Part shown: piece by piece, positions 1 through 64,000 of the stretch
How the letters are laid out: each line of letters opens with the position of its first letter
Numbering within the stretch: position 1 is the stretch's first letter
From: Bacteroidota bacterium
Lineage (GTDB): Bacteria > Bacteroidota > Ignavibacteria > Ignavibacteriales > Ignavibacteriaceae
Direction: 5' to 3'
Length of the DNA: 64,000 nt
Assembly: GCA_021813585.1 (NCBI GenBank)
Contig: JAKAJV010000028.1
Coordinates: 1 to 64,000 of the forward strand
Made by a program: the position numbers and the translations under genes
Notes under the pieces: model-generated
What the model was told of the DNA's origin: nothing
Databases searched by the model: none
What the model saw: only the letters and a program-made list of their open reading frames with translations

Positions 1-16
1 ATTTTGATGTCTGCAT

Positions 17-93
17 TGTCATTCCCACGAAAGTGGGAATCCATTTTTTATCATATTTTCGCATCTTGGATACCCGCTTTCGCGGGTATGACA
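17..93. repeat. Paired palindromic repeats, dRS3-like, in inverted orientation
   Basis: Two copies of a 27-nt unit (17-43 and 67-93) face each other. Each is itself a hairpin: ATTCCC-N8-GGGAAT at 21-40, and a stem ACCCGC/GCGGGT at 72-87. The copies differ mainly at paired positions (A:T in one stem where the other has G:C), so the hairpins are preserved despite sequence change. ATTCCC-N8-GGGAAT is the same pattern as the neisserial dRS3 repeat. The element sits downstream of the minus-strand hydrolase gene. Confidence 0.7.
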
Positions 94-126
94 CTCAAGC
101 TTTATAATTTTGCGTAACATGAGTTA

Positions 127-921
127 TTAATTCTTACTTATCTTTTCCAAAAATTTTTTAATAACCCGATTAACAAACGCAGGGTTTTCAATCGGAGTCA
201 TATGCGCCGCATCCGGGACGAGAACAAATTGAGAGTCTCTTATGCTGCTAGCCAGGTTTTCCATATGTTCCGGAGGAGTTAGCTTATCCTCCTCGCCGCA
301 AATTACCAGCGACGGCAGTTTAATTTTGGAAAGATACTGGGTAGTATCGGTTCTTCCGATCATAGCCAGAAGACAGCCTTTAACACCAGCCGGATCGCTG
401 TTTAACGACCTTCCTAACGTTTCATTATATTCTTTAAGATTATTAACCGAATTCCCGCTGAAGCAATTTGGAACGAACTCCTCAACAAAGTCCTTTACAC
501 CCAGCTCGTTTATTTTCTTTATACCCGCAGCTCTCTTAAGTTTGCCTTCGTTGTTGTCGGGTTCCGACTTGGTATCGCAAAGTATCAATCCGCCGAATTT
601 ATTTTCCATCCTTTCAACTGCTCTTAAAGCAATATAGCCGCCCATAGAGAGGCCGCACAAAACCGGCCGGTCTAGGGCCAATTCATCAATAATGCTTTCA
701 ACATCATCTACGAAGGACTCCATCGTAAATTGGCCGTCGCCCGCGGGTGAATTGCCCAGGCCTCTTACATCGTAGGTAACGCAGTAATAAGAAGACTTAA
801 ACTCGCCGACCTGTTTATCCCACATTTTATGATCGTACGGGAAACCGTGAATAAATAAGATTGATTTGTTTATTTGATTCCCCTCTTGATAAATTGCAAT
901 ATTATCTTTAATTGAGTGCAT
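127..921 (-). CDS. alpha/beta-fold hydrolase
   Basis: Predicted soluble serine hydrolase of 264 residues, a normal length for single-domain alpha/beta hydrolases. The oxyanion motif HGFP is near residues 25-28, the nucleophile elbow GLSMGG puts Ser at 92, and the acid Asp (EDKLTPP) and catalytic His (DAAHM) are at about 212 and 240. The triad is therefore complete. It resembles the 3-oxoadipate enol-lactonase/esterase branch, but the substrate cannot be read from sequence. It is transcribed divergently from the DUF3078 gene and has a short leader. No signal peptide is visible. Confidence 0.85.
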   Translation of the reverse strand: MHSIKDNIAIYQEGNQINKSILFIHGFPYDHKMWDKQVGEFKSSYYCVTYDVRGLGNSPAGDGQFTMESFVDDVESIIDELALDRPVLCGLSMGGYIALRAVERMENKFGGLILCDTKSEPDNNEGKLKRAAGIKKINELGVKDFVEEFVPNCFSGNSVNNLKEYNETLGRSLNSDPAGVKGCLLAMIGRTDTTQYLSKIKLPSLVICGEEDKLTPPEHMENLASSIRDSQFVLVPDAAHMTPIENPAFVNRVIKKFLEKISKN

Positions 922-980
922 GTCTTTTTTCCTTATCGAAAAAATTAATAGAACTACAAATAAAAATTAAGGATTATACC

Positions 981-1832
981 ATGAAAAATAAATTTCGGTT
1001 ACCTTTATTTTTGGCTCTAATGTATCCGGCTATTATTTTTGCGCAGACCGATACTTCTAAAACGGATAGGTGGATTCCTACTGCGATTGCGGGGCTTAAT
1101 ATAAGCCAGCTTGCATTAAGCAACTGGACACAAGGCGGTGAAAACACATTAACCTGGACTCTTACAGGCAACCTCGGATTAAAATACTCTTCAAAGGATT
1201 GGACTTTTACAAACGGATTAAAGATTGCTTACGGAAGAACAAAGCTTGGTGGAGGCAATTTTAAAACTAATGATAACGACTTTTATCTGGAATCGGTACT
1301 TACGAGAAATACCGGCTGGGTCGTAGTTCCTTTTGTAAGCAACATTATAAGAACCACCGTTGCGGCCGGTTACTCGTATGCATCTCCTCAGCCGCAGGAG
1401 ATCGCCAACTTCTTCGATCCCGGCTATGTTACTCAGAGCCTGGGCTTTGCTTATGATAAGCTGCCCGGATTTAAAACAAGGCTTGGATTTGCCGTCCAGG
1501 AAATCTTTACAAATAAAAACAGGCAGTACAGCGATGATCCAAACACGGCCACGAAAGCAGAAGCTTTTAAGCTTGAAACAGGGGTTCAATCCGTTACTTC
1601 CGGTAAATTCGATCTTGATAAAAATCTCCTTTTTACTACCAGCCTCACTTTATTCAGCAGGTTCGAGCAGCTTGATGTTTGGGATGTACGCTGGGATAAT
1701 GTGCTTGTCGCAAAGGTAAACGATTGGCTGAACGTTAACCTTTCGTTCTTATTGATCTATCAAAAGGATCAATCTGCAACCACGCAAATGAAGCAGGCCT
1801 TGCAGCTAGGGGTTGTATATGCCCTGTTTTAG
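981..1832 (+). CDS. DUF3078 family periplasmic/outer-membrane protein
   Basis: 283-residue secreted protein. ATG at 981 is chosen over an upstream in-frame start at 912 because it begins a clean signal peptide (MKNKFRLPLF then a hydrophobic stretch ending at FAQ). The mature part starts with the TDRWIPTAIAGLNISQ-like segment and LSNWTQGGENTL, typical of the Bacteroidota DUF3078 family. It continues as alternating amphipathic strands and ends in a C-terminal aromatic (YALF), as outer-membrane beta-barrels do. Function in the family is unknown. It is divergent from the hydrolase and followed by glgA. Confidence 0.8.
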   Translation: MKNKFRLPLFLALMYPAIIFAQTDTSKTDRWIPTAIAGLNISQLALSNWTQGGENTLTWTLTGNLGLKYSSKDWTFTNGLKIAYGRTKLGGGNFKTNDNDFYLESVLTRNTGWVVVPFVSNIIRTTVAAGYSYASPQPQEIANFFDPGYVTQSLGFAYDKLPGFKTRLGFAVQEIFTNKNRQYSDDPNTATKAEAFKLETGVQSVTSGKFDLDKNLLFTTSLTLFSRFEQLDVWDVRWDNVLVAKVNDWLNVNLSFLLIYQKDQSATTQMKQALQLGVVYALF

Positions 1833-1958
1833 AAATTCTCCCTGCGTTTTTTTCTATTCTTTAGCACAGGGTAGATAATACGCAGGAATGTTTTTAAAAT
1901 TTGATTATTATATTTGCCGGCAAAATATGCCTTGGTTTTAAAATCTAAAAAGATATTT

Positions 1959-3434
1959 ATGAAAGTAGCGTTCGTAAGCTCGGAAGTATTTCCATATGCA
2001 AAAACCGGCGGCCTTGCAGATGTTGCCGGCGCTTTGCCCAAGGCGCTTGAAAAGCTTGGATGCAGCGTTAAAATATTTCTCCCAAAATACTATTCAATCG
2101 ACGAGGCAAAATTCGGCCTGCATTACAACTGGGAGATCGGAGAGATACCGATTAAAATATCAAGCCACACCAGGTCGGTTCACATATACCAGGCAGTTCT
2201 GCCGGAATCAGGCGTAGATGTGTATTTTGTAGACTGCCCGCACTACTACCACAGGGATCAGATTTATACCGACGGCTTTGACGAAGACGAGAGATTTATT
2301 TTATTCGATCGCGGAGTAATCGAAATCCTTCAAAGACTTCAATGGGAGCCGGACATTATTCACTGCAACGACTGGCAGACAGGATTAATTCCTCTATACT
2401 TAAAAGACAACTACGGCTGGGATAAGCTTTTTAAAAACTCCGCATCGGTCTTTACAATACACAACATCGGTTACCAGGGAAGATTCTCCAAGGAAACAGT
2501 AGAGCACGCCTCTATAAGGAGCGATCTTTATTTTGAAGGAAGCAGTATAGAATTCCTGGGAGATATATCCTTTATGAAAACGGGGATAATGTATGCCGAC
2601 GTTATTAATACAGTAAGCAATACCTATGCAAAGGAAATATTAACGCCCGAATACGGCGCCGGTATGGAGAGCTTTTTGGTTCAGCGTAAGGAAGACCTGT
2701 ACGGAATATTAAACGGCGTCGACTATGAGATATGGAACCCTGAAAAAGATAAATTCATTCCCTTTAAATTTTCTTTAAACAGCCTCGAAGGAAAATTCAA
2801 GAACAAGAAATTCCTGCTCGAGAAATTCAGCCTAACGGCCGATGAAAATCTTCCGCTTATCGGAATAGTTTCCAGAATGGCCGGGCAAAAAGGATTCGAC
2901 CTGTTTGAAAACGCTGCAGAGGCGCTTCTTAAGCAGGATGCCCAGTGGATAATACTAGGCAGCGGCGAGGACAAATATGAAGATATGTTCCGTTCCATCA
3001 ATGAAAAATACCCCGGCAAGGCGGCGGTTTACATCGGGTTTAATAACGAACTATCACACCTTGTAGAAGCCGGGGCAGATATGTTTTTAATGCCTTCACA
3101 CTACGAGCCTTGCGGGCTTAACCAAATCTACAGCCTAAAATACGGCACAGTACCTATCGTTAGAAAAACAGGCGGGCTGGCAGATACCGTGCGCGACTGG
3201 CATGAATACGAGCACAAAGGAAAAGATACCGGCAACGGCTTCTCTTTTAACGATTATAACCCGGATGCGCTTGTATTAACTGTTGAGCGCGCAATTGAAA
3301 TGTTCAAAGATAAAGATACCTGGAAGGCTGTGCAGGCCAACGGGATGAAAGATGATTTTTCATGGGAGGCCTCTGCCAAAAAATATATAGATATTTATAA
3401 GACCGCAAAGAAAAAAAGAGCGCTGCAACCATAG
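1959..3434 (+). CDS. glgA: glycogen synthase (ADP-glucose, GT5)
   Basis: Transfers glucose from ADP-glucose to the non-reducing end of an alpha-1,4-glucan. ATG at 1959 gives 491 residues, close to the usual bacterial GlgA length. An upstream in-frame start at 1914 would add 15 residues with no similarity. KTGGL, the ADP-glucose binding motif, is at residues 15-19. HNIGYQG follows in the N-terminal Rossmann domain, and the C-terminal GT-B domain carries SHYEPCGLNQ and a second KTGGLAD. No other glycogen gene lies next to it. Confidence 0.95.
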   Translation: MKVAFVSSEVFPYAKTGGLADVAGALPKALEKLGCSVKIFLPKYYSIDEAKFGLHYNWEIGEIPIKISSHTRSVHIYQAVLPESGVDVYFVDCPHYYHRDQIYTDGFDEDERFILFDRGVIEILQRLQWEPDIIHCNDWQTGLIPLYLKDNYGWDKLFKNSASVFTIHNIGYQGRFSKETVEHASIRSDLYFEGSSIEFLGDISFMKTGIMYADVINTVSNTYAKEILTPEYGAGMESFLVQRKEDLYGILNGVDYEIWNPEKDKFIPFKFSLNSLEGKFKNKKFLLEKFSLTADENLPLIGIVSRMAGQKGFDLFENAAEALLKQDAQWIILGSGEDKYEDMFRSINEKYPGKAAVYIGFNNELSHLVEAGADMFLMPSHYEPCGLNQIYSLKYGTVPIVRKTGGLADTVRDWHEYEHKGKDTGNGFSFNDYNPDALVLTVERAIEMFKDKDTWKAVQANGMKDDFSWEASAKKYIDIYKTAKKKRALQP

Positions 3435-3545
3435 CCTTCCATTTTATATTTTTTATAAAAATGATTGTTAATAAAAAGAAATAATAATAGTTTTCATCTG
3501 GTCTATTAAAAGAAAATTTTTCCAATATCGTAAAAGGAGAAGCTG

Positions 3546-4673
3546 ATGACGACTATAGGAAAAGCGGAGCCGGCGGCAGCAAAACAAAGCAACAGAGTTA
3601 CGTCAATCGATGCATTTAGAGGGTTCACTGTCTTATCGATGATATTTGTAATACAGGTTGCAGGCTATACAAACCTGCCGCTTACAATGTCTTGGTTCGG
3701 CAGCCCGCCTGTCTCAACATTCAAGCATGCGGCGGATGCGGTTGGCGCAACCACAGGTATCGGGTTAACCTTTACCGATCTTGTTGCGCCGTTCTTCGTT
3801 TTTATAGTCGGAATGGTTATACCGTTAAGCAAGAGAAGGCGCGGCGGAGAATGGTGGATGCACGTTGGAAGAAGGACGATAATGCTGATATTGCTCGGGG
3901 TTGTTTATATATCCCTAGCTTTGGGTTCCGCCCACGAATGGGGCGGCTTATCATACTGGTGGGGAATATTGCAGGCAATTGGTGTTGCATATTTTATGGG
4001 CGCAGCTTCTATGCTTTTACCTAGATGGCAGAGGTGGATTCTGGTTATCGTAATAGCTTCATTCCATCTGTTCATGTCGTTGAACTTCAACTGGTGGCTG
4101 CATCTGGGAAATCCGCAAAACGGATATTGGACGATTGCAAATTTATCCGGCGATCCGCTTAGGCCGTTAACCATTCACTGCACGCCGTGGGCATCTATAT
4201 CATACGGGCTTATTACAATAGTCGGCACGGTGCTCGGCGAGTCTTTATTAAGCAAATCCCACAAAACGATAATTACCCATTCGCTTATTATCGGTGCGGT
4301 TCTTTGCGCCGTTGGCTATGCAATCCATTTGTACGATTGGCCTGTCTTTGCAATGAACAAAGATACCGTATCGGCATCATATTCAATTTTTACTTCGGGT
4401 GTTTCGGCATTAGCATTTTTAATCTTTTATCTGATAATGGATGTAGGCAAATACCAGAGATGGGCATGGGCGTTTATCGTATTCGGCTCCAATGCGCTGC
4501 TGGGGTATTTCCTTCAGCCGATAGTTAGAATTTTTGTGGACGCCCTCGGATTTAAGCCTTATTACGCCGGGCTAAGCGGCTGGTACGGAATGTTCATCGG
4601 GCTTGTATGGACTGCACTGCTGTGGGTTGTTTTACTGTGGTGCAATAAGAGAAATATTTACTGGCGCATATAA
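3546..4673 (+). CDS. DUF5009 / HGSNAT-like membrane acyltransferase
   Basis: 375-residue polytopic membrane protein with about ten hydrophobic segments. The N-terminus RVTSIDAFRGFTVLSM is the hallmark of the DUF5009 and heparan-alpha-glucosaminide N-acetyltransferase-related family (compare YeiB). A conserved His-containing loop follows the first helices. Family members are thought to move acyl groups across the membrane onto sugars; the acceptor here is unknown. The start is supported by an AAAGGAG Shine-Dalgarno at 3533-3539. The gene stands alone between glgA and a nuclease-like gene. Confidence 0.85.
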   Translation: MTTIGKAEPAAAKQSNRVTSIDAFRGFTVLSMIFVIQVAGYTNLPLTMSWFGSPPVSTFKHAADAVGATTGIGLTFTDLVAPFFVFIVGMVIPLSKRRRGGEWWMHVGRRTIMLILLGVVYISLALGSAHEWGGLSYWWGILQAIGVAYFMGAASMLLPRWQRWILVIVIASFHLFMSLNFNWWLHLGNPQNGYWTIANLSGDPLRPLTIHCTPWASISYGLITIVGTVLGESLLSKSHKTIITHSLIIGAVLCAVGYAIHLYDWPVFAMNKDTVSASYSIFTSGVSALAFLIFYLIMDVGKYQRWAWAFIVFGSNALLGYFLQPIVRIFVDALGFKPYYAGLSGWYGMFIGLVWTALLWVVLLWCNKRNIYWRI

Positions 4674-4728
4674 TCCTTTATATTCATTTAAATAGATTTC
4701 CAGTTTAATTTTTTTTATAATTGGACAA

Positions 4729-5217
4729 ATGAAAAGCTTGGATTTCAACCCGCATAAATCGACGGAAGAATTCCGCAAGAATTATAAGCTGCACGACCTT
4801 GCGGAAATGTACGGCAAGAATTTGCTTATTCAATGGGGAGTGCGTTTTAACGAGTTCGGCGGGGACGAGAGATATAAAAAAGTTTGGGAAGGCGGCGGCG
4901 ATAAGCCAGACTTGGTTATTGAGTACAAAGGCAAGAAAGCATTATTAGATTGGAAGGGCAAGCATAAGCCGGTCTGGATAGTTAATAAGAGGGCGGTCGG
5001 CTCGTATGAAGCCTGGAAAGAAAAGCTGAAGATTCCGACAATCATTTGTTTTGCGGTCTTCGATAAAAACAATATTCTTACGGATTTCCGCTTCGCAAAA
5101 ATAGGCTTGCATCTATACTCCCCCTCCAAGCAGAAGGAATGGGATAAAAACGAAACTGTTGAATTTAATACTCCGCTGCCCGAATTTACGAAGCCGAATA
5201 TTTTACAATGCATGTAG
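4729..5217 (+). CDS. possible PD-(D/E)XK nuclease-fold protein
   Basis: 162-residue soluble protein without a recognised name. Residues 60-76 read PD(61)LVIEYKGKKALLD(74)WK(76), which matches the PD-(D/E)XK catalytic core (Asp, then Asp-x-Lys after a beta hairpin). An upstream Glu (LAEMYG, about residue 26) fits motif I of resolvase-like members, and a later Lys/Tyr segment (NKRAVGSYEAW) precedes the next strand. This is motif reading only, but spacing and predicted fold order agree. The C-terminus is short and lacks other domains. Neighbours do not suggest a restriction system. Confidence 0.5.
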   Translation: MKSLDFNPHKSTEEFRKNYKLHDLAEMYGKNLLIQWGVRFNEFGGDERYKKVWEGGGDKPDLVIEYKGKKALLDWKGKHKPVWIVNKRAVGSYEAWKEKLKIPTIICFAVFDKNNILTDFRFAKIGLHLYSPSKQKEWDKNETVEFNTPLPEFTKPNILQCM

Positions 5218-5263
5218 CATCTGCGGGAAAGACTCCGGATTGAAAAAATTATTTTAGTTTACG

Positions 5264-5803
5264 ATGCACGCAGAAATAAGACAAAAATTAGAAGACGTTT
5301 TCAGAAACTCAAATTCACCCGATGAGCTTTTTGATTCATTCCGCATTGCAATAAGCGGAAGGATTAAAGACGAAGAGCTGTATAAAATCCTTTTAAGGAA
5401 CAAGGCGCTGTCAACCGATGAGATATCCATGTTCGCCGAAAAGATTTGTAAGGAATTCCCCGGCCTGAGATACAACATCTACTTTTGCGTAGGCCAGTTG
5501 TTTGGATCAATCTCAACATACGGAAAACATTTAGACAAGGCCCTTGCCTACATGCTCAAGTCCGCAGCCGCCGAGCCAACGTTAAGCGAACCATATACGG
5601 CTATTGCAAAAATGTATAACAAGGAACTGAATATACCTGCCCTCGAAACAATAATAAAGACGATAGAAGACGGAATATCGCTTGTAGAAATTAAAAGCCC
5701 TCTGTGCTTTGCTCTTGTCGATCTGTATAAATTAAGCGGAGATAAAGACAAGGAGCTGGGGTATCAAAAGCTGGGAGAGATTTTTCAGAGAGAGGGAAAA
5801 TAA
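5264..5803 (+). CDS. small helical (TPR-like) protein
   Basis: 179-residue predicted all-helical cytoplasmic protein that I do not recognise by name. It has repeated helix pairs with TPR-like spacing, for example a segment around KALAYMLKSAAAEPTLSEPYTAIAKMY and a final pair ending YQKLGEIFQ. It starts 46 nt after the nuclease-like gene on the same strand, so the two may be co-transcribed. It has no signal peptide and no catalytic motif; a protein-interaction role is inferred. Confidence 0.65.
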   Translation: MHAEIRQKLEDVFRNSNSPDELFDSFRIAISGRIKDEELYKILLRNKALSTDEISMFAEKICKEFPGLRYNIYFCVGQLFGSISTYGKHLDKALAYMLKSAAAEPTLSEPYTAIAKMYNKELNIPALETIIKTIEDGISLVEIKSPLCFALVDLYKLSGDKDKELGYQKLGEIFQREGK

Positions 5804-5890
5804 AATTTCGAATCCGGATTTTTATCGATATGCTTTTCTGTTTTAATAACTGCGCGCAGGCTTAAATTTACCGAAGAAACATATTCCGTT

Positions 5891-8629
5891 CTAATAATAA
5901 TAACCGATAGAGAAATAGAAAAAAGTATCGCCCCAGCTAAGCGGATTGCCGGGAAGATTTTTTACAAACAGAAAGCTCTTGCCTATGGAAAAATCGGCCG
6001 GGCCTATCGGCGTATCGAACGAAAGCGTGGAGCCGATGCCGTGCCTTAAATCTTTAAGCCGGATTTCCTCCTGCTCGTCCCACGTGGAGCCGATATCATA
6101 TCTAAATTTCAAATACGTGTCGAAGAAAATTTTAACCGGCAGTTCATACCGGTATTCCAGCGAAGCTAAAAATATCTGCCTTCCCCTAAACTCATTATCG
6201 CGCATCCCGAAGAAAGAGCTTTGTCCCCCCAAGGAAAACTGCTCGCTCAGAGGCAGCGTTTTATCTGCAAAGCCCATAGCAAACCTGGGGGAAAATGTAT
6301 TTACATTGTTCAGAGTGAAATAGCTTTTATAATTAAAATCCAATTTGGTGTAGCCCAGGTCGCTGCCGAGCACAGTTTGCGCCGCTTCGTATTCTCCTTT
6401 AAAATAAAAACCCTTCTTTGGATAAGGATACCTGTCCTGCGTATCGATAGTGGAGCTTACGCTTAAGCTTACAATTTTTACTTTGGACGGTTGAATACCA
6501 TACGGCTCAGTCCCGCTGGGAAGATCGGTTTGTACCTGCAGGTTGCGTATTTGATCAATCTGATACCTGCCTTCGAAAATCAAATTGCCGAAGCGCTGAA
6601 CCTGTGTGCCTAATGAAAATGAGCCGCCGTAAAACGACTGCCTGTATTCGCCGTTGGAAATCCTTGAAAATTTTGTCTCGGTGGTCTGAGGAACGTCTGC
6701 ATAGGAATATACATCGTTAAATTTGTAGTAAGCATTCAGCTTATACGTCAGGTATGTATTAAAAACTCTGTTTGATTTATGCTCTATCTCTATGTCCCTG
6801 TTTCTTTCCCCGCCAATCAGCAGCAAGCCCAGTTCGGTTCCGCTGCCGAAAAGATTTTCATCGACGAGACCGAGGCTTAGCTGCGCCTTGTTCTCATTAT
6901 CAACACGGAAACCTACTCTTAACAAACTAGCGGCTTTCTCTTTAACCCTAACTACAAGAATGTTCTTTCCGCCTTTCCTTTCGGCAGAAATAAAAACATC
7001 TTCAAATAAATTTGTGCTTCTCAAATTAGTCAAGCCGTCCTTTATTTCGCTATAGCTAAGGTACGACCCTATGGCAACCGGTATTTCGCGTGTAATAATT
7101 GTCCGGCTGGTGTACTTGTCCCCCTCTACCAGTATGCTGTCTATTCTTCCTTCATTAAAGGATATTCTCAAATTGCCCGACTCTTTGTTGAAGCTTATTC
7201 GGCGCACATCCGCAAGCGAAAAGCCCTCGCTTCTGTATTCATCCAGTATTTGAATAGCCTTAGAGACTATTTTGCCTGCATTGTAGGGCTTGTTGATTAA
7301 ACCGGATAGTATAGAATTAACAGATGCAGTGTTAATAAGCGTAATTCCGGGTGTTTCAATCGATTTAATTTCGGGGTTCGTTACGGCGTTAATTTTAACT
7401 GTTGAATATTTTTCAGACTGGCTAATATCGGCGCTTATATTTTCATAATCGCCGCTCGAGTAAAGGCTGTACATGTCCTTCAGTATACGAATGTTGGAAA
7501 CCGAATCCATCATCGAATACTGCTGCTGCAGCAATCTTTCAACTCCAGCTGCATTCGTATCTACAAGGACATTTTTTATATAATATTCTTTAACATTTAA
7601 ATTCCTAACAAATATTGAATCTATCTGCGACTTGATTTTAGAGACATTATTTATTGCCGCGCTGTAGCCTTGGTTTATAAGAGAGTCAACATTTGAAAAA
7701 TCATCCAGGGCGGTACTGCCGAGGTCCGGAGTTATTATATCATTTGCATACTTTAATTGATCTTCATTTAGGCGCTTCATCGGTATGCTTACCACCTGGT
7801 CTGCAACTTCCCAGGGTAAAGTAAGCTCTCCCTGCGGATGCAGAGCGCTTGTGGTGTTAACGGCAATTATATACTGCCCTCCTAGCGATGAAGTAATTTT
7901 AACCGGTATGTTCGCCACAAGTCCGCCGTCAACAAGCGTTAAAGAATCCAGCTGGACAGGAGCCAGAAAAAAAGAAACGCTGGAGCTGGCCCTCATAGCT
8001 TCGCTTAAAGAGCCGCTGTTTATAACAACGGGGCTGCCTGTAACAAGATTTGAGCAAACGGCCCTGTATTTCACTCTTAGCTCATCAAAGCTTGAATCCG
8101 AGTGTATCGGCGCCTGAAAGGTAAGAAGGTTTAGGAAATTGGAAATCTTTTGTCCGCTGCTAAGCGCGGTGGGAAGAACAGGCTTTAGGCCTTTAAGTCT
8201 TAACGAAAATATCGCCTTGTCTTCCGTAATTTTTTGATCTACAAAAAGCTCTCGCCTGTTCGTTTCTCTGTCGGACGCAAGCAGGTTATCCCAGTTGGTA
8301 TTCCTGGCTATAGAATCAATCTGGTCTATGCTGTACCCTGCTGCGTAAAGACCGCCTATAATGCTTCCCATGCTTGTCCCGACAATAACATTGAGCGGTA
8401 TCTTCGAATCCAGCAGAGCCTTAATGACGCCTATCTGCGCAAGGCCTCTGGCACCCCCGCCGCTTAAAGCTATGCCTATTTCGGGCATCGGTTTTGCAAC
8501 TCTTTCCGTAAGCCCGAACGGAAGATTTTTAATTTTATATTCGACAGATAATGTGTGTGTGGTTTGAGGAAAGGAAACAGAAGCCAAGATGAACAGGTAG
8601 AATAAAATTATTTTTCTGTTGTAATTCAT
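5891..8629 (-). CDS. patatin-like phospholipase fused to POTRA/BamA-type barrel
   Basis: 912 residues from ATG 8629, which starts a proper signal peptide (MNYNRKIILFYLF...FPQ); an upstream start at 8680 would mask it. The N-terminal patatin domain has the oxyanion loop GGGARG (57-62), nucleophile GTSMG (Ser 86) and the catalytic Asp in VDGG. A POTRA-like segment follows (VLVEGD-type strands, then a GLTNLRSTNLFEDV motif), and then a C-terminal 16-strand Omp85 barrel with RGR near its end. This is the PlpD/type Vd autotransporter architecture, predicting a surface or secreted phospholipase. It lies 68 nt downstream of yidC on the same strand. Confidence 0.9.
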   Translation of the reverse strand: MNYNRKIILFYLFILASVSFPQTTHTLSVEYKIKNLPFGLTERVAKPMPEIGIALSGGGARGLAQIGVIKALLDSKIPLNVIVGTSMGSIIGGLYAAGYSIDQIDSIARNTNWDNLLASDRETNRRELFVDQKITEDKAIFSLRLKGLKPVLPTALSSGQKISNFLNLLTFQAPIHSDSSFDELRVKYRAVCSNLVTGSPVVINSGSLSEAMRASSSVSFFLAPVQLDSLTLVDGGLVANIPVKITSSLGGQYIIAVNTTSALHPQGELTLPWEVADQVVSIPMKRLNEDQLKYANDIITPDLGSTALDDFSNVDSLINQGYSAAINNVSKIKSQIDSIFVRNLNVKEYYIKNVLVDTNAAGVERLLQQQYSMMDSVSNIRILKDMYSLYSSGDYENISADISQSEKYSTVKINAVTNPEIKSIETPGITLINTASVNSILSGLINKPYNAGKIVSKAIQILDEYRSEGFSLADVRRISFNKESGNLRISFNEGRIDSILVEGDKYTSRTIITREIPVAIGSYLSYSEIKDGLTNLRSTNLFEDVFISAERKGGKNILVVRVKEKAASLLRVGFRVDNENKAQLSLGLVDENLFGSGTELGLLLIGGERNRDIEIEHKSNRVFNTYLTYKLNAYYKFNDVYSYADVPQTTETKFSRISNGEYRQSFYGGSFSLGTQVQRFGNLIFEGRYQIDQIRNLQVQTDLPSGTEPYGIQPSKVKIVSLSVSSTIDTQDRYPYPKKGFYFKGEYEAAQTVLGSDLGYTKLDFNYKSYFTLNNVNTFSPRFAMGFADKTLPLSEQFSLGGQSSFFGMRDNEFRGRQIFLASLEYRYELPVKIFFDTYLKFRYDIGSTWDEQEEIRLKDLRHGIGSTLSFDTPIGPADFSIGKSFLFVKNLPGNPLSWGDTFFYFSIGYYY

Positions 8630-8697
8630 GTAATTAAAAAAATGTATTCCGCCTGCAAACTTTAAAAAGTCCGCAGGCATATTAAATACATTAAAAA

Positions 8698-10578
8698 TTA
8701 TCTTCTTTTCTTTTGCTGAATCTTAGCATTCTGCTCTGCGGCTTCCATCATTCTCGTCATAAAGCCTTTTTTTCTGTTTGCGTTCTTAACGGGCTGAAGC
8801 TCCATACCGTCATGCTTATGGTTTATATAATACTGCTGGGCAATGGAAAAGACGTTAAACATAAAATAATAAAGATTTAAACCGGCCGGGAAGCTCATAA
8901 ATAAAATCGTAAGGAAAATCGGCATAACATAAACTAGAGCCTTTTGTTTCGGGTCCTGAACGGTCATCTTCTGCTGGAAGAACGTTGCGATGCCCATTAA
9001 AAGTGCCAGTCCGCTTATTTGGTCTATACCGAAGAACGGAAGCTTAAATGGAAGCTGGTATATAACGTCCGGCCTGGAAAGATCTTTAATCCAAAAAATG
9101 AACGGCTGCTGTCTGAGCTCGATGGCGACTTTTAACAATTCCCACAGCGCAATGAAGATAGGCATTTGTAGTATTAAAGGAAGGCAGCCGCCTGCAGGGT
9201 TTACTCCGTAAGTAGAATAGAGCTTCATCGTCTCTTTGTTCAATTTCTGCGGATCATCTTTATATTTTTCTTTTATTTCCTTTATCTTGGGTTGAAGAAG
9301 CTGCATCTTCTTCATCGATTGGAAGCTAGATTTAGTAAACGGATACAACGCGAATTTTATTATAAGCGAAAAGACGATTATTACAAGACCGTAATTGGGA
9401 ATAAAGGAATGGAGAAAATTAAATAACGGAAGCAGAATATAAACAGCAATCGGGCGGACAAGGAATTTGATTATTCCTCCGAAGTCAACCATCTGCTCAA
9501 AATTATGTCCGTAAGATTTCAATATATTGTAATCTGCCGGACCAATATAGATTGTAAAATCTCTCTGCTCCAGGTCGGTATTGTTAAAAGGAATAATTAA
9601 GCTGATATTATAGTATGCGCGCTCGCCGTTATTCATGTAGGCGGTTTTCGTCCCGTCTATATAGGCCCCATCAACATCGGAAGAATTTTTAGGCGCAATA
9701 ATGGCGGCAAAATATTTGTCGCGCACACCAATCCACTCCACCCTCCCGTTAAATTCTTTTTGAACCTTATCTCCGATTTTGCTGGCCTCAACAATAACAT
9801 GGTCGCCGCCGTAAAATACGCTTGAGTTTGAATAAGCAGCTTCGTCAACAGAATTCTCCTCTACAAAACGCAATCCTTTATGCCATACCAAATCGATATC
9901 GTTGTTGCTGATAATATTATTCATCCCGACAAGTTTAAGATGGTACTTCATGCTGTATTTGTCGCCGAAGAAAATATATTCTTTTTCAATATATTTGTTT
10001 GTATCTACAGCCAAACGAAACTTGATTATTAGGGAATCGCTGTCTGTTATTTTATAAAATGATTTGTCGGCATTGGTTGTAAAAATTAATTTGGCCGTGT
10101 TTATCGCTTTGCCGTCGGAGGAGACAAAAGATAAGTCGGGCCCGCCGCCGTCGTTTTCGTAATCAACAAGCTGTACATGCGTATTGTAAAAATCATTGTT
10201 CCCTTTTTCATCCGAGGCATACCAATTTTTATACTTCTTAAGAAAATATTTTTTAATATCTCCGCCTTCGGTGGAAAGCTCAAGCCTTACAAGTTTGTTG
10301 TCGATTGTAATGATTCTTTCTTTTTGCGGAGTAAAGGAAAAATACTTTCCATAATTGGATTTTATGGTATCGCCGTCTAATTGATTGGATCTTGTTTTAC
10401 TAACTGCTTCCTGCTTTACAGAAGATTTTTCGGCAGCTTTTGATAAAGAATCTTTTAAGGCCAAAGTAGAATCTGTGGGCTTGTTTTGCTGTTCAACGGG
10501 AGACGGGGAATTTAGATAAAGCCAGAGGACTAAAATAGCTCCGATTAAAATAAAAGCAATTGTTGTTTTTCTATCCAT
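8698..10578 (-). CDS. yidC: membrane protein insertase YidC
   Basis: 626-residue inner-membrane insertase acting with or without SecYEG. It has an N-terminal TM anchor (FILIGAILVLWLYL), a large periplasmic beta-sandwich domain (roughly 80-360) and the conserved five-helix core, including LKSYGHNFEQMVDFGG, YGLVIIVFSLIIK and NPAGGCLPLILQMPIFIALW. It has a basic C-terminal tail. Length and domain order fit Bacteroidota-type YidC. It is in the rpmH-rnpA-yidD-yidC cluster flanking oriC, 11 nt after yidD. Confidence 0.97.
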   Translation of the reverse strand: MDRKTTIAFILIGAILVLWLYLNSPSPVEQQNKPTDSTLALKDSLSKAAEKSSVKQEAVSKTRSNQLDGDTIKSNYGKYFSFTPQKERIITIDNKLVRLELSTEGGDIKKYFLKKYKNWYASDEKGNNDFYNTHVQLVDYENDGGGPDLSFVSSDGKAINTAKLIFTTNADKSFYKITDSDSLIIKFRLAVDTNKYIEKEYIFFGDKYSMKYHLKLVGMNNIISNNDIDLVWHKGLRFVEENSVDEAAYSNSSVFYGGDHVIVEASKIGDKVQKEFNGRVEWIGVRDKYFAAIIAPKNSSDVDGAYIDGTKTAYMNNGERAYYNISLIIPFNNTDLEQRDFTIYIGPADYNILKSYGHNFEQMVDFGGIIKFLVRPIAVYILLPLFNFLHSFIPNYGLVIIVFSLIIKFALYPFTKSSFQSMKKMQLLQPKIKEIKEKYKDDPQKLNKETMKLYSTYGVNPAGGCLPLILQMPIFIALWELLKVAIELRQQPFIFWIKDLSRPDVIYQLPFKLPFFGIDQISGLALLMGIATFFQQKMTVQDPKQKALVYVMPIFLTILFMSFPAGLNLYYFMFNVFSIAQQYYINHKHDGMELQPVKNANRKKGFMTRMMEAAEQNAKIQQKKRR

Positions 10579-10589
10579 TTATAATTCCA

Positions 10590-10799
10590 TTATTCTAAAG
10601 GATCATACCCGCCTTTATTAAAAGGATTACACCTTAAAATCCTCCACGTCGATTTTATTCCGCCTTTTATTACACCATATTTTTTAAATGCTTGCACAGC
10701 ATATTCTGAACAGGTAGGATAAAATCTACAGGACGGAGGAAATAACGGCGAAATAATTTTTTGATATCCTCTTATAAAGAAAACAAATATTCTCCACAT
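10590..10799 (-). CDS. yidD: membrane protein insertion efficiency factor YidD
   Basis: 69-residue YidD with the family signature [22 protein letters not shown]-type core (Pro-Pro-Ser-Cys then Thr-Cys-Ser) and a C-terminal KGG-x-YDP motif. YidD assists YidC-dependent insertion at the inner face of the membrane. Its ATG overlaps the rnpA stop codon by one base (TAATG), indicating translational coupling. Confidence 0.95.
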
Positions 10800-11197
10800 T
10801 ACAAAACACTTTTTAATTTAAGCATAATTTCCAAGACATCTGGCAATACATCGTTGAGCTTTATTTTCTTGTTGTTTTTTTCTGTAAAATTAACAGGGGA
10901 AAAAATAATTTTAAGTAGAATGTTTTTCCTAAGGCAGCTTTCCAGCAGAATTTCTTTATTTAACCTGAAAGACTCTCTTATTAGGCGCTTTATTCTATTT
11001 CTCCAAACCGCAATACCTTGTTTTTTGCTTACTGCTATTGCAGCTTTAACACCAGCTTCAGCTCCGCTATATTCTGCCAAATATACAGCTTTTATCAGGC
11101 GCTTCTTTGAGTAGATATAACTGCCGTTCGAAAATATTTGCTCAAAATCTTTTCTTCTTTTTATTCTTTCTTTATTAGAAAGAGTAAATCGTTTCAA
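10799..11197 (-). CDS. rnpA: ribonuclease P protein component
   Basis: 132 residues, a typical RnpA length. The conserved basic helix reads [13 protein letters not shown], and the N-terminus is [17 protein letters not shown]. It is the protein subunit that binds the catalytic RNase P RNA for tRNA 5' maturation. It lies 5 nt downstream of rpmH and overlaps yidD by one base, all on the minus strand, so the cluster is one operon. Confidence 0.96.
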
Positions 11198-11202
11198 GAT
11201 AT

Positions 11203-11349
11203 TTACTTCTCATCGCTTACAGTAAGTTTTTTTCTGCCTTTTGCTCTGCGTCTCGAAAGAACTTTTCTGCCGTTTTTAGACTTCATTCTTTCTCTAAATC
11301 CGTGCTTATTTTTCCTTTTTCTTATGCTCGGTTGAAATGTTCTTTTCAT
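11203..11349 (-). CDS. rpmH: 50S ribosomal protein L34
   Basis: 48-codon gene read directly from the minus strand: [18 protein letters not shown] at the start, then the [20 protein letters not shown] core of L34 and a short tail ending SDEK. The length is normal for L34. A Shine-Dalgarno (TAGGAG) lies about 6 nt before the ATG at 11349. It is the first gene of the rpmH-rnpA-yidD-yidC operon, and its upstream region is the origin. Confidence 0.97.
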
Positions 11350-11548
11350 ATTAACTCCTATTATCAAAAAAGATTTCAAAATTAAGTATTAAAAAACAAA
11401 CTTACAAGGAAATATTCGCGCAAATTATTTGAGCCTTAAAACTTAAAAAAAAATTTTTTTCTAATTAATTAAAAAATTAATTTGCGATGTATAAATTTAG
11501 TTCCTATTTTTTCCCCTAGATGGGTTGGCTAAAGTAATGTGAATATTA

Positions 11549-11557
11549 TGTGGATAA
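11549..11557 (-). promoter_or_regulatory. DnaA box, exact match
   Basis: TGTGGATAA on the plus strand, i.e. TTATCCACA on the minus strand, identical to the strong DnaA box consensus TTATNCACA. Confidence 0.8.
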
Positions 11558-11565
11558 GTTTTTTT

Positions 11566-11582
11566 TGTGAAAACGTTTCACA
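11566..11582. promoter_or_regulatory. operator-like palindrome in oriC
   Basis: TGTGAAAACGTTTCACA is a 7-bp inverted repeat around a central ACG. The centre and arms resemble LacI-family or catabolite-responsive operators (TGAAA-N-CGTTTCA). It lies 9 nt from the perfect DnaA box. No regulator gene adjoins it; the binding protein is unknown. Confidence 0.4.
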
Positions 11583-11624
11583 TAAAAGCGCCTCGGACTC
11601 TGTTGATTTTTTGTAGCGGGCATG

Positions 11625-11633
11625 TGTGGATTA
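11625..11633 (-). promoter_or_regulatory. DnaA box, one mismatch
   Basis: TGTGGATTA on the plus strand, one base away from TGTGNATAA. Confidence 0.5.
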
Positions 11634-11700
11634 TTCAAAAAGAAGATATCAACTCATCTAAATTCAATCACTTAGCAAAACCTTTTTAATGTTTATAAGT

Positions 11701-11709
11701 TGTGGATAT
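11701..11709 (-). promoter_or_regulatory. DnaA box, one mismatch
   Basis: TGTGGATAT on the plus strand, same orientation as the other two boxes. About 76 nt separate successive boxes (11549, 11625, 11701), roughly seven helical turns, so they would lie on the same face. Confidence 0.55.
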
Positions 11710-11776
11710 GTCGTCCGCCAAGTTGATAATCGTACGATAAAAGATCATTTTTTTTATATTTTCTTAATTTTTCTAT

Positions 11777-11785
11777 TGTTGATAA
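11777..11785 (-). promoter_or_regulatory. DnaA box, one mismatch, next to dnaA start
   Basis: TGTTGATAA at 76 nt beyond the box at 11701, ending 6 nt before the dnaA ATG. It continues the regular spacing of the array and could autoregulate dnaA. Confidence 0.45.
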
Positions 11786-11791
11786 CTTTTT

Positions 11792-13189
11792 ATGAAAGAA
11801 TTTGCCCTTATTGATAAAAAAAATCTTTTCGAACCAACTATTATCTGGAGAGAATGCTTAAGGACCATTAAAGAAAACGTCACGTTAATGACGTATAACA
11901 CCTGGTTTACTCCAATCAAACCATTGGAATTGGAGAATTCAATATTAAAAGTTCAACTGCCCAGCAGGTTTTTTTGGGAGTGGATTGACGAGCATTATAA
12001 TACTCTTATAAGCAAGACAATACAGGATGTCTTAGGGGCCGAGGCAAAATTAGCCTATGTAATTTCGGAAGAAAATGAAAACGATCAGGTTCCCAAAATA
12101 GAACCGGTAACGTTGCCAGTCATTTCAGAAGATGTAAACAAACCAAAACAGCAATTCGAATCGTATCTGAACTCTCGTTATACCTTTGAAAGTTTTATCA
12201 AGGGTGAAGGAAACCAACTGGCAAGAGCGGCAGCAAGTGCAATTAGCGATAACCCTGGCGGTACTTCTTTCAATCCTTTTTTTGTATATGGCGGAGTAGG
12301 CCTGGGAAAAACTCATCTTATTCAAGCTATCGGGAATAAAATACTTCAAAATTTTCCTGATAAAAAAGTAATCTATCTGTCTGCCGATATTTTTACTGTT
12401 GAATTCGTGGAATCGATCCAGTCAAATACTGTAAATGAATTTTCAAACTTTTACAGAAAAATGGATGTGCTTATTATTGACGATATTCAATTCCTAATAG
12501 GCAAGGAAAAAACACAGGACCACTTCTTCCACATATTTAACCAATTACATCAAGCAAGAAAACAAATTATCCTTACAAGCGATAAGCCGCCAAAAGATTT
12601 AAAAGGCCTGGACGAACGCTTAATTTCTAGGTTTCAATGGGGGCTAACCGCAGATATTCAGCCACCGGATCTTGAAACGAGAATTGCTATTTTAAAAAGA
12701 AAAACAGGCGACTATGGTATGTCCGTTTCAAACGACATTTTGGAATACATCGCAAATAATATTACCTCTAATATTAGGGAGCTTGAAGGATGCTTAATAA
12801 AGCTGCTGGCAAATGCTTCATTAAATTCTAAGGAGATTAATCTCGAACTTGCAAAGAAGACGGTTAAAGAAATTGCCACCGATAGAAAGGTTAATGTAAG
12901 TATTGAAAGCATAACTAAAATTGTATGCAATTACTTTAAAATAGATGAAAATAAAATAAGGGATAAGACGAGGAAAAAAGAGGTTGTGCTTGCCAGGCAG
13001 ATATCAATGTATTTATCAAAAGAGCTGACTAAATCGAGCCTCAAAACAATCGGCCTTCATTTTGGCGGAAGAGACCATTCCACTGTTATTCATGCTTGTT
13101 CTGCAATTGAAAATGATAAAGAATCCGATATGTTGTTAAAAGATACTTTGGAAACTTTGAAAAATAATATAGAAATAAGTTGTTCGTAA
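11792..13189 (+). CDS. dnaA: chromosomal replication initiator DnaA
   Basis: 465 residues with all four DnaA domains. These are an N-terminal oligomerisation domain (to about 90), a short linker, an AAA+ core with Walker A GGVGLGKT (167-174) and Walker B IIDDIQF, and a C-terminal HTH domain with the signature GGRDHSTVIHA. It binds DnaA boxes and melts the origin. ATG 11792 follows directly on an A/T-rich leader without an SD. It is followed by a Rho-independent terminator, so dnaA is monocistronic and not joined to dnaN here. Confidence 0.98.
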   Translation: MKEFALIDKKNLFEPTIIWRECLRTIKENVTLMTYNTWFTPIKPLELENSILKVQLPSRFFWEWIDEHYNTLISKTIQDVLGAEAKLAYVISEENENDQVPKIEPVTLPVISEDVNKPKQQFESYLNSRYTFESFIKGEGNQLARAAASAISDNPGGTSFNPFFVYGGVGLGKTHLIQAIGNKILQNFPDKKVIYLSADIFTVEFVESIQSNTVNEFSNFYRKMDVLIIDDIQFLIGKEKTQDHFFHIFNQLHQARKQIILTSDKPPKDLKGLDERLISRFQWGLTADIQPPDLETRIAILKRKTGDYGMSVSNDILEYIANNITSNIRELEGCLIKLLANASLNSKEINLELAKKTVKEIATDRKVNVSIESITKIVCNYFKIDENKIRDKTRKKEVVLARQISMYLSKELTKSSLKTIGLHFGGRDHSTVIHACSAIENDKESDMLLKDTLETLKNNIEISCS

Positions 13190-13208
13190 AATATCTAATA
13201 AGTTTAAC

Positions 13209-13235
13209 AAGCTCCTGCGGGAGCTTTTTTTATTT
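13209..13235 (+). terminator. Rho-independent terminator of dnaA
   Basis: AAGCTCC TGC GGGAGCTT hairpin followed by TTTTTATTTTT, 20 nt after the dnaA stop. Confidence 0.85.
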
Positions 13236-13560
13236 TTATCCCAATGTTAATTATTCGTTGATAATTGGGCGGTAAGATGTTCATAAGTTCGCTTTATTCA
13301 CATCATGTTGATAGCTTATTTAGAAAATCAAAATTATTAACATGTAAGTTGTAGAAAAAATAATTAAAGCAGTCGATATTAAGGTAAAAATTTGTTTATT
13401 AACATATTAACATGGTTATTATTAATATTATTAATTTTAAAAATATATTGTTTAATTAATTACTCTGTTAATATTCATTTTGAAAGAAATAATTTGAGTT
13501 GATTCTTAATATCATTTGGAGTAATTTTTATCGAATAGTAAAAACAAATTCGGAAATAAA
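13236..13560. other. second DnaA-box cluster and AT-rich block downstream of dnaA
   Basis: Gene-free stretch with a perfect DnaA box TTATTCACA (13294-13302). Near boxes are CGTTGATAA (13256-13264), TGTTCATAA (13278-13286) and TGTTGATAG (13306-13314). A very AT-rich segment follows at about 13370-13500, rich in TTAAT and ATTAA. A box cluster next to an AT-rich unwinding candidate is the standard oriC layout, so this side may carry the unwinding half of a bipartite origin. Confidence 0.55.
13294..13302 (+). promoter_or_regulatory. DnaA box, exact match
   Basis: TTATTCACA matches TTATNCACA exactly. It is in the opposite orientation to the boxes upstream of dnaA. Confidence 0.65.
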
Positions 13561-13953
13561 ATGAAAAAAATTATACTTTCAATCCTATGTATAATAGCTG
13601 TTTTTTCATTAAATAGCTGTTCAAAATCGGTTAACAACAGCTTAACTTTTAATAACCAATCCGAAGGTACTATTTATATCAATTTTCGTGGAGGAATTAT
13701 TACAGTTCCGGCCGGGCAAACTTCTTCAATAAAGGAGATTCCGCAAGGTAAATATAATTATGCTACTACATTCGAAGTACCGGCAGGTACAACATCAAGT
13801 TCCTCTCAAGGGGATATATCAGGCACGGTTACTTTAAATGCAGGCACAAAGATTTTATTGTTCTATACCAGTACTCTCAGCAACGGATCTTATACTCTTT
13901 CTGTAACTGTATCTAATAGTGATGATTTATCACAAAGCGCATCGTTGCCGTAA
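13561..13953 (+). CDS. small secreted lipoprotein
   Basis: 130-residue predicted lipoprotein, family not recognised. The signal peptide is hydrophobic and ends in the lipobox LNSC (Cys about 20). The mature part is Ser/Thr/Gly-rich beta-strand sequence (for example TIYINFRGG and PAGTTSSSSQGD). It sits alone between dnaA and dnaN, two genes that are usually adjacent, and has its own A/T-rich upstream region. No repeat or mobile-element mark explains its position. Confidence 0.75.
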   Translation: MKKIILSILCIIAVFSLNSCSKSVNNSLTFNNQSEGTIYINFRGGIITVPAGQTSSIKEIPQGKYNYATTFEVPAGTTSSSSQGDISGTVTLNAGTKILLFYTSTLSNGSYTLSVTVSNSDDLSQSASLP

Positions 13954-14081
13954 AATGTTGGAGAAATAACTCCACTGTTTTACTAAAAATCATCTCTTTT
14001 TATACCCATTAATTGAATAATTACATTGAGATTTTTGACTATTTTTAGTATTTTTAACTGTTTTAACAGGAGAATATATAA

Positions 14082-15191
14082 ATGGAATTTAAAGTAAACA
14101 GTAAGGTTTTAGAGAAACTATTATCTAAAATTATTCCCGCAGTTCCTACGCGGACTCCGATGCCGATTTTAGAAAATTTTTTATTTGATATTAAAGACGG
14201 AGCTCTAATTGTTTGTGCAACCGATCTTGAAATTGCCTTGAGATCATCCATAAATGTTGCCGCCGATGAAAACGTTAAAATGGTTATTCCTGCGAGACTG
14301 CTGTTTGATATAATCCGCTCACTTGATGAAACACAGATTCATTTTGAAACCGAAACCAATTCGAAGCTAAAATTAACTACCGATAACGGTGTTTATAATA
14401 TCAGTTTTTCATCATCCGAAGATTTTCCTGCGATCCCAACGGTCTCGGAAGAAAAAGAAATTGTATTGAGCGGGAAAGATCTGAAGAAAGCGATTGATCA
14501 AACTTCATTTGCAATGAGCAAAGAAGACATGCGACCTGCAATGACAGGTACATTATTTGAATTTTCTGAAGAGGGATTAAGATTTGTAACCACCGATGGA
14601 CACAGGCTGGTAAAACTAGTTAACAAGAATATAAAATCCGGCCTCGAAGAACAATACATTATACCCGAAAGGGCAATTTCTGTCCTAAGCAAACTACTTG
14701 GGGAAACAGATGTTCACATCTATTTAAGCAAGACCAATATTTCATTTCACATGGGTGATCTGGAATTTATTTCACGCCTTATCGGTGAAAAATATCCGGC
14801 ATACAACAGCGTTATACCTTTGGAGAATGAAAATATTTTAAAAGTAAAAACCGGCGATCTGCTCTCTACAATAAAACGCATGATTTTGTTTTCCACAACT
14901 AGTTCTAAGCAGGTTAAGTTTTCTATAAACCAGAACCTTCTACAGGTATCTGCCGAAGATATTGATCACGGCTCAAATGCTAAAGAGAATATTCACTGCG
15001 AGTACTCCGGCGATCCTATAGATATCGGATTTAATACTACATACGTTAACGATATCCTGTCTCATCTGGATGAGGAGGAAATCATTTTTAAGCTGCACTC
15101 GGCTACAAAGGCGTGCATAATCGAACCGTCTGTTGCGAAAGAAAACGAAGAATTGATGATGTTATTAATGCCTGTACGATTAAACAATTAA
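14082..15191 (+). CDS. dnaN: DNA polymerase III beta sliding clamp
   Basis: 369 residues, the usual beta-clamp length, made of three topologically similar domains. Recognisable segments are PTRTPMPILENFL near the N-terminus, FATTDGHRL-like RFVTTDGHRLV in domain 2, and a C-terminal LMMLLMPVRL matching the conserved MPVR end. It is the processivity clamp for replicative polymerase. ATG follows AGGAG (14069-14073); the SD overlaps a short palindrome CTGTTTTAACAG. The recF ATG follows after a single base. Confidence 0.98.
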   Translation: MEFKVNSKVLEKLLSKIIPAVPTRTPMPILENFLFDIKDGALIVCATDLEIALRSSINVAADENVKMVIPARLLFDIIRSLDETQIHFETETNSKLKLTTDNGVYNISFSSSEDFPAIPTVSEEKEIVLSGKDLKKAIDQTSFAMSKEDMRPAMTGTLFEFSEEGLRFVTTDGHRLVKLVNKNIKSGLEEQYIIPERAISVLSKLLGETDVHIYLSKTNISFHMGDLEFISRLIGEKYPAYNSVIPLENENILKVKTGDLLSTIKRMILFSTTSSKQVKFSINQNLLQVSAEDIDHGSNAKENIHCEYSGDPIDIGFNTTYVNDILSHLDEEEIIFKLHSATKACIIEPSVAKENEELMMLLMPVRLNN

Positions 15192-15192
15192 A

Positions 15193-16305
15193 ATGATATT
15201 AAACTCCGTTCATTTAAAAAACTTTAGGAGCCATAGTAATACGAAGCTAAATTTTTCCGATGAATTGAACTATATCATCGGAGGAAACGGTCAGGGAAAG
15301 ACATCAATATTAGAAGCGATTTATTATCTCTGCACGACCAAGAGCAGCAGTTCAAAATCGGATAGCGATGCTGTAAGGTTTAACCAGGGTAACTTTGAAA
15401 TATCGGGCTCATTTAAAGATTTGACGGAAGATAATGTTAGAATTTTTTATTCTCTATCGGAAAATAAAAAGTATTTTTTTCAAAACGGAAAACAAATCTC
15501 TCGCTCTGCGGACATAATAGGAAAATTCCCGGTTGTTATTTTAACCCCCGCAGATCATGCAATTACTCAAGGATCTCCGGCAGACAGAAGGAAATTTGTC
15601 GACTCGGTAATTTCCCAGGCAAGCGACACGTACTTAAAAATTTTACTGGATTATAATAAAACTCTTAGGCACCGGTCTTCGTTGCTTAACAAAATAAAAG
15701 AGCAGAAGCGAAAAGAAAATAATGATGAACTTGATGCATGGACGGCGAAATTAATCGGCTCCGGAATTGAACTGATTAAGCACAGAAAAAAGTTTGTCGA
15801 AGAATTTAATCTCTTTATTAAGAACTCCTACAATGTTATAATGGAAGAGAACGAGGTGCCTGAAATTTATTATTCATGCCTTCAAGAATATTCCGGCAAC
15901 GACATTGAATTTGAATTTAAGAATTTGGTTGTCAAGAAGAGAGACGAAGAATTGCGAAGGGCAAGCAATTTAGTAGGACCGCACAGAGACGATTTTGTAT
16001 TTGAAATTAATAAAATGAATTTAAAGAATTTCGGTTCGCAGGGTCAGCATAAAACATTTCAAACCGCTCTTAGGTTTGCCCAGTTCTTTTATCTAAAGGA
16101 AAGAACCGGCAAGTCTCCCTTGTTTTTGCTGGACGATGTGTTCGGCGAGCTGGATGCTAGCCGCTCATCTAAAATAAGCGGGTACCTTAAGCTAGTTGGG
16201 CAGGCATTTATCACCCTTACGGATTTTACGAATTTTTCTTTTCTGAATAAGAGCAACCGGGATTCTATAATTACATTAAATAACGGTGAGGCGGCTTATG
16301 CCTAG
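15193..16305 (+). CDS. recF: DNA replication and repair protein RecF
   Basis: 370-residue SMC-like ATPase that loads RecA at gaps with RecOR. Walker A GGNGQGKT is at 30-37, the signature region GSQGQHKT appears in the C-terminal half, and Walker B LFLLDDVFGELD follows. The N-terminus MILNSVHLKNFRSH is typical. The start is one base after the dnaN stop, so the two are translationally coupled. Confidence 0.97.
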   Translation: MILNSVHLKNFRSHSNTKLNFSDELNYIIGGNGQGKTSILEAIYYLCTTKSSSSKSDSDAVRFNQGNFEISGSFKDLTEDNVRIFYSLSENKKYFFQNGKQISRSADIIGKFPVVILTPADHAITQGSPADRRKFVDSVISQASDTYLKILLDYNKTLRHRSSLLNKIKEQKRKENNDELDAWTAKLIGSGIELIKHRKKFVEEFNLFIKNSYNVIMEENEVPEIYYSCLQEYSGNDIEFEFKNLVVKKRDEELRRASNLVGPHRDDFVFEINKMNLKNFGSQGQHKTFQTALRFAQFFYLKERTGKSPLFLLDDVFGELDASRSSKISGYLKLVGQAFITLTDFTNFSFLNKSNRDSIITLNNGEAAYA

Positions 16306-16585
16306 CGGGTTTAAAAGTCTTTCTGAAATAATCAACAAAGAACCCGCGCTGGAAGGCTTAAGAAAAATTATAAAGGAATCAGATGTAGTGGCTGAATTTA
16401 ACAAAATCTTCCCCGATCTTATAAAAATTGCCGTGCCGGTTAAAGTTGAAAAAAAAACACTTGTTCTGCGCGTGGAAAACGCTGCTTGGAGAAACGAATT
16501 GAAATTTAGAGAGACACAGATGGTTCAAAATATCAACCGGCATTTTAACGAAGACAGGATTACCCGGGTAAGGTTCCTTTCTTAG
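16298..16585 (+). CDS. DUF721 (DciA-like) protein
   Basis: 95 residues from ATG 16298, which overlaps the recF stop (ATGCCTAG). A GTG at 16286 is possible, but GGTGAGG at 16285-16291 is better placed as the SD for the ATG. DUF721 features are the N-terminal LSEIINKEPALEGLRK and the WRNELKF segment. Small DUF721 proteins between recF and gyrB are common in this phylum group. The larger DciA members act as helicase operators at replication start, so a related role is inferred for this one. Confidence 0.85.
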   Translation: MPSGFKSLSEIINKEPALEGLRKIIKESDVVAEFNKIFPDLIKIAVPVKVEKKTLVLRVENAAWRNELKFRETQMVQNINRHFNEDRITRVRFLS

Positions 16586-16602
16586 TTGATTTTAAATATT
16601 AG

Positions 16603-18597
<1,995 letters not shown>

Positions 18598-18680
18598 AAG
18601 ACGAAGCGTTAATTAAAAAAATTTATAGAAGCAGTATCGGAAGATATCGATATAAAAAATAAAGAATAGAATTAAAATTT

Positions 18681-21137
18681 ATGGCAACAATTTTTGAAAA
18701 AATAGTACCTGTTTCGCTGGAAGAAGAAATGAAGTCTTCTTACATCGATTATTCAATGTCGGTAATTGTAGCAAGGGCGCTGCCGGATGTAAGAGACGGA
18801 TTAAAGCCTGTGCACAGAAGAGTTCTTTTCGGAATGCATGAACTGGGCGTTGCGTATAATAAGCCGTATAAAAAATCCGCAAGAATAGTCGGAGAGGTGC
18901 TGGGCAAGTATCATCCACACGGAGATACTGCTGTTTACGATACGATGGTTAGAATGGTACAGGACTTCTCACTTCGGTATCCGCTGGTGGCCGGCCAGGG
19001 AAACTTCGGCTCGGTTGACGGTGATTCTCCCGCTGCCATGAGGTATACCGAAGCCAGACTGGCAAGGATTGCAGATGAAATGCTTCGGGACCTTGACAAG
19101 AACACGGTAGACTTTACACCAAATTTTGACGACTCACTGCAGGAGCCGACTGTTTTACCGTCCTACCTGCCCAATTTGCTGGTGAACGGCTCAAGCGGTA
19201 TAGCGGTAGGCATGGCTACAAACATTCCGCCGCATAATTTGGGAGAAGTTGTTGAAGGCTTAATTGCGCTGATTAAAAATCCCGACATTACTTCCGAAAA
19301 ATTGATGAAGTATATAACTGCGCCTGACTTTCCGACCGGCGGAATTATTTACGGATACGAAGGAGTAAAGGAAGCCTATGTTACAGGCAGAGGCAGAATA
19401 ATTGTAAGAGCCAAAGCAAACGTTGAGATGCTGAAGAACGGCAGGGAAAATATCGTCGTTACAGAGCTTCCCTACCAGGTGAACAAAGCCAACTTAATTG
19501 AAAAGATTGCCGAACTGGTGAAAGAAGGCAAACTGGACGATATTGCCAACATTAGAGACGAATCCGACCGCGACGGCATGAGGATGGTTATAGAACTTAA
19601 GCGCGATGCGCAGCCGACTATCGTACTTAATCAATTGTTCAAGCATACACAAATGCAGACTACTTTCGGCGTAATTATGCTGGCTCTTGTACACGGCGCT
19701 CCCAAGATTCTTACTCTAAAAGAGATGATGCAGCATTTTATCAATCACCGCATGGATGTTCTTATTAGAAGGACAAAATTCGAGCTTGATGCTGCTGAAA
19801 GAAGAGCGCATATTCTGGAAGGCTATATAATCGCACTCGACAATATTGATGCAGTTATAGAAACGATAAAGAAATCCAAGGACGTTGAAACCGCAAAAGT
19901 GAACTTGATGAAAAAGTTCAAGCTGAGCGAGATACAGGCAAAGGCCATACTGGATATGAGGCTGCAGCGCTTAACCGGACTTGAGAGAAAGAAGATTGAG
20001 GACGAGTACAAGGAAGTAATCAAGCTGATAGAGAAACTGAAAGGGATTTTGGGAAGCGAAGAAAAAAGATACCTTATTATTAAAGACGAGCTCCTGGAAA
20101 TTAAGGAGCGCTACGGCGACGAAAGAAGGACCGAGATAATTTATAACTACGAGGAGTTTTCTCTTGAAGACATTATTGCCGAAGAGGATGTTGTGGTTAC
20201 AATTTCCCACAAAGGCTTTATAAAGAGATTTCCGGTAAGCGGGTACAGAAAACAGGGCCGCGGCGGTAAAGGCGTAACCGGCGCGGGCACAAAGGACGAC
20301 GATTTTATAGAGCACATGTTTATCGCCTCTACACACCATTACATTTTGTTCTTTACTGATAAAGGCAGGTGCTACTGGCTTAAAGTTCACGAAGTGCCGG
20401 AAGGCGGTAGAGCAACAAGAGGAAGATCGATAGTTAATATTATAGAAAAGGAAAGCGGGGAAGAAATTGCTGCGTTCGTTACCGTTAAGGAATTTAAAGA
20501 CGACAGCTATTTGATTATGGCTACCGAGCAGGGAACAATTAAGAAGACCGTTTTATCGGCGTACGGCAATGTTAGGAAGGGCGGCATAAACGCCATTAAC
20601 ATTGTTAAGAACGACCGGCTGATTGCGGTTAAAATGTCAGACGGGAACAACGATATAGTGCTGGGTACCTACAACGGCTTTGCAATCAGGTTTCATGAGA
20701 AAGATGTTCGCGATATGGGAAGAGTTGCAACCGGCGTAAGAGGAGTTAAGCTTGGAAAAGGCGATAAAGTAGTCGGGCTGCTTGTAATAAAGAGGAACGA
20801 CAACATACTTGTAGTTACGGAAAAGGGCTACGGCAAACGCTCGGATATAAACGATTACAGAATAACGCACCGCGGCGGCAAAGGAGTTATTACTGTTAAG
20901 ACCAGCGATAAGGTGGGCAAGATGATAGCAATGATGGAAGTAACAGACGGTGACGAACTGGTAATAATTTCTTCCAAGGGAATGGTAATAAGGCAAAGCA
21001 TAAAAGACATAAGAGTAATGGGCAGAAATACCCAGGGCGTGCGAGTAATTAGGCTGAGCGAAGGAGATAAGATTGCAGACATTGCCAAAGTTGTTCCGGA
21101 GGAGGAAGAGTCTTCAAACAATGACGGCAAAGAATAG
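18681..21137 (+). CDS. gyrA: DNA gyrase subunit A
   Basis: 818 residues, the DNA-cleaving subunit. The quinolone-resistance region has [18 protein letters not shown], and the catalytic Tyr lies in AMRYTEARL. The C-terminal six-bladed pinwheel carries the GyrA box QGRGGKG and its degenerate repeats (for example RGGKGVI). It ends in an acidic tail [13 protein letters not shown]. An acidic open frame continues in another reading frame just after the stop (see 21138-21244). No intein is present. Confidence 0.97.
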
Positions 21138-21244
21138 CTGCCGAAAAAGAAGATGCCGAAGGCAAAGACATAGAAGCAGAAGTTGAAAACGTGTATTCCA
21201 AATATCAAAGCCTGGAAGAAATCTTTAATTTAACTTTGCCGTAG
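21138..21244 (+). pseudogene. possible severed acidic C-terminal tail of gyrA
   Basis: Two bases after the gyrA stop, a frame runs 34 codons to a TAG at 21242-21244. It encodes AEKEDAEGKDIEAEVE and then a short helix-like end, with about ten acidic and three basic residues. One extra A in the AAA of GGC-AAA-GAA would join it to gyrA. It could be a lost tail, a programmed shift, a sequencing error or chance. Confidence 0.35.
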
Positions 21245-21266
21245 AAGTTTCTTAAAAAATATTTAC

Positions 21267-21366
21267 AGGGCACTTCTAAAAACGGCCTAATTTAAAACCT
21301 AAAACGTAGAAAGCGAAAAGATTTCACAAGGTACATGAAGAATTTAAGAGTTTTTAGAAGTGCCCT
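21267..21366. repeat. MITE-like element with 16-bp perfect terminal inverted repeats
   Basis: AGGGCACTTCTAAAAA (21267-21282) and its exact reverse complement (21351-21366) enclose 68 bp of AT-rich non-coding DNA, 100 bp in all. Such ends suggest a miniature transposable element or its remnant. No clean target duplication is visible. Confidence 0.65.
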
Positions 21367-21379
21367 ACATTTAAATTGC

Positions 21380-21416
21380 GCCGGGAGGGGGACAATCCTC
21401 CCGGCTTTAGTTTTCT
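21380..21416 (+). terminator. strong hairpin with T-rich 3' side before the Ub-Mut7-C gene
   Basis: 9-bp stem GCCGGGAGG (21380-21388) and CCTCCCGGC (21397-21405), then TTTAGTTTTCTT. It has the form of a Rho-independent terminator, presumably for gyrB-gyrA transcription. It ends only a dozen bases before the ATG at 21418, so a regulatory role for the next gene is also possible. Confidence 0.6.
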
Positions 21417-21417
21417 T

Positions 21418-22155
21418 ATGAGGACCTTATATATCCGTTTTTACGAAGAGCTGAACGATCTTCTTCCGGAAGATAAAAGGAAGAGGAGGTTCGAGCATAA
21501 ATTTACCGGCGGCCCTTCGGTTAAAGATCTGATAGAATCCCTCGGCGTTCCTCACTGCGAAGTTGACATGATCCTTGTAAACGGGAAATCCGAAAAATTT
21601 TCTTATATTGTAAAAGACAATGACGACATAAGCGTATATCCGGTATTCGAGTCGATAGATATTTCGGATGTTCAGCATCTTAGAGAAAGACCTCTGCGGA
21701 GTCCGAAATTTGTATTGGACGTTCACCTAGGGACACTTGCCAGATATTTGAGGATGCTTGGATTCGACTCGCTTTATAAAAATAATTACGGCGACGAGGA
21801 GATTGTAAAAATATCTCTAAGCGAAAAGAGAACCATTCTTACCAAAGACAGGGGAATACTAAAGCGGAAAGAGGTGGAACACGGCTATTATGTACGCAGC
21901 ACAGCGCCACAAATACAGCTGAAGGAAGTAGTGGAGCGTTTCGATCTTAAAAAGTTAATAAATGAATTTTCCAGGTGCCTGGAATGCAATGCTTTGTTAT
22001 CTACCGCGTCAATCGAAGAAATTTCCGGGAAGATTCCGCCGAAGGTTAAGGAATTTCAAAACGAATTTTATATTTGTAAAGGCTGTAATAAAATTTATTG
22101 GCCCGGCAGCCATTACGATAAAATGAAAAAAATAATCAACAAGCTCAAACTCTAA
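21418..22155 (+). CDS. Ub-Mut7-C protein: ubiquitin-like domain fused to Mut7-C PIN-like RNase domain
   Basis: 245 residues from ATG 21418; a TTG at 21376 would read through the hairpin and adds no conserved sequence. Residues 1-80 form a beta-grasp, ThiS/MoaD-like domain (RTLYIRFYEELND, ending in a DISVYPVFE strand). Residues 98-180 are the Mut7-C PIN-like domain (FVLDVHLGTLARYLRMLGFD, then TILTKDRGILKR). A C-terminal zinc ribbon has CLEC and CKGC. The domain pair is known as Ub-Mut7-C; an RNA-cleaving role is predicted from family knowledge, not shown. Confidence 0.88.
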   Translation: MRTLYIRFYEELNDLLPEDKRKRRFEHKFTGGPSVKDLIESLGVPHCEVDMILVNGKSEKFSYIVKDNDDISVYPVFESIDISDVQHLRERPLRSPKFVLDVHLGTLARYLRMLGFDSLYKNNYGDEEIVKISLSEKRTILTKDRGILKRKEVEHGYYVRSTAPQIQLKEVVERFDLKKLINEFSRCLECNALLSTASIEEISGKIPPKVKEFQNEFYICKGCNKIYWPGSHYDKMKKIINKLKL

Positions 22156-22174
22156 TCCGTCAAATTTCATCTTT

Positions 22175-23395
22175 ATGGGTCGAATAATTCAGGGTATTGT
22201 CTTTATCGCTCTGGTTTTTTTAGTAGAGCTGTACTTTAATAAAAAGTTACAGCGATCGGTCCGGCATGTCTTCAAAATAAAAAAAATAAAGCGGGGCTTT
22301 ATAATAATTCCCCTTGTTGTTCTAAATATTTACCCGGTATTTTTATTTTCAGCGTGGAGCTTGGCGGGCATAACCAACTCCCCGGTATTGATTCCTGAGA
22401 ACGTATTTTTCGATTACCTTGTTATCTATCCGTTCTGGCTTATGATGCTGATAAGCGTACAGTGCGGCCTTTTCTTTTTGATCCTGGATGTTTTTAATCT
22501 GTTTACCCTGCCGTTTAAAAAGATAAGACAAAAAGCGTACGCGGCAGAGTCTAAAATTATTTTCATTATAATTTTAGTCTTTATTATTTATGTCCCGTTC
22601 CGGGTAATTTATGATTATAATGCGGTTCAAGTAAGGACGGTTAACTTTGTTAAAAGCGGACTGCCGGAGAAACTTAACGGGCTTAGAATTGTTTTTATAT
22701 CGGACATTCACGCGGACAGATATACCGATGAAACCAGGCTGCAAAAATTTATAAACGATGTTAATGCAGCCAAACCCGACCTGGTTCTTGCCGGCGGGGA
22801 CATGATATCTTCCACCCCGGAGTATATAGACATTGCCGCTGAATATATGGGGAAGATAAAATCAAGATATGGAGTGTTTTCCTGCGTAGGCGACCACGAC
22901 AACTGGGCATACAGAAGAAATTATGATAAAAGCTTAAGAAAAATTGAGAAGGCTCTGAATGACTACAATGTAAAAATGATTAACGACAGCAGTATTGTTC
23001 TGAATATTAAAAACTCGCCGGTTAAAATTACATTTATTACAGATACGTATGTTGAGCGGATTCCGGGCAGGCTTTTAGACAGCCTTACCGCGGATACTTC
23101 CGGGTACGGCTTGAAAATTTTATTGATACATCAGCCGGGGCAGAGTGTTGTTGCCCGCGCCGCAGATACCGGGTACGATCTGTTCCTTGCCGGGCATACA
23201 CACGGCGGGCAAATCACCTTTTTGTTCCCCTTCAAAAATTTAACTCCCACGCTATTGGAAACAAAATATGTACGTGGTAATTTTAGAATAAGTAAAATGC
23301 TTATGATTGTTACAAGGGGACTTGGTATGTCGCTCGTCCCGGTAAGATATAACTCTACCCCGGAGGTTACTGTAATTAACATATTTGGAAATTGA
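22175..23395 (+). CDS. membrane-anchored metallophosphoesterase
   Basis: 406 residues. The N-terminal part (1-150) has four or five TM segments. The C-terminal calcineurin-like phosphoesterase domain carries the metal ligands SDIHAD, GGDM, GDHDNW (Asp where many members have GNHD) and GHTHGGQ. It resembles YkuE/YaeI-type phosphoesterases that act at the membrane, some on UDP-sugar lipids; the substrate is unknown. It starts 19 nt after the Ub-Mut7-C gene. Confidence 0.88.
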   Translation: MGRIIQGIVFIALVFLVELYFNKKLQRSVRHVFKIKKIKRGFIIIPLVVLNIYPVFLFSAWSLAGITNSPVLIPENVFFDYLVIYPFWLMMLISVQCGLFFLILDVFNLFTLPFKKIRQKAYAAESKIIFIIILVFIIYVPFRVIYDYNAVQVRTVNFVKSGLPEKLNGLRIVFISDIHADRYTDETRLQKFINDVNAAKPDLVLAGGDMISSTPEYIDIAAEYMGKIKSRYGVFSCVGDHDNWAYRRNYDKSLRKIEKALNDYNVKMINDSSIVLNIKNSPVKITFITDTYVERIPGRLLDSLTADTSGYGLKILLIHQPGQSVVARAADTGYDLFLAGHTHGGQITFLFPFKNLTPTLLETKYVRGNFRISKMLMIVTRGLGMSLVPVRYNSTPEVTVINIFGN

Positions 23396-23508
23396 AAAAG
23401 TCATTTAACAATTAAGTTAAGATTTTCGATAATAATGTCAGCCTGTGCGAAATATTTTTAAATTAGTTTCGGAATAATTGCTGTCGGTTAAAATGGTAAC
23501 AGTTAAAG

Positions 23509-24375
23509 ATGAATGATATTGAAGTAAAAAAGCAAAAGACAATCGGTGTATTATCCGGAATAAAAAACCTGCCTTCAATTCCAAAGGTTGTTTTTGAGGT
23601 TACAAAGCTGCTAAACAATCCCCAAACATCTGCAAGTGCACTTGCAGAGTTGATAAGCAAAGATTACGGGTTAACCTCCCGGATACTGACAGTAGCAAAC
23701 TCGCCCCTGTACGGGATAAAAAGGAAAGTATCTTCAATTGAGTTTGCAGTACTTATCTTAGGCTTTCAGGATATTCAAAGTATTGTTACCGCGCTGTCGC
23801 TTGTAGATACAATTAATATTGTCCCCGGCCTTAACTTCGATCCGGCAGAGTTCTGGACGCATTCCATGGTTGTAGGAACTGCCGCCCGCGGTATTTCTCA
23901 GCATATGGGCTTTGATTTCGGCGGCGAAGCTTTTGTTGCGGGAATACTTCACGATATAGGCGAGCTGGTTATCTACAATTATTTTAAAAAAGATTTTGAC
24001 CGGATATCCAAAATATCCGCAGCAGAAAAAATTAGTATAATTGATTCCGAGATTAAAGTCCTCGGTGTCTCTCACCAGGAAGTCGGCAGGTTCTTAACAG
24101 ACAAATGGAACCTTCCTGAAATTTTATGCGAAGCGATAAATTACCATCATATTCCATCCAAAGCTTCGGTGAATAAAAAGTTTGTATCGACTATTCATCT
24201 TGTTGATTATATGACGCACCGGCTGGGAATTGCAAGCTCTAATCGGGATAAAGATTTTGTGCTGGATGCCAGCATCCTGGACACTCTTAACTTCCCGTCC
24301 GAAGAAGCGCTCGATAATTTTATTGTAGATTACGAGGAAATGTTCAAAGTAACTGCCGAATCGCTTAAGATATAA
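23509..24375 (+). CDS. HDOD domain protein
   Basis: 288 residues made essentially of one HDOD domain. It has the N-terminal LPSIPKVVFEVTKLLNNP segment, GLTSRILTVANSPLYG, and an HD-like motif LHDIGELVI. These proteins are usually signalling adaptors related to HD phosphohydrolases; the HD pair is kept here but the full metal-binding set is not evident. No receiver or GGDEF domain is fused. It stands alone between a phosphoesterase and a deaminase gene. Confidence 0.88.
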   Translation: MNDIEVKKQKTIGVLSGIKNLPSIPKVVFEVTKLLNNPQTSASALAELISKDYGLTSRILTVANSPLYGIKRKVSSIEFAVLILGFQDIQSIVTALSLVDTINIVPGLNFDPAEFWTHSMVVGTAARGISQHMGFDFGGEAFVAGILHDIGELVIYNYFKKDFDRISKISAAEKISIIDSEIKVLGVSHQEVGRFLTDKWNLPEILCEAINYHHIPSKASVNKKFVSTIHLVDYMTHRLGIASSNRDKDFVLDASILDTLNFPSEEALDNFIVDYEEMFKVTAESLKI

Positions 24376-24506
24376 TCCGGATAAAATTTCCCCTTTCTTT
24401 ATAGCGGCACCAATATTAACTGAAATAAAGATTTATTGTGACGTGAATTCTTTGCGTAAAAGGAACCATTGTAATATTTTTATTTTCAAAAAAAGATTAA
24501 ACAGTT

Positions 24507-25004
24507 ATGGGAAAAAACAGACGCCCAAGTTGGGATGAATATTTCTTAAAACTTGCAATGCTTGCCTCCGAAAGATCTACCTGCCCCAGAATGCACTGCG
24601 GATGCGTTTTTGTGAAGGACAAATTTGTTCTTGCAACCGGCTATAACGGCTCGCTGCCCGGCCTGCCTCATTGCGATGAAGTGGGCTGCCTTGTTGTGGA
24701 TAATCATTGCGTAAGGACCAACCATGCCGAGATAAATGCGTTAACACAGGCGGCAATACACGGAGTAAATATAAAGGGAGCTACTGCGTACATTACCAAC
24801 ATGTCGTGCACTACATGCGCAAAGGCCTTAATTGCCGCAGGCATTGTCCGGGTTGTGGTCTTCTCCGATTTCCACGATACTCTTGCAACTCAATTCTATA
24901 CCGACTCGGGAGTAGAGATTTCAAAGCTGGATATGCCTGACAGGGTTATTAACTACGATTTGGAAAAATACACTTCCGCAAAGAAGACTGATAAATCAAA
25001 ATAA
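24507..25004 (+). CDS. dCMP deaminase family protein
   Basis: 165 residues. The zinc-dependent deaminase motif HAEINAL (His ligand and catalytic Glu) is followed by MSCTTCAKAL (two Cys ligands). GCVFVKDKFVLATGYNGS is typical of the dCMP deaminase/ComEB group, which converts dCMP to dUMP for dTTP synthesis. There is an extra Cys/His-rich loop (CDEVGCLVVDNHCVRTNH), as in that family. The EamA gene begins 21 nt later. Confidence 0.92.
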   Translation: MGKNRRPSWDEYFLKLAMLASERSTCPRMHCGCVFVKDKFVLATGYNGSLPGLPHCDEVGCLVVDNHCVRTNHAEINALTQAAIHGVNIKGATAYITNMSCTTCAKALIAAGIVRVVVFSDFHDTLATQFYTDSGVEISKLDMPDRVINYDLEKYTSAKKTDKSK

Positions 25005-25025
25005 ACCGAAAGCGGCAACCATAAA

Positions 25026-25916
25026 ATGAAAAGCAACCTGTTAAGGTTCTGGAAGCCCCTGTTGGCGGTCGTATTCTGGGGCTTTTCGTTCATTGCTACA
25101 AAAATTGCATTAGGCGAATTATCCCCTCAGACGATCATTCTTCTCCGTCTCTTGCTTGGTATCGCACTGCTTATGGTTATTGCCGTATATACTAAGAGAG
25201 ATTTCTCCATCAGCCTAAAGAACCACGGCGGTATATTCGTTCTGGCTTTAATAGCAGTGTTCCATCTTTACATCCAGATAAACGGGCTGGAATATACAAC
25301 TGCAACCAACACAGGCTGGATTGTCGGTCTTTCCCCGGTCTTTATTGCGCTGCTCGGCTTTATAATATTTAAAGAGAAATTAACCGCGCCGAAAGCAGCC
25401 GGAATATTTATTGCATTCGCTGGGCTGCTGCTACTAATTAGCAAGGGAGACATTTCCAGCATTAGCTTTATTAAGCACAAGGGAGATTTTTTAGTACTTG
25501 CCAGTGCATTCACATGGAGTGTTTATTCTATCGTTAATAAAAAAATCAGCCTTAGCTATTCTCCGCTGATGACCATATTATTCCTCTTTATAATTATGGC
25601 TCTTATTATTTCTCCATTTACGGTAAATAATAAAACCATTTTAATCATACTGCATTTGTCATTCAAAGTGTGGGCTGCAGTTTTATTCCTGGGAATTTTC
25701 TGTTCTGGAATTGCATATGTTTTATGGGCGCAGGCATTAAAGGAGCTGGAGGCGACAAAAGTGGGAGCCGTTCTTTATTTTGAGCCCTTCGTTACTGTAT
25801 TTGCTGCGTGGATAATGCTTGGCGAAAAAATTACTCCTTTAATTATTTTGAGTGGTATGGTTATTACCGGCGGCGTTATGATAGTTAATAAATCGGGAAG
25901 GAAAGCCGGCTTTTAA
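25026..25916 (+). CDS. EamA/DMT superfamily transporter
   Basis: 296 residues, ten predicted TM helices arranged as two EamA repeats (first near 10-140, second near 155-290). The first helix has WGFSFIATKIALG, and each repeat ends in a segment like GIFIAFAGLLLL or GMVITGGVMIV. It is a probable inner-membrane exporter of metabolites; the substrate cannot be predicted. It may be co-transcribed with the deaminase gene. Confidence 0.9.
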   Translation: MKSNLLRFWKPLLAVVFWGFSFIATKIALGELSPQTIILLRLLLGIALLMVIAVYTKRDFSISLKNHGGIFVLALIAVFHLYIQINGLEYTTATNTGWIVGLSPVFIALLGFIIFKEKLTAPKAAGIFIAFAGLLLLISKGDISSISFIKHKGDFLVLASAFTWSVYSIVNKKISLSYSPLMTILFLFIIMALIISPFTVNNKTILIILHLSFKVWAAVLFLGIFCSGIAYVLWAQALKELEATKVGAVLYFEPFVTVFAAWIMLGEKITPLIILSGMVITGGVMIVNKSGRKAGF

Positions 25917-26051
25917 TTGTTTTTCTAAAAAAGTTTTTTCTATAAAAAGTAATTTTTTTGTTGCGTCTGGTAATTTCTATTCTTAGGTTGAATGTGTATT
26001 TCCTACCTTCTGCAGTATTTAAAATATTTTTAAAAACAAACGGAGGCTTAA

Positions 26052-26480
26052 ATGAATAAACCAAGGTTATTTATCGCTTTCATTGTCGTTTTTGTACTGC
26101 TCGAATTAACAGGGTATCTTATTAACCAAGTGCTTCTAATGTCTGCCTATGAAGGCTTGAAGAATGTTTTCAGGCCGTTTGACGAGATGATGTCTAAGAT
26201 GTGGATTATGTACGTGGTAGATGTTGTCTGGTCTTTCTTCTTTGTTTTCATTTTTGTTAAAGGATATGAGAACAAGGGAGTAATGGAGGGAATAAGGTAC
26301 GGTGTTTATATGGGGTTGTTTGTTTCCTTAATTGCTGCATATGCACAATATGTAGTTTACCCGCTTCCATATTCCTTAGCTCTGCAATGGTTTATTTACG
26401 GATTAATCCAGCAGATAATTTTTGGGGTGGCTGCTGCGTTAATTTATAAACCGAAGGCGGCTGCCGCAGCGGCGGCATGA
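26052..26480 (+). CDS. small four-TM membrane protein
   Basis: 142 residues, four hydrophobic helices (about 8-28, 52-70, 86-106, 112-132), family not recognised. It has a strong upstream AACGGAGG SD. The C-terminus ends in seven alanines after KPK, encoded by mixed GCN codons, so it is not a simple slippage repeat. The gene is isolated, with a hairpin about 80 nt downstream. Confidence 0.75.
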   Translation: MNKPRLFIAFIVVFVLLELTGYLINQVLLMSAYEGLKNVFRPFDEMMSKMWIMYVVDVVWSFFFVFIFVKGYENKGVMEGIRYGVYMGLFVSLIAAYAQYVVYPLPYSLALQWFIYGLIQQIIFGVAAALIYKPKAAAAAAA

Positions 26481-26561
26481 TGATTTTTTCAGAGTGAATT
26501 TAGTTAAAATTTTATAAGAGGATTGGTTTTGCTGCCCGGATAAAATTTTTAACTAATTATA

Positions 26562-26596
26562 TTGCAGAGACGCCCGGCCGGTGTCTCTGCAAAATT
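26562..26596 (+). terminator. hairpin, possible terminator
   Basis: TTGCAGAGAC (26562-26571) pairs with GTCTCTGCAA (26583-26592) around GCCCGGCCGGT. It is followed by AATTCTT, a weak T tract, so it may be either a terminator or a palindromic repeat. The rest of the 326-nt gap from 26481 to 26806 shows nothing else I can name. Confidence 0.45.
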
Positions 26597-26806
26597 CTTA
26601 CAAAGCCGTTTTCATCCTGCAGAAAATTTACCCGTATATTTTTAATAAACGTAGTTATAAATTCGTCCATGCACAGAATTATTCCGGATGTTGATGCAGA
26701 ACATTGGCGGTCCGTTTATAAGGTGTTGTATGTGATGCAAAGTAGAAATTAGAAAGAATAATTTTTGCTACATTTATTACGAGTAATATTCAATTTTGAA
26801 AATAAA

Positions 26807-27394
26807 ATGATAAAGACGATGTTAAGAAAATCAATTTTAATTTTGGGCTTATTATGTTCTCTTTCTATTACGGGCAAAAGCCTTGCCCAGATTAGTGCCG
26901 ACTTTAGCGGCGGGGTTCAGGTTCCCTTAAGTTTATTCGGCAACATTGTAAAAACCGGTTACGGCGCCACTGTTTCCGGCCAGTACAAAATAAATCCCGG
27001 CCTCGCAATATCGCTCTCTGCCGGTTACGATAAGTGGGAATATCAAACATCTTATAATTTAAACGGCAGGGTTGTTAGCGTAACCCGCAGCAATTCTTTC
27101 ATGTATTCTCTTCCGGTTATGATTGGCCCCAGAATTTTAATGAGAATTCCCCGCAGCCGTTTTAAGCCTTATTTGGGCATTGGGCTCGGCATTATGTTTT
27201 CAAGCTCAACATCATCCGGCAGTATAAACCGGAGGGATATTATTTATTCTCCCTATTTGGGGGTCAGATACAGCTTGATCCCCGGCGTGATGTCTTTTGA
27301 TCTTAATGTAAGAGAATCAAGTTACCAGCAGACCTTAAACGGCATAACAAATTCTTGGTTCGGAGTAAATGCCGGTATTGCGCTGGGTATGTAA
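26807..27394 (+). CDS. outer-membrane beta-barrel protein
   Basis: 195 residues from ATG 26807 (an ATG at 26819 is equally possible; a TTG at 26765 is not needed). The signal peptide ends near SLAQ. The mature part is alternating strands of the OmpA-like/PF13568 porin type, with YKINPGLAISLSAGYDKW, PYLGIGLGIMF and a C-terminal GVNAGIALGM. The function is unknown; it is presumably one of the small Bacteroidota eight-stranded barrels. Confidence 0.75.
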   Translation: MIKTMLRKSILILGLLCSLSITGKSLAQISADFSGGVQVPLSLFGNIVKTGYGATVSGQYKINPGLAISLSAGYDKWEYQTSYNLNGRVVSVTRSNSFMYSLPVMIGPRILMRIPRSRFKPYLGIGLGIMFSSSTSSGSINRRDIIYSPYLGVRYSLIPGVMSFDLNVRESSYQQTLNGITNSWFGVNAGIALGM

Positions 27395-27590
27395 AGCGGA
27401 AGTCCGGCTCTTCCTTTTATATTGAACACCGTTTATAAATTTTACTAAATTATAACGCCGATGATTTTATTGTTTCCGTAAAATTGGAATCGTGCTCTTG
27501 CACTTTTATAGTTTTAAATTTAGCGCAGTATTGAAATTATAATTTTAATTTGCATCCGTATGTTAGAAATTAGAAGTGGAAAAAATTTTT

Positions 27591-29603
27591 ATGAATCAAT
27601 TTAAGTTAAATTCCGGCTACAGGCCGTCTGGCGACCAGCCGCAGGCTATTACCCAACTAACAGAAGGTATTATCCGGGGAGATAAGTTCCAGACCCTGCT
27701 CGGTGTTACCGGCAGCGGAAAAACTTTTACTATTTCGAATGTAATTAAGGAAATAAATAAACCGACATTAATTATATCGCATAATAAGACTCTTGCTGCG
27801 CAGTTGTACTCGGAGTTCAAAGGATTTTTTCCGGACAATGCGGTGGAGTTTTTCATTAGCTATTACGATTACTATCAGCCGGAGGCTTATGTCGTATCCA
27901 GCGACCTGTACATCGAAAAAGATTTTTCTGTTAATGAAGAAATAGACAGGCTTAGGCTTAAAGCCACAACTTCGCTTATTGAGAAACGAACCGACGTAAT
28001 TGTGGTTGCAAGCGTTAGCTGCATATACGGTATAGGGGCACCGCAGGAATATGCCGACCAGATTCTCATCTTAAAAAAGGGGGAAACAATTCCAAGGAAA
28101 AAACTGCTCAGAAAGCTCATCGATATTCATTATATAAGAAACGATGTTGAATTTACGCGCGGAGTTTTTAGAGCGCGCGGCGATGTAGTTGAAATTATTC
28201 CCGCTTACCAGTACGAAGAAGCAGTTAGAGTTGAATTCTGGGATGATGATATAGAAAGGATTTCAATAATTGATGCAATTACAGGAGAGATAATTAAGGA
28301 AGTTGAATCGGCGGCTATTTACCCGGCAAAGTATTTTGTCTCTAACAGGGAACAAATTCAAAGGGCAATTTATACAATCGAGCAGGAACTTGAAGAAAGA
28401 CTGAAATATTTCAGGCAAGAAGAAAAATATCTTGAAGCACAGCGGCTTGAACAGAGGACAAAGTTCGATATAGAAATGATGAAGGAAATTGGTTACTGTT
28501 CCGGCATTGAAAATTATTCCAGGCACATGGATGGAAGAAAGCCGGGCTCGCGCCCTTATAATCTTTTTGATTACTTCCCGAAGGATTTTCTTCTCGTAAT
28601 AGATGAATCCCATGTAACGGTTCCCCAGCTAAGGGCAATGTATAACGGCGACAGGTCAAGAAAAGAGACGCTTGTAGAGCACGGCTTCAGGCTGCCCTCC
28701 GCGCTGGATAACCGCCCGATGAAGTTTCAGGAGTTTGAGAAGATGCTTAATCAAGTAATCTTTGTAAGTGCAACGCCTGGCGACTACGAGCTTGAAAAAA
28801 GCGGCGGCGTTGTAGTTGAGCAGATAATCCGGCCTACCGGTCTGCTTGATCCGGAAATAGAAGTGCGGCCTATTAAAGGACAAATTGATGATCTCATCGG
28901 GGAAATAAGAATTAGAGCGGCTAGAAAGGAAAGAGTCCTTGTAACTACGCTTACCAAGAAAATGGCCGAAGACCTTTCGGATTATCTGGATAAGATCGGT
29001 ATTCTTGTTAGATATATTCACAGTGATATAGATGCGCTTGAAAGAGTGGAAATACTAAGAGATTTAAGAATAGGAGATTTTGATGTATTGGTAGGAGTTA
29101 ATTTATTGAGGGAAGGGTTGGATTTACCGGAAGTTTCGATGGTTGCAATTATAGATGCCGACAAGGAAGGATTTTTACGCAGCGAGAGATCTCTTATGCA
29201 AACGGCTGGGCGCACCGCACGTAATGTTAACGGTAAGGTTATAATGTATGCCGATGTTATTACCGAATCGATGCGGAAGACAATAAACGAGACAATCCGG
29301 CGTAGAGCCTTGCAGACAGAATATAATAAGGAACATAATATAGAGCCGAAAACTATTTATAAAAGCGTGGAAGAAATTCTTTCATCTACTTCTATTGCGG
29401 ATGTAAGGAAGAAAGAAGACAAAGAGAGCTACTCGTTTACAAAGGTTGCTGAGCCGGTTTTGAAATATATGAATTCCGATCAGAAGCAAGACCTTGTTGA
29501 ACAGCTAACCGAACAAATGCACCAGGCGGCAAAAGACCTTGAGTTTGAAAAAGCCGCATCGTTAAGGGATGAAATTAACAGGCTTAAGAAGATGATAAAG
29601 TGA
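27591..29603 (+). CDS. uvrB: UvrABC excinuclease subunit B
   Basis: 670 residues from ATG 27591; GTG 27576 is in frame, but the ATG fits the usual [20 protein letters not shown] start. Walker A is GVTGSGKT, the beta-hairpin region reads [17 protein letters not shown] is motif II, and the C-terminal UVR domain ([15 protein letters not shown]) binds UvrC. It verifies damage in nucleotide excision repair. It is separated by 196 nt from the gene before and overlaps a short lipoprotein-like fragment at its stop. Confidence 0.97.
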
Positions 29604-29665
29604 AAATCCGAATTGTCGTCCTATTTCTTCTTTCCCTAATTTCCTGCGCATCTGCTGCCAAAGGA
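29600..29665 (+). pseudogene. N-terminal remnant of a lipoprotein gene
   Basis: A GTG overlapping the uvrB stop (GTGA) starts [16 protein letters not shown], a good lipoprotein signal with lipobox LISC. After about 20 codons the sequence stops looking like protein: it runs through palindromic DNA and then antisense across the GIY-YIG gene. This suggests a gene cut off by insertion or deletion. The open frame itself continues to 29968 without further support. Confidence 0.4.
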
Positions 29666-29691
29666 GCGTGTTGCAGAACTGTAAAACTGGG

Positions 29692-29715
29692 ATGTCACGG
29701 ACCATTCCGTGACAT
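29692..29715. repeat. perfect palindromic hairpin
   Basis: ATGTCACGGA (29692-29701), loop CCAT, TCCGTGACAT (29706-29715): a perfect 10-bp stem. It is followed by A residues, not T, on the plus strand and has no T tract on the minus strand either, so it is not a standard terminator. Probably a REP-type repeat. Confidence 0.6.
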
Positions 29716-29751
29716 AAAAAACTCACAATTCAGTCATGGTTTGGACCAAGA

Positions 29752-29791
29752 CTGCCCTGCACTCGAGTTGTGCAACAGGCTCAAAGGGCAG
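29752..29791. other. nested inverted repeats
   Basis: CTGCCCT (29752-29758) pairs with AGGGCAG (29785-29791). Within it, GCAC (29759-29762) can pair with GTGC (29770-29773). This could be a structured RNA or the scar of a mobile element within the decayed region 29604-29846. Confidence 0.35.
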
Positions 29792-29846
29792 ACGGCTATT
29801 CATTCCCAAAATTCTTCCAAAGAAAAAACAGTTAATGCCGTAATTA

Positions 29847-30194
29847 TTAATTGTTATATCCCTTTTCGTCAAACGGCTGAAGTTTATCTATCCACAGCTG
29901 CTCAAGTACAGCCACATCTTCTTTGTAGTTGTATTCCGGGTCTTCTTTGGGCTTCAATTCGTCGATAATCTCGAATGAAAAATTAGTCTCGCCGTATTTG
30001 TTGTAATCTTCCTGGAGTTCTTTAATGTTTTCACTGCCGAACTTCAACTCGAATTTGTGCCGGTTTATCCTGCCCGGGAGGTTTAAGCTGCTACCTATAA
30101 ATATTTTTCCGTTAACTAGATTCTTTATGCAATAGACGCCCATTGGCGCCTGCGTTTCTTTATATTTCTTTTTTATTTCCGATTTATTTATCAC
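29847..30194 (-). CDS. GIY-YIG domain protein
   Basis: 115 residues, one GIY-YIG nuclease-like domain. The GIY strand appears as GVYCIKNLVNGK and the YIG strand as IFIGSS. The catalytic Arg lies in LPGRINRHKFELK, followed by Glu/Asn-containing helices (NFSFEIIDE, VLEQLWIDKL). Such single-domain proteins resemble those in homing endonucleases and stand-alone phage-like nucleases. A hexamer repeat element separates it from the upstream ArsR gene on the same strand. Confidence 0.8.
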   Translation of the reverse strand: MINKSEIKKKYKETQAPMGVYCIKNLVNGKIFIGSSLNLPGRINRHKFELKFGSENIKELQEDYNKYGETNFSFEIIDELKPKEDPEYNYKEDVAVLEQLWIDKLQPFDEKGYNN

Positions 30195-30218
30195 ATTCTA
30201 CTCCAAATATTTTTATTG

Positions 30219-30329
30219 AAAGTTTAAGATTAAGTTCAAGGTGCTGAAGTCTGTTTTTATATAATAGCATGAATGCATGGTTGTATGTTTGCTCTTGAAC
30301 TTGAACTTACACTTACACTTGAGCTTGAA
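30219..30329. repeat. hexamer repeat arrays in inverted arms (CTTGAA type)
   Basis: Right arm 30294-30329 holds six tandem hexamers: CTTGAA, CTTGAA, CTTACA, CTTACA, CTTGAG, CTTGAA. The left arm, 30219-30240, carries the same unit on the other strand (CTTGAA, CTTAAT, CTTAAA). The two face each other across 53 nt, so transcripts could fold back. The right arm ends directly at the ArsR gene stop codon. Confidence 0.7.
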
Positions 30330-30881
30330 CTATTTCATCAGCCTGTATATCTGCTTTTCTCTTTTCATAATCTTTTCTTCAATCATTAAACGACGTATTG
30401 TACAGTAATCATCATACGACTGCTTAATAATATCGTCGATTTCCTTCTCCGTATATTCTCTACCATGCTTAAATTTTTTTACGAACTCATCCAGGACAAT
30501 CATTTTTTTCTTCCTCTGAACGGGCAGCTTTATAAGCAGGTTCTTTTTAAAAAACGCTTTAAGAACTTTCTGTTTGTATTTTTCAATACGTTCTTCCTGA
30601 ATATACTTATCTATGTCGTCGAAAAGCATCAGTTCTTTCAACGGCATATTTATAATATCTTCTTTAATTTGATAGATTATATAGTACTGTTCTTTTGTTT
30701 TATAGATAAGTCCGGCACTTTCAAGTTTTTTTAAATGAAAGGAGACCGTAGAAACAGCAAGATTAAGTCTGTGGGCAAGCTCCTCAACGTATTGAGGCTT
30801 TTCCATCAACGCCTTAAGTACACGCAGACGGGAAGTATCCGCCAGCGATTTCATTATCTCTATACTCTTTGATATTTCCAT
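30330..30881 (-). CDS. ArsR-family regulator with DUF2087 domain
   Basis: 183 residues from ATG 30881; 30947 is an upstream in-frame alternative without support. The N-terminal winged helix reads LADTSRLRVLKALMEKPQYVEELAHRL and then STVSFHLKKLESAGLI, typical of ArsR/SmtB regulators. No metal-binding Cys pair is present. The C-terminal half (about 110-180) is DUF2087, with KKKMIVLDEFVKKF and YTEKEIDDIIKQSYDDYCTIRRLMIEE-type sequence. DUF2087 is often fused to DNA-binding domains; its ligand is unknown. Confidence 0.88.
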   Translation of the reverse strand: MEISKSIEIMKSLADTSRLRVLKALMEKPQYVEELAHRLNLAVSTVSFHLKKLESAGLIYKTKEQYYIIYQIKEDIINMPLKELMLFDDIDKYIQEERIEKYKQKVLKAFFKKNLLIKLPVQRKKKMIVLDEFVKKFKHGREYTEKEIDDIIKQSYDDYCTIRRLMIEEKIMKREKQIYRLMK

Positions 30882-31040
30882 TTGGAGTCTATAATATAAT
30901 TCGATAATCGTCGAAACAAATATAAGCGAGAATAAGTTATAAGTCAATCTGCTTCTATGGATATCGAAACAAAAAGATTATAGCTGAGATTGTAAAGAGG
31001 AAAAATATATTGAAGCATTCCCTCTTAGGCAGAAGATTTT

Positions 31041-31601
31041 TTATAGGTTAAAAAGCAGCCCGACGGTGAACATAACGAAGTCGCTTTTCAACCCGGGTGA
31101 GCCAGGCATTTTCTGGAAATCGTAATTTAAGAAAACATATCTTAAATCGGCGGTAAGTATTGAATTAGGGGATTCGACCGAGCCGCTTAAAGGAATTTCA
31201 ACACCTGCGCCGAAATGCCATCCGAATTTTTGTTCGGTTTCATTCCGGTCACCCAGAAGCAGAATAGTCGGGGAGTATTCAAACGATGTATTATACCATC
31301 CTACTCCAATTGCGCCGTAAAGAACCGGAATGGGATAAAGTAATCCGGTAACCATTACCGGCCAGCTGGTAACGGTTACTGCGCCGTTGTTGTATTGTTC
31401 CTGCCTGTAATTTACCGAGGCTTCCATTCCAAACGCCTGCGATAGCTTTAGGCGAAATGCGCCGCCGATCATAAATTTACTATTGTCTGCATCGGCGGCC
31501 TTTTGCCATCCTAACTGCGGGCCAAGGTAGGCGTTTTGCGCATTTGCGATTAGTGTGAATAGAAAGAAACCAATCAGCACGATCATCCATTTCTTTAACA
31601 T
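31041..31601 (-). CDS. outer-membrane beta-barrel protein
   Basis: 186 residues with a signal peptide ending FTLIANAQN. The mature part looks like a small barrel (AYLGPQLGWQKA, GVGWYNTSFEYSP, HFGAGVEIPLSGS) and ends with FTVGLLFNL, an aromatic/hydrophobic C-terminal strand. An AAGGAG Shine-Dalgarno lies about 7 nt before the ATG. The function is unknown. Confidence 0.75.
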   Translation of the reverse strand: MLKKWMIVLIGFFLFTLIANAQNAYLGPQLGWQKAADADNSKFMIGGAFRLKLSQAFGMEASVNYRQEQYNNGAVTVTSWPVMVTGLLYPIPVLYGAIGVGWYNTSFEYSPTILLLGDRNETEQKFGWHFGAGVEIPLSGSVESPNSILTADLRYVFLNYDFQKMPGSPGLKSDFVMFTVGLLFNL

Positions 31602-31777
31602 ATCGTTTCTCCTTATTTTTTTTATATATAGTACAATTAGAATAAACGATTATTTTTTAATAAACATTGTGATTTTTTTAACACAAATTACTTGATCAAT
31701 AATTCGCACGGTATTTTTTTATTTAACACATCAATGGGAATAAAAATAATTTCACGGACAATCTTAAAGATTAAAAA

Positions 31778-33949
31778 TTATTTTTTTGAATTCAGTGCGG
31801 CCTGCAGAGTATCGGATAGCTTGTCTGCAGATAGAGGAGCCCCTATTATTTGAGCAAAGCCTTTTTGAAAGTATAATTTCTTTTTTGATTTAACATCCCC
31901 CGAAATTATAGCAACAAAGGAAACGTTATTATATCCTTTAATATCTTTTAATTTTTTTAGCATCTCAAATTTACCGGCTTCATTCGAATCGCAATTAATT
32001 ATCACCGCCGAAAAAATCGTTCGCGAAGCGAGTATTACTGCGGTCTCGGGTAATATGCAAACCTCAACCTGGCAAAAATCTCTTAGGCTATCGCGGGTTA
32101 TAAATATCGACATCGAATCGTCGTCTATTAGTAAAACTTCCGGCAGTGCTTTGTCGATATCTTTGCCACTAACTTTTTCCTCCATATTATTTTGAACTTC
32201 CACACCGGCTCTTTTCTCTCTTTGAACATACGGAAGCTTAATAATAAAAGTGGAGCCCTTGCCGGGCTCGCTATCTGCCGTAATGCTGCCCTTCATTAGT
32301 TCAATAAATCTTTTTACAATAGTTAATCCCAGGCCGGCGCCTTCAAATTTCCTAGACATCCCTTCGCTTGCCTGCCTAAAGGGATCGAAAATTACAGGTA
32401 GCTTTTCTTTTGAAATTCCAACACCGGTATCCGATACTTTAATCACCGTCCAGTTCCTTTCCGGAGAGGGCTCTATATCGACCTCTACTCTAATATTTCC
32501 TTCTTCGGTGTATTTAACGGCGTTACCCATTATGTGGTTGAACGCAGCTTCAAATAAATTTTTATCGGCAGCAATCTCGATATCCTCTCTTGCAGAGCTT
32601 GCCTCAAACGCAAGCCCCTTTTTCTCGGCTGCCGTTTTATATGGCAAAACAAGTTCGCCGATAAGCTTATTTATATTTATAAATTTCAAATTAAGCGCAA
32701 TCTCGTTTGATTCAATCCTGGATAGCTCGAGAATGGAATTAAGAGTATCCACCAGTCTTTTACCGCTTGTCGTTATCGATTCCGCCATTACTCTTTGCTC
32801 ATCATCTTTAATCTCATCCGTTAATAGCTCAGAGAACCCTATAATACTTATAAGCGGTGTGCGCAGCTCATGGCTCATATTGGTTAAGAAGACGGATTTT
32901 AACCTGTTCAATTCTTCGGCAGCGTCTTTTGCTTTTATTATTTCAAGCTCTGCTTCTTTACGCTTTGTTTCATCTCTTATTATTAAGACTTTTCCTTTCT
33001 CTACGTTCTGGCGGTTGACTGAAGACTGCGTTAGCGATAAGTATTTCCACTTGCCGTTTATCTCAAGTCCTCTCTGAGAATCGTGAAAAACTTTTATAAA
33101 ATTATGGTTGGGCAAAAGGGAATTTATATGAACTCTTGATTTTGTATTTATTTTCTTGCCGAACAAAGTTTCAAAAGCATTATTAACCTGGATTATGTAG
33201 CCTTCCACATTCAATATCGCAACAGCATCCCGAATATTTGAATAAACGTCTTCCGCAACTTCTTCTATTCCGCTTATTGTAAACAGCTTGTATTTTATAA
33301 TGGCAATAAAAATAAATATGGATTGGAATACTGTCCCCGACTCACCGATCTTTACTATAGAGTTTATTTTTAAAATACTCGGCAAGACTACGTTGGAGAT
33401 TAGCCCCACAGTAACAGTAATTATCGAGCCAACCAGCATAAGCTTAACTGCCTTTTTCACGTTAAAATCTTTGGTGGTTCTAACCTCGGCCGTCATTAAA
33501 TAAACCGCATAAACAGCCGGGAGTATAATTGTTAATATTATTGCCGGCAAGAAGAGAGAACTATGCTGTTCGCCAGGCCCCCAGAACGTGTTAATATAAC
33601 CGTTTGTTATTAGATTGGTGGACAGATTTATTATCATGCTTAGTAGGGAAACGGTTAGGCTGTAGTAAAAAAAGAAATCCCTTTTCTTGTTTAGGAAAGT
33701 ATATAGGAAATGAAGAAACAAAAACGAAATGCTAAGCCATCCCAATGAGCCGATTTTCATAACGGGCAAAATATAATATTGGGGGATGCCCCATCGAATG
33801 ACAATTACACTCAACTGCCAAAGAGTTAACGCAGTGGCATAGTATAAAAACGCCCGGTTTATCGGATTGCTTTTTAGTGAATATATGAAAGTCCAGACAA
33901 AGCCATTAATAAGAAAAGCACACAGCGGAATTAAAAGATAATTATTCAT
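31778..33949 (-). CDS. hybrid sensor histidine kinase (7TM-PAS-HisKA-HATPase-receiver)
   Basis: 723 residues. The N-terminal region has about seven TM helices (1-225), a 7TM sensor type. A PAS domain (about 228-335) is followed by HisKA with the phospho-acceptor His in MSHELRTPLISIIGFSELL. The HATPase_c domain has its N box near NAVKYTEEG, then DTGVGIS and GAGLGLTIV. A C-terminal receiver domain starts LLIDDD, but the normal phospho-acceptor position reads IINCDSNEAG and seems altered. No response regulator gene adjoins it. Confidence 0.9.
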   Translation of the reverse strand: MNNYLLIPLCAFLINGFVWTFIYSLKSNPINRAFLYYATALTLWQLSVIVIRWGIPQYYILPVMKIGSLGWLSISFLFLHFLYTFLNKKRDFFFYYSLTVSLLSMIINLSTNLITNGYINTFWGPGEQHSSLFLPAIILTIILPAVYAVYLMTAEVRTTKDFNVKKAVKLMLVGSIITVTVGLISNVVLPSILKINSIVKIGESGTVFQSIFIFIAIIKYKLFTISGIEEVAEDVYSNIRDAVAILNVEGYIIQVNNAFETLFGKKINTKSRVHINSLLPNHNFIKVFHDSQRGLEINGKWKYLSLTQSSVNRQNVEKGKVLIIRDETKRKEAELEIIKAKDAAEELNRLKSVFLTNMSHELRTPLISIIGFSELLTDEIKDDEQRVMAESITTSGKRLVDTLNSILELSRIESNEIALNLKFININKLIGELVLPYKTAAEKKGLAFEASSAREDIEIAADKNLFEAAFNHIMGNAVKYTEEGNIRVEVDIEPSPERNWTVIKVSDTGVGISKEKLPVIFDPFRQASEGMSRKFEGAGLGLTIVKRFIELMKGSITADSEPGKGSTFIIKLPYVQREKRAGVEVQNNMEEKVSGKDIDKALPEVLLIDDDSMSIFITRDSLRDFCQVEVCILPETAVILASRTIFSAVIINCDSNEAGKFEMLKKLKDIKGYNNVSFVAIISGDVKSKKKLYFQKGFAQIIGAPLSADKLSDTLQAALNSKK

Positions 33950-33963
33950 CCGATAATAATTTT

Positions 33964-34048
33964 TTAGTAACTCACCTTACGCAATCTCAGCATCCTTCAA
34001 GGTGTAAAACAGTAACCTTGAAGGATAATGCGTAAGGTAAGTTAGTAA
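33964..34048. repeat. 85-bp long inverted repeat element
   Basis: Left outer arm 33964-33983 and right outer arm 34029-34048 match at 18 of 20 positions (core CCTTACGCA/TGCGTAAGG). Inner arms ATCCTTCAAGGT (33992-34003) and ACCTTGAAGGAT (34015-34026) pair perfectly. The loop is GTAAAACAGTA. It is a REP/MITE-like element just upstream of the histidine kinase start. Confidence 0.75.
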
Positions 34049-34120
34049 ATATAATTAATAATTCCGGATAAACTAATTATTAAAAGCACAAGCATTGGGA
34101 TTGAATATTCGAAGAGCATA

Positions 34121-34146
34121 AAAAAGCCGGCGGTTACCGGCTTTTT
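34121..34146 (-). terminator. Rho-independent terminator
   Basis: AAAAAGCCGG (34121-34130) and CCGGCTTTTT (34137-34146) form a 10-bp stem flanked by A on one side and T on the other. It lies 27 nt beyond the end of the HEAT-repeat gene on the minus strand and could work in both directions. Confidence 0.85.
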
Positions 34147-34172
34147 AGTAAGTGCAAAGTTGTAACTATCTT

Positions 34173-34589
34173 TTATAAGGTATTCGAAACTTCAAGTTTG
34201 TCAAAAGCATAGCTGTTATAGAATTTGATACATAAATTTCTTACTCTCTCGCTGTTATCCATTGTTGCGGCCTGTTTAACGGCATATACGGCCTTCCCGG
34301 TGCCTATTTTTATCAGAGAAAGTGCTGCTATTATTCTTGCTTCCTCTGTCTTTTCGCTGTTCAACATTTTCATCAAAGGAATTATAGCCGATTCAATTTT
34401 ATATTCGCCAACAAAGTAAGCGGCGCTTACACGAACGCCGAGGTTATCGGATTTTAAATCAGTTAAATAATTGTCTGTTGATTCTTTGGTTAGTGGAGTT
34501 GCCCCAATTATTCTATCTTCCTGTGCGAACGCCGATACAATACTTAACAATAACAGGGAGACTGCTAAAATTACTACTTGCTTTTTCAT
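34173..34589 (-). CDS. secreted HEAT-repeat protein
   Basis: 138 residues with a signal peptide (KKQVVILAVSLLLLSIVSAFAQ). The mature part has two or three HEAT-like helix pairs, such as NLGVRVSAAYFVGEYKIESAIIPLMKML and a second pair starting EEARIIAALSLIKIG. It is likely a periplasmic protein-interaction module; no enzyme motif. A GAGGG Shine-Dalgarno precedes the ATG, and a terminator follows. Confidence 0.8.
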   Translation of the reverse strand: MKKQVVILAVSLLLLSIVSAFAQEDRIIGATPLTKESTDNYLTDLKSDNLGVRVSAAYFVGEYKIESAIIPLMKMLNSEKTEEARIIAALSLIKIGTGKAVYAVKQAATMDNSERVRNLCIKFYNSYAFDKLEVSNTL

Positions 34590-34753
34590 CTTGCTACCCT
34601 CTTGTTTTTGTTTAATAAATTATTTTTAATCTCACCCGCTAACTTAATTGTTAAAAACCCGGATGACAGCGATATATGATAGAAGGCTTGTTGCGGTGAT
34701 TAGTCCAAGTAGAATTTAGATAACAGGGGTCGTAAGTATAAAGCTTTACTATT

Positions 34754-34776
34754 AAAAAACCGGGCATATTGCCCGG
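34754..34776 (-). terminator. Rho-independent terminator of the VOC gene
   Basis: On the minus strand, CCGGGCA-ATA-TGCCCGG is followed by six T residues (34754-34759). It lies about 45 nt downstream of the VOC gene. Confidence 0.85.
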
Positions 34777-34818
34777 CATAAATCTTTATTAAGATATTTA
34801 GATAAGAAATAAAAGGAA

Positions 34819-35169
34819 TTAAATTCCTTGATAAAGACCGATTACATTGCCGTCGGGGTCGTTTATTAAAGCATACGCGCCCATTGCGGGAATTATAGTT
34901 TTGCCTCTAAAGATTTTTCCGCCGTTAGCCTCTGCTTTTTTCAAATACTCTTCAACAGAACTTACCCTAACATGAAAAATAGTTGCATCGCCTTTTGCTA
35001 CTTCAGTTACTTTTTTAAGACCTACGGTAAAGCCCTTATGCGTGTTATATAGCAGATACCCGTTCCCGAACGGCTTGAAGTCCCATCCGAACATTTTTGC
35101 TAAAAAATCTTTGCTTCTATCCAAATCGGTAGAAGGAATTTCTGCGTGAGCCAATAAATCTGATGCCAT
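34819..35169 (-). CDS. VOC (glyoxalase/bleomycin-resistance fold) protein
   Basis: 116 residues, one vicinal-oxygen-chelate domain. The N-terminal HAEIPSTDLDRSKDFLAKMFGW and the C-terminal ALINDPDGNVIGLYQ are typical of the family. The first His and last Glu of the classical metal site are not all in place (GLYQ replaces the usual GLxE), so catalysis is uncertain. Flanked by its own terminator and isolated. Confidence 0.85.
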   Translation of the reverse strand: MASDLLAHAEIPSTDLDRSKDFLAKMFGWDFKPFGNGYLLYNTHKGFTVGLKKVTEVAKGDATIFHVRVSSVEEYLKKAEANGGKIFRGKTIIPAMGAYALINDPDGNVIGLYQGI

Positions 35170-35295
35170 ATTACATTCCCTGAAAATTTAGAACATTTAA
35201 TTAAATAATTCATAAACCTGCAGTCATGCAAGTTTAATTTCTGCCGCTTAAAATAATCATATCTTCTTTAAGAATAAATATTGAAAAATTCCCTT

Positions 35296-36726
35296 TTAAT
35301 GGCTTGTTCCGGTAATAATTTGCGATGCCTTTCCGTTCGGGCCGCTGGACAAAATATTAATTGTAACAGGAGAAGCAACATTTATGGTATCGGCAGTATC
35401 ATAAACAAGGAACTGAAAATGTGTCCACGTTCTGTCCTGCGTATCGGGCATTATTACGGAAACATCTCCCTGTGCAGCAACGTTTTGTCCGTCAACAGAA
35501 ACAGTTATACTTGTTCCGCCTGCCATCGGATTGCTGTTTGCATCCATTACAGAATAAGTAAAGCTTTGCGCGCCGCCGTTGGGAATGTTGAAGGAAGTCG
35601 GCGATACTGAGATTATTGGATAGCCGGAGAACAATACAATGGTGCTCTTGCTAATTGTTTGAAGATTTTCATCTGCAGTTCTGGCAGTAATTGTAGCAAA
35701 GCCTGGGCCGAATACCGAGTCAACAGGATTATTGGGCTGAGCCATAATAAAGGGAGCGCTCGCAACACCTAATTGATCAGTAAGTGCCGAGCCGCCAACA
35801 TAGCCGCCTGTAGATGTAAAATAAACCGCCGTTTGAGGCCTAACAGGATTAGCATACTTATCACCCATAAAAACACTAACGAATGAAGGGTACTGTTTAT
35901 AAACTACGCTCGGTATATTTAGTAGAGTTGTAGCAATACTAAAGTGGGCGTAATCCGGCAGTCCGCCGTAAATAGCAATATTAACCGGTTTGGATTTTAT
36001 ACTTCCGCTTGCCAAATCGATTTCGGCAATTATTTGAACGACCCCGGCCTTGGTTCCGCTAGTTAAATTAACAGTGGCTTGACCTTTATCGTTTGTTTGT
36101 ACTACGGCCGGACTTAAGAACTCTCCGCCGCCCGGATGAGCCCCCATAGAAAAATTCACGTTTACAGAATGAGCCAAGTCTATTGCAACGCCGGCAGAGT
36201 CCTGAACTTCGAATGTAATGCCTGCTGTTTCCGGCGAGCCGCTTTCTTTAACGCCTATATTGTCTGCAGTTTGAGAAGCAAGAAAGATGCTTACCGGGTT
36301 GCCGGAAGGTACCTGTCCGCTGCCGGAGGTTGTGGGCACCAGTTTAATTAAGCTTACCGTATAATCTACTCCGGCAGTTACTGCCATAGTTGTAGTATCC
36401 TGATTATAATTTGCTTTTGAACATATGATTGTAAATCCGGTATTGGCCGAAAGGTTAACAGTAAAAGAATATTTGCCCTGTGCATCCGTTAATGCAGTAA
36501 GATAAGTTGATGTTCCCAGCAGTTGTACATACACGCTGTCGATTGGTATGCCGGTTATGTTATTAATAACCTGTCCGCTTATAGTACTAGATTTGGTCGT
36601 TGCGCCTCCCCCTGTTGTTTGAGGGCTTGTTACTTCGGTATTAAGTTTACAGCTGCTTATCAGAACCGAAATAGTTAATGCAAGAACAATTCCCGCCGCT
36701 AAATAAAGCCTATAATTTTTAGACAT
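35296..36726 (-). CDS. surface lipoprotein with carboxypeptidase-regulatory-like and Ig-like domains
   Basis: 476 residues. The signal peptide ends in the lipobox SSCK (Cys about 26). A CarboxypepD_reg-like domain follows (TISGQVINNITGIPIDSVYV, about 45-130). Then come Big/invasin-type Ig repeats: one with GITFEVQDSAGVAIDL and NDKGQATVNLTSGT, a second with YFTSTGGYVGGSALTD, and a third near the end with SPTSFNIPNGG. It is probably an exposed adhesion or structural protein. It lies next to, but is not obviously part of, the polysaccharide locus. Confidence 0.8.
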   Translation of the reverse strand: MSKNYRLYLAAGIVLALTISVLISSCKLNTEVTSPQTTGGGATTKSSTISGQVINNITGIPIDSVYVQLLGTSTYLTALTDAQGKYSFTVNLSANTGFTIICSKANYNQDTTTMAVTAGVDYTVSLIKLVPTTSGSGQVPSGNPVSIFLASQTADNIGVKESGSPETAGITFEVQDSAGVAIDLAHSVNVNFSMGAHPGGGEFLSPAVVQTNDKGQATVNLTSGTKAGVVQIIAEIDLASGSIKSKPVNIAIYGGLPDYAHFSIATTLLNIPSVVYKQYPSFVSVFMGDKYANPVRPQTAVYFTSTGGYVGGSALTDQLGVASAPFIMAQPNNPVDSVFGPGFATITARTADENLQTISKSTIVLFSGYPIISVSPTSFNIPNGGAQSFTYSVMDANSNPMAGGTSITVSVDGQNVAAQGDVSVIMPDTQDRTWTHFQFLVYDTADTINVASPVTINILSSGPNGKASQIITGTSH

Positions 36727-36822
36727 GGTTATTTTCTCATTAAAAATATTAAACTTATCTTAAATTAGTTTGACTCCTAAATAATGTCAAGCATTTTAAA
36801 TAAATAGAGAGACACCGGAAAA

Positions 36823-38226
36823 TTAAACTCCTTTGGTCTCTCCCTTAATCATCTGCCAGACGGTTGTTAGAATTATTTGTATGTCTATCCAGAATGACCA
36901 ATTCTCGATATACCAGATGTCGTATTCGATTCTTTTAACCGTACGCTTCTTGTTTTCTTCATAGTCAAGTACGTCGCCTCTAAAGCCGTGTACCTGCGCC
37001 CATCCCGTTATGCCCGGCTTAACCCAGCTTCGCAGTTTAATTTCCTCGACCATCTCCTTATACTTTTCATTAAATGCTAAAGGATGAGGTCTAGGTCCAA
37101 CGATTGACATCTGTCCTTTAAGCACGTTGATAAACTGCGGAAGCTCATCGATATTAGACTTTCTTAAGTAACCGCCTATTCCGGTAACACGCTCATCGCC
37201 TTCAACGGCAGGCTGATATTTATTGATGCTTTTATTATCGGAAATCATCGTGCGAAATTTATAGCACCCGAAAGTTTCGTCTTTTGTCCCAATCCTATCT
37301 TGCTTAAAAAATACGGGACCCGGAGAAAAAAGCCGGTTTAAAATTGCCAGAAGCGGTGTAAGCCACGAAAGTATAAATAAAATTGCCAGAACGGAAAATA
37401 TTATATCGAACACCCTCTTTACAAACCGCCAGTGAGCTTCTGCAAGCGGCTCGCTTCTAACTGTAATGATAGGGAAATTGCCTATCATGCTTACCTGGAA
37501 TTTTTTTGATACGAACCTGAAGTAATCCGGAATGATATGAACTCTTACAGCATTCTTATTGCACACTTTAATAACATCATCTAGCTGGCCGGCGGCATAA
37601 ATAGGCAGGGCTATTATTACTTCTTCGATATTTTTTTCAGTAATAACCCTGTCGAGGTCATCAATTTTTCCTAGTAAACTCAACCCGTCGGCTTCCGATA
37701 TTTCATCATCAAGAAAACCGGTTAGATTAAAGCCGAATTCGTTCTTCCTTAAAATGCTTTCGTAGAAATTTTTGCCTATTTCTCCGGCGCCTATTACAAG
37801 CAGGTTCCGGATATTTTTTCCCTTGCCCCGTATCTTTATCAAGGAATATTTTACCGCCTGAGTCCTAATCCCTACTAGCATTGCTAAAAGGACAGAATAT
37901 ATAATTATAAAATTCCTTGTGAACAGATCTTCTTTAACTAGAAAGATAAAAAGGACCGCAGCAAGTGCCTGTACGGTTACGTTCCTTATAATCTTTATAA
38001 ACTGGTATGAAAAAGGTCTTATGTTGTAGTCGTCGTAAAAATCGATTACATTCGAGACAAAATACCAGAGGAAATTCAGCCCGGTTAAGAGAATGAACAT
38101 ATAGTTTCTATCTAATAGGGTGGCCAGGGACTGAGACCATACTGCTGCGATAAAAAACGATATGTTTAGTATGATGAGGTCGAGAAATAATCTTAAATAG
38201 TATGTGGATTTTTTATTCGTAATCAT
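36823..38226 (-). CDS. undecaprenyl-phosphate sugar phosphotransferase (polyprenyl glycosylphosphotransferase)
   Basis: 467 residues of the WcaJ/WbaP type. An N-terminal membrane part has about four TM helices, a Rossmann-like domain contains [16 protein letters not shown], and a fifth hydrophobic segment follows. The C-terminal phosphoglycosyltransferase core has KRVFDIIFS, KFRTM, NIDELPQFINVLKGQMSIVGPRP and WVKPGITGWAQVHGFRG. It attaches the first sugar-1-phosphate to the lipid carrier and so likely starts polysaccharide synthesis for the genes upstream (38-46 kb). Confidence 0.93.
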   Translation of the reverse strand: MITNKKSTYYLRLFLDLIILNISFFIAAVWSQSLATLLDRNYMFILLTGLNFLWYFVSNVIDFYDDYNIRPFSYQFIKIIRNVTVQALAAVLFIFLVKEDLFTRNFIIIYSVLLAMLVGIRTQAVKYSLIKIRGKGKNIRNLLVIGAGEIGKNFYESILRKNEFGFNLTGFLDDEISEADGLSLLGKIDDLDRVITEKNIEEVIIALPIYAAGQLDDVIKVCNKNAVRVHIIPDYFRFVSKKFQVSMIGNFPIITVRSEPLAEAHWRFVKRVFDIIFSVLAILFILSWLTPLLAILNRLFSPGPVFFKQDRIGTKDETFGCYKFRTMISDNKSINKYQPAVEGDERVTGIGGYLRKSNIDELPQFINVLKGQMSIVGPRPHPLAFNEKYKEMVEEIKLRSWVKPGITGWAQVHGFRGDVLDYEENKKRTVKRIEYDIWYIENWSFWIDIQIILTTVWQMIKGETKGV

Positions 38227-38246
38227 TTTATTAAATGCTCAGATCA

Positions 38247-39371
38247 TTAACCGTCTGTTTTATCAAAAAACTCTCTGCATTTATCTTCAACAAAGGCTCT
38301 AATCTTTTCTTCAAAGATTTTCCTATCGAACTGCTTTGCATACTCATTAAGCTTAACCGGATTAAAAGACTGCCGACTTTCAAACTTATTTACGGCTTCA
38401 ACAATTTCTTCGGGCGATTGCCGGTTAAACAGAACTCCTGTTTCATTTTCAATTATTGTTTCGGAGGCGCCGCCCTTATTAAAAGCAATTACCGGAGTGC
38501 CGCACGACAGCGCTTCGATCATCATTATTCCGAAGTCTTCTTCGGCAGCAAATACAAATGCCTTTGCCTTTTGCATGTACTCCCTAAGCTTTTCGCGCGG
38601 CTGGTAGCCGAGGAACTTGACATTTGCGCCGGATTTTAATTTTATCTTCTCCGCCTCCGGTCCCTCGCCTATAATAATAAGCCGCTTCCCGCTCATCTTT
38701 GAAAATGCCTCTGCAATAACATCGATTCTTTTATACGGTACAAGCCGCGAAGCGGTTAGGTAATAATCCTCTTTATTAAGCTCAAGCTTAAACTTATCGG
38801 TATCAACAGGCGGATAGATTACGGTTGAATCCCTTCCGTATATTTTCTTTATCCTTTTAGCAATGTAATTTGAATTTGCAATAAAGTGATCTACCCTGTT
38901 GGAAGCTGCTGCATCCCACATCCGTAAATAATGAAGTATCGACTTTGCAATCGTTCCTCTTATTCCATGCGAAAGACCGGATTCGCGAAGATACTGGTGT
39001 GTAAGGTCCCATGCGTATCTTATAGGTGTGTGGCAGTAATTTATATGAAGCTGGTTAGCATTGGTTAAAACTCCCTTCGCAACCGCATGAGAGCTGGAAA
39101 TAATTAAATCATACCCTGAAAGATCGAACTGCTCAATTGCATAAGGGAACAGCGGCAGGTATTTTCTATGGTTCTTTCTTATAGATCGCCGGTTCTGGAG
39201 AAACGATGTCTTTGGAATTTTATCTTTAACCACAATTCTCTGTTCTTCTTCATTTAATAGATTGAACAGCACAAAGACATCAGCATCTCTCCATATATTG
39301 GTAAGAGACTCAACAACTCTCTCGGAACCGGCATAACCGGCAAACCAATCGTGTACTATTGCGGTCTTCAA
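38247..39371 (-). CDS. glycosyltransferase family 4 (WbaZ-like)
   Basis: 374 residues, GT-B fold. The N-terminus MKTAIVHDWFAGYAGSERV is typical of WbaZ-like mannosyltransferases. The C-terminal nucleotide-sugar domain has YYLTASRLVPYKRIDVIAEAF and EDFGIMMIEALSCGTPVIAF, whose Glu-x7-Glu motif is conserved. It lies 20 nt upstream of the phosphotransferase gene in the same direction and forms an operon with it. Confidence 0.92.
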   Translation of the reverse strand: MKTAIVHDWFAGYAGSERVVESLTNIWRDADVFVLFNLLNEEEQRIVVKDKIPKTSFLQNRRSIRKNHRKYLPLFPYAIEQFDLSGYDLIISSSHAVAKGVLTNANQLHINYCHTPIRYAWDLTHQYLRESGLSHGIRGTIAKSILHYLRMWDAAASNRVDHFIANSNYIAKRIKKIYGRDSTVIYPPVDTDKFKLELNKEDYYLTASRLVPYKRIDVIAEAFSKMSGKRLIIIGEGPEAEKIKLKSGANVKFLGYQPREKLREYMQKAKAFVFAAEEDFGIMMIEALSCGTPVIAFNKGGASETIIENETGVLFNRQSPEEIVEAVNKFESRQSFNPVKLNEYAKQFDRKIFEEKIRAFVEDKCREFFDKTDG

Positions 39372-39458
39372 AGTATCTATCTTTAGATTTTATTATTTTA
39401 ATAATAGAAAAATAAAAATAAAAATGCTTTATACATACGAAAGGGAAAAGATTTTTAC

Positions 39459-39491
39459 TTGACTAATGCTTTTTTTAAATATTTATATTAG
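39459..39491 (+). promoter_or_regulatory. promoter of the toxin-antitoxin pair
   Basis: TTG (39459-39461), 22 nt, then TATATTAG (39484-39491), one base from the Bacteroidota -7 motif TAnnTTTG. TTGACT with TATATT also reads as a sigma-70-like promoter. The antitoxin start follows 30 nt later, with GAGGTGG at 39511-39517 as the SD. Confidence 0.55.
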
Positions 39492-39520
39492 CACTTAGGA
39501 ATAAATGAGAGAGGTGGATT

Positions 39521-39751
39521 ATGTTAGCTGTAAGAGGAATTTTTGAAAATGGTGAAATTAAGCTATTAACATCTGTAGAATCCGAAAAAAAAGTTGATGT
39601 GATTATAACATTTCTAGATGAAGTTAATAGTATAAGTGAAAAAAAAGTTGATCTGTCAAAATTTTCATTTAAAAAATCAAGGGCGCTGCTTAAAAACTAT
39701 AAGGGTAGTTTAAGCGATGCTGTTATAGAAGAACGGCGCAGTGCATTATGA
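39521..39751 (+). CDS. antitoxin of a PIN-type toxin-antitoxin pair
   Basis: 76 residues. The N-terminus VRGIFENGEIKLL resembles AF2212-like/DUF104-type antitoxins, and the acidic/basic C-terminal half (LSKFSFKKSRALLKNYKG) is suited to wrap the toxin. Antitoxins of this kind neutralise VapC RNases and repress their own promoter. It overlaps the toxin gene by 4 bases (ATGA). The pair is inserted, on the opposite strand, between glycosyltransferase genes. Confidence 0.8.
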   Translation: MLAVRGIFENGEIKLLTSVESEKKVDVIITFLDEVNSISEKKVDLSKFSFKKSRALLKNYKGSLSDAVIEERRSAL

Positions 39752-40179
39752 TTGCATTTTTAGATACTTCCGCTTTAGTAAAATTATATCATGAAGAAGA
39801 TCATACTTCACAATTACAATCTCTTTTAGCTGGGGATATTAATAACCTATGTATATCGGCAATAGCATCAATAGAGTTCAGATCAGCTATATGGAAGAAG
39901 GTTAGAGAAAAAGCATTCTCTGTTGAAAAAGCCGAAGAAGTAATAAATTTATTTTATGAAGATAGACTGCTTTTTACATGGATAAATTTAACGGATGAAC
40001 TTTTTAATAATGCAATTAATTTAATAATGGAATATGGAAGCAGAGGATTAAGAACATTAGATTCCATACAGCTTGCCTCGGCATTGACCCTAAAAGGTGA
40101 AAATTGCATCTCGATTACATATGACAAACAACTTAAAGACCATATGATAAACGAGCGATTAAATGTGTATGATAAATAA
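39748..40179 (+). CDS. VapC-like PIN domain ribonuclease toxin
   Basis: 143 residues, single PIN domain. Acidic active-site residues are in FLDTSALVKLY (Asp 6), the SIEFRSA region (Glu) and LDSIQLASAL (Asp). VapC toxins cleave specific RNAs, often initiator tRNA or rRNA; the target here is unknown. It is translationally coupled to the antitoxin gene. No transposon ends were seen around the pair. Confidence 0.88.
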   Translation: MIAFLDTSALVKLYHEEDHTSQLQSLLAGDINNLCISAIASIEFRSAIWKKVREKAFSVEKAEEVINLFYEDRLLFTWINLTDELFNNAINLIMEYGSRGLRTLDSIQLASALTLKGENCISITYDKQLKDHMINERLNVYDK

Positions 40180-40198
40180 TACAGCCAGGGTAAAGTAA

Positions 40199-41368
40199 TT
40201 ACCTAATGTTGGATTCTATATTAAATAAATTTTTATATGCATCTGTAAATTGATCAAGACTGAATTTCTCTTCAACCGTACTCCGTGCGTTTTTTCTAAT
40301 TGCCTCAAATTCCACCGAGTTAATTTGCTCTATGCAAGCTTCCAAACATTCTCTTAGCCTTACCGAATTTGCCGGCTCTACCAGAAAGCCGCTATAACCG
40401 TTAACGATAATTTCCTTCGGTCCGCCGAGTTCTGCAGCTACAACAATCTTTCCGTAGGACATTGCTTCAAGAACGGTTAATGAAAATGATTCTGCAACAG
40501 TGGAGTAATTAACGACAATGTCAATATCCCTATACAGCTTGTTCTTGTTGCTTTCAAATCCGCAGAAATGTACATTGTCGTTTATACCACAGGTTTCAAT
40601 CATATTATGGATTTCATCGTTGTACTTAAGCGAGTCGGGCTCGTCCTGTCTTACTCCGCCGAATAAATTTATATGAACATCGTGGTTTTTTTTAATCGCA
40701 TCTTTAAGCGAATCAATAATCAAATCGATTCCCTTTAGTCTTATAATGCTACCGATAACTCCGATGCGGATTCTATTTTTATTTTCCCTTTCTAAGTTTT
40801 CACTTGTCATGGGAAGACTAATGCCGTGATGAATAACTATCAAATTGTCCTTTACTTTATTCCCAAGTAAATCTACAGCGTTTTCTTTAACCGCATCCGA
40901 TATACAAACCAGCTTTGATGCAAACTTGTTAAGCAGCCGTAGTACTTTGCCTTCAAGTGAATCCTTCCCGTAAATAAGGTGCTGCACAACGATGAATTTT
41001 TTTGCTGTAAGTACTGCTGCCGGTAAGCAGTATAATCCAGCCAGGTTACCGTTGCATAAAATAAAATCTATTCTATGTTTTAAAATTACTCCTATTAATC
41101 TAATAGTAGAAATCTTTATTCTAAATAGAATTTTCAGATGGGATGAAAAGCTCCACTTGTTCCCAGTCCGGTAAAATTTTTTCAGGCTCTTTATGTTAAC
41201 CACATTCATTCCGGCGCGTGTAAATTTATCCGAAGATTCGCCTGGAGGTGATGCTACAACAAATTCATAGTCCTTGATGTTCTCATACAGCTTCAACAGG
41301 AACTCTTCACCGCCGCCCCAGTGTTCCATTACCGAAACGCATAATATTTTTTTCTTCAACGGTGCCAT
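40199..41368 (-). CDS. glycosyltransferase family 4
   Basis: 389 residues, GT-B fold. The N-terminus has VMEHWGGGEEFLLKLYENI, where the GGGE loop is typical. The C-terminal GT1-type domain carries RIGVIGSIIRLKGIDLIIDSL and ESFSLTVLEAMSYGKIVVAAELGG. It sits at the downstream end of the minus-strand group 40.2-45.4 kb. Sugar and linkage are not predictable. Confidence 0.9.
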   Translation of the reverse strand: MAPLKKKILCVSVMEHWGGGEEFLLKLYENIKDYEFVVASPPGESSDKFTRAGMNVVNIKSLKKFYRTGNKWSFSSHLKILFRIKISTIRLIGVILKHRIDFILCNGNLAGLYCLPAAVLTAKKFIVVQHLIYGKDSLEGKVLRLLNKFASKLVCISDAVKENAVDLLGNKVKDNLIVIHHGISLPMTSENLERENKNRIRIGVIGSIIRLKGIDLIIDSLKDAIKKNHDVHINLFGGVRQDEPDSLKYNDEIHNMIETCGINDNVHFCGFESNKNKLYRDIDIVVNYSTVAESFSLTVLEAMSYGKIVVAAELGGPKEIIVNGYSGFLVEPANSVRLRECLEACIEQINSVEFEAIRKNARSTVEEKFSLDQFTDAYKNLFNIESNIR

Positions 41369-41384
41369 TAGCGAATATTCATTT

Positions 41385-42212
41385 TTAACCTAAGTAAGAA
41401 AAGATCTTTATCCATAAATAAGTTGAGAAGTGAATCAGATTTCTTGCAAGACGAATAATAATGCCTTTGTTTCTATAGAATTTATATTCCGGTAGTTTAA
41501 TGCTTCTCTTTTGTGAAAGATATTCAAGACGCTTCTGCTTAGTCTGCCAGCCGCTTGAAGATTGAGTTTTATGTACCCTGTAATACGCATGAATTTTTGG
41601 TATAAAGCCGAAAGGACCGAGCGTACTTAATCTAAGCCACAGGTCATAATCTTCCACCGCTTTTAATCCGGGGTCTTCGTCGTATCCGCCAGCGGAATTA
41701 AAGAAATCTTTCTTCAACAAAACAGTTGAGCAAGTAACCGGATTGCCTTTGGCAATAAGTTCCTCTCTTGTTGTTGCAGCTTTATGCATAAGAGGCAGAA
41801 CTTCGTAGTAAGGTGAAAAAATATTTACATCGCCGAATGTAACGCTTACCGAATAGACAAAAATTAAGTTTGGATACTTCAGCAGGAATTTTATCTGGTC
41901 GTTAAGTTTGCTTTTCGTCCAGACGTCATCCGCGTCTAAGAACGCAATAAATTCTCCGCTTGCTTTTTTTACACCGTAATTTCTGGGCACTGCGGGTCTG
42001 CCCGAGTGTTCAATCTTATAATACTTTATTTCTTTGCTGGTTTTAGAAAGCGCTTCCGTCACTGCAGCAGTCCCGTCGGTAGAAGAATCGTCTACGATAA
42101 TAACTTCAAAATTTTTATAGGACTGATTAAGAACCGACTTAACAGTTTCAGCAAGATATTTTTCTGCATTATAAACAGGAATTACCACCGATACAAGAGG
42201 CTGATTGTTCAT
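41385..42212 (-). CDS. glycosyltransferase family 2
   Basis: 275 residues, GT-A fold. VSVVIPVYNAEKYLAETVKSVL and VIIVDDSSTDGT are at the N-terminus, and the metal-binding DxD is in AFLDADDVW. The later VEDYDLWLRLS segment is also characteristic. It is separated by only one base from the DUF268 gene, so the two are co-translated. A role in polysaccharide side-chain or backbone synthesis is inferred from context. Confidence 0.92.
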   Translation of the reverse strand: MNNQPLVSVVIPVYNAEKYLAETVKSVLNQSYKNFEVIIVDDSSTDGTAAVTEALSKTSKEIKYYKIEHSGRPAVPRNYGVKKASGEFIAFLDADDVWTKSKLNDQIKFLLKYPNLIFVYSVSVTFGDVNIFSPYYEVLPLMHKAATTREELIAKGNPVTCSTVLLKKDFFNSAGGYDEDPGLKAVEDYDLWLRLSTLGPFGFIPKIHAYYRVHKTQSSSGWQTKQKRLEYLSQKRSIKLPEYKFYRNKGIIIRLARNLIHFSTYLWIKIFSYLG

Positions 42213-42213
42213 A

Positions 42214-42996
42214 TTATCTTTTCTTCAATTCAAAAATTCCGCAGCCGAAGCTGCAACCGAAGTTATCATCAATACCGGCACTATTAATATCTACATCCGT
42301 GTTTAAGTTTTCATTATCGTCAATAAATGCAAACGAGCTTATGCGGTAATCCTTTTCCAACATTCCCATCAGATATTTTACAGAAAATACCCTGTGTGCA
42401 TCAAACTCAATCCTCTGCCTTCCAATGGGTACGGAGAAATAAAACGTACCGCCAGGCTTAAGCAGCCGTGTAATATTTGCAAGCCCTGTTAAGTAGCCGT
42501 TCGATATAATCTCGTCACCGTATCTTCCAAGCCCGAAATGCTCGATTGCATGCAGGCTTGAAACCGAATCGCAGTAATCTTTAATAAGAAAATCCTCTGC
42601 CATTAAATCGGCTTTGCGAAATATTACATTGTTTATCTTCTTATCAAGCGGACGAATATCGAACACTTCAATCTCCCGGAAGCTTGCAACGTGTGCAACA
42701 AATCCATCAATCCTCGATCCGATATCAACATGCTTTTGCGGATTGGCGTTAAAAATTTTATTGGCAACATAAATGTCCTGATAAAAATAATGCATAGCCA
42801 GCGTTCCAGCCGGTTCGTACCTATCGTCAAGACAAGGATATAATTCTGCAATACCAAATTGAGCATCGTCCTTAAGCTGTTTTTTAATTTTACGCAAGTT
42901 CTTCAAGTAAGGTAGCGTCCCCTTAATTGAAAACAAAAATTTTTTCGGTGAAAAGCCGAACAGCTTTAGGTAATAATTAAGCTTGGAGGCTTGCAT
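42214..42996 (-). CDS. DUF268 family, methyltransferase-like protein
   Basis: 260 residues. It contains HVDIGSRIDGFVAHVAS, HAIEHFGLGRYGD and LLKPGGTFYFSVPIGRQRIEFDAHRVF, which define DUF268. These resemble class I SAM-binding motifs, and the family is usually found in polysaccharide loci. No enzyme activity is established to my knowledge. It overlaps the CgeB-like gene by one base (TAATG) and the GT2 gene follows directly, so it works within this operon. Confidence 0.85.
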   Translation of the reverse strand: MQASKLNYYLKLFGFSPKKFLFSIKGTLPYLKNLRKIKKQLKDDAQFGIAELYPCLDDRYEPAGTLAMHYFYQDIYVANKIFNANPQKHVDIGSRIDGFVAHVASFREIEVFDIRPLDKKINNVIFRKADLMAEDFLIKDYCDSVSSLHAIEHFGLGRYGDEIISNGYLTGLANITRLLKPGGTFYFSVPIGRQRIEFDAHRVFSVKYLMGMLEKDYRISSFAFIDDNENLNTDVDINSAGIDDNFGCSFGCGIFELKKR

Positions 42997-44021
42997 TAGT
43001 TTCTTTTGTCTTTTAATACCTGGTCAACGGTTTTATTCAAATACGATTGGGCGGAATGGTCTCTAACCGACCTTACATAACCGCTCTCTGCAATTGTGTT
43101 TCTTAAATCTTCTGCCTTAAGAAAAAACTTTACAATCGGTACAATGTTCTCCACCGATTCGTAAACTGCAATTTCCTTATCTATCTCATAAGCCATGTTT
43201 AAGCCGGGAATAAAATAGCTAAGCTGGAATCCGCCGCTTGCGTTTATTTCGTAGTGTCTTCCTTTAACCTGCTCTTTGTTCTTTCTAAGCAGAATGAGCT
43301 GCTTAACGCTTTCGAGCGAATGGAGAGACCAGATTAAAAACTTGATGTTGCTATAAATTGCATTAGACAGATTCAAATTTATTTTTGACCGGTTAAAAAC
43401 CTCAACCATTTCTTCCTGCGAAATCCACTTGCCTGCGCTGCCCCAGCCTCTTCCGAACACTTTTACTTTTATGCCTTCCTTCTCCAGGCTGCGCACTATC
43501 CATTTTCTTAAAGGACTGCAGCCTCCGACAAATGTTACGTCCAAAGTTTTTTCAAGATCGAGCTTTTTGTAAATAGAAGAATTGTAGCCGAAGGGTGAGT
43601 AGATTACATTCTTTAAGCCCTCAAGCTCATACTGCTTGAACATGTAGTAGTCCGGCGTGGTGAAGAAATCAAAATAATTTATCCAGTGCCTTACGAACTT
43701 CTGCCGCCACGGGTCATCAAAAAAATAAATTACTGTCCGGGTATAACTTCTTAAGGAAGAAACAACCTCCTCGTCAAACTGGTCTTCCCACAGCAGGCAG
43801 AATATGGAAGCGTCAGGTTTTTCTGCCTTGATAATTTCCAGCAGCCTTCTGTTCATTTTTTCTTTGCCGATGTTTCTAAACTCGCTAAAGTAATCGAACA
43901 GCAAAACATTATCCTTCCCGTACACATCGCAGAGCGGCAGGTAAACGTTATAGTACTCAAAGGAGAACCCGCGTTTCTCGTCCCCGTAATCGTATTTCAT
44001 TATTGCAGTAAAAATTTTCAT
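42996..44021 (-). CDS. CgeB-like glycosyltransferase
   Basis: 341 residues. The DUF3880-like N-terminal half (ICLLWEDQF-type FCLLWEDQFDEEVVSSL, then FFDDPWRQKF and the DFFTTPDYY segment) is followed by a Glyco_trans_1_2 C-terminal half (DVTFVGGCSPLRKWIVRSL; KGRHYEINASGGFQLSYF). This is the pattern of CgeB/SpsE-type proteins known from spore and surface-sugar loci. It has one-base coupling to the DUF268 gene. Confidence 0.85.
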   Translation of the reverse strand: MKIFTAIMKYDYGDEKRGFSFEYYNVYLPLCDVYGKDNVLLFDYFSEFRNIGKEKMNRRLLEIIKAEKPDASIFCLLWEDQFDEEVVSSLRSYTRTVIYFFDDPWRQKFVRHWINYFDFFTTPDYYMFKQYELEGLKNVIYSPFGYNSSIYKKLDLEKTLDVTFVGGCSPLRKWIVRSLEKEGIKVKVFGRGWGSAGKWISQEEMVEVFNRSKINLNLSNAIYSNIKFLIWSLHSLESVKQLILLRKNKEQVKGRHYEINASGGFQLSYFIPGLNMAYEIDKEIAVYESVENIVPIVKFFLKAEDLRNTIAESGYVRSVRDHSAQSYLNKTVDQVLKDKRN

Positions 44022-44041
44022 ATCTCTGCCGGTAAAAAGCC

Positions 44042-45361
44042 TTAAGTACTAAGCTCCCGCTTAATCCTTTTATTGATCAATGCAATATAAAAAAAGTATA
44101 TTACTCCTATTAACAGCACCGTATAGGCTGCGCCGTTAATTCCGGCGTATTTTATGAGTAAAAAATTCAATGCTATTGCCAGAACGCCAATTAAAACTTT
44201 GGGCACCAAATATTTTTTCGGCTGGTTCAAAGCCATTCCGAGTACTGTTTGCGCCTGCCCGGTTAAGAACATTCCCGTCCCAAAGCTAAGCAGAGGCAGC
44301 AGGTACCAGTAAACGGTGTAATTTTTATTACTGATTAATATTACCAGCTGCCTGCCCCAGAAATATGTAATTGCGGTCGAGGATATAGTAAGCAAAAAAA
44401 TAATAAGCATGTTCAAGCGGATATAATGATTGCCCGAGTCCATCTTTTCCTTGTTTTCCATATCGGAATATTGCTGGAAGATAATCGGCGTGGCAAAGTC
44501 GGAGATAATATTGTTCGGGACAATTACCAGTGCGTTTACAAGTGCCATCATAACGGCATAAATTCCTACGTCGTATGTTGAGAGCAGTCCGTTAATAATC
44601 CACTTCTCGCCGTTAAGCTGCAGCCATGCGCCGAAGCCCCAAATGAAAAAAGGAGAGGCATATTGAAACAGCCTTACCTTCATTTCGCTTTGTGCAGGCT
44701 TTACAAAACCGGCGCCGCGCTTTTCTTCCCGGGGCAGGAATTTATTAAAGACGATAATCTTTACCGCAGCAAACATGAAAGTAACCGAAGCCAAGGCCGC
44801 AAACACATTTGTCAATACCAGCGCCTTCATTATTAATAATAAAAGCAGGAATATTATTATAAAAGATTTTTCCATTCCCTGAAGAATCGAGTTCTCTTTT
44901 CTTTTCCTAATCAGGTTTAAGACGGAGTTGAAAAATTCACTTACCTTAGAAGTAATGATGTAAATGCCGGCGAATAAGAAAAATATTACCGGCTCCGGCA
45001 TGTTGAAAAACGATTTTACCGAAGCCAGTATAAAAGTTAAAGCAAGCAGCACCGCGCTGGAGACAAACAGTATCCGGAATATCAGCGATGTGAATGTCCT
45101 TGCCGTAGATTTTTCCAGGTAATGGTAATAGAACCTTAAGTAACCCTGGGCTACCGGCCCGTAAAAAGACAGCCCTATAAAAACGGCTATGGTAACTACG
45201 AGCGCGTAAACACCGTAGTTTTTAGGCCCCATGCCGGACAAAATTTTAATTATTACAAAACTTAGGACAACGGTTGCCGACTGACCTGCAAACACCCAAC
45301 CCAACTCTGAAACCGAGCCCGTATTTATTTTCGAACGTACTAACCTGTAAAGATCTTTCAA
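44042..45361 (-). CDS. polysaccharide flippase (Wzx/MATE-like)
   Basis: 439 residues, twelve or more TM helices, polysaccharide biosynthesis protein family. The N-terminal segment GWVFAGQSATVVLSFVIIKIL is typical of Wzx-type lipid-linked oligosaccharide translocases. The start codon is TTG (45361). A TATATTTG motif on the minus strand at 45393-45400 could be the -7 element, although no clear -33 TTG accompanies it. It is the first gene of the minus-strand operon 45.4-40.2 kb. Confidence 0.88.
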   Translation of the reverse strand: MKDLYRLVRSKINTGSVSELGWVFAGQSATVVLSFVIIKILSGMGPKNYGVYALVVTIAVFIGLSFYGPVAQGYLRFYYHYLEKSTARTFTSLIFRILFVSSAVLLALTFILASVKSFFNMPEPVIFFLFAGIYIITSKVSEFFNSVLNLIRKRKENSILQGMEKSFIIIFLLLLLIMKALVLTNVFAALASVTFMFAAVKIIVFNKFLPREEKRGAGFVKPAQSEMKVRLFQYASPFFIWGFGAWLQLNGEKWIINGLLSTYDVGIYAVMMALVNALVIVPNNIISDFATPIIFQQYSDMENKEKMDSGNHYIRLNMLIIFLLTISSTAITYFWGRQLVILISNKNYTVYWYLLPLLSFGTGMFLTGQAQTVLGMALNQPKKYLVPKVLIGVLAIALNFLLIKYAGINGAAYTVLLIGVIYFFYIALINKRIKRELST

Positions 45362-45493
45362 TGGGTAAGTTTAGAATTTGTTATTTTTAAAACAAATATA
45401 GAAAATTTTAATCTGAATAAGTACTTACTTATTTACTGATTATACTTAATTTAAGGAGGTAATTTTTTATTAATAATCTGCCGGTTAAAATAT

Positions 45494-46300
45494 TTGGAAC
45501 CCTTATTTAAAATTACATCAATAGTCATTGCAAAAAACGAGGAGCTTAACATCGGCAGGTGTATTAAAAGCCAGCTGGGTTGCATCGACGAAATAATAGT
45601 CCTAATCGATGGCAGATCGACCGACAGAACGCAGGAAATAGCCGCCTCATTTACCGGGGTTAAAGTTGAGGTTGTAGAATGGAAGGGATTTGCCGGTACA
45701 AAACAGCACGCCGTTGCGCGGGCTTCTAGCGATTGGATATTCTGGATAGACGCCGATGAAGTTATTACACCTGCGCTTTGCGCAGAGCTGAATGAGTTTA
45801 AATGCTCGGCACCTTTGCTGCCTGCCTACTCTGTTCCAAGGCTGGCAAATTTTTTGGGCAGATGGATCAAACATAGCGGATGGTACCCGGCCAGGGTTAC
45901 CAGACTGTTCTTAAAAGATAAGGCTTGTTTCAGTGGTAAGAATGTGCATGAAGATCTGATTGTGAACGGTAAGACCGGTAAGCTAGCCAGCGATCTTGAG
46001 CATTATACCGATCCCACCATAAAGCATTATTTCGAAAAGTTCAACAATTACACAACGCTTGCTGCGGAAGAACTGTTCCGTAACGGAAAGAAATTTCACG
46101 CAACGGATTTAATCTTTAGGCCGCTGTTCATTTTTGTAAAGATGTATTTTATAAAAAGAGGATTTTTAGACGGACCGCAAGGGTTTATCCTCGCGGCGTT
46201 TTCTTCGGCTTACGTTTTTACCAAGTACGGAAAGTTTTGGGAGATCGGAAAATCAAGAAAGCAAAACAGTGGACCTGCATCTGCCGGGAACGGTAAATAG
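45494..46300 (+). CDS. glycosyltransferase family 2 (WaaE/KdtX-like)
   Basis: 268 residues. ITSIVIAKNEELNIGRCI, EIIVLIDGRSTDRT and WIFWIDADEVIT place it with the lipopolysaccharide-core beta-glucosyltransferase-like GT2 group. The best start is TTG 45494, yet the only strong SD (AAGGAGGT, 45453-45460) is 33 nt upstream; non-standard starts ATA 45473 or ATC 45476 are in frame. It is divergent from the flippase gene and shares its intergenic region. Confidence 0.85.
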   Translation: MEPLFKITSIVIAKNEELNIGRCIKSQLGCIDEIIVLIDGRSTDRTQEIAASFTGVKVEVVEWKGFAGTKQHAVARASSDWIFWIDADEVITPALCAELNEFKCSAPLLPAYSVPRLANFLGRWIKHSGWYPARVTRLFLKDKACFSGKNVHEDLIVNGKTGKLASDLEHYTDPTIKHYFEKFNNYTTLAAEELFRNGKKFHATDLIFRPLFIFVKMYFIKRGFLDGPQGFILAAFSSAYVFTKYGKFWEIGKSRKQNSGPASAGNGK

Positions 46301-46432
46301 TTCTTCCAGTTTGTTTGCTTACCGGCCTAATTGTGTTTTTGGGTTCAGTCAATTTTAAATAATTTGAATTAAGTTATATTTAAACGGATTTTTGAAATAC
46401 AAAAATTCTATTGGTGTGCGGGGATAAGTAAA

Positions 46433-47329
46433 ATGACGATTGGAATTATAGCAAATAAAACCAAGCCGAATGTATTCGAAGTAGTATCGGCGCTGATTGG
46501 TAAGTTAATTTCCAGAGACCTGGATTTTATAATTAGCAGCTCGTTATACGATAGGAAAAACCTGATTCGGCAAAGAATTGGTAAATCAAAATTTGCCGAT
46601 GACGAAAAGGTTTGCAAAAGATCAGATATAATCCTTTCCATCGGCGGTGACGGGACAATGCTGGCTACCGCTTTCAAAGCGCATAAGTACGATAAGCCCG
46701 TTATGGGAATAAACCTTGGCAAGCTCGGCTTTTTGGCTGAAGCCAATATAAACCAGATGGACGTATTTATAGACGACATAAAGAAAGGCCGGTACAAAAT
46801 TGAAAACCGTATGGTTATAGAGAGCGATTGCTGCGGACACAAGATTGAAAAGCTTTTTGCAATAAACGATATTGTAATAGACAAAGGCGGCTGGCCCAAA
46901 ATGATTGATATTACAATTAAGGTTGATGACGACTATGTTACTACCTTTGCAGCAGACGGACTAATAGTGGCTACTCCCACAGGTTCTACCGGGTATTCCA
47001 TTTCAACCGGCGGGCCTATCGTCAGTCCCAAAACCGACGTTATAACTCTGGCGCCGATATCGCCGCACAGCTTAACTATGCGCCCGCTTGTTCTGCCGGG
47101 CAAGCAGACAATTACTGTTAAGACGGAATCTCTTCATAGGGAAATACATGTTAACTGCGACGGGCAGAGAGTGTTTGCCTTCCCACCACCTCTTGAATTA
47201 AAAATTAAAAAATGCGACCGGCCGCTGAAGCTGGTTCATACTTCCATTACAAACTACTTTGAGACTTTAAGAAAGAAGCTTTTGTGGGGAATAGATTTAA
47301 GGAAAAATTCTCTAAATAATCAGGACTAA
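46433..47329 (+). CDS. nadK: NAD kinase
   Basis: 298 residues. Phosphorylates NAD to NADP. The catalytic motif reads LSIGGDGTMLATAFKA; GMNLGKLGFLAE-type GINLGKLGFLAE and the glycine-rich TPTGSTGYSISTGGPIVSP are both present. Length is standard. The thioredoxin-like gene starts two bases after its stop. Confidence 0.96.
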   Translation: MTIGIIANKTKPNVFEVVSALIGKLISRDLDFIISSSLYDRKNLIRQRIGKSKFADDEKVCKRSDIILSIGGDGTMLATAFKAHKYDKPVMGINLGKLGFLAEANINQMDVFIDDIKKGRYKIENRMVIESDCCGHKIEKLFAINDIVIDKGGWPKMIDITIKVDDDYVTTFAADGLIVATPTGSTGYSISTGGPIVSPKTDVITLAPISPHSLTMRPLVLPGKQTITVKTESLHREIHVNCDGQRVFAFPPPLELKIKKCDRPLKLVHTSITNYFETLRKKLLWGIDLRKNSLNNQD

Positions 47330-47331
47330 CC

Positions 47332-47865
47332 ATGAAACCATTACTCGTTCTATCATTATTAATTTTGGGGGGAATTTCTTTGATGGCTCAAGACGGCGTT
47401 AAGCCGGCCGCTGCAAAGAAAGATACTCTTGTTAAAGATGTGCTGTCCCAGCAGCCGATGCTGTTGGGCTATTGCAACCGGCAAGCTTTTAAAGACACCA
47501 GCTTCTCCTGGTGGTTTAATTCCGTTTACGATATGTATGAGGTAGATTCTGCCACTACACAAAAGATTGCCGATAAGATTAACGGAGTTAACATAACGGT
47601 GGTTATGGGTACATGGTGCAGCGACAGCAGAAGAGAGGTACCGAGGCTTTTTAGGATACTGGACTCGTTGAAGTATCCTTCCGGTGACGTTGAGATTATT
47701 ACCGTTGGCAGGAATTTAAAAGGAATGGGCAGCGAGACCGACAGCTTAAAGATTGAGAAGGTGCCCACAATAATCTTTTATAAGAATGGCGCGGAACTCG
47801 GAAGAATTGAAGAATCTCCTAAGGTTAGTCTTGAAAAAGATATGTTGAAAATCCTTAAAGATTAA
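47332..47865 (+). CDS. secreted thioredoxin-fold protein with a single active-site cysteine
   Basis: 177 residues with a signal peptide (LLVLSLLILGGISLMAQ). The thioredoxin-like domain has VVMGTWCSDSRREVPRL in place of the WCxxC motif: the second Cys is Ser. It keeps the cis-Pro region KVPTIIFYKNG. It may act as a monothiol reductase or simply be a structural or binding protein. It is coupled to nadK and faces the kamA-like gene, with an octamer repeat element between them. Confidence 0.85.
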   Translation: MKPLLVLSLLILGGISLMAQDGVKPAAAKKDTLVKDVLSQQPMLLGYCNRQAFKDTSFSWWFNSVYDMYEVDSATTQKIADKINGVNITVVMGTWCSDSRREVPRLFRILDSLKYPSGDVEIITVGRNLKGMGSETDSLKIEKVPTIIFYKNGAELGRIEESPKVSLEKDMLKILKD

Positions 47866-47907
47866 TCATCTGTTGAAAAAATTATGAATCATTTTTTATA
47901 AAAATTT

Positions 47908-47972
47908 TGGAGTGATGGAATAATGGAATGGAGGTTTTACTCCATTATTCCACAACTCCAATACTCCAATCA
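47908..47972. repeat. octamer repeat arrays in inverted arms (TGGANNNN type)
   Basis: The left arm has three tandem octamers: TGGAGTGA, TGGAATAA, TGGAATGG (47908-47931). The right arm, 47941-47972, has four on the other strand: TCCATTAT, TCCACAAC, TCCAATAC, TCCAATCA. The arms form a stem of about 21 bp with two mismatches. The last unit supplies the TGA stop of the kamA-like gene (47970-47972). It lies between convergent genes. Confidence 0.75.
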
Positions 47973-49133
47973 GTTTTCCACTTCTTCAAGAACAGGCAGC
48001 TCAACTTTGGTAAACTCCAGCTCTTTCAATTTCAGCTTTCCGTTTCTGCCGTTCTTACCATTCTTACCGTTTTTCTTTTCGGGATTGTTCCGGTCTTTAT
48101 AGTTCTTGTAAGAAAATATTTTGTTCTGGTAATTGCGCAGAATTATCTTGTCTTCATCGTGGTGGATGACGTAATTTGGCAGCAAAGGAATCTTGCCTCC
48201 TCCGCCGGGCGCATCTATAACGAAGTGAGGAATAGCCAATCCGCTTGTATGGCCGCGCAGGTTTTCAATTATATTCAACCCGGTTTCTATAGACGTGCGG
48301 AAATGGTTGGCGCCTTTTGTTTCGTCCGCCATATACATGTAATATGGCCTTACTCTTATCTTCAACAGCTTTTGCATTAATTCCTTAACAACTGCCGGAT
48401 CGTCGTTCACGCCTTTCATCAAAACCATTTGGTTGCCGACTGGGATGCCGGCGTCTGCAAGCATCTCGCATGCCTTGGAGCTTTCGGGAGTAATCTCCCA
48501 CGGATGATTAAAATGCGTATTGATATAGATCGGGTGGTACTTCTTCAACATATTGCAAAGCTGGGGCGTAATACGCTGGGGCAGAACGCACGGCATCTTG
48601 GAGCCCAGCCTGATGATTTCAATATGGGCGATAGACCTTAGCCTCTGGAGGATCTTCTCCAGCATAATATCGGTCAGCATTAAAGGATCGCCGCCGGACA
48701 TGATAACGTCGCGAATCTCGGTGTGCTCTTCCAGATATTTGAAAGCGCTTTCCAATCCCTTCATGGATATCTTCTCGTAATCGCCTACTTTTCTTTTCCT
48801 TGTGCAGAAGCGGCAGTATAGGCCGCACTGGCTGGTTACAAGGAAAAGTGCTCTATCCGGGTAACGGTGAGTAATGTTAGGAACAGGGCTCATTGCATCT
48901 TCCATCAAAGGATCTTCTTCCGCATCCCAATCCTCCAGCTCTGCTTTATCCGGTACACACTGCCGCCAAATCGGATCGTTCGGGTAACGGATTAAACTTA
49001 AGTAGTAAGGATTTATTCTTGCCTGGAAAAATTCATCAAGATCTTCGGCCACCCTCCGGTCAATCTTAAATTTTTCTACAAGCTCATCAACAGTGTGAAC
49101 GCTGTCTCTGATCATTTGCTGCCACAGTTCCAT
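47970..49133 (-). CDS. KamA-family radical SAM aminomutase (lysine 2,3-aminomutase-like)
   Basis: 387 residues. The radical SAM cluster motif is CGLYCRFCTRKRK (C-x3-C-x2-C), and the PLP-binding lysine is in the DAPGGGGKIPL segment. The core matches lysine 2,3-aminomutases, which make beta-lysine, and EpmB. After the HHDEDKIILRNYQ segment, the expected C-terminal part of clostridial-type enzymes is replaced by a lysine/asparagine/glycine repeat (NGKNGKNGRNG) and a charged end. It is the last gene of the operon with GNAT and two ATP-grasp genes. No epmA-type gene is nearby. Confidence 0.9.
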   Translation of the reverse strand: MELWQQMIRDSVHTVDELVEKFKIDRRVAEDLDEFFQARINPYYLSLIRYPNDPIWRQCVPDKAELEDWDAEEDPLMEDAMSPVPNITHRYPDRALFLVTSQCGLYCRFCTRKRKVGDYEKISMKGLESAFKYLEEHTEIRDVIMSGGDPLMLTDIMLEKILQRLRSIAHIEIIRLGSKMPCVLPQRITPQLCNMLKKYHPIYINTHFNHPWEITPESSKACEMLADAGIPVGNQMVLMKGVNDDPAVVKELMQKLLKIRVRPYYMYMADETKGANHFRTSIETGLNIIENLRGHTSGLAIPHFVIDAPGGGGKIPLLPNYVIHHDEDKIILRNYQNKIFSYKNYKDRNNPEKKNGKNGKNGRNGKLKLKELEFTKVELPVLEEVEN

Positions 49134-49156
49134 GACTTAGCCTCTGGTTGTTGTTA

Positions 49157-49627
49157 TTACTTTAAATACTTACCAAATACCATTAAATGATCGCCCACCG
49201 AGTAGAAATCATTTATTTGCGCCACAATGGTAAAGTGATTTCTTAAATAGAAATTCCTGGTTTTCGAATAACTTTCCTTTGAAGAAGTCTCGGCCAAAAA
49301 CCATCTTCCGTTATTTTCTTTTACAAAATTTTCGGCATGCTCTAGCAGGCTTTTGCCTATGCCTTTAATTTCGGCCTCCGGGTCTGCTACAATCCAGTAC
49401 AGGTCGTATACCGCATCGGTTAAAGGTCTTTTACCTGTGCAGTGGTAACCCAAAATCTTCCCGCTAACCTCGAAGACATAAACGTGGTAATCCGTCTGCA
49501 ATGCATTTCCGGCGGCAATGCTAACCAGCTCCATTGCTATATCCACTTCGCTATGGGTAAAGGCAGGAATCTTTTTCAAAATCTTTTCGATTTCGTTTAC
49601 ATCAGCTTGCTTTAGTTTGCGTATCAT
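49157..49627 (-). CDS. GNAT family N-acetyltransferase
   Basis: 156 residues, one GNAT domain. The acetyl-CoA-binding loop is likely in PEAEIKGIGKSLLEHAENFV, and ETSSKESYSKTRNFYLRNHF is the usual motif B region. In archaea and some bacteria a GNAT enzyme (AblB) acetylates beta-lysine made by a KamA homologue (AblA), so this one is a candidate partner for the neighbouring enzyme. It overlaps the upstream ATP-grasp gene by 26 bases. Confidence 0.88.
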   Translation of the reverse strand: MIRKLKQADVNEIEKILKKIPAFTHSEVDIAMELVSIAAGNALQTDYHVYVFEVSGKILGYHCTGKRPLTDAVYDLYWIVADPEAEIKGIGKSLLEHAENFVKENNGRWFLAETSSKESYSKTRNFYLRNHFTIVAQINDFYSVGDHLMVFGKYLK

Positions 49628-50663
49628 TTAGTCTTCTTGTTAATGCAAAGTCCGTAATTTTACAGATAAGATCCGTATGAGACATACCGGCGGCGGCGGC
49701 GGCCCTGGCAAATCCCGAATCGGCGGATATATCCGGGTTGGGATTTACTTCTATTACGTAAGGCTTTCCTTTGGCATCCAGCCGCATATCAACGCGGGCA
49801 TAGTCCCTGCAGTTCATCGCCTTAAAAGCCAGCAGAGCGGTCTCGTCTATCCTATCTTTTATTTTTTTACTTAGCTTGGCCGGGCAAACCGGCTTCGTGT
49901 TCTCGTAATAAACGCTTTCGGCAATCCATTTGCCTTCGTAGGTTACAATCTTCGGCAGCCCGTCGGGCAGCCCGTTAAACTTTATCTCCGAAACGGGCAG
50001 AACGGTGTCTCCCAGTATCGCCACATTCAATTCCCTGCCGTCTATATATTCTTCTATTAGAACATCCTGCCTATAAGTTTCCTGTAAGAACTTTAAATGG
50101 CTACTAAGGCTTTTAAAATCGCTAACCACGGATAACTCCGAAATGCCTATGCTGGCATCTTCATTTAGTAATTTCAGTATAACGGGGAAATTAAGGTTAA
50201 AATCTTTTTCGTTCGGCGTGTTGTTTGCCTTTACCGTCTTGGAGTATGGAGTGTTTATTCCGAATGAGCGCAGTATGTTCTTTGTTCTTTCTTTATTCAG
50301 GCAGTTGCCCAGGCACGAAGGACCGTTGCCGGTGTAGCAGTAGCCCAGCAGCTGGTACATGCCCGCAACGCAATATTCGTATGATGCCACTCCCTCAACC
50401 GATTCCACAAAGTTTATAACAGCATCGGGGGAGTAACCGTTTATTGACCTGATAAATTTTTCTATATTCCTGTCTACCGCAAGTATTTTAACTTCGGAAT
50501 ATCTTTCCTGTAAATTTTTCTTAATGATGCCGATTTCTTTTGCGAATGCGGTTTCGGAAAGGTCGTTTATTGATGCCCCCGCGGATGCGGGCTTGCCGTT
50601 GTATATGCTAAAGATACTGGTAGGAGAATTATAGCAAATTAAAATTTTTGCATTCGTCTTCAT
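49602..50663 (-). CDS. ATP-grasp ligase, D-Ala-D-Ala ligase-like (second of pair)
   Basis: 353 residues. ATP-grasp features are NCLNKERTKNILRSFGIN, FPVILKLLNEDASIGIS (phosphate-binding loop), VLIEEYIDGRELNVAILGD and RVDMRLDAKGKPYVIEVNPNP with Mg ligands. The C-terminal helix has SGFARAAAAAGMSHTDL. This is the D-Ala-D-Ala ligase-like group, which joins an acyl phosphate to an amine, but housekeeping Ddl is normally single and in a wall-synthesis cluster. It overlaps the first ATP-grasp gene by 4 bases and the GNAT gene by 26. Confidence 0.88.
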   Translation of the reverse strand: MKTNAKILICYNSPTSIFSIYNGKPASAGASINDLSETAFAKEIGIIKKNLQERYSEVKILAVDRNIEKFIRSINGYSPDAVINFVESVEGVASYEYCVAGMYQLLGYCYTGNGPSCLGNCLNKERTKNILRSFGINTPYSKTVKANNTPNEKDFNLNFPVILKLLNEDASIGISELSVVSDFKSLSSHLKFLQETYRQDVLIEEYIDGRELNVAILGDTVLPVSEIKFNGLPDGLPKIVTYEGKWIAESVYYENTKPVCPAKLSKKIKDRIDETALLAFKAMNCRDYARVDMRLDAKGKPYVIEVNPNPDISADSGFARAAAAAGMSHTDLICKITDFALTRRLNDTQTKAS

Positions 50664-51751
50664 AATAGCTTATGTCTTTTGGCAGCAACGTAAAGAACTT
50701 TGTTTATCATATCGTCGTAATTTAATCCGGCAGAGCGTGCTGCTTTCGGAAAGCAAGAGTTCTCTTCCGGGTTCGGTAAAATTCCCGGAAGCGGATTAAC
50801 TTCAATTATGTTCGGCACATTGTTTCCATCAAGTCTTATGTCTATTCTACTCCAGTCCCTGCATCTTAGTGCGCTGTAAGTCCTAAGTGCGGTGTCTTTA
50901 ATTTTTGCCTCCAGGCCTTTATCAATCCGGGCCGGGCAGGTAAAAACATCCAGCGGATTTTCTTTTGTATCTAGAATCCACTTGGCTTCGTACGAGTATA
51001 TCGGGATAAAATCGTTCGGGAAATCGTTAAAATTAATTTCTATAACAGGAAGGACTTCCGCATTGCTGCCGTTGCCGAGTATAGCAACGGTGAATTCCCG
51101 CCCCGGAAGGAATTCTTCTACAAGCGCAGCTTGATTGTATTCGGCTAATATTCTTTCAGCTTCATTAATTAGCGCGGCTTTATCTTTTACGAATGAAGAA
51201 GAAAATATTCCTTTGCTGGAGCCCTCGGAGACCGGCTTAACTATAAGCGGGTACCTCAGGTCTATATCCTTTGCGCGCTCGGGAGAGTCCACAACTACAA
51301 ACCTTGAGTTGGGGATTTTGTAGTATGATAAAATTTCTTTTGTCCGCGCTTTATCCAGGCATATAGCCAGCGTCAAAGGATCGGAGCCGGTGTAAGGTAT
51401 ATTAAGCATGTCCAGCATAGAAGGAATCTGCGCTTCGCGGCTGGCTCCATTAAATCCCTCTGCTATGTTAAAGACTATTTGAGGATTAACTTCTTTCAGC
51501 TTTTCGAACGCCGTGTAGTCGGCTTCTACCAGGGTACAGTTGTGAAAATGTTCAATCGCTCCTTTTACTGCATTAATTGTCTCCCACGTATCCCATTCGG
51601 CGTACGTGTCCATGCTTTTTTCCTGCTGGAAACTATCTAAGTTCGAATTTGGGGGTACTATTTCGGGGAAAGCTTGCCTGTCCGGCAGGCAGGACTGACT
51701 TTCAGGTTTGGCATTAAAAGTTAATGCAACGTTCAATCTAACATTGAACAA
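50660..51751 (-). CDS. ATP-grasp ligase, D-Ala-D-Ala ligase-like (first of pair)
   Basis: About 364 residues. ATP-grasp motifs include CLDKARTKEILSYYKIPN, YPLIVKPVSEGSSKGIF, ALVEEFLPGREFTVAILGN and RIDIRLDGNNVPNIIEVNPLPG. The start is uncertain: TTG 51751 and TTG 51736 (giving MNVALTFN) are possible, as is ATT 51763, placed 5 nt after AAAGGAG (51769-51775). The open frame reaches TTG 51793, which falls in the promoter. Residues CLPDRQA near the N-terminus are encoded by a palindromic repeat (51673-51694). First gene of the operon. Confidence 0.8.
   Translation of the reverse strand: MFNVRLNVALTFNAKPESQSCLPDRQAFPEIVPPNSNLDSFQQEKSMDTYAEWDTWETINAVKGAIEHFHNCTLVEADYTAFEKLKEVNPQIVFNIAEGFNGASREAQIPSMLDMLNIPYTGSDPLTLAICLDKARTKEILSYYKIPNSRFVVVDSPERAKDIDLRYPLIVKPVSEGSSKGIFSSSFVKDKAALINEAERILAEYNQAALVEEFLPGREFTVAILGNGSNAEVLPVIEINFNDFPNDFIPIYSYEAKWILDTKENPLDVFTCPARIDKGLEAKIKDTALRTYSALRCRDWSRIDIRLDGNNVPNIIEVNPLPGILPNPEENSCFPKAARSAGLNYDDMINKVLYVAAKRHKLL
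51673..51694. repeat. palindromic repeat inserted in the ATP-grasp reading frame
   Basis: GCCTG (51676-51680) and CAGGC (51686-51690) flank TCCGG, within a wider CTTGCCTGTCCGGCAGGCAGG context. It is read in frame as CLPDRQA between the conserved strand NVALTFN and the rest of the protein. It resembles the in-frame palindromic elements known from Rickettsia. Confidence 0.55.
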
Positions 51752-51790
51752 AGAGGATAAAATATTTTCTCCTTTACAAAATTTTTTTAG

Positions 51791-51820
51791 CAAATATAAT
51801 TAATAAAATTTTTAAGTCAA
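51791..51820 (-). promoter_or_regulatory. Bacteroidota-type promoter of the ATP-grasp/GNAT/KamA operon
   Basis: On the minus strand, TTG (51820-51818), 19 nt, then TATATTTG (51798-51791), an exact match to the -33/-7 consensus TTG-N17-23-TAnnTTTG. AAAGGAG follows about 15 nt downstream. The rest of the gap to recG (51821-52033) is dense in A and T tracts with no gene. Confidence 0.75.
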
Positions 51821-52033
51821 GATTTTTCAATCACTCGTGAAAAATTTTCTTCCGGTTTTTTTTCTTGGAAAAATATTTTTGATGAAAAATTTCTAGAAAG
51901 TTTTTAAAGAACAACAAAAAAATTTTTTTTGCACGACAAATTTATAATAAAAAAAAATTATAAATCAAATTTTATTTGTGCTGTAAGAATATTTTTTTAA
52001 AAATTTTTTAGTTTTTTTCTAGCAGCGGCCGCG

Positions 52034-54244
52034 CTAAGCGATTTTTGCGTAGCGAAGATTGTCCGAATAATGCTCGATAAGATTTTTTCTAACTACCCGG
52101 CTGCTCTCTTCCTTAAGGTGAGGATCGGCGTCGATTAATTTGAACGCAGCTTTCTTTGCTTCGGTAATAATATTGGCGTCTTCAACAATGCTGGCGTGCT
52201 TAAGCTCCGGAAAGCCGCTCTGCTCGGTGCCGAAAATGTTCCCGGGTCCTCTTAACTTTAAATCCGTCTCAGCAATTTTAAATCCGTCGCTGTGCTTTAC
52301 CATTGTCTGCAGCCTTATTGCCGACTTATATCTCTCAAGCTTAGACGGCGAGAGGTATTCAAGGTCAAGATTATTTTTGCTGTTCGATGCAGCCGGCTCG
52401 TCCCTGGTAACAAGTATACAGAAGGCCTGCCTGCCGCCCCTGCCAACCCTTCCCCTAAGCTGGTGAAGTTGGGACAGCCCGAACCTATGAGCATCATTTA
52501 TCAGAATAATGTTTGCATCCGGGATGTCAATCCCCACTTCTATTACCGTGGTTGCAATTAGGACGTCGAATTTCTTTGCCAGGAACAAAAGCATTTTTTC
52601 TTCCTTCTCCTGCCACGTCATTCTGCCGTGGAGTAATCCGATGTTTAAGTCTTTAAGGTAGCCGTCTTTTAATTCATTGAAATATGTTTCCGCCGCTTTC
52701 AACTCTAACTTTTCTGATTCCTCCACTAAGGGATACACGATAAACGATTGATACCCTACTTTGCTCTTATCGATAATAAATTTGTAGATGTCCGGGAGTT
52801 TGCTTTCGCCGCGCAGAATAGTTTTTACGGGCCTCCGGTTTTTAGGAAGCTCGTCTATTACGGATACATCGAGGTCTCCATATGCAGTCATGGACAGCGT
52901 CCTCGGAATGGGAGTTGCGCTCATTACTATTACATCTGGAGTTTTGCCTTTGCTTTGCAGCCTTGCCCGCTGCGCAACACCGAAGCGGTGCTGCTCATCT
53001 ACTATAACGAGTCCCAGGTTTTTAAATTTAACTCTTTCCTCAAACAACGCGTGAGTACCTACTATAATATCCGCCTCGCTCATTTCATTTTCTTCCAGGC
53101 TTTTTTCTTTTTGGGATTTTTTTTGCCCGCCCAGCAGCAGGCTTAGTTTTATTTGCCTGGATTTATGTACCAACGACAGCTTCTTAAGCAGCTCGGAAAT
53201 ATTTTTCGCATGCTGGTCTGCTAGAATCTCCGTAGGGGCCATCAGAACGGCCTGGAAGCCGTTGTCGCTGGCAATAAGCATTGCTATTAACGCAACAATT
53301 GTTTTGCCGCTGCCCACGTCTCCCTGCAGCAGCCGGTTCATGGGGGAGTTCGATTCCATATCCTTTCTGATCTCGCTCAGTACACTTAACTGGGAGCGCG
53401 TCAATTCAAACGGCAGAATTCTTAAAAAATCGGGAACCAGGCTTGTCTTTATGGTGAAGGAATTTCCCTGAAGCTTGCTTTTGTAGTTGTGCTTTCTAAG
53501 GGCCACAAGCAGCTCCAGATAAAACAACTCTTCAAACTTAAATCTAAAGACGGCAGCGTTAAGCTTTTCCTTGCTTTCGGGAAAATGAAAGTTCTTTACC
53601 GATTCAACTAAGCCGGAAAGATTATGCTCTTTAATTAATTCCGGTGGTAATGTTTCTTCCAGCTTGTCTGCATAGCCTTCAACAGCGTAGCTAATAATTT
53701 TTCTTAAACTGAAATCCCCGATGTTCCCGGACTTAAGGTCCTTGGGCAGCCGGTAGAAGGGGATAATTTTTCCGGTGTTTAAAAAACTATTCGATTCATC
53801 CTCGGATATCCTATCAAAGTCCGGGTGGGCGAATTGTAAATTGCCGAACTTAGTTAGGGAAGGCTTTCCGGAGACGGCAAAATAATCGCCTTCGTTGAAC
53901 ACAGAGTAAAAATAGTTTATTCCCTGGAACCAGATGCATTCAAAGAATCCGCTAGAGTCTCTCATCTGGACTTTCATCCATTCCTTTCTGCCGGCGCGTA
54001 TCTTGTCCTTGTCAACAACTTTTCCAATTACCGTAAGCTCGCCTTCAAAACCGTTAACCATGTGCCCGTAGGCTTTTGATGCGGTAAGAATATTTGTCCT
54101 GTCCAGGTGCTTAAAGGGAAAATAGAAGAGCAGATCCCTAATAGTTCCCAGTCCTATCTTTTTAAATGCCTCTGCTCTTTTAGGTCCCACCGACTTTAGA
54201 AACTGAACGGATTGTGATAATATTTTTTCATTTTCCGAAATCAT
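52034..54244 (-). CDS. recG: ATP-dependent DNA helicase RecG
   Basis: 736 residues, slightly longer than E. coli RecG. An N-terminal wedge/OB domain (about 60-170) is followed by helicase motifs: Walker A QGDVGSGKT, motif II DEQHRFG, SATPIPRT, TTVIEVGIDIP and QLRGRVGRG. The C-terminal RecG part has LKLRGPGNIFGTEQSG. It remodels stalled forks and Holliday junctions. The gene is monocistronic in appearance, and an inverted repeat lies just upstream of its start. Confidence 0.96.
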   Translation of the reverse strand: MISENEKILSQSVQFLKSVGPKRAEAFKKIGLGTIRDLLFYFPFKHLDRTNILTASKAYGHMVNGFEGELTVIGKVVDKDKIRAGRKEWMKVQMRDSSGFFECIWFQGINYFYSVFNEGDYFAVSGKPSLTKFGNLQFAHPDFDRISEDESNSFLNTGKIIPFYRLPKDLKSGNIGDFSLRKIISYAVEGYADKLEETLPPELIKEHNLSGLVESVKNFHFPESKEKLNAAVFRFKFEELFYLELLVALRKHNYKSKLQGNSFTIKTSLVPDFLRILPFELTRSQLSVLSEIRKDMESNSPMNRLLQGDVGSGKTIVALIAMLIASDNGFQAVLMAPTEILADQHAKNISELLKKLSLVHKSRQIKLSLLLGGQKKSQKEKSLEENEMSEADIIVGTHALFEERVKFKNLGLVIVDEQHRFGVAQRARLQSKGKTPDVIVMSATPIPRTLSMTAYGDLDVSVIDELPKNRRPVKTILRGESKLPDIYKFIIDKSKVGYQSFIVYPLVEESEKLELKAAETYFNELKDGYLKDLNIGLLHGRMTWQEKEEKMLLFLAKKFDVLIATTVIEVGIDIPDANIILINDAHRFGLSQLHQLRGRVGRGGRQAFCILVTRDEPAASNSKNNLDLEYLSPSKLERYKSAIRLQTMVKHSDGFKIAETDLKLRGPGNIFGTEQSGFPELKHASIVEDANIITEAKKAAFKLIDADPHLKEESSRVVRKNLIEHYSDNLRYAKIA

Positions 54245-54300
54245 TACGGGTTAAAATAATTTAAGCACAGAGAAATTACAAGAATAGTGAATCGGAAGGA

Positions 54301-54354
54301 GAGACTCACTTTTTCCAATTGCAGCTTTTTTTCGGAATTGGAAAAGTAAGTCTC
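54301..54354. repeat. imperfect 20-bp inverted repeat
   Basis: 54301-54320 (GAGACTCACTTTTTCCAATT) pairs with 54336-54354, with one mismatch and one bulged T, around a 15-nt loop. It lies between the end of the TonB receptor gene and the recG start (both minus strand) and has no T tract in the right place, so it is more likely a repeat element than a terminator. Confidence 0.65.
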
Positions 54355-54371
54355 AACTAAATGTAGTACGT

Positions 54372-56729
54372 CTAGAAATTAAACTCCGCATCCAAACTAA
54401 AGAAGCGGCCTGAAAAAACTATGGGTACTCCAACCGGCTGGCTTGTCTGCGGGAATGCATGATACCAATTATAGGATGCAATATTATTTTTATTAAAAAT
54501 ATTATAGACTTCCGCCATAAGCACCAGGTTTGTTCTTTTACCGAATATAAATTTGTAAGATAATCCCATGTCGGTTCTAAAATAAAATGGTATTACCCAG
54601 CTTTGAGAAGAATCGATCTGAATGTAATATTTATTTGTCGCCGGGTCTTTTACGGAAACGCCGGGATGGTACAAGAAACCGGAACCGAATAAGAACCTTA
54701 CATGTGCTTGAAAATTTGGGTGTTGTTTTACTCTGTCCTGTAAAAATATTTTTAAAGTATGTCTTTGGTCTAGTAGCCTTCTGGTGTAAGCCGAGCCGCT
54801 TCCTTTTAATCTTTCACCGGTATCCAGGTAGCTGTATCCAATCCACGATTTTATTCCCGGCACCAATTCACCTTCATATTGAAAGTCGATTCCTCTTGCA
54901 TAGCCCTCATAATTGTTTTGATATCCGTAAACAAGCTTTAATTGATCTATGTAATACGGAATTAAGTTATCCAGCTTTTTATAGTAAACATCCACCATGT
55001 ACATAGCATTATTATCTGTTTTAGTTTCCCAGTTTATCATAAAGTTAATCGAGCGCTGCGATTTTAAGTCAGTAGTTGAATTGACTATATTTTTGTTGCT
55101 CACCTCATAATAAAAAGGAGGCTGGTAATAAAACCCCGTACTAAAATTTAAGGAACTTGAGCCGGAGTAAAAATAATTTACACTTATCCTTGGGCTTACC
55201 AAAGTCTCTTTGCTGAAATTATAACGGAGAATTCTTACCCCTGCTTCTGCTTGAACTATTTTAGAAAAATTAATCAAGTCCTGCACATATGCGCTGTATG
55301 AGGGGAATTTTACATCTTGTCCGAGTTTTGTATTGTATGGCTCATCAAGAACCGAATCTGCACCATACTCATTCATAGCTTCATCTACGCTATTATTAAA
55401 TTTATAATATTGAAATGCTGCGCCTGCCTCTATTAAATGGACCGGAGTTTTAATTTTCATTATCGATTTTAATTCATACGTGTCCATGTTCAATTTATCA
55501 TTCGCATATTCGTAATTTGTCTTAAGATAGACTTCGTTTTGTCTAGCAAAATAGGCATCGTTTGAATAATAAATATTGCTGTAAAGGTCTTTATAATTTT
55601 TCTCTTCGGTGGAATAAATTGAACCTAATATAGTAATACCTGCGTTATTAGAAAGCTGATTGTTATACTTTATTCCGATTAATCTTGTGTTAAAATTATA
55701 TTCGTTGCCTCCGGAATATTTAAGATAAACTTCTTTAACACATAACCTGCAAGTTTGAAAATTGCCCTGCCAGTCTTGGGGAGTAAGCTGAAATTTGTTA
55801 TTGGCGTTTATTAAAAGCAATTCCAAGTTTGAATTTGGTGAGAAATCATAGTTCGCAATAAGTTGGGCATCAAAATATGTAGGATTGTAATCTCCCGTAG
55901 TCTGAAGGCTTGAAGCAAACAGCTTTGGATACGAATACCTTAAAGCACCGGCCAGATTAAAATTGCCGGATCTTTTATAAAGAGTAAGGCCGGAATTTAA
56001 TATTCCTGTTCTTGCAACACCGTGAAGCGTTGAGTCAAAGTTGTCTTTATAACTAAGCTCAAGGGCGGAGGACATTTTATCTCCAAGCCGCGCCGAAAAA
56101 GTTCCGCCGTTAAAGTTCAAATCCTCAATCAAGTCGCCGTTAACAATGGATTGATTTTCTTCTATTCCCTGCGTAACTAAAAAAGGACGGTATATTTCGA
56201 AACCATCTAGATAGATTAAATTTTCGTTGTAGTTTCCGCCGCGTACATTGTAGCCGCTGGTTAATTCATTATTGGAAGTAACCCCTGCTAAAATCTTTAC
56301 ACTCTTTAATACATCGGAGTATATAGTCGGCATTCTTATTATATCCAGCCTATCTAACTTTTGAGTGACGGGTGAAAATATTTCTTTTTTCCCGGTAATA
56401 TAAACTTCTTTCTGTCCGAGCACTTTCGGCTTCAATTCTATAATAAGATTAACTACAGGCCTTTCTTTGGAAACACTGACAGTTTTTTCTTCAGTTTCAA
56501 AACCTATGTAGCTAATTCTAATCATGTACGTTCCAAAGGGAACTACTAAATTAAAATTGCCGAGACTGTCCGAGACAGCACCAAGACTGCCGGATAGTAC
56601 GACGACGTTTGCGTTTATTAATGATTCTCCGGTTTGTCTGTTAAAGATATGACCGGTTAGCTTTCCCCTATTGCTTTGCGCATAGGAAGCAATACAGAAA
56701 ACAAGTAATGCAAATACGGCAGTACGCAT
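54372..56729 (-). CDS. TonB-dependent receptor with carboxypeptidase-like N-terminal domain
   Basis: 785 residues. The signal peptide ends SYAQ. A CarboxypepD_reg-like domain (about 20-105) has GKLTGHIFNRQTGESLINANV. The plug domain includes a segment VLKSVKILAGVTSNNELTSGYNVRGG-like, where the NVRGGNYNENL motif is typical, and the 22-strand barrel ends FSLDAEFNF. It has no SusD partner nearby, so the substrate is unknown. It lies divergent to dgt across a 302-nt gap (56730-57031) in which I see no gene or clear repeat. Confidence 0.9.
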   Translation of the reverse strand: MRTAVFALLVFCIASYAQSNRGKLTGHIFNRQTGESLINANVVVLSGSLGAVSDSLGNFNLVVPFGTYMIRISYIGFETEEKTVSVSKERPVVNLIIELKPKVLGQKEVYITGKKEIFSPVTQKLDRLDIIRMPTIYSDVLKSVKILAGVTSNNELTSGYNVRGGNYNENLIYLDGFEIYRPFLVTQGIEENQSIVNGDLIEDLNFNGGTFSARLGDKMSSALELSYKDNFDSTLHGVARTGILNSGLTLYKRSGNFNLAGALRYSYPKLFASSLQTTGDYNPTYFDAQLIANYDFSPNSNLELLLINANNKFQLTPQDWQGNFQTCRLCVKEVYLKYSGGNEYNFNTRLIGIKYNNQLSNNAGITILGSIYSTEEKNYKDLYSNIYYSNDAYFARQNEVYLKTNYEYANDKLNMDTYELKSIMKIKTPVHLIEAGAAFQYYKFNNSVDEAMNEYGADSVLDEPYNTKLGQDVKFPSYSAYVQDLINFSKIVQAEAGVRILRYNFSKETLVSPRISVNYFYSGSSSLNFSTGFYYQPPFYYEVSNKNIVNSTTDLKSQRSINFMINWETKTDNNAMYMVDVYYKKLDNLIPYYIDQLKLVYGYQNNYEGYARGIDFQYEGELVPGIKSWIGYSYLDTGERLKGSGSAYTRRLLDQRHTLKIFLQDRVKQHPNFQAHVRFLFGSGFLYHPGVSVKDPATNKYYIQIDSSQSWVIPFYFRTDMGLSYKFIFGKRTNLVLMAEVYNIFNKNNIASYNWYHAFPQTSQPVGVPIVFSGRFFSLDAEFNF

Positions 56730-57031
56730 TTTACCCCGCTGCTTTGTTGGTATTAAATATTCTTGCGGTATAATTTAGAATCTATAGAGCCTTCCACTTC
56801 CTTTTATAATGGAATTTGAAATCCCTTAGTCAAAATTAAACTTCTTTTTATAAAAATAAAGCGTGAATAATTTTATCCTTATTTTTTATTCTGCTTATTG
56901 CCGCGGCAGTAAAATATATTGCCGGTTTAACACCAGGCAGAAACAAAAAACATTTTTTCTTATCCTAGTGCAAAGTAAAAACTTTTCATATAAGTTAAGG
57001 AACAATTTTATAAATATTTTAGGAAAGCACA

Positions 57032-58399
57032 TTGGACTGGCAAAATCTTCTATCCAGAAAATTACTTTGCGACGAGAAATCAATTAGTCAAAATTCAAAT
57101 GACGGTCGCAGCCCTTTTCAAAGGGATTTCGACAGGATAGTCTTTTCTTCCGCATTCAGAAGGCTGCAGGATAAGACACAGGTCTTTCCGCTGCCTGAAA
57201 GCGACTTTGTGCATACAAGACTGACACACAGCTTCGAAGTATCATGCGTCGGCCGCTCGCTCGGCACGCTTATAGGATCGACTGTAATTAAGCGGCATAA
57301 AGAACTAAAAGAAAAATATACTCATTTTCATTTAGGAGAGATTGTTGCCGCTGCTTGTCTGGCTCACGATATCGGCAATCCCCCGTTCGGGCATTCCGGC
57401 GAGGACGCAATAGCAGAATACTTTAAGAACGGCGACGGAAAACAATTTAAAGACAGCTTAACCGGACTTGAGTGGAACGACCTGACAAAATTTGAAGGGA
57501 ATGCACAGGGCTTCAGACTTCTGACAAAGCTTCAAAATCCTAATATAAAAGGAGGCCTTAGATTAACCTGTGCAACTCTGGCTTCGTTTACAAAATACCC
57601 TAAAGAATCCTTCACACCGGACTCAAAGTTAATCGAAACCGGAAAGGCAAAGCTTTTTAAGAAATTCGGTTTCTTCCAATCGGAAAAAGATTTGTTTAGC
57701 GAAGTTGCCGTAGAGGTTGGTCTGAAGGAAAGAGCGAACAACCAAGACAACCTCTGGTGGAAGAGACATCCGTTAACATTTCTTGTAGAGGCTGCAGACG
57801 ATATCTGCTACCGGATTATGGACCTTGAAGACGGCTTCCATCTTGGCCTGGTATCGTTTAAGGAGACTGAAGAATTATTGCTTCCGTTCGCAAAGGGACA
57901 GAAGCTTAATGCTTATAACAACAGAGACGAGAACGATAAGATAGGCTATCTCCGTGCAAAATCGATTAGCTCGGTTGTAAATAAACTGTCTGAAATTTTT
58001 TTGGATGAAGAAAAAAATCTTCTTGAAGGAAAGCTGGAAGCGGATTTAATATCCCTCCTCCCCTTCGGCAATGTTCTGGAAATGATTCAGCAAATTTCAA
58101 TCGAAAAGATATATTCCTTTACCAGCGTTGTAGAAAGAGAAGCTGCGGGTTACGAAGTCATCGGCGGACTGCTGGAGTCGTTTATAAGTGCCGCAAACGA
58201 ATTTGCCGCCGGGAATATTTCTCCTAAAAGCAAAACTCTGTTGAAGCTTTTGCCGAAGAATTTTTTAAGCGATGATAAAACGGAAAGCGGGCTATATTAC
58301 CGTCTGCTGGGCATAACGGATTTCATCTCCGGTATGACGGACTCGTTCGCCGTTTCACTTTACAGGAAGATAAAAGGAATCTCCCTGCCGGGAACTTAA
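57032..58399 (+). CDS. dgt: deoxyguanosinetriphosphate triphosphohydrolase-like protein
   Basis: 455 residues, HD-domain dNTPase. Metal ligands lie in RLTHSFEVSCVGRSLG and in AHDIGNPPFGHSGEDAI; a third Asp is in EAADDICYRIMDLED. Converts dNTPs to nucleosides plus triphosphate in the family. The start is TTG 57032, supported by AGGAAAG 57021-57027 and by the conserved SPFQRDFDRIVFSSAFRRLQDKTQ-type N-terminus. The length fits the long Dgt class. Confidence 0.93.
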   Translation: MDWQNLLSRKLLCDEKSISQNSNDGRSPFQRDFDRIVFSSAFRRLQDKTQVFPLPESDFVHTRLTHSFEVSCVGRSLGTLIGSTVIKRHKELKEKYTHFHLGEIVAAACLAHDIGNPPFGHSGEDAIAEYFKNGDGKQFKDSLTGLEWNDLTKFEGNAQGFRLLTKLQNPNIKGGLRLTCATLASFTKYPKESFTPDSKLIETGKAKLFKKFGFFQSEKDLFSEVAVEVGLKERANNQDNLWWKRHPLTFLVEAADDICYRIMDLEDGFHLGLVSFKETEELLLPFAKGQKLNAYNNRDENDKIGYLRAKSISSVVNKLSEIFLDEEKNLLEGKLEADLISLLPFGNVLEMIQQISIEKIYSFTSVVEREAAGYEVIGGLLESFISAANEFAAGNISPKSKTLLKLLPKNFLSDDKTESGLYYRLLGITDFISGMTDSFAVSLYRKIKGISLPGT

Positions 58400-58448
58400 G
58401 CGATATAATTTTATTTATCTCGCAATTGCAAGGCTTCGACATGAAAAA

Positions 58449-61274
58449 TCATTTTAATAGGATCATCTTCCTAGAATAAAGAAAGCCATTCACACTTAAT
58501 CTATAAATATATACTCCGCTTGCCAGATCGGAAGCATCGAATTCAACTTTATGCTTACCCATATTTTGTTGCATGTGTACTAAAGTTTTTAATTCCTGTC
58601 CTAGCAAATTATAAATCTTTAATGTAACAAATCCGCTTTGAGGAATTTGATATTCAATTGTTGTAGATGGGTTAAAAGGATTTGGGTAGTTTTGCTCAAG
58701 TAAATAAGAATCCGGTTCAAGTAATTGTTTTACATGTGTTATTACTGTGTCGTTTCTTATTGCAAACCGAAAAACATCATCCGAAGTAATTTCTTTATAA
58801 GTAATAATATGCAAAGTGTCGCCAGAATGAGGGGGATTTGCATTATTAAAATCAAAATTTATTTGATAAGACGTAGTAGCCCCAGAAGCGCCTTGAGGCT
58901 GCAAAATGATTGGTTGAGAGGGCATCCATCTTGATAAATTCTGTATGTTTGAATTAACAAAGACAATATATTGAGCAGGGTATTTTCCATTGGTTATATT
59001 ATATATACGAAACGGAGTAATGATTTTATCATAATTTATATTGGTAATTGCAGAATCCCCAGGTGAGATATAATTACCGTTGAGGCTCGTATCCATATTG
59101 TTAAAAACCACCATCCAATCTTGCGAAACAGCAACTTTAGGATTTCCGGCAATAGGCGGAAATGTTATTTTAACTGCCGAATCGAGATCGCTTCTGTTAA
59201 ATTTTGATTCCTCATAATTAATTCCGGTTGGTGTATCATTAACAGTTAATTTTATTCCATCAAACTCCGGAGTCGATATACCATTTTGCAGAACATAATT
59301 ATTCAAGATCACCTTTCCTTTGTTAACATCCTTAATATCCATTGTCTTTTGGGTAGGATCGCTTGTATTAAAAGTTAATTCATAAGTATCCGTCGTTGTT
59401 TGAGACGTATCTATTTCCTGTAAATAAAAAGTGGGCGTAGAATTACCGGATAAATGAACAAAGTTTTTGCTGATATATGAATTCTCTGAATAATCAGTCC
59501 CGAACGGACCCGCAATTAATGAAGAATCTAGTATTCCATCGGAAGCGGTAACTTTAAGATAATAATTATTGGCGTTTGGTATAGACCTGATATCCCATAA
59601 AAATGAGTTTGTACCGGCTGAATAATTGTTCTTAGAAATTTCGGTGAATGGACCATTAGGACTAATTGAATATTCCAAATCAATGCTTAGCAGATTGTTA
59701 TCTGCATCTTCTGCAAGCCAGGGAATGCTGACCGTCTTTTGTGTAATTATCGAATTTAAAAACGGAATATTTAATTCAAGTTCCGGCTGTGCATCTCCAG
59801 GATTATTGACTGTAAATTTAGCGGAAGAAATATTGTAATAAGACTGGTTCATTCTTAAGGGATTGTAAGCAACCAATCTTAATAAATAATTTACGCCATC
59901 TTTATAATTTACTGTGTTCCAAATATAAGATGAATCAATAGGAATATCCCAAGCTAAAGGGTACCAATTCGTACCCCGGTCAGATGAATATTCAATTAGA
60001 AGTTTTGCATTTACATCTGTGCCGGCATATTTCCAAGTCACTGGTACATTGCCGTTATACTCTCCCGCGCCAGGTGAAGAAAGTTCTATCTTATAGTTAT
60101 TATCTCCTCCGCTTTCCCCCATATGATTTCCAATATCCGGCCAGTTATGATCAAAGTACATTGTTACAGCGTCATGTTTCATATCTTGAAAATTGTTGGA
60201 AAAAAATATTACCAATTCAATTTCTTTAGTTTCACCCGCTGCAAGACTAAAAGGGCCGGTACCAAAATTTATTATATTATCGGCCGGTTGGTTATATAGG
60301 GTGCTCGAAGTGTCGATGCCGCCGGATAGCCAGCTCCACATCAACTCACTGTTTTTCGGTACATTTGGTAAAGAATTAGTATATTGAGCAACATGAAAGG
60401 ATGTTAAATCTTTATTATCCGGCGTAGTTAAAAACTTAAAACTCATATATCCGGGATGTTTTCCTCCCATTCCTAAACCGTCATTATCCCATAGATATAT
60501 CGTGTTTTTTGCAAAGTAATTATTGTTGTCTCCTAACGGTCCGTTTGGACTAATGAGATGAACGCGATCGTCTGAATAGTCATTGTATCCCCCAATGTGC
60601 GGATCACCCTGAAACCCGAAGAAGACCTCATCAAGATTTTTTTGACTTACATTTGTTAATTTATATTTAATTAATAGTGCATCTTTAAGAGAGCCGCCAA
60701 ATTCGTATAAACGAACTTCGGCTTTTAATCCCAGCCCTCTTTTTGCTGTATCTCCGGGAAAAGGATAATAAGGAAACTTAGCATTTGAAAAATCATCCAT
60801 AACATAATATGCTTCATTCAGACTGGTATGAACACTATCATCAAATGGCCATGTTGCCCAACCTGTCGGCCACGAAGCTGGATTATTTTTTGTAGCAACT
60901 TCATTATTATTCGGATTAGCATAGCCGGATTCTGGTAGCCATCCCCATTTGTTGGTTCCATCTGGCGAATATGTTCCTTGAGAAGGCAATACAAAAGAAT
61001 CGTCTATTATCCTTAAAGTGTCTCCGTTATTGTTAATAACTTTTGCGGCAACAATGGGGCCGAGTTCATACATATATCCTAATCCGTTCCATACCATATC
61101 CGCAATATTTCCCAAATAATTTGGTTTGCAAATTGAGCCATAATTAAAAAAAACGGTAGATACGTTATTTGAATCCAATACTGCTTGCTTAATTTCCGAT
61201 TGTTCTCCTTGGGGCAATTGCTGTGCGATAATAATAGTAGGAGTAAGAAAAACAATTAGGCTGATTAATTTCAT
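58449..61274 (-). CDS. large secreted protein with type IX secretion sorting domain
   Basis: 941 residues from ATG 61274, which begins a signal peptide (KLISLIVFLTPTIIIAQQ); an upstream start at 61346 is less likely. The middle has beta-sandwich regions, one resembling a fibronectin-like module (GNVPVTWKYAGTDVNAKLL). The end is a Por-type C-terminal sorting domain: EQNYPNPFNPSTTIEYQIP, VTLKIYNLLGQEL, LASGVYIYRLS and the terminal RKMILLK. This marks it as T9SS cargo. No enzyme motif seen; structural or adhesive role possible. Confidence 0.9.
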   Translation of the reverse strand: MKLISLIVFLTPTIIIAQQLPQGEQSEIKQAVLDSNNVSTVFFNYGSICKPNYLGNIADMVWNGLGYMYELGPIVAAKVINNNGDTLRIIDDSFVLPSQGTYSPDGTNKWGWLPESGYANPNNNEVATKNNPASWPTGWATWPFDDSVHTSLNEAYYVMDDFSNAKFPYYPFPGDTAKRGLGLKAEVRLYEFGGSLKDALLIKYKLTNVSQKNLDEVFFGFQGDPHIGGYNDYSDDRVHLISPNGPLGDNNNYFAKNTIYLWDNDGLGMGGKHPGYMSFKFLTTPDNKDLTSFHVAQYTNSLPNVPKNSELMWSWLSGGIDTSSTLYNQPADNIINFGTGPFSLAAGETKEIELVIFFSNNFQDMKHDAVTMYFDHNWPDIGNHMGESGGDNNYKIELSSPGAGEYNGNVPVTWKYAGTDVNAKLLIEYSSDRGTNWYPLAWDIPIDSSYIWNTVNYKDGVNYLLRLVAYNPLRMNQSYYNISSAKFTVNNPGDAQPELELNIPFLNSIITQKTVSIPWLAEDADNNLLSIDLEYSISPNGPFTEISKNNYSAGTNSFLWDIRSIPNANNYYLKVTASDGILDSSLIAGPFGTDYSENSYISKNFVHLSGNSTPTFYLQEIDTSQTTTDTYELTFNTSDPTQKTMDIKDVNKGKVILNNYVLQNGISTPEFDGIKLTVNDTPTGINYEESKFNRSDLDSAVKITFPPIAGNPKVAVSQDWMVVFNNMDTSLNGNYISPGDSAITNINYDKIITPFRIYNITNGKYPAQYIVFVNSNIQNLSRWMPSQPIILQPQGASGATTSYQINFDFNNANPPHSGDTLHIITYKEITSDDVFRFAIRNDTVITHVKQLLEPDSYLLEQNYPNPFNPSTTIEYQIPQSGFVTLKIYNLLGQELKTLVHMQQNMGKHKVEFDASDLASGVYIYRLSVNGFLYSRKMILLK

Positions 61275-61507
61275 TTTTATTTTAGATAGGCTCAAAGAAA
61301 TAAAATGAAATTTAAGGAATGTATTAGATGATAATTCTGTTAGCATGATAAACCCCTTGATGTAGTTGATTGAGTTTTACAAAGACTAAATTATTTTGAC
61401 CCTGAAAAATTTTTAATAATCTAAATTTTAAAAATAATATAAGCTATAAACCTCAAAGATTCAATGATAATACATGGCTTGTTAAAATAGTTCTGTTGCT
61501 TTTCCCT

Positions 61508-62503
61508 TCATTCCATCTTCATGTCTCTTGTCATCAAGTCGGTAGTAGCTTTCACCGGGTCTTTGTCTTCGAAAAGAATTTTATAAACTTCAGTGGTAAT
61601 CGGTGTTTCTACTTTATGTTTTTTAGCTAGCTGGCTTGCGGAGCGGCTTGTCTCAACACCTTCGGCAATCATCTCCATCGATTTAAGAACTTCCTTAAGT
61701 TTTTTGCCTGCGCCTATCTGCTCGCCCACAAAACGGTTGCGGCTGTGGCGGCTCATGCAGGTAACTATTAAATCGCCCATGCCGGATAAGCCGGCAAAGG
61801 TTTCCGGGCTGGCGCCCATTGCAACGCCAAGTCTTGCAATCTCGGCAACGCCGCGCGTCATTATTGCTGCCTTGGTATTATCGCCGAACTTTGCACCGTC
61901 TATTATTCCTGCGCCTATTGCAATAACATTTTTAAATGCACCGCCAAGCTCAACCCCCAGAATGTCCGTTGATGAATAAACTCTAAAGTACGAATTCATA
62001 AACGCAGCCTGTATCGATTTTGAAGTTTCAATACTCTTTGAAGCCGCAACTACTGCGGTGGGAATTCTCCGGCTTACCTCTTCGGCGTGACTGGGACCTG
62101 AAAGTACGCCTACCTGCTCTTCGTGCAAAGACGGAATTTCATCCTTCAGCATCTGGGACATGGTCATCAAGGATTTGTTTTCAATCCCTTTTGCTACGCT
62201 TACCAGGAGTGAATCTTTAATTTGAGACGGTTTAATTTCTTTTATTACGCTTCGTAAAAATTGGGAAGGAACTGACAGCACTACTATATTTTTTTTATCG
62301 GTTGATTCTTCAAGGTCGTGCGTAATTTTTATCTCAGGCGGTATTTTTATTCCCGGAAGGAAGAGAGTGTTCTCTCTTGTTTTATCGAGTTGTTTTGCAT
62401 ACTGTTTTTTAAATTCCCAGAGGGATATGTCGTGTCCGTTGTAATAGAGAAGGATAGCCAGAGTAGTGCCCCAGCCGCCGGCGCCTAACACAGAAATTTT
62501 CAT
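61508..62503 (-). CDS. gpsA: glycerol-3-phosphate dehydrogenase [NAD(P)+]
   Basis: 331 residues. Reduces dihydroxyacetone phosphate to sn-glycerol-3-phosphate for phospholipid synthesis. The Rossmann motif is GAGGWGTTLA (7-16), and the catalytic Lys region is ELGGAFKNVIAIGAGI. GLSGMGDLIVTC is another signature. It lies 12 nt downstream of plsY, so the two enzymes of glycerophosphate supply and acylation are in one operon. Confidence 0.96.
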   Translation of the reverse strand: MKISVLGAGGWGTTLAILLYYNGHDISLWEFKKQYAKQLDKTRENTLFLPGIKIPPEIKITHDLEESTDKKNIVVLSVPSQFLRSVIKEIKPSQIKDSLLVSVAKGIENKSLMTMSQMLKDEIPSLHEEQVGVLSGPSHAEEVSRRIPTAVVAASKSIETSKSIQAAFMNSYFRVYSSTDILGVELGGAFKNVIAIGAGIIDGAKFGDNTKAAIMTRGVAEIARLGVAMGASPETFAGLSGMGDLIVTCMSRHSRNRFVGEQIGAGKKLKEVLKSMEMIAEGVETSRSASQLAKKHKVETPITTEVYKILFEDKDPVKATTDLMTRDMKME

Positions 62504-62515
62504 TAGGTAATATTA

Positions 62516-63181
62516 TTATTTTTTCTTTTTAGAAAAATTTAATTTGTTTTCGCTGCCGTTTAACAAACGAACGACGTTCTTACGATGTGTGAAAATAACA
62601 AGCAGTGTTAGTACTATTACAAAAGGCAATAAGGTATTGTAGCCCGGGATATTAACATTAAATATATTTTCTCTTACTACAAGAGTAAGCGGAACAGCCA
62701 TAGCTGCCATTATTGAGCCCAGGGAAACATAACGGGAAATTGAAACCACAACAACGAATACACCTATTGCAATCAGCATATCAACGGTTGAGATCATCAA
62801 TAGCATGCCCAACGCAGTAGCTATCCCTTTACCGCCTCTGAAGCCTGCAAAGACGGTCCAAATATGTCCGATTACCGCAGAGATGCCCGCAATAATCTGG
62901 ATTAATGTAAAATCATCGAAGGGTGTTGCGTTTGTAAAGGGCATAGAGCCGTAATGTATTCTGGCAACAACTACAACTGCAAGAACTCCTTTAAGAGCAT
63001 CAAGAATGATGACCAGCAGGCCTTGCTTCCAGCCGAGAACGCGCATTACATTTGTTCCGCCTGCGTTGCCGCTGCCGTAGTCTCTAATATCTATCCCCCT
63101 GGTAAGCTTACTAACAATTATACTGTTGGGAATAGAACCAACCAAGTACGATAATATTATTATTGTTGCTAATAAAAACAT
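62516..63181 (-). CDS. plsY: acyl-phosphate:glycerol-3-phosphate acyltransferase PlsY
   Basis: 221 residues, five or more TM helices. The three PlsY motifs are visible: SYLVGSIPNS near the N-terminus, GSGNAGGTNVMRVLG in the first loop, and FRGGKGIATALG later. It transfers an acyl chain from acyl-phosphate to glycerol-3-phosphate, the product of the adjoining gpsA enzyme. A 181-nt gap separates it from the next minus-strand gene. Confidence 0.95.
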   Translation of the reverse strand: MFLLATIIILSYLVGSIPNSIIVSKLTRGIDIRDYGSGNAGGTNVMRVLGWKQGLLVIILDALKGVLAVVVVARIHYGSMPFTNATPFDDFTLIQIIAGISAVIGHIWTVFAGFRGGKGIATALGMLLMISTVDMLIAIGVFVVVVSISRYVSLGSIMAAMAVPLTLVVRENIFNVNIPGYNTLLPFVIVLTLLVIFTHRKNVVRLLNGSENKLNFSKKKK

Positions 63182-63362
63182 TTACAACACCATTTAAATC
63201 AATAGCCTGTTAACCTAAACATATTGGAACTTATTTTCAACTTAAATTTAACTTCAATAAACTTAATAAAAAACACTAATATAAATACATCTCGAAAAAA
63301 TCAACCTTCAAATAGTTATACCGGTTTACGTTTTTAGGTATTAAAATCCGGCAATCAAACAA

Positions 63363-63980
63363 TTACACCGGTGGATAAAATCGTATTATATCGTCTTTTA
63401 TTTCTGTCAAGTAATCTTTCCTTTTGCTTTGAACATAACCTTTTAAGAATTTTACAGAAGGATAATCTTTTTCGCCGTTAAAAAATCGTGCATCGTCAAT
63501 TAAAATTATATGATTTAGATCATTCGTAAATATTGCTTCAAGTTCATCAGTAACCGGTGTATCGGTTTTTCCTTTTGCGGTAAAGCCTTCGGAATAATGT
63601 CCGTCCAGCCAAAACAAACACGGCGCCTTGAGATTACTGCATATGCTTTTTAGTACCTTGCCGCTGTCGCCTTGAACAATTTCTATATTCTCGTACTTCT
63701 TGAATTTATTCCGGGCATCTTTATACAATATATTATCGAGCTCAATTGAGATTAGTTTACCAAAATTCTCCCTCTGAGAAAAAACCATATCGCCCAGAAA
63801 TGTTCCGGTTTCTATTAGCGTATTTATATTGTATTTTTTCCCGTATTCCTCTACGGCTTTTTGTTTTACAACATGGGGCGGAGGCAGTGGCCTTCCAAAC
63901 GCAATCCATTCCCTGTAATCTCTTTCAAGTTTTTTAGATGAGTTTCTTTGTTCAATCCGGACGGCTTCATAAATCATCAA
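63363..63980 (-). CDS. SAM-dependent methyltransferase-like protein
   Basis: 205 residues, start ATG 63980, close to the window edge. The central part fits a class I methyltransferase fold: INTLIETGTFLGDMVF (motif I region), KLISIELDNILYKDA, IEIVQGDSGKVL, then FWLDGHYS and HIILIDDARFF, as in the TylF/cephalosporin-hydroxylase-like group. The substrate is unknown. Upstream context lies outside the window. Confidence 0.7.
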   Translation of the reverse strand: MMIYEAVRIEQRNSSKKLERDYREWIAFGRPLPPPHVVKQKAVEEYGKKYNINTLIETGTFLGDMVFSQRENFGKLISIELDNILYKDARNKFKKYENIEIVQGDSGKVLKSICSNLKAPCLFWLDGHYSEGFTAKGKTDTPVTDELEAIFTNDLNHIILIDDARFFNGEKDYPSVKFLKGYVQSKRKDYLTEIKDDIIRFYPPV

Positions 63981-64000
63981 TAAAAGGTGCGGGATATATT

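Follow-up and report, generated by a model that had tools for sequence, protein, structure and literature searches.

Four closely packed genes in the window analysed here (the whole stretch of 64,000 nt) raise the question of what two ATP-grasp ligases resembling D-Ala-D-Ala ligase (Ddl), a GNAT N-acetyltransferase and a KamA-type lysine aminomutase might make together. An earlier note had proposed a small beta-lysine-containing peptide or peptide cap, possibly a solute or a wall or protein modification. The reading favoured here, at a probability of about one half, is that the operon encodes a four-enzyme pathway to a small N-acetylated beta-lysine-containing peptide.

Organization of the locus

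In the ORF list for the window, the operon consists of four minus-strand genes in the order A1, A2, GNAT, KamA. The first Ddl-fold ATP-grasp ligase, A1 (50660..51736, minus strand, 358 aa; PF07478, 2.7e-36), overlaps the second, A2 (49602..50663, minus strand, 353 aa; PF07478, 8.5e-33), by 4 bases, A1 ending at 50660 and the A2 ATG start lying at 50663. A2 in turn overlaps the GNAT gene (49157..49627, minus strand, 156 aa; PF13508, 3.2e-9) by 26 bases (A2 end 49602, GNAT start 49627), and a gap of 23 bases separates the GNAT end at 49157 from the KamA start at 49133 (47970..49133, minus strand; a radical-SAM lysine 2,3-aminomutase-like protein of 387 aa). All coordinates, both overlaps and the gap are as the earlier note gave them, and the enzyme classes that it had named were found as well (LAM_C/Radical_SAM, GNAT, and two Dala_Dala_lig_C proteins). 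Alignment with relatives places the A1 start at a TTG at 51736, giving 358 aa; a mechanical ORF caller instead begins the frame at 51793, taking as start codon the TTG that closes the promoter motif described below. Annotation of the window gives the operon RecG, a thioredoxin-like protein and an NAD kinase as neighbours. By ORFs and domain search there is no export or resistance gene in the unit, and no osmotic-stress gene is linked to it within the window; the single TrkH neighbour seen belongs to a different lineage, which has a different type of KamA.

The operon is bounded by a promoter-like motif on one side and a strong hairpin on the other. The exact TTG-N19-TATATTTG promoter motif claimed previously is indeed present (51791..51820, minus strand), with one exact match in the window (51820-51791) vs. 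0.09 expected; it also arose in 8 of 100 shuffles, and a looser TTG-N19-TANNTTTG is not rarer in the window than chance (2 found vs. 1.33 expected). Its designation as promoter-like relies on this exact match and on recurrence: 7 of the 30 homologous loci compared carry the motif ahead of A1 with identical spacing, where simple shuffles give a chance expectation of 0.00-0.04 per upstream region, in a comparison for which the A1 start is uncertain in some loci and one locus (L033) has just 17 upstream bases. Just 3′ of KamA, an intrinsic terminator-like hairpin (47901..47967, minus strand; MFE -31.2 kcal/mol, z -5.8) leads into a U run. The hairpin is not among the matches of a consensus terminator scan, which has a loop limit of 8; the consensus promoter and terminator scans gave results at chance level.

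Conservation and co-occurrence

Close homologues of all four genes occur, among the matches listed, in the same 33 of 198 genomes of the phylum, 28 with the genes linked and five with all of them present but unlinked. The four genes are thus a real module, beyond what chance would give; rare co-occurrence, which would have spoken against the proposal, was not what the survey of ATP-grasp pairs around KamA found. Fisher values for the co-occurrence serve as a guide only, relatedness being ignored. In many genomes of the class the operon keeps its place beside RecG, and KamA identity reaches 87%. In all 90 GNAT-bearing genomes of a 139-genome class sample (which overlaps the 198-genome phylum sample), the GNAT gene precedes KamA on the same strand at a distance of 11-382 bases. 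A close KamA without GNAT was seen in two class genomes, G281 and G288 (in the latter at a contig start), “close” meaning >420 bits, a bound chosen after the tables were seen; the G133 copy is split into two pieces, which lie at the ends of contigs. Eight genomes of the class sample have KamA copies of 391-411 bits and lack the GNAT.

Spread beyond the phylum was judged from plasmids and PDB sequences. KamA and a Ddl-like ligase are adjacent in two of six plasmid regions examined; the Mesorhizobium KamA, from one of these two, is without the lysine-site aspartates discussed below. GNAT relatives on plasmids are weak (five records). A one-protein scan of genome contigs found three loci, one MAG accounting for two of them. 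KamA and Ddl-like ligase pairs in phylum members outside the class were not counted as the same system, since their ligases form a separate clade (SH-aLRT 100) and their aligned KamA copies have Q at the lysine site.

The aminomutase

The KamA protein scores 470.5 bits against TIGR03820 (the AblA equivalog), under the cut-off of 525.4, and is over that of the broader KamA family TIGR00238 (309.7 vs. 199.2). It matches 2a5h at 5.7e-123, and the alignment shows equivalents of C125, C129, C132, R134, D293, D330, and K337 of that protein, including the radical-SAM cluster cysteines (C125, C129, C132) and the PLP lysine (K337). D293 and D330, which we take to be the binders of the lysine side-chain amine, have equivalents in 29 of 29 aligned operon copies (two from one MAG; L071, L074, and L079 are omitted, owing to a contig end or to the choice between overlapping ORFs, and the L130 copy is truncated where its contig stops) and in four of four scorable unlinked copies. 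Ten of 11 other aligned KamA copies from the phylum have Q at position 293; the exception, L119, has D, and both aspartates occur in some KamA proteins outside the module (L100, L119). The earlier proposal of a lysine-type aminomutase is supported by its residue signature, both presumed lysine-site aspartates being kept throughout the aligned operon copies.

The two ligases

The AlphaFold models of A1 (pLDDT 86; best PDB match 8evy, DdlB) and A2 (pLDDT 89; best structure matches Ddl) have Ddl ligases as their nearest folds; for A2 there are also profile matches to RimK and, weaker, to TTL. Like Ddl, both have PF07478 and the residues K97, K144, E187, R255, D257, E270, and N272, presumably the ATP/Mg positions of Ddl, which are kept in 30 of 30 rows for each ligase (proteins >500 aa having been trimmed to their last 420 residues). 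Unlike Ddl, neither A1 nor A2 matched the N-terminal domain PF01820 in the domain search, and in every row of both H63 is replaced by E and Y216 by W; A2 has the further changes G149D, S150A, and G276D in 30/30 rows. Position E15 is still E in most copies (26/30 for A1, 29/30 for A2), which means that the first subsite has been remodelled only in part.

The earlier note's proposal would have failed had both proteins fallen inside the ordinary Ddl clade. In a ligase tree from which three of 123 rows were dropped (two because they were short, at 252 and 277 aa, the third being a distant rhizobial protein), neither falls within the 16-row Ddl clade (SH-aLRT 100), and a canonical Ddl with PF01820 is encoded elsewhere in the same genome. 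The tree and this separate Ddl rule out A1 and A2 as ordinary Ddl paralogues.

The genome encodes a third ligase, A3 (G000:C102), divergent from a C39-like gene and with an isochorismatase-like gene after it. In the tree A3 groups with the A2 branch; it is unlinked to the operon and has no KamA beside it; given this C39-like neighbour and lack of KamA, A2-branch ligases are not tied to beta-lysine alone.

The acetyltransferase

The nearest solved chain to the GNAT protein is 2r7h (1.6e-22), deposited as a putative D-alanine N-acetyltransferase. The protein has no match to the AblB profile TIGR03827. The GNAT residue count covers 29 linked copies recovered by the ORF caller.

Proposed pathway and alternatives

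In the proposed pathway, KamA would convert L-lysine to beta-lysine; A1 and A2 would each spend ATP on turning a carboxylate into an acyl phosphate and then form an amide bond, with beta-lysine as donor or acceptor for at least one of them; and GNAT would use acetyl-CoA to acetylate an amine, masking its charge. The most likely product would be an intracellular, N-acetylated, beta-lysine-containing small peptide acting, by analogy with N-acetylglutaminylglutamine amide, as a compatible solute. What the sequences show is the module with its conservation, enzyme classes and residue signatures; the substrates, the order of steps, the product and its solute role are inferred. A broader claim, put forward only tentatively, is that the product, an N-acetylated beta-lysyl peptide, represents a kind of compatible solute or protectant not described before and belongs to the core metabolism of most sampled genomes of the class and of relatives with scattered genes.

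The same chemistry could lead to something other than a solute, such as a low-abundance signalling, metal-binding or antibiotic beta-lysine peptide. The plasmids point this way: a Thioflavicoccus plasmid, which speaks for the favoured reading as well, encodes a KamA with both aspartates beside a Ddl-like ligase and diamino-acid genes, elsewhere such a ligase is next to KamA, and one plasmid Ddl-like ligase is accompanied by an MFS transporter and transposases, like natural-product islands. The fixed position beside RecG in many genomes of one class, and a unit holding no export or resistance gene in the window, nevertheless make such a metabolite unlikely. Alternatively, KamA and GNAT alone might make N-acetyl-beta-lysine as in methanogens, with A1 and A2 doing something else; GNAT directly precedes KamA, and the abl pathway in outline is KamA plus an acetyltransferase (PMC1224877). 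The acetyltransferase of that pathway is AblB, yet TIGR03827 is over its cut-off in none of the 33 module genomes (three have weak matches, of 20-24 bits vs. a cut-off of 205) and in three of 14 controls. The AblB pathway is thereby ruled out and plain N-epsilon-acetyl-beta-lysine synthesis disfavoured; as A1 and A2 also accompany KamA and GNAT in genomes where all four lie apart, the KamA-GNAT pair acting alone has a slim chance. PF09043 (lysine fermentation) was matched in 0/33 module genomes, yet no control matched either, so the zero carries no weight.

Beta-lysine might also be attached to protein, for example to the tip lysine of EF-P, with an ATP-grasp ligase replacing EpmA. The genome's own EF-P tip is of the K type (KPGKGGAF), a search of this genome turned up no class II synthetase of EpmA size (its three PF00152 proteins have open frames of 590, 509, and 434 aa), and the RimK and TTL matches of A2 would fit. 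The nearest ligase folds are Ddl, however, and the tip residue shows no association with the module: it is K in five of 11 module genomes and N in six, vs. K in five, R in one, and N in 14 of 20 genomes without it. With the tip lysine absent from 6/11 module genomes, the tips (30 genomes plus this one) rule out EF-P modification as the general function, and strengthen the earlier argument, made from the lack of a nearby EpmA, against plain EF-P modification; protein beta-lysylation seems hardly probable at all. A wall role, in which A1 and A2 would supply an altered dipeptide to peptidoglycan, draws on their shared fold and family with Ddl. It is very unlikely with a canonical Ddl encoded separately and both ligases outside the Ddl clade, and the wall function that the earlier note had allowed for finds no support in the annotated neighbours (RecG, the thioredoxin-like protein, and NAD kinase).

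Relation to known systems

Iyer et al. in 2009 reportedly predicted ATP-grasp peptide-ligase operons with amino-acid-modifying enzymes, and the present combination of ligases, GNAT and an amino-acid-modifying enzyme is of that general kind. No description of the four genes together was found in the literature searched, although that study may hold an earlier prediction. Ngg contains GNAT and ATP-grasp domains. It is described as acetylating one glutamine and joining a second to give an osmoprotectant, and the NAGGN system (Ngg, AsnO) resembles ours, in outline, as a small operon in which acetylation and a peptide bond yield a capped dipeptide (PMC8070244). Here, by contrast, separate genes encode the GNAT and two Ddl-fold ligases, KamA would supply a beta-amino acid, and the operon, from promoter motif to hairpin, includes no asparagine synthase (AsnO). 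The ablA/ablB operon makes the solute N-epsilon-acetyl-beta-lysine and likewise combines, as outlined, a KamA-family aminomutase with an acetyltransferase (PMC1224877); the GNAT of our operon, at 156 aa and with no TIGR03827 match, belongs to a different family, and two ligases are added.

A unit kept across the class, with no member missing even in genomes that have the genes scattered, implies a core small molecule, one without a name as far as found in the literature. With few enzymes, all of tractable families, its product could be found by reconstitution. The pathway would form a link between the methanogens' beta-lysine solute and the capped dipeptides that serve proteobacteria as solutes.

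Operon Layout and Borders

The genes for two putative ATP-grasp ligases with the fold of D-alanine-D-alanine ligase (Ddl), here A1 and A2, a GNAT-type N-acetyltransferase and a radical-SAM, lysine 2,3-aminomutase-like protein (KamA) lie on the minus strand at 47970-51820, as judged from ORFs and gene contents. Their ORF coordinates give a 4-base overlap, a 26-base overlap and then a 23-base gap, exactly as the earlier note had described them. The promoter it proposed, TTG-N19-TATATTTG, is likewise present upstream of A1 (51820-51791, minus strand) as an exact match, the only one in the window (0.09 expected); the count of the looser form TANNTTTG in the window is no better than chance. The TTG start assigned to A1 by a mechanical ORF caller sits within this motif, and the N-termini of relatives place the start at TTG 51736, for a protein of 358 aa. 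Of 30 A1 loci, seven, representing four families, carry the exact motif with identical spacing upstream of the gene (0.00-0.04 expected per region). Directly 3′ of KamA, transcript folding predicts a hairpin (z -5.8) and, after it, a run of U; with the promoter motif before A1, this makes the four-gene stretch look like a bounded operon. RecG is its upstream neighbor, with an NAD kinase gene and a thioredoxin-like gene downstream and convergent; the unit itself contains no gene for a transporter, peptidase, carrier or regulator.

Distribution

The four genes are a module rather than a chance cluster. Rare co-occurrence in other genomes would have refuted the earlier note's proposal, and this is not what is seen: among 198 genomes of the phylum, searched with A2, KamA and GNAT (the A2 table also supplied the A1 homologues), the same 33 have a close homologue of each of the four, in 28 of them linked on one strand with gaps under 400 bases. 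The bound for a close KamA (>420 bits) was chosen after the tables were seen, and p-values for co-occurrence are a guide only, the genomes being related. The strongest indication of a single pathway shared by all four genes comes from the other five (G079, G087, G125, G133, where the KamA copy is cut by contig ends, and G137), whose sets are complete but unlinked. In one more genome (G047) a contig end carries A1 and A2, and in another (G088) there is a 75-bit GNAT match but no KamA. In relatives from the same family, order and class that have no module (G156, G184, G009, G066, and others), the close KamA and the GNAT are both missing, a pattern suggesting that it was lost as one unit.

In a class sample of 139 genomes, overlapping the phylum sample, GNAT is found in 90 and KamA (>530 bits) in 92. 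In all 90, GNAT precedes KamA on the same strand, at a distance of 11-382 bases (median 27.5 bases). Two of the 92 have no GNAT: G288, whose KamA begins at contig base 6, and G281. A single family accounts for eight more genomes that have a KamA of 391-411 bits and no GNAT.

The Ligases

Ddl provides the best structure matches for the models of both A2 (pLDDT 89; Z 28-33 across the 50 entries listed) and A1 (pLDDT 86). In a tree of 120 sequences (quick method, LG+G4), however, a branch with SH-aLRT 100 separates the 16 Ddl rows (14 from the phylum, two enterobacterial) from A1, A2, A3 (a third Ddl-fold ligase, on contig C102) and the remaining ligases, so that the two operon ligases do not fall inside the Ddl clade, the placement that would have spoken against the earlier note. 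A1 rows (30 operon, five unlinked) form a single clade; A3 is nested among the A2 rows and groups with them.

A residue table in E. coli DdlB numbering covered 30 A1 and 30 A2 rows, with roles that we presume for its positions, those for ATP/Mg included. The ATP/Mg positions of Ddl are retained in both ligases. H63 is replaced by E and Y216 by W in every row of each; all 30 A2 rows also have G149D, S150A, S274N, G276D, and L282G, while A1 rows keep G149, S150, and S281. Given these altered active-site positions, the specificities of A1 and A2 would be expected to depart from that of Ddl and from each other. Retention of E15 (26/30 A1, 29/30 A2) argues for a first subsite that is partly like that of Ddl, and the additional acidic residues of A2 would fit an amine-richer substrate.

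At the A3 locus (L035, G000:C102:24500-44400), the region 9901-12473 has a divergent C39-peptidase-like gene, and an isochorismatase-like gene after A3. At 15 of 18 A3 loci examined, the annotation places a C39-like gene next to A3, including that of G156, which retains A3 without the module. Proteins of 656 and 640 aa (L052 in G005, L053 in G162) contain an A1/A2-related region with its own tree branch. In four genomes of the family with unlinked genes (L045, L046, L048, L049), a small protein with a putative membrane segment abuts A1 or overlaps it by up to 80 bases.

KamA and GNAT

Over 340 residues, KamA can be aligned with 2a5h, a lysine 2,3-aminomutase of solved structure (5.7e-123). It scores above the KamA family cut-off but, at 470.5 bits, below the equivalog cut-off (525.4) for AblA, which with the acetyltransferase AblB makes N-epsilon-acetyl-beta-lysine. 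The cluster cysteines, R134, K337, D293 and D330, the last two presumably ligands of the lysine side-chain amine, are kept in 29/29 aligned operon copies and 4/4 scorable unlinked ones. The C-terminal tail (47970-48110), past a shortened LAM_C domain, is rich in lysine, glycine and asparagine (KNGKNGKNGRNGK).

KamA proteins of the phylum from outside the class have Q at position 293 in 10 of 11 aligned copies, and D in that of L119. By match coordinates, 10 of the 198 genomes (G003, G008, G030, G050, G058, G085, G135, G155, G183, G195) have a Ddl-like match no more than 300 bases away from such a KamA; in the ligase tree, ligases of this type form a separate clade. At L107 (G155:C1, 6799-11798) and L136 (G050:C4), the Q-type KamA adjoins a Ddl-like ligase that does not belong to the Ddl clade; the gene two positions past KamA in G155 encodes a TrkH potassium transporter.

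The nearest solved relative of the GNAT is 2r7h, presumably from Desulfovibrio and deposited as a putative D-alanine N-acetyltransferase. Of 38 positions that hardly vary among 29 linked copies, it shares the residue at 30, and four of the other eight fall beyond the aligned fragment. The AblB profile does not match the operon GNAT and is above cut-off in 0/33 module genomes (three matches at 20-24 bits, against 205) and 3/14 controls, which rules out that this GNAT is AblB.

Possible Functions

Modification of the EF-P tip lysine is one candidate role, and the genome's own EF-P does have a lysine there. Among 11 module genomes, however, the tip is K in five and N in six, so the operon cannot have a general role in this modification; 20 genomes lacking the module have K (five), R (one, with one of its two EF-P copies read) or N (14) there. 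All three PF00152 synthetases found exceed an EpmA in length, and the earlier note's argument against plain EF-P modification is thus strengthened. Within the class (L096, L154-L183), the tip alternates between K and N among close relatives (PGKGGAF, PGNLRAF, PGNWRAF).

A cell-wall role for A1 and A2 is a rival suggested by their fold, but the genome encodes a separate Ddl (one, with PF01820, on another contig), and there are no wall genes among the annotated neighbors in the window. Plain N-acetyl-beta-lysine synthesis would need neither ligase, yet the ligases accompany KamA and GNAT even where unlinked, and no module genome has AblB above its cut-off. A secreted or signalling metabolite is a possible product.

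The enzyme kinds are known, as is the general idea of ATP-grasp ligases encoded with GNAT and amino-acid-modifying enzymes; Iyer et al. (2009) reportedly surveyed neighborhoods of this kind. The literature searched, which did not extend to that survey, yielded no description of A1, A2, GNAT and KamA together, and we therefore count the four-gene set as a new variant of a known theme.

Two known pathways frame the proposed chemistry. In the NAGGN osmoprotectant pathway, according to excerpts of PMC8070244, Ngg acetylates one glutamine and joins it to a second. Methanogens make the solute N-epsilon-acetyl-beta-lysine with AblA/AblB (excerpts of PMC1224877), also proposed for Pelobacter (excerpts of PMC3543383); the operon differs in that its GNAT is not AblB. 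KamA/ligase pairing is also found elsewhere with diamino-acid synthesis: on a Thioflavicoccus plasmid, KamA adjoins a Ddl-like ligase, SbnA, an ornithine-cyclodeaminase-like gene and a diaminobutyrate transaminase. On a Mesorhizobium plasmid the ligase is paired with a KamA without the lysine-site aspartates, and the pairing is absent from four other plasmid regions examined.

With these precedents and pairings, the operon can be read as a pathway in which KamA would convert lysine to beta-lysine, A1 and A2 would spend ATP on forming one or two amide bonds, and GNAT would cap an amine; the step order, partner amino acids and role are those we infer. Overall, we give about even odds (roughly 50%) to this reading, with an N-acetylated peptide containing beta-lysine, most likely a compatible solute, as the product.
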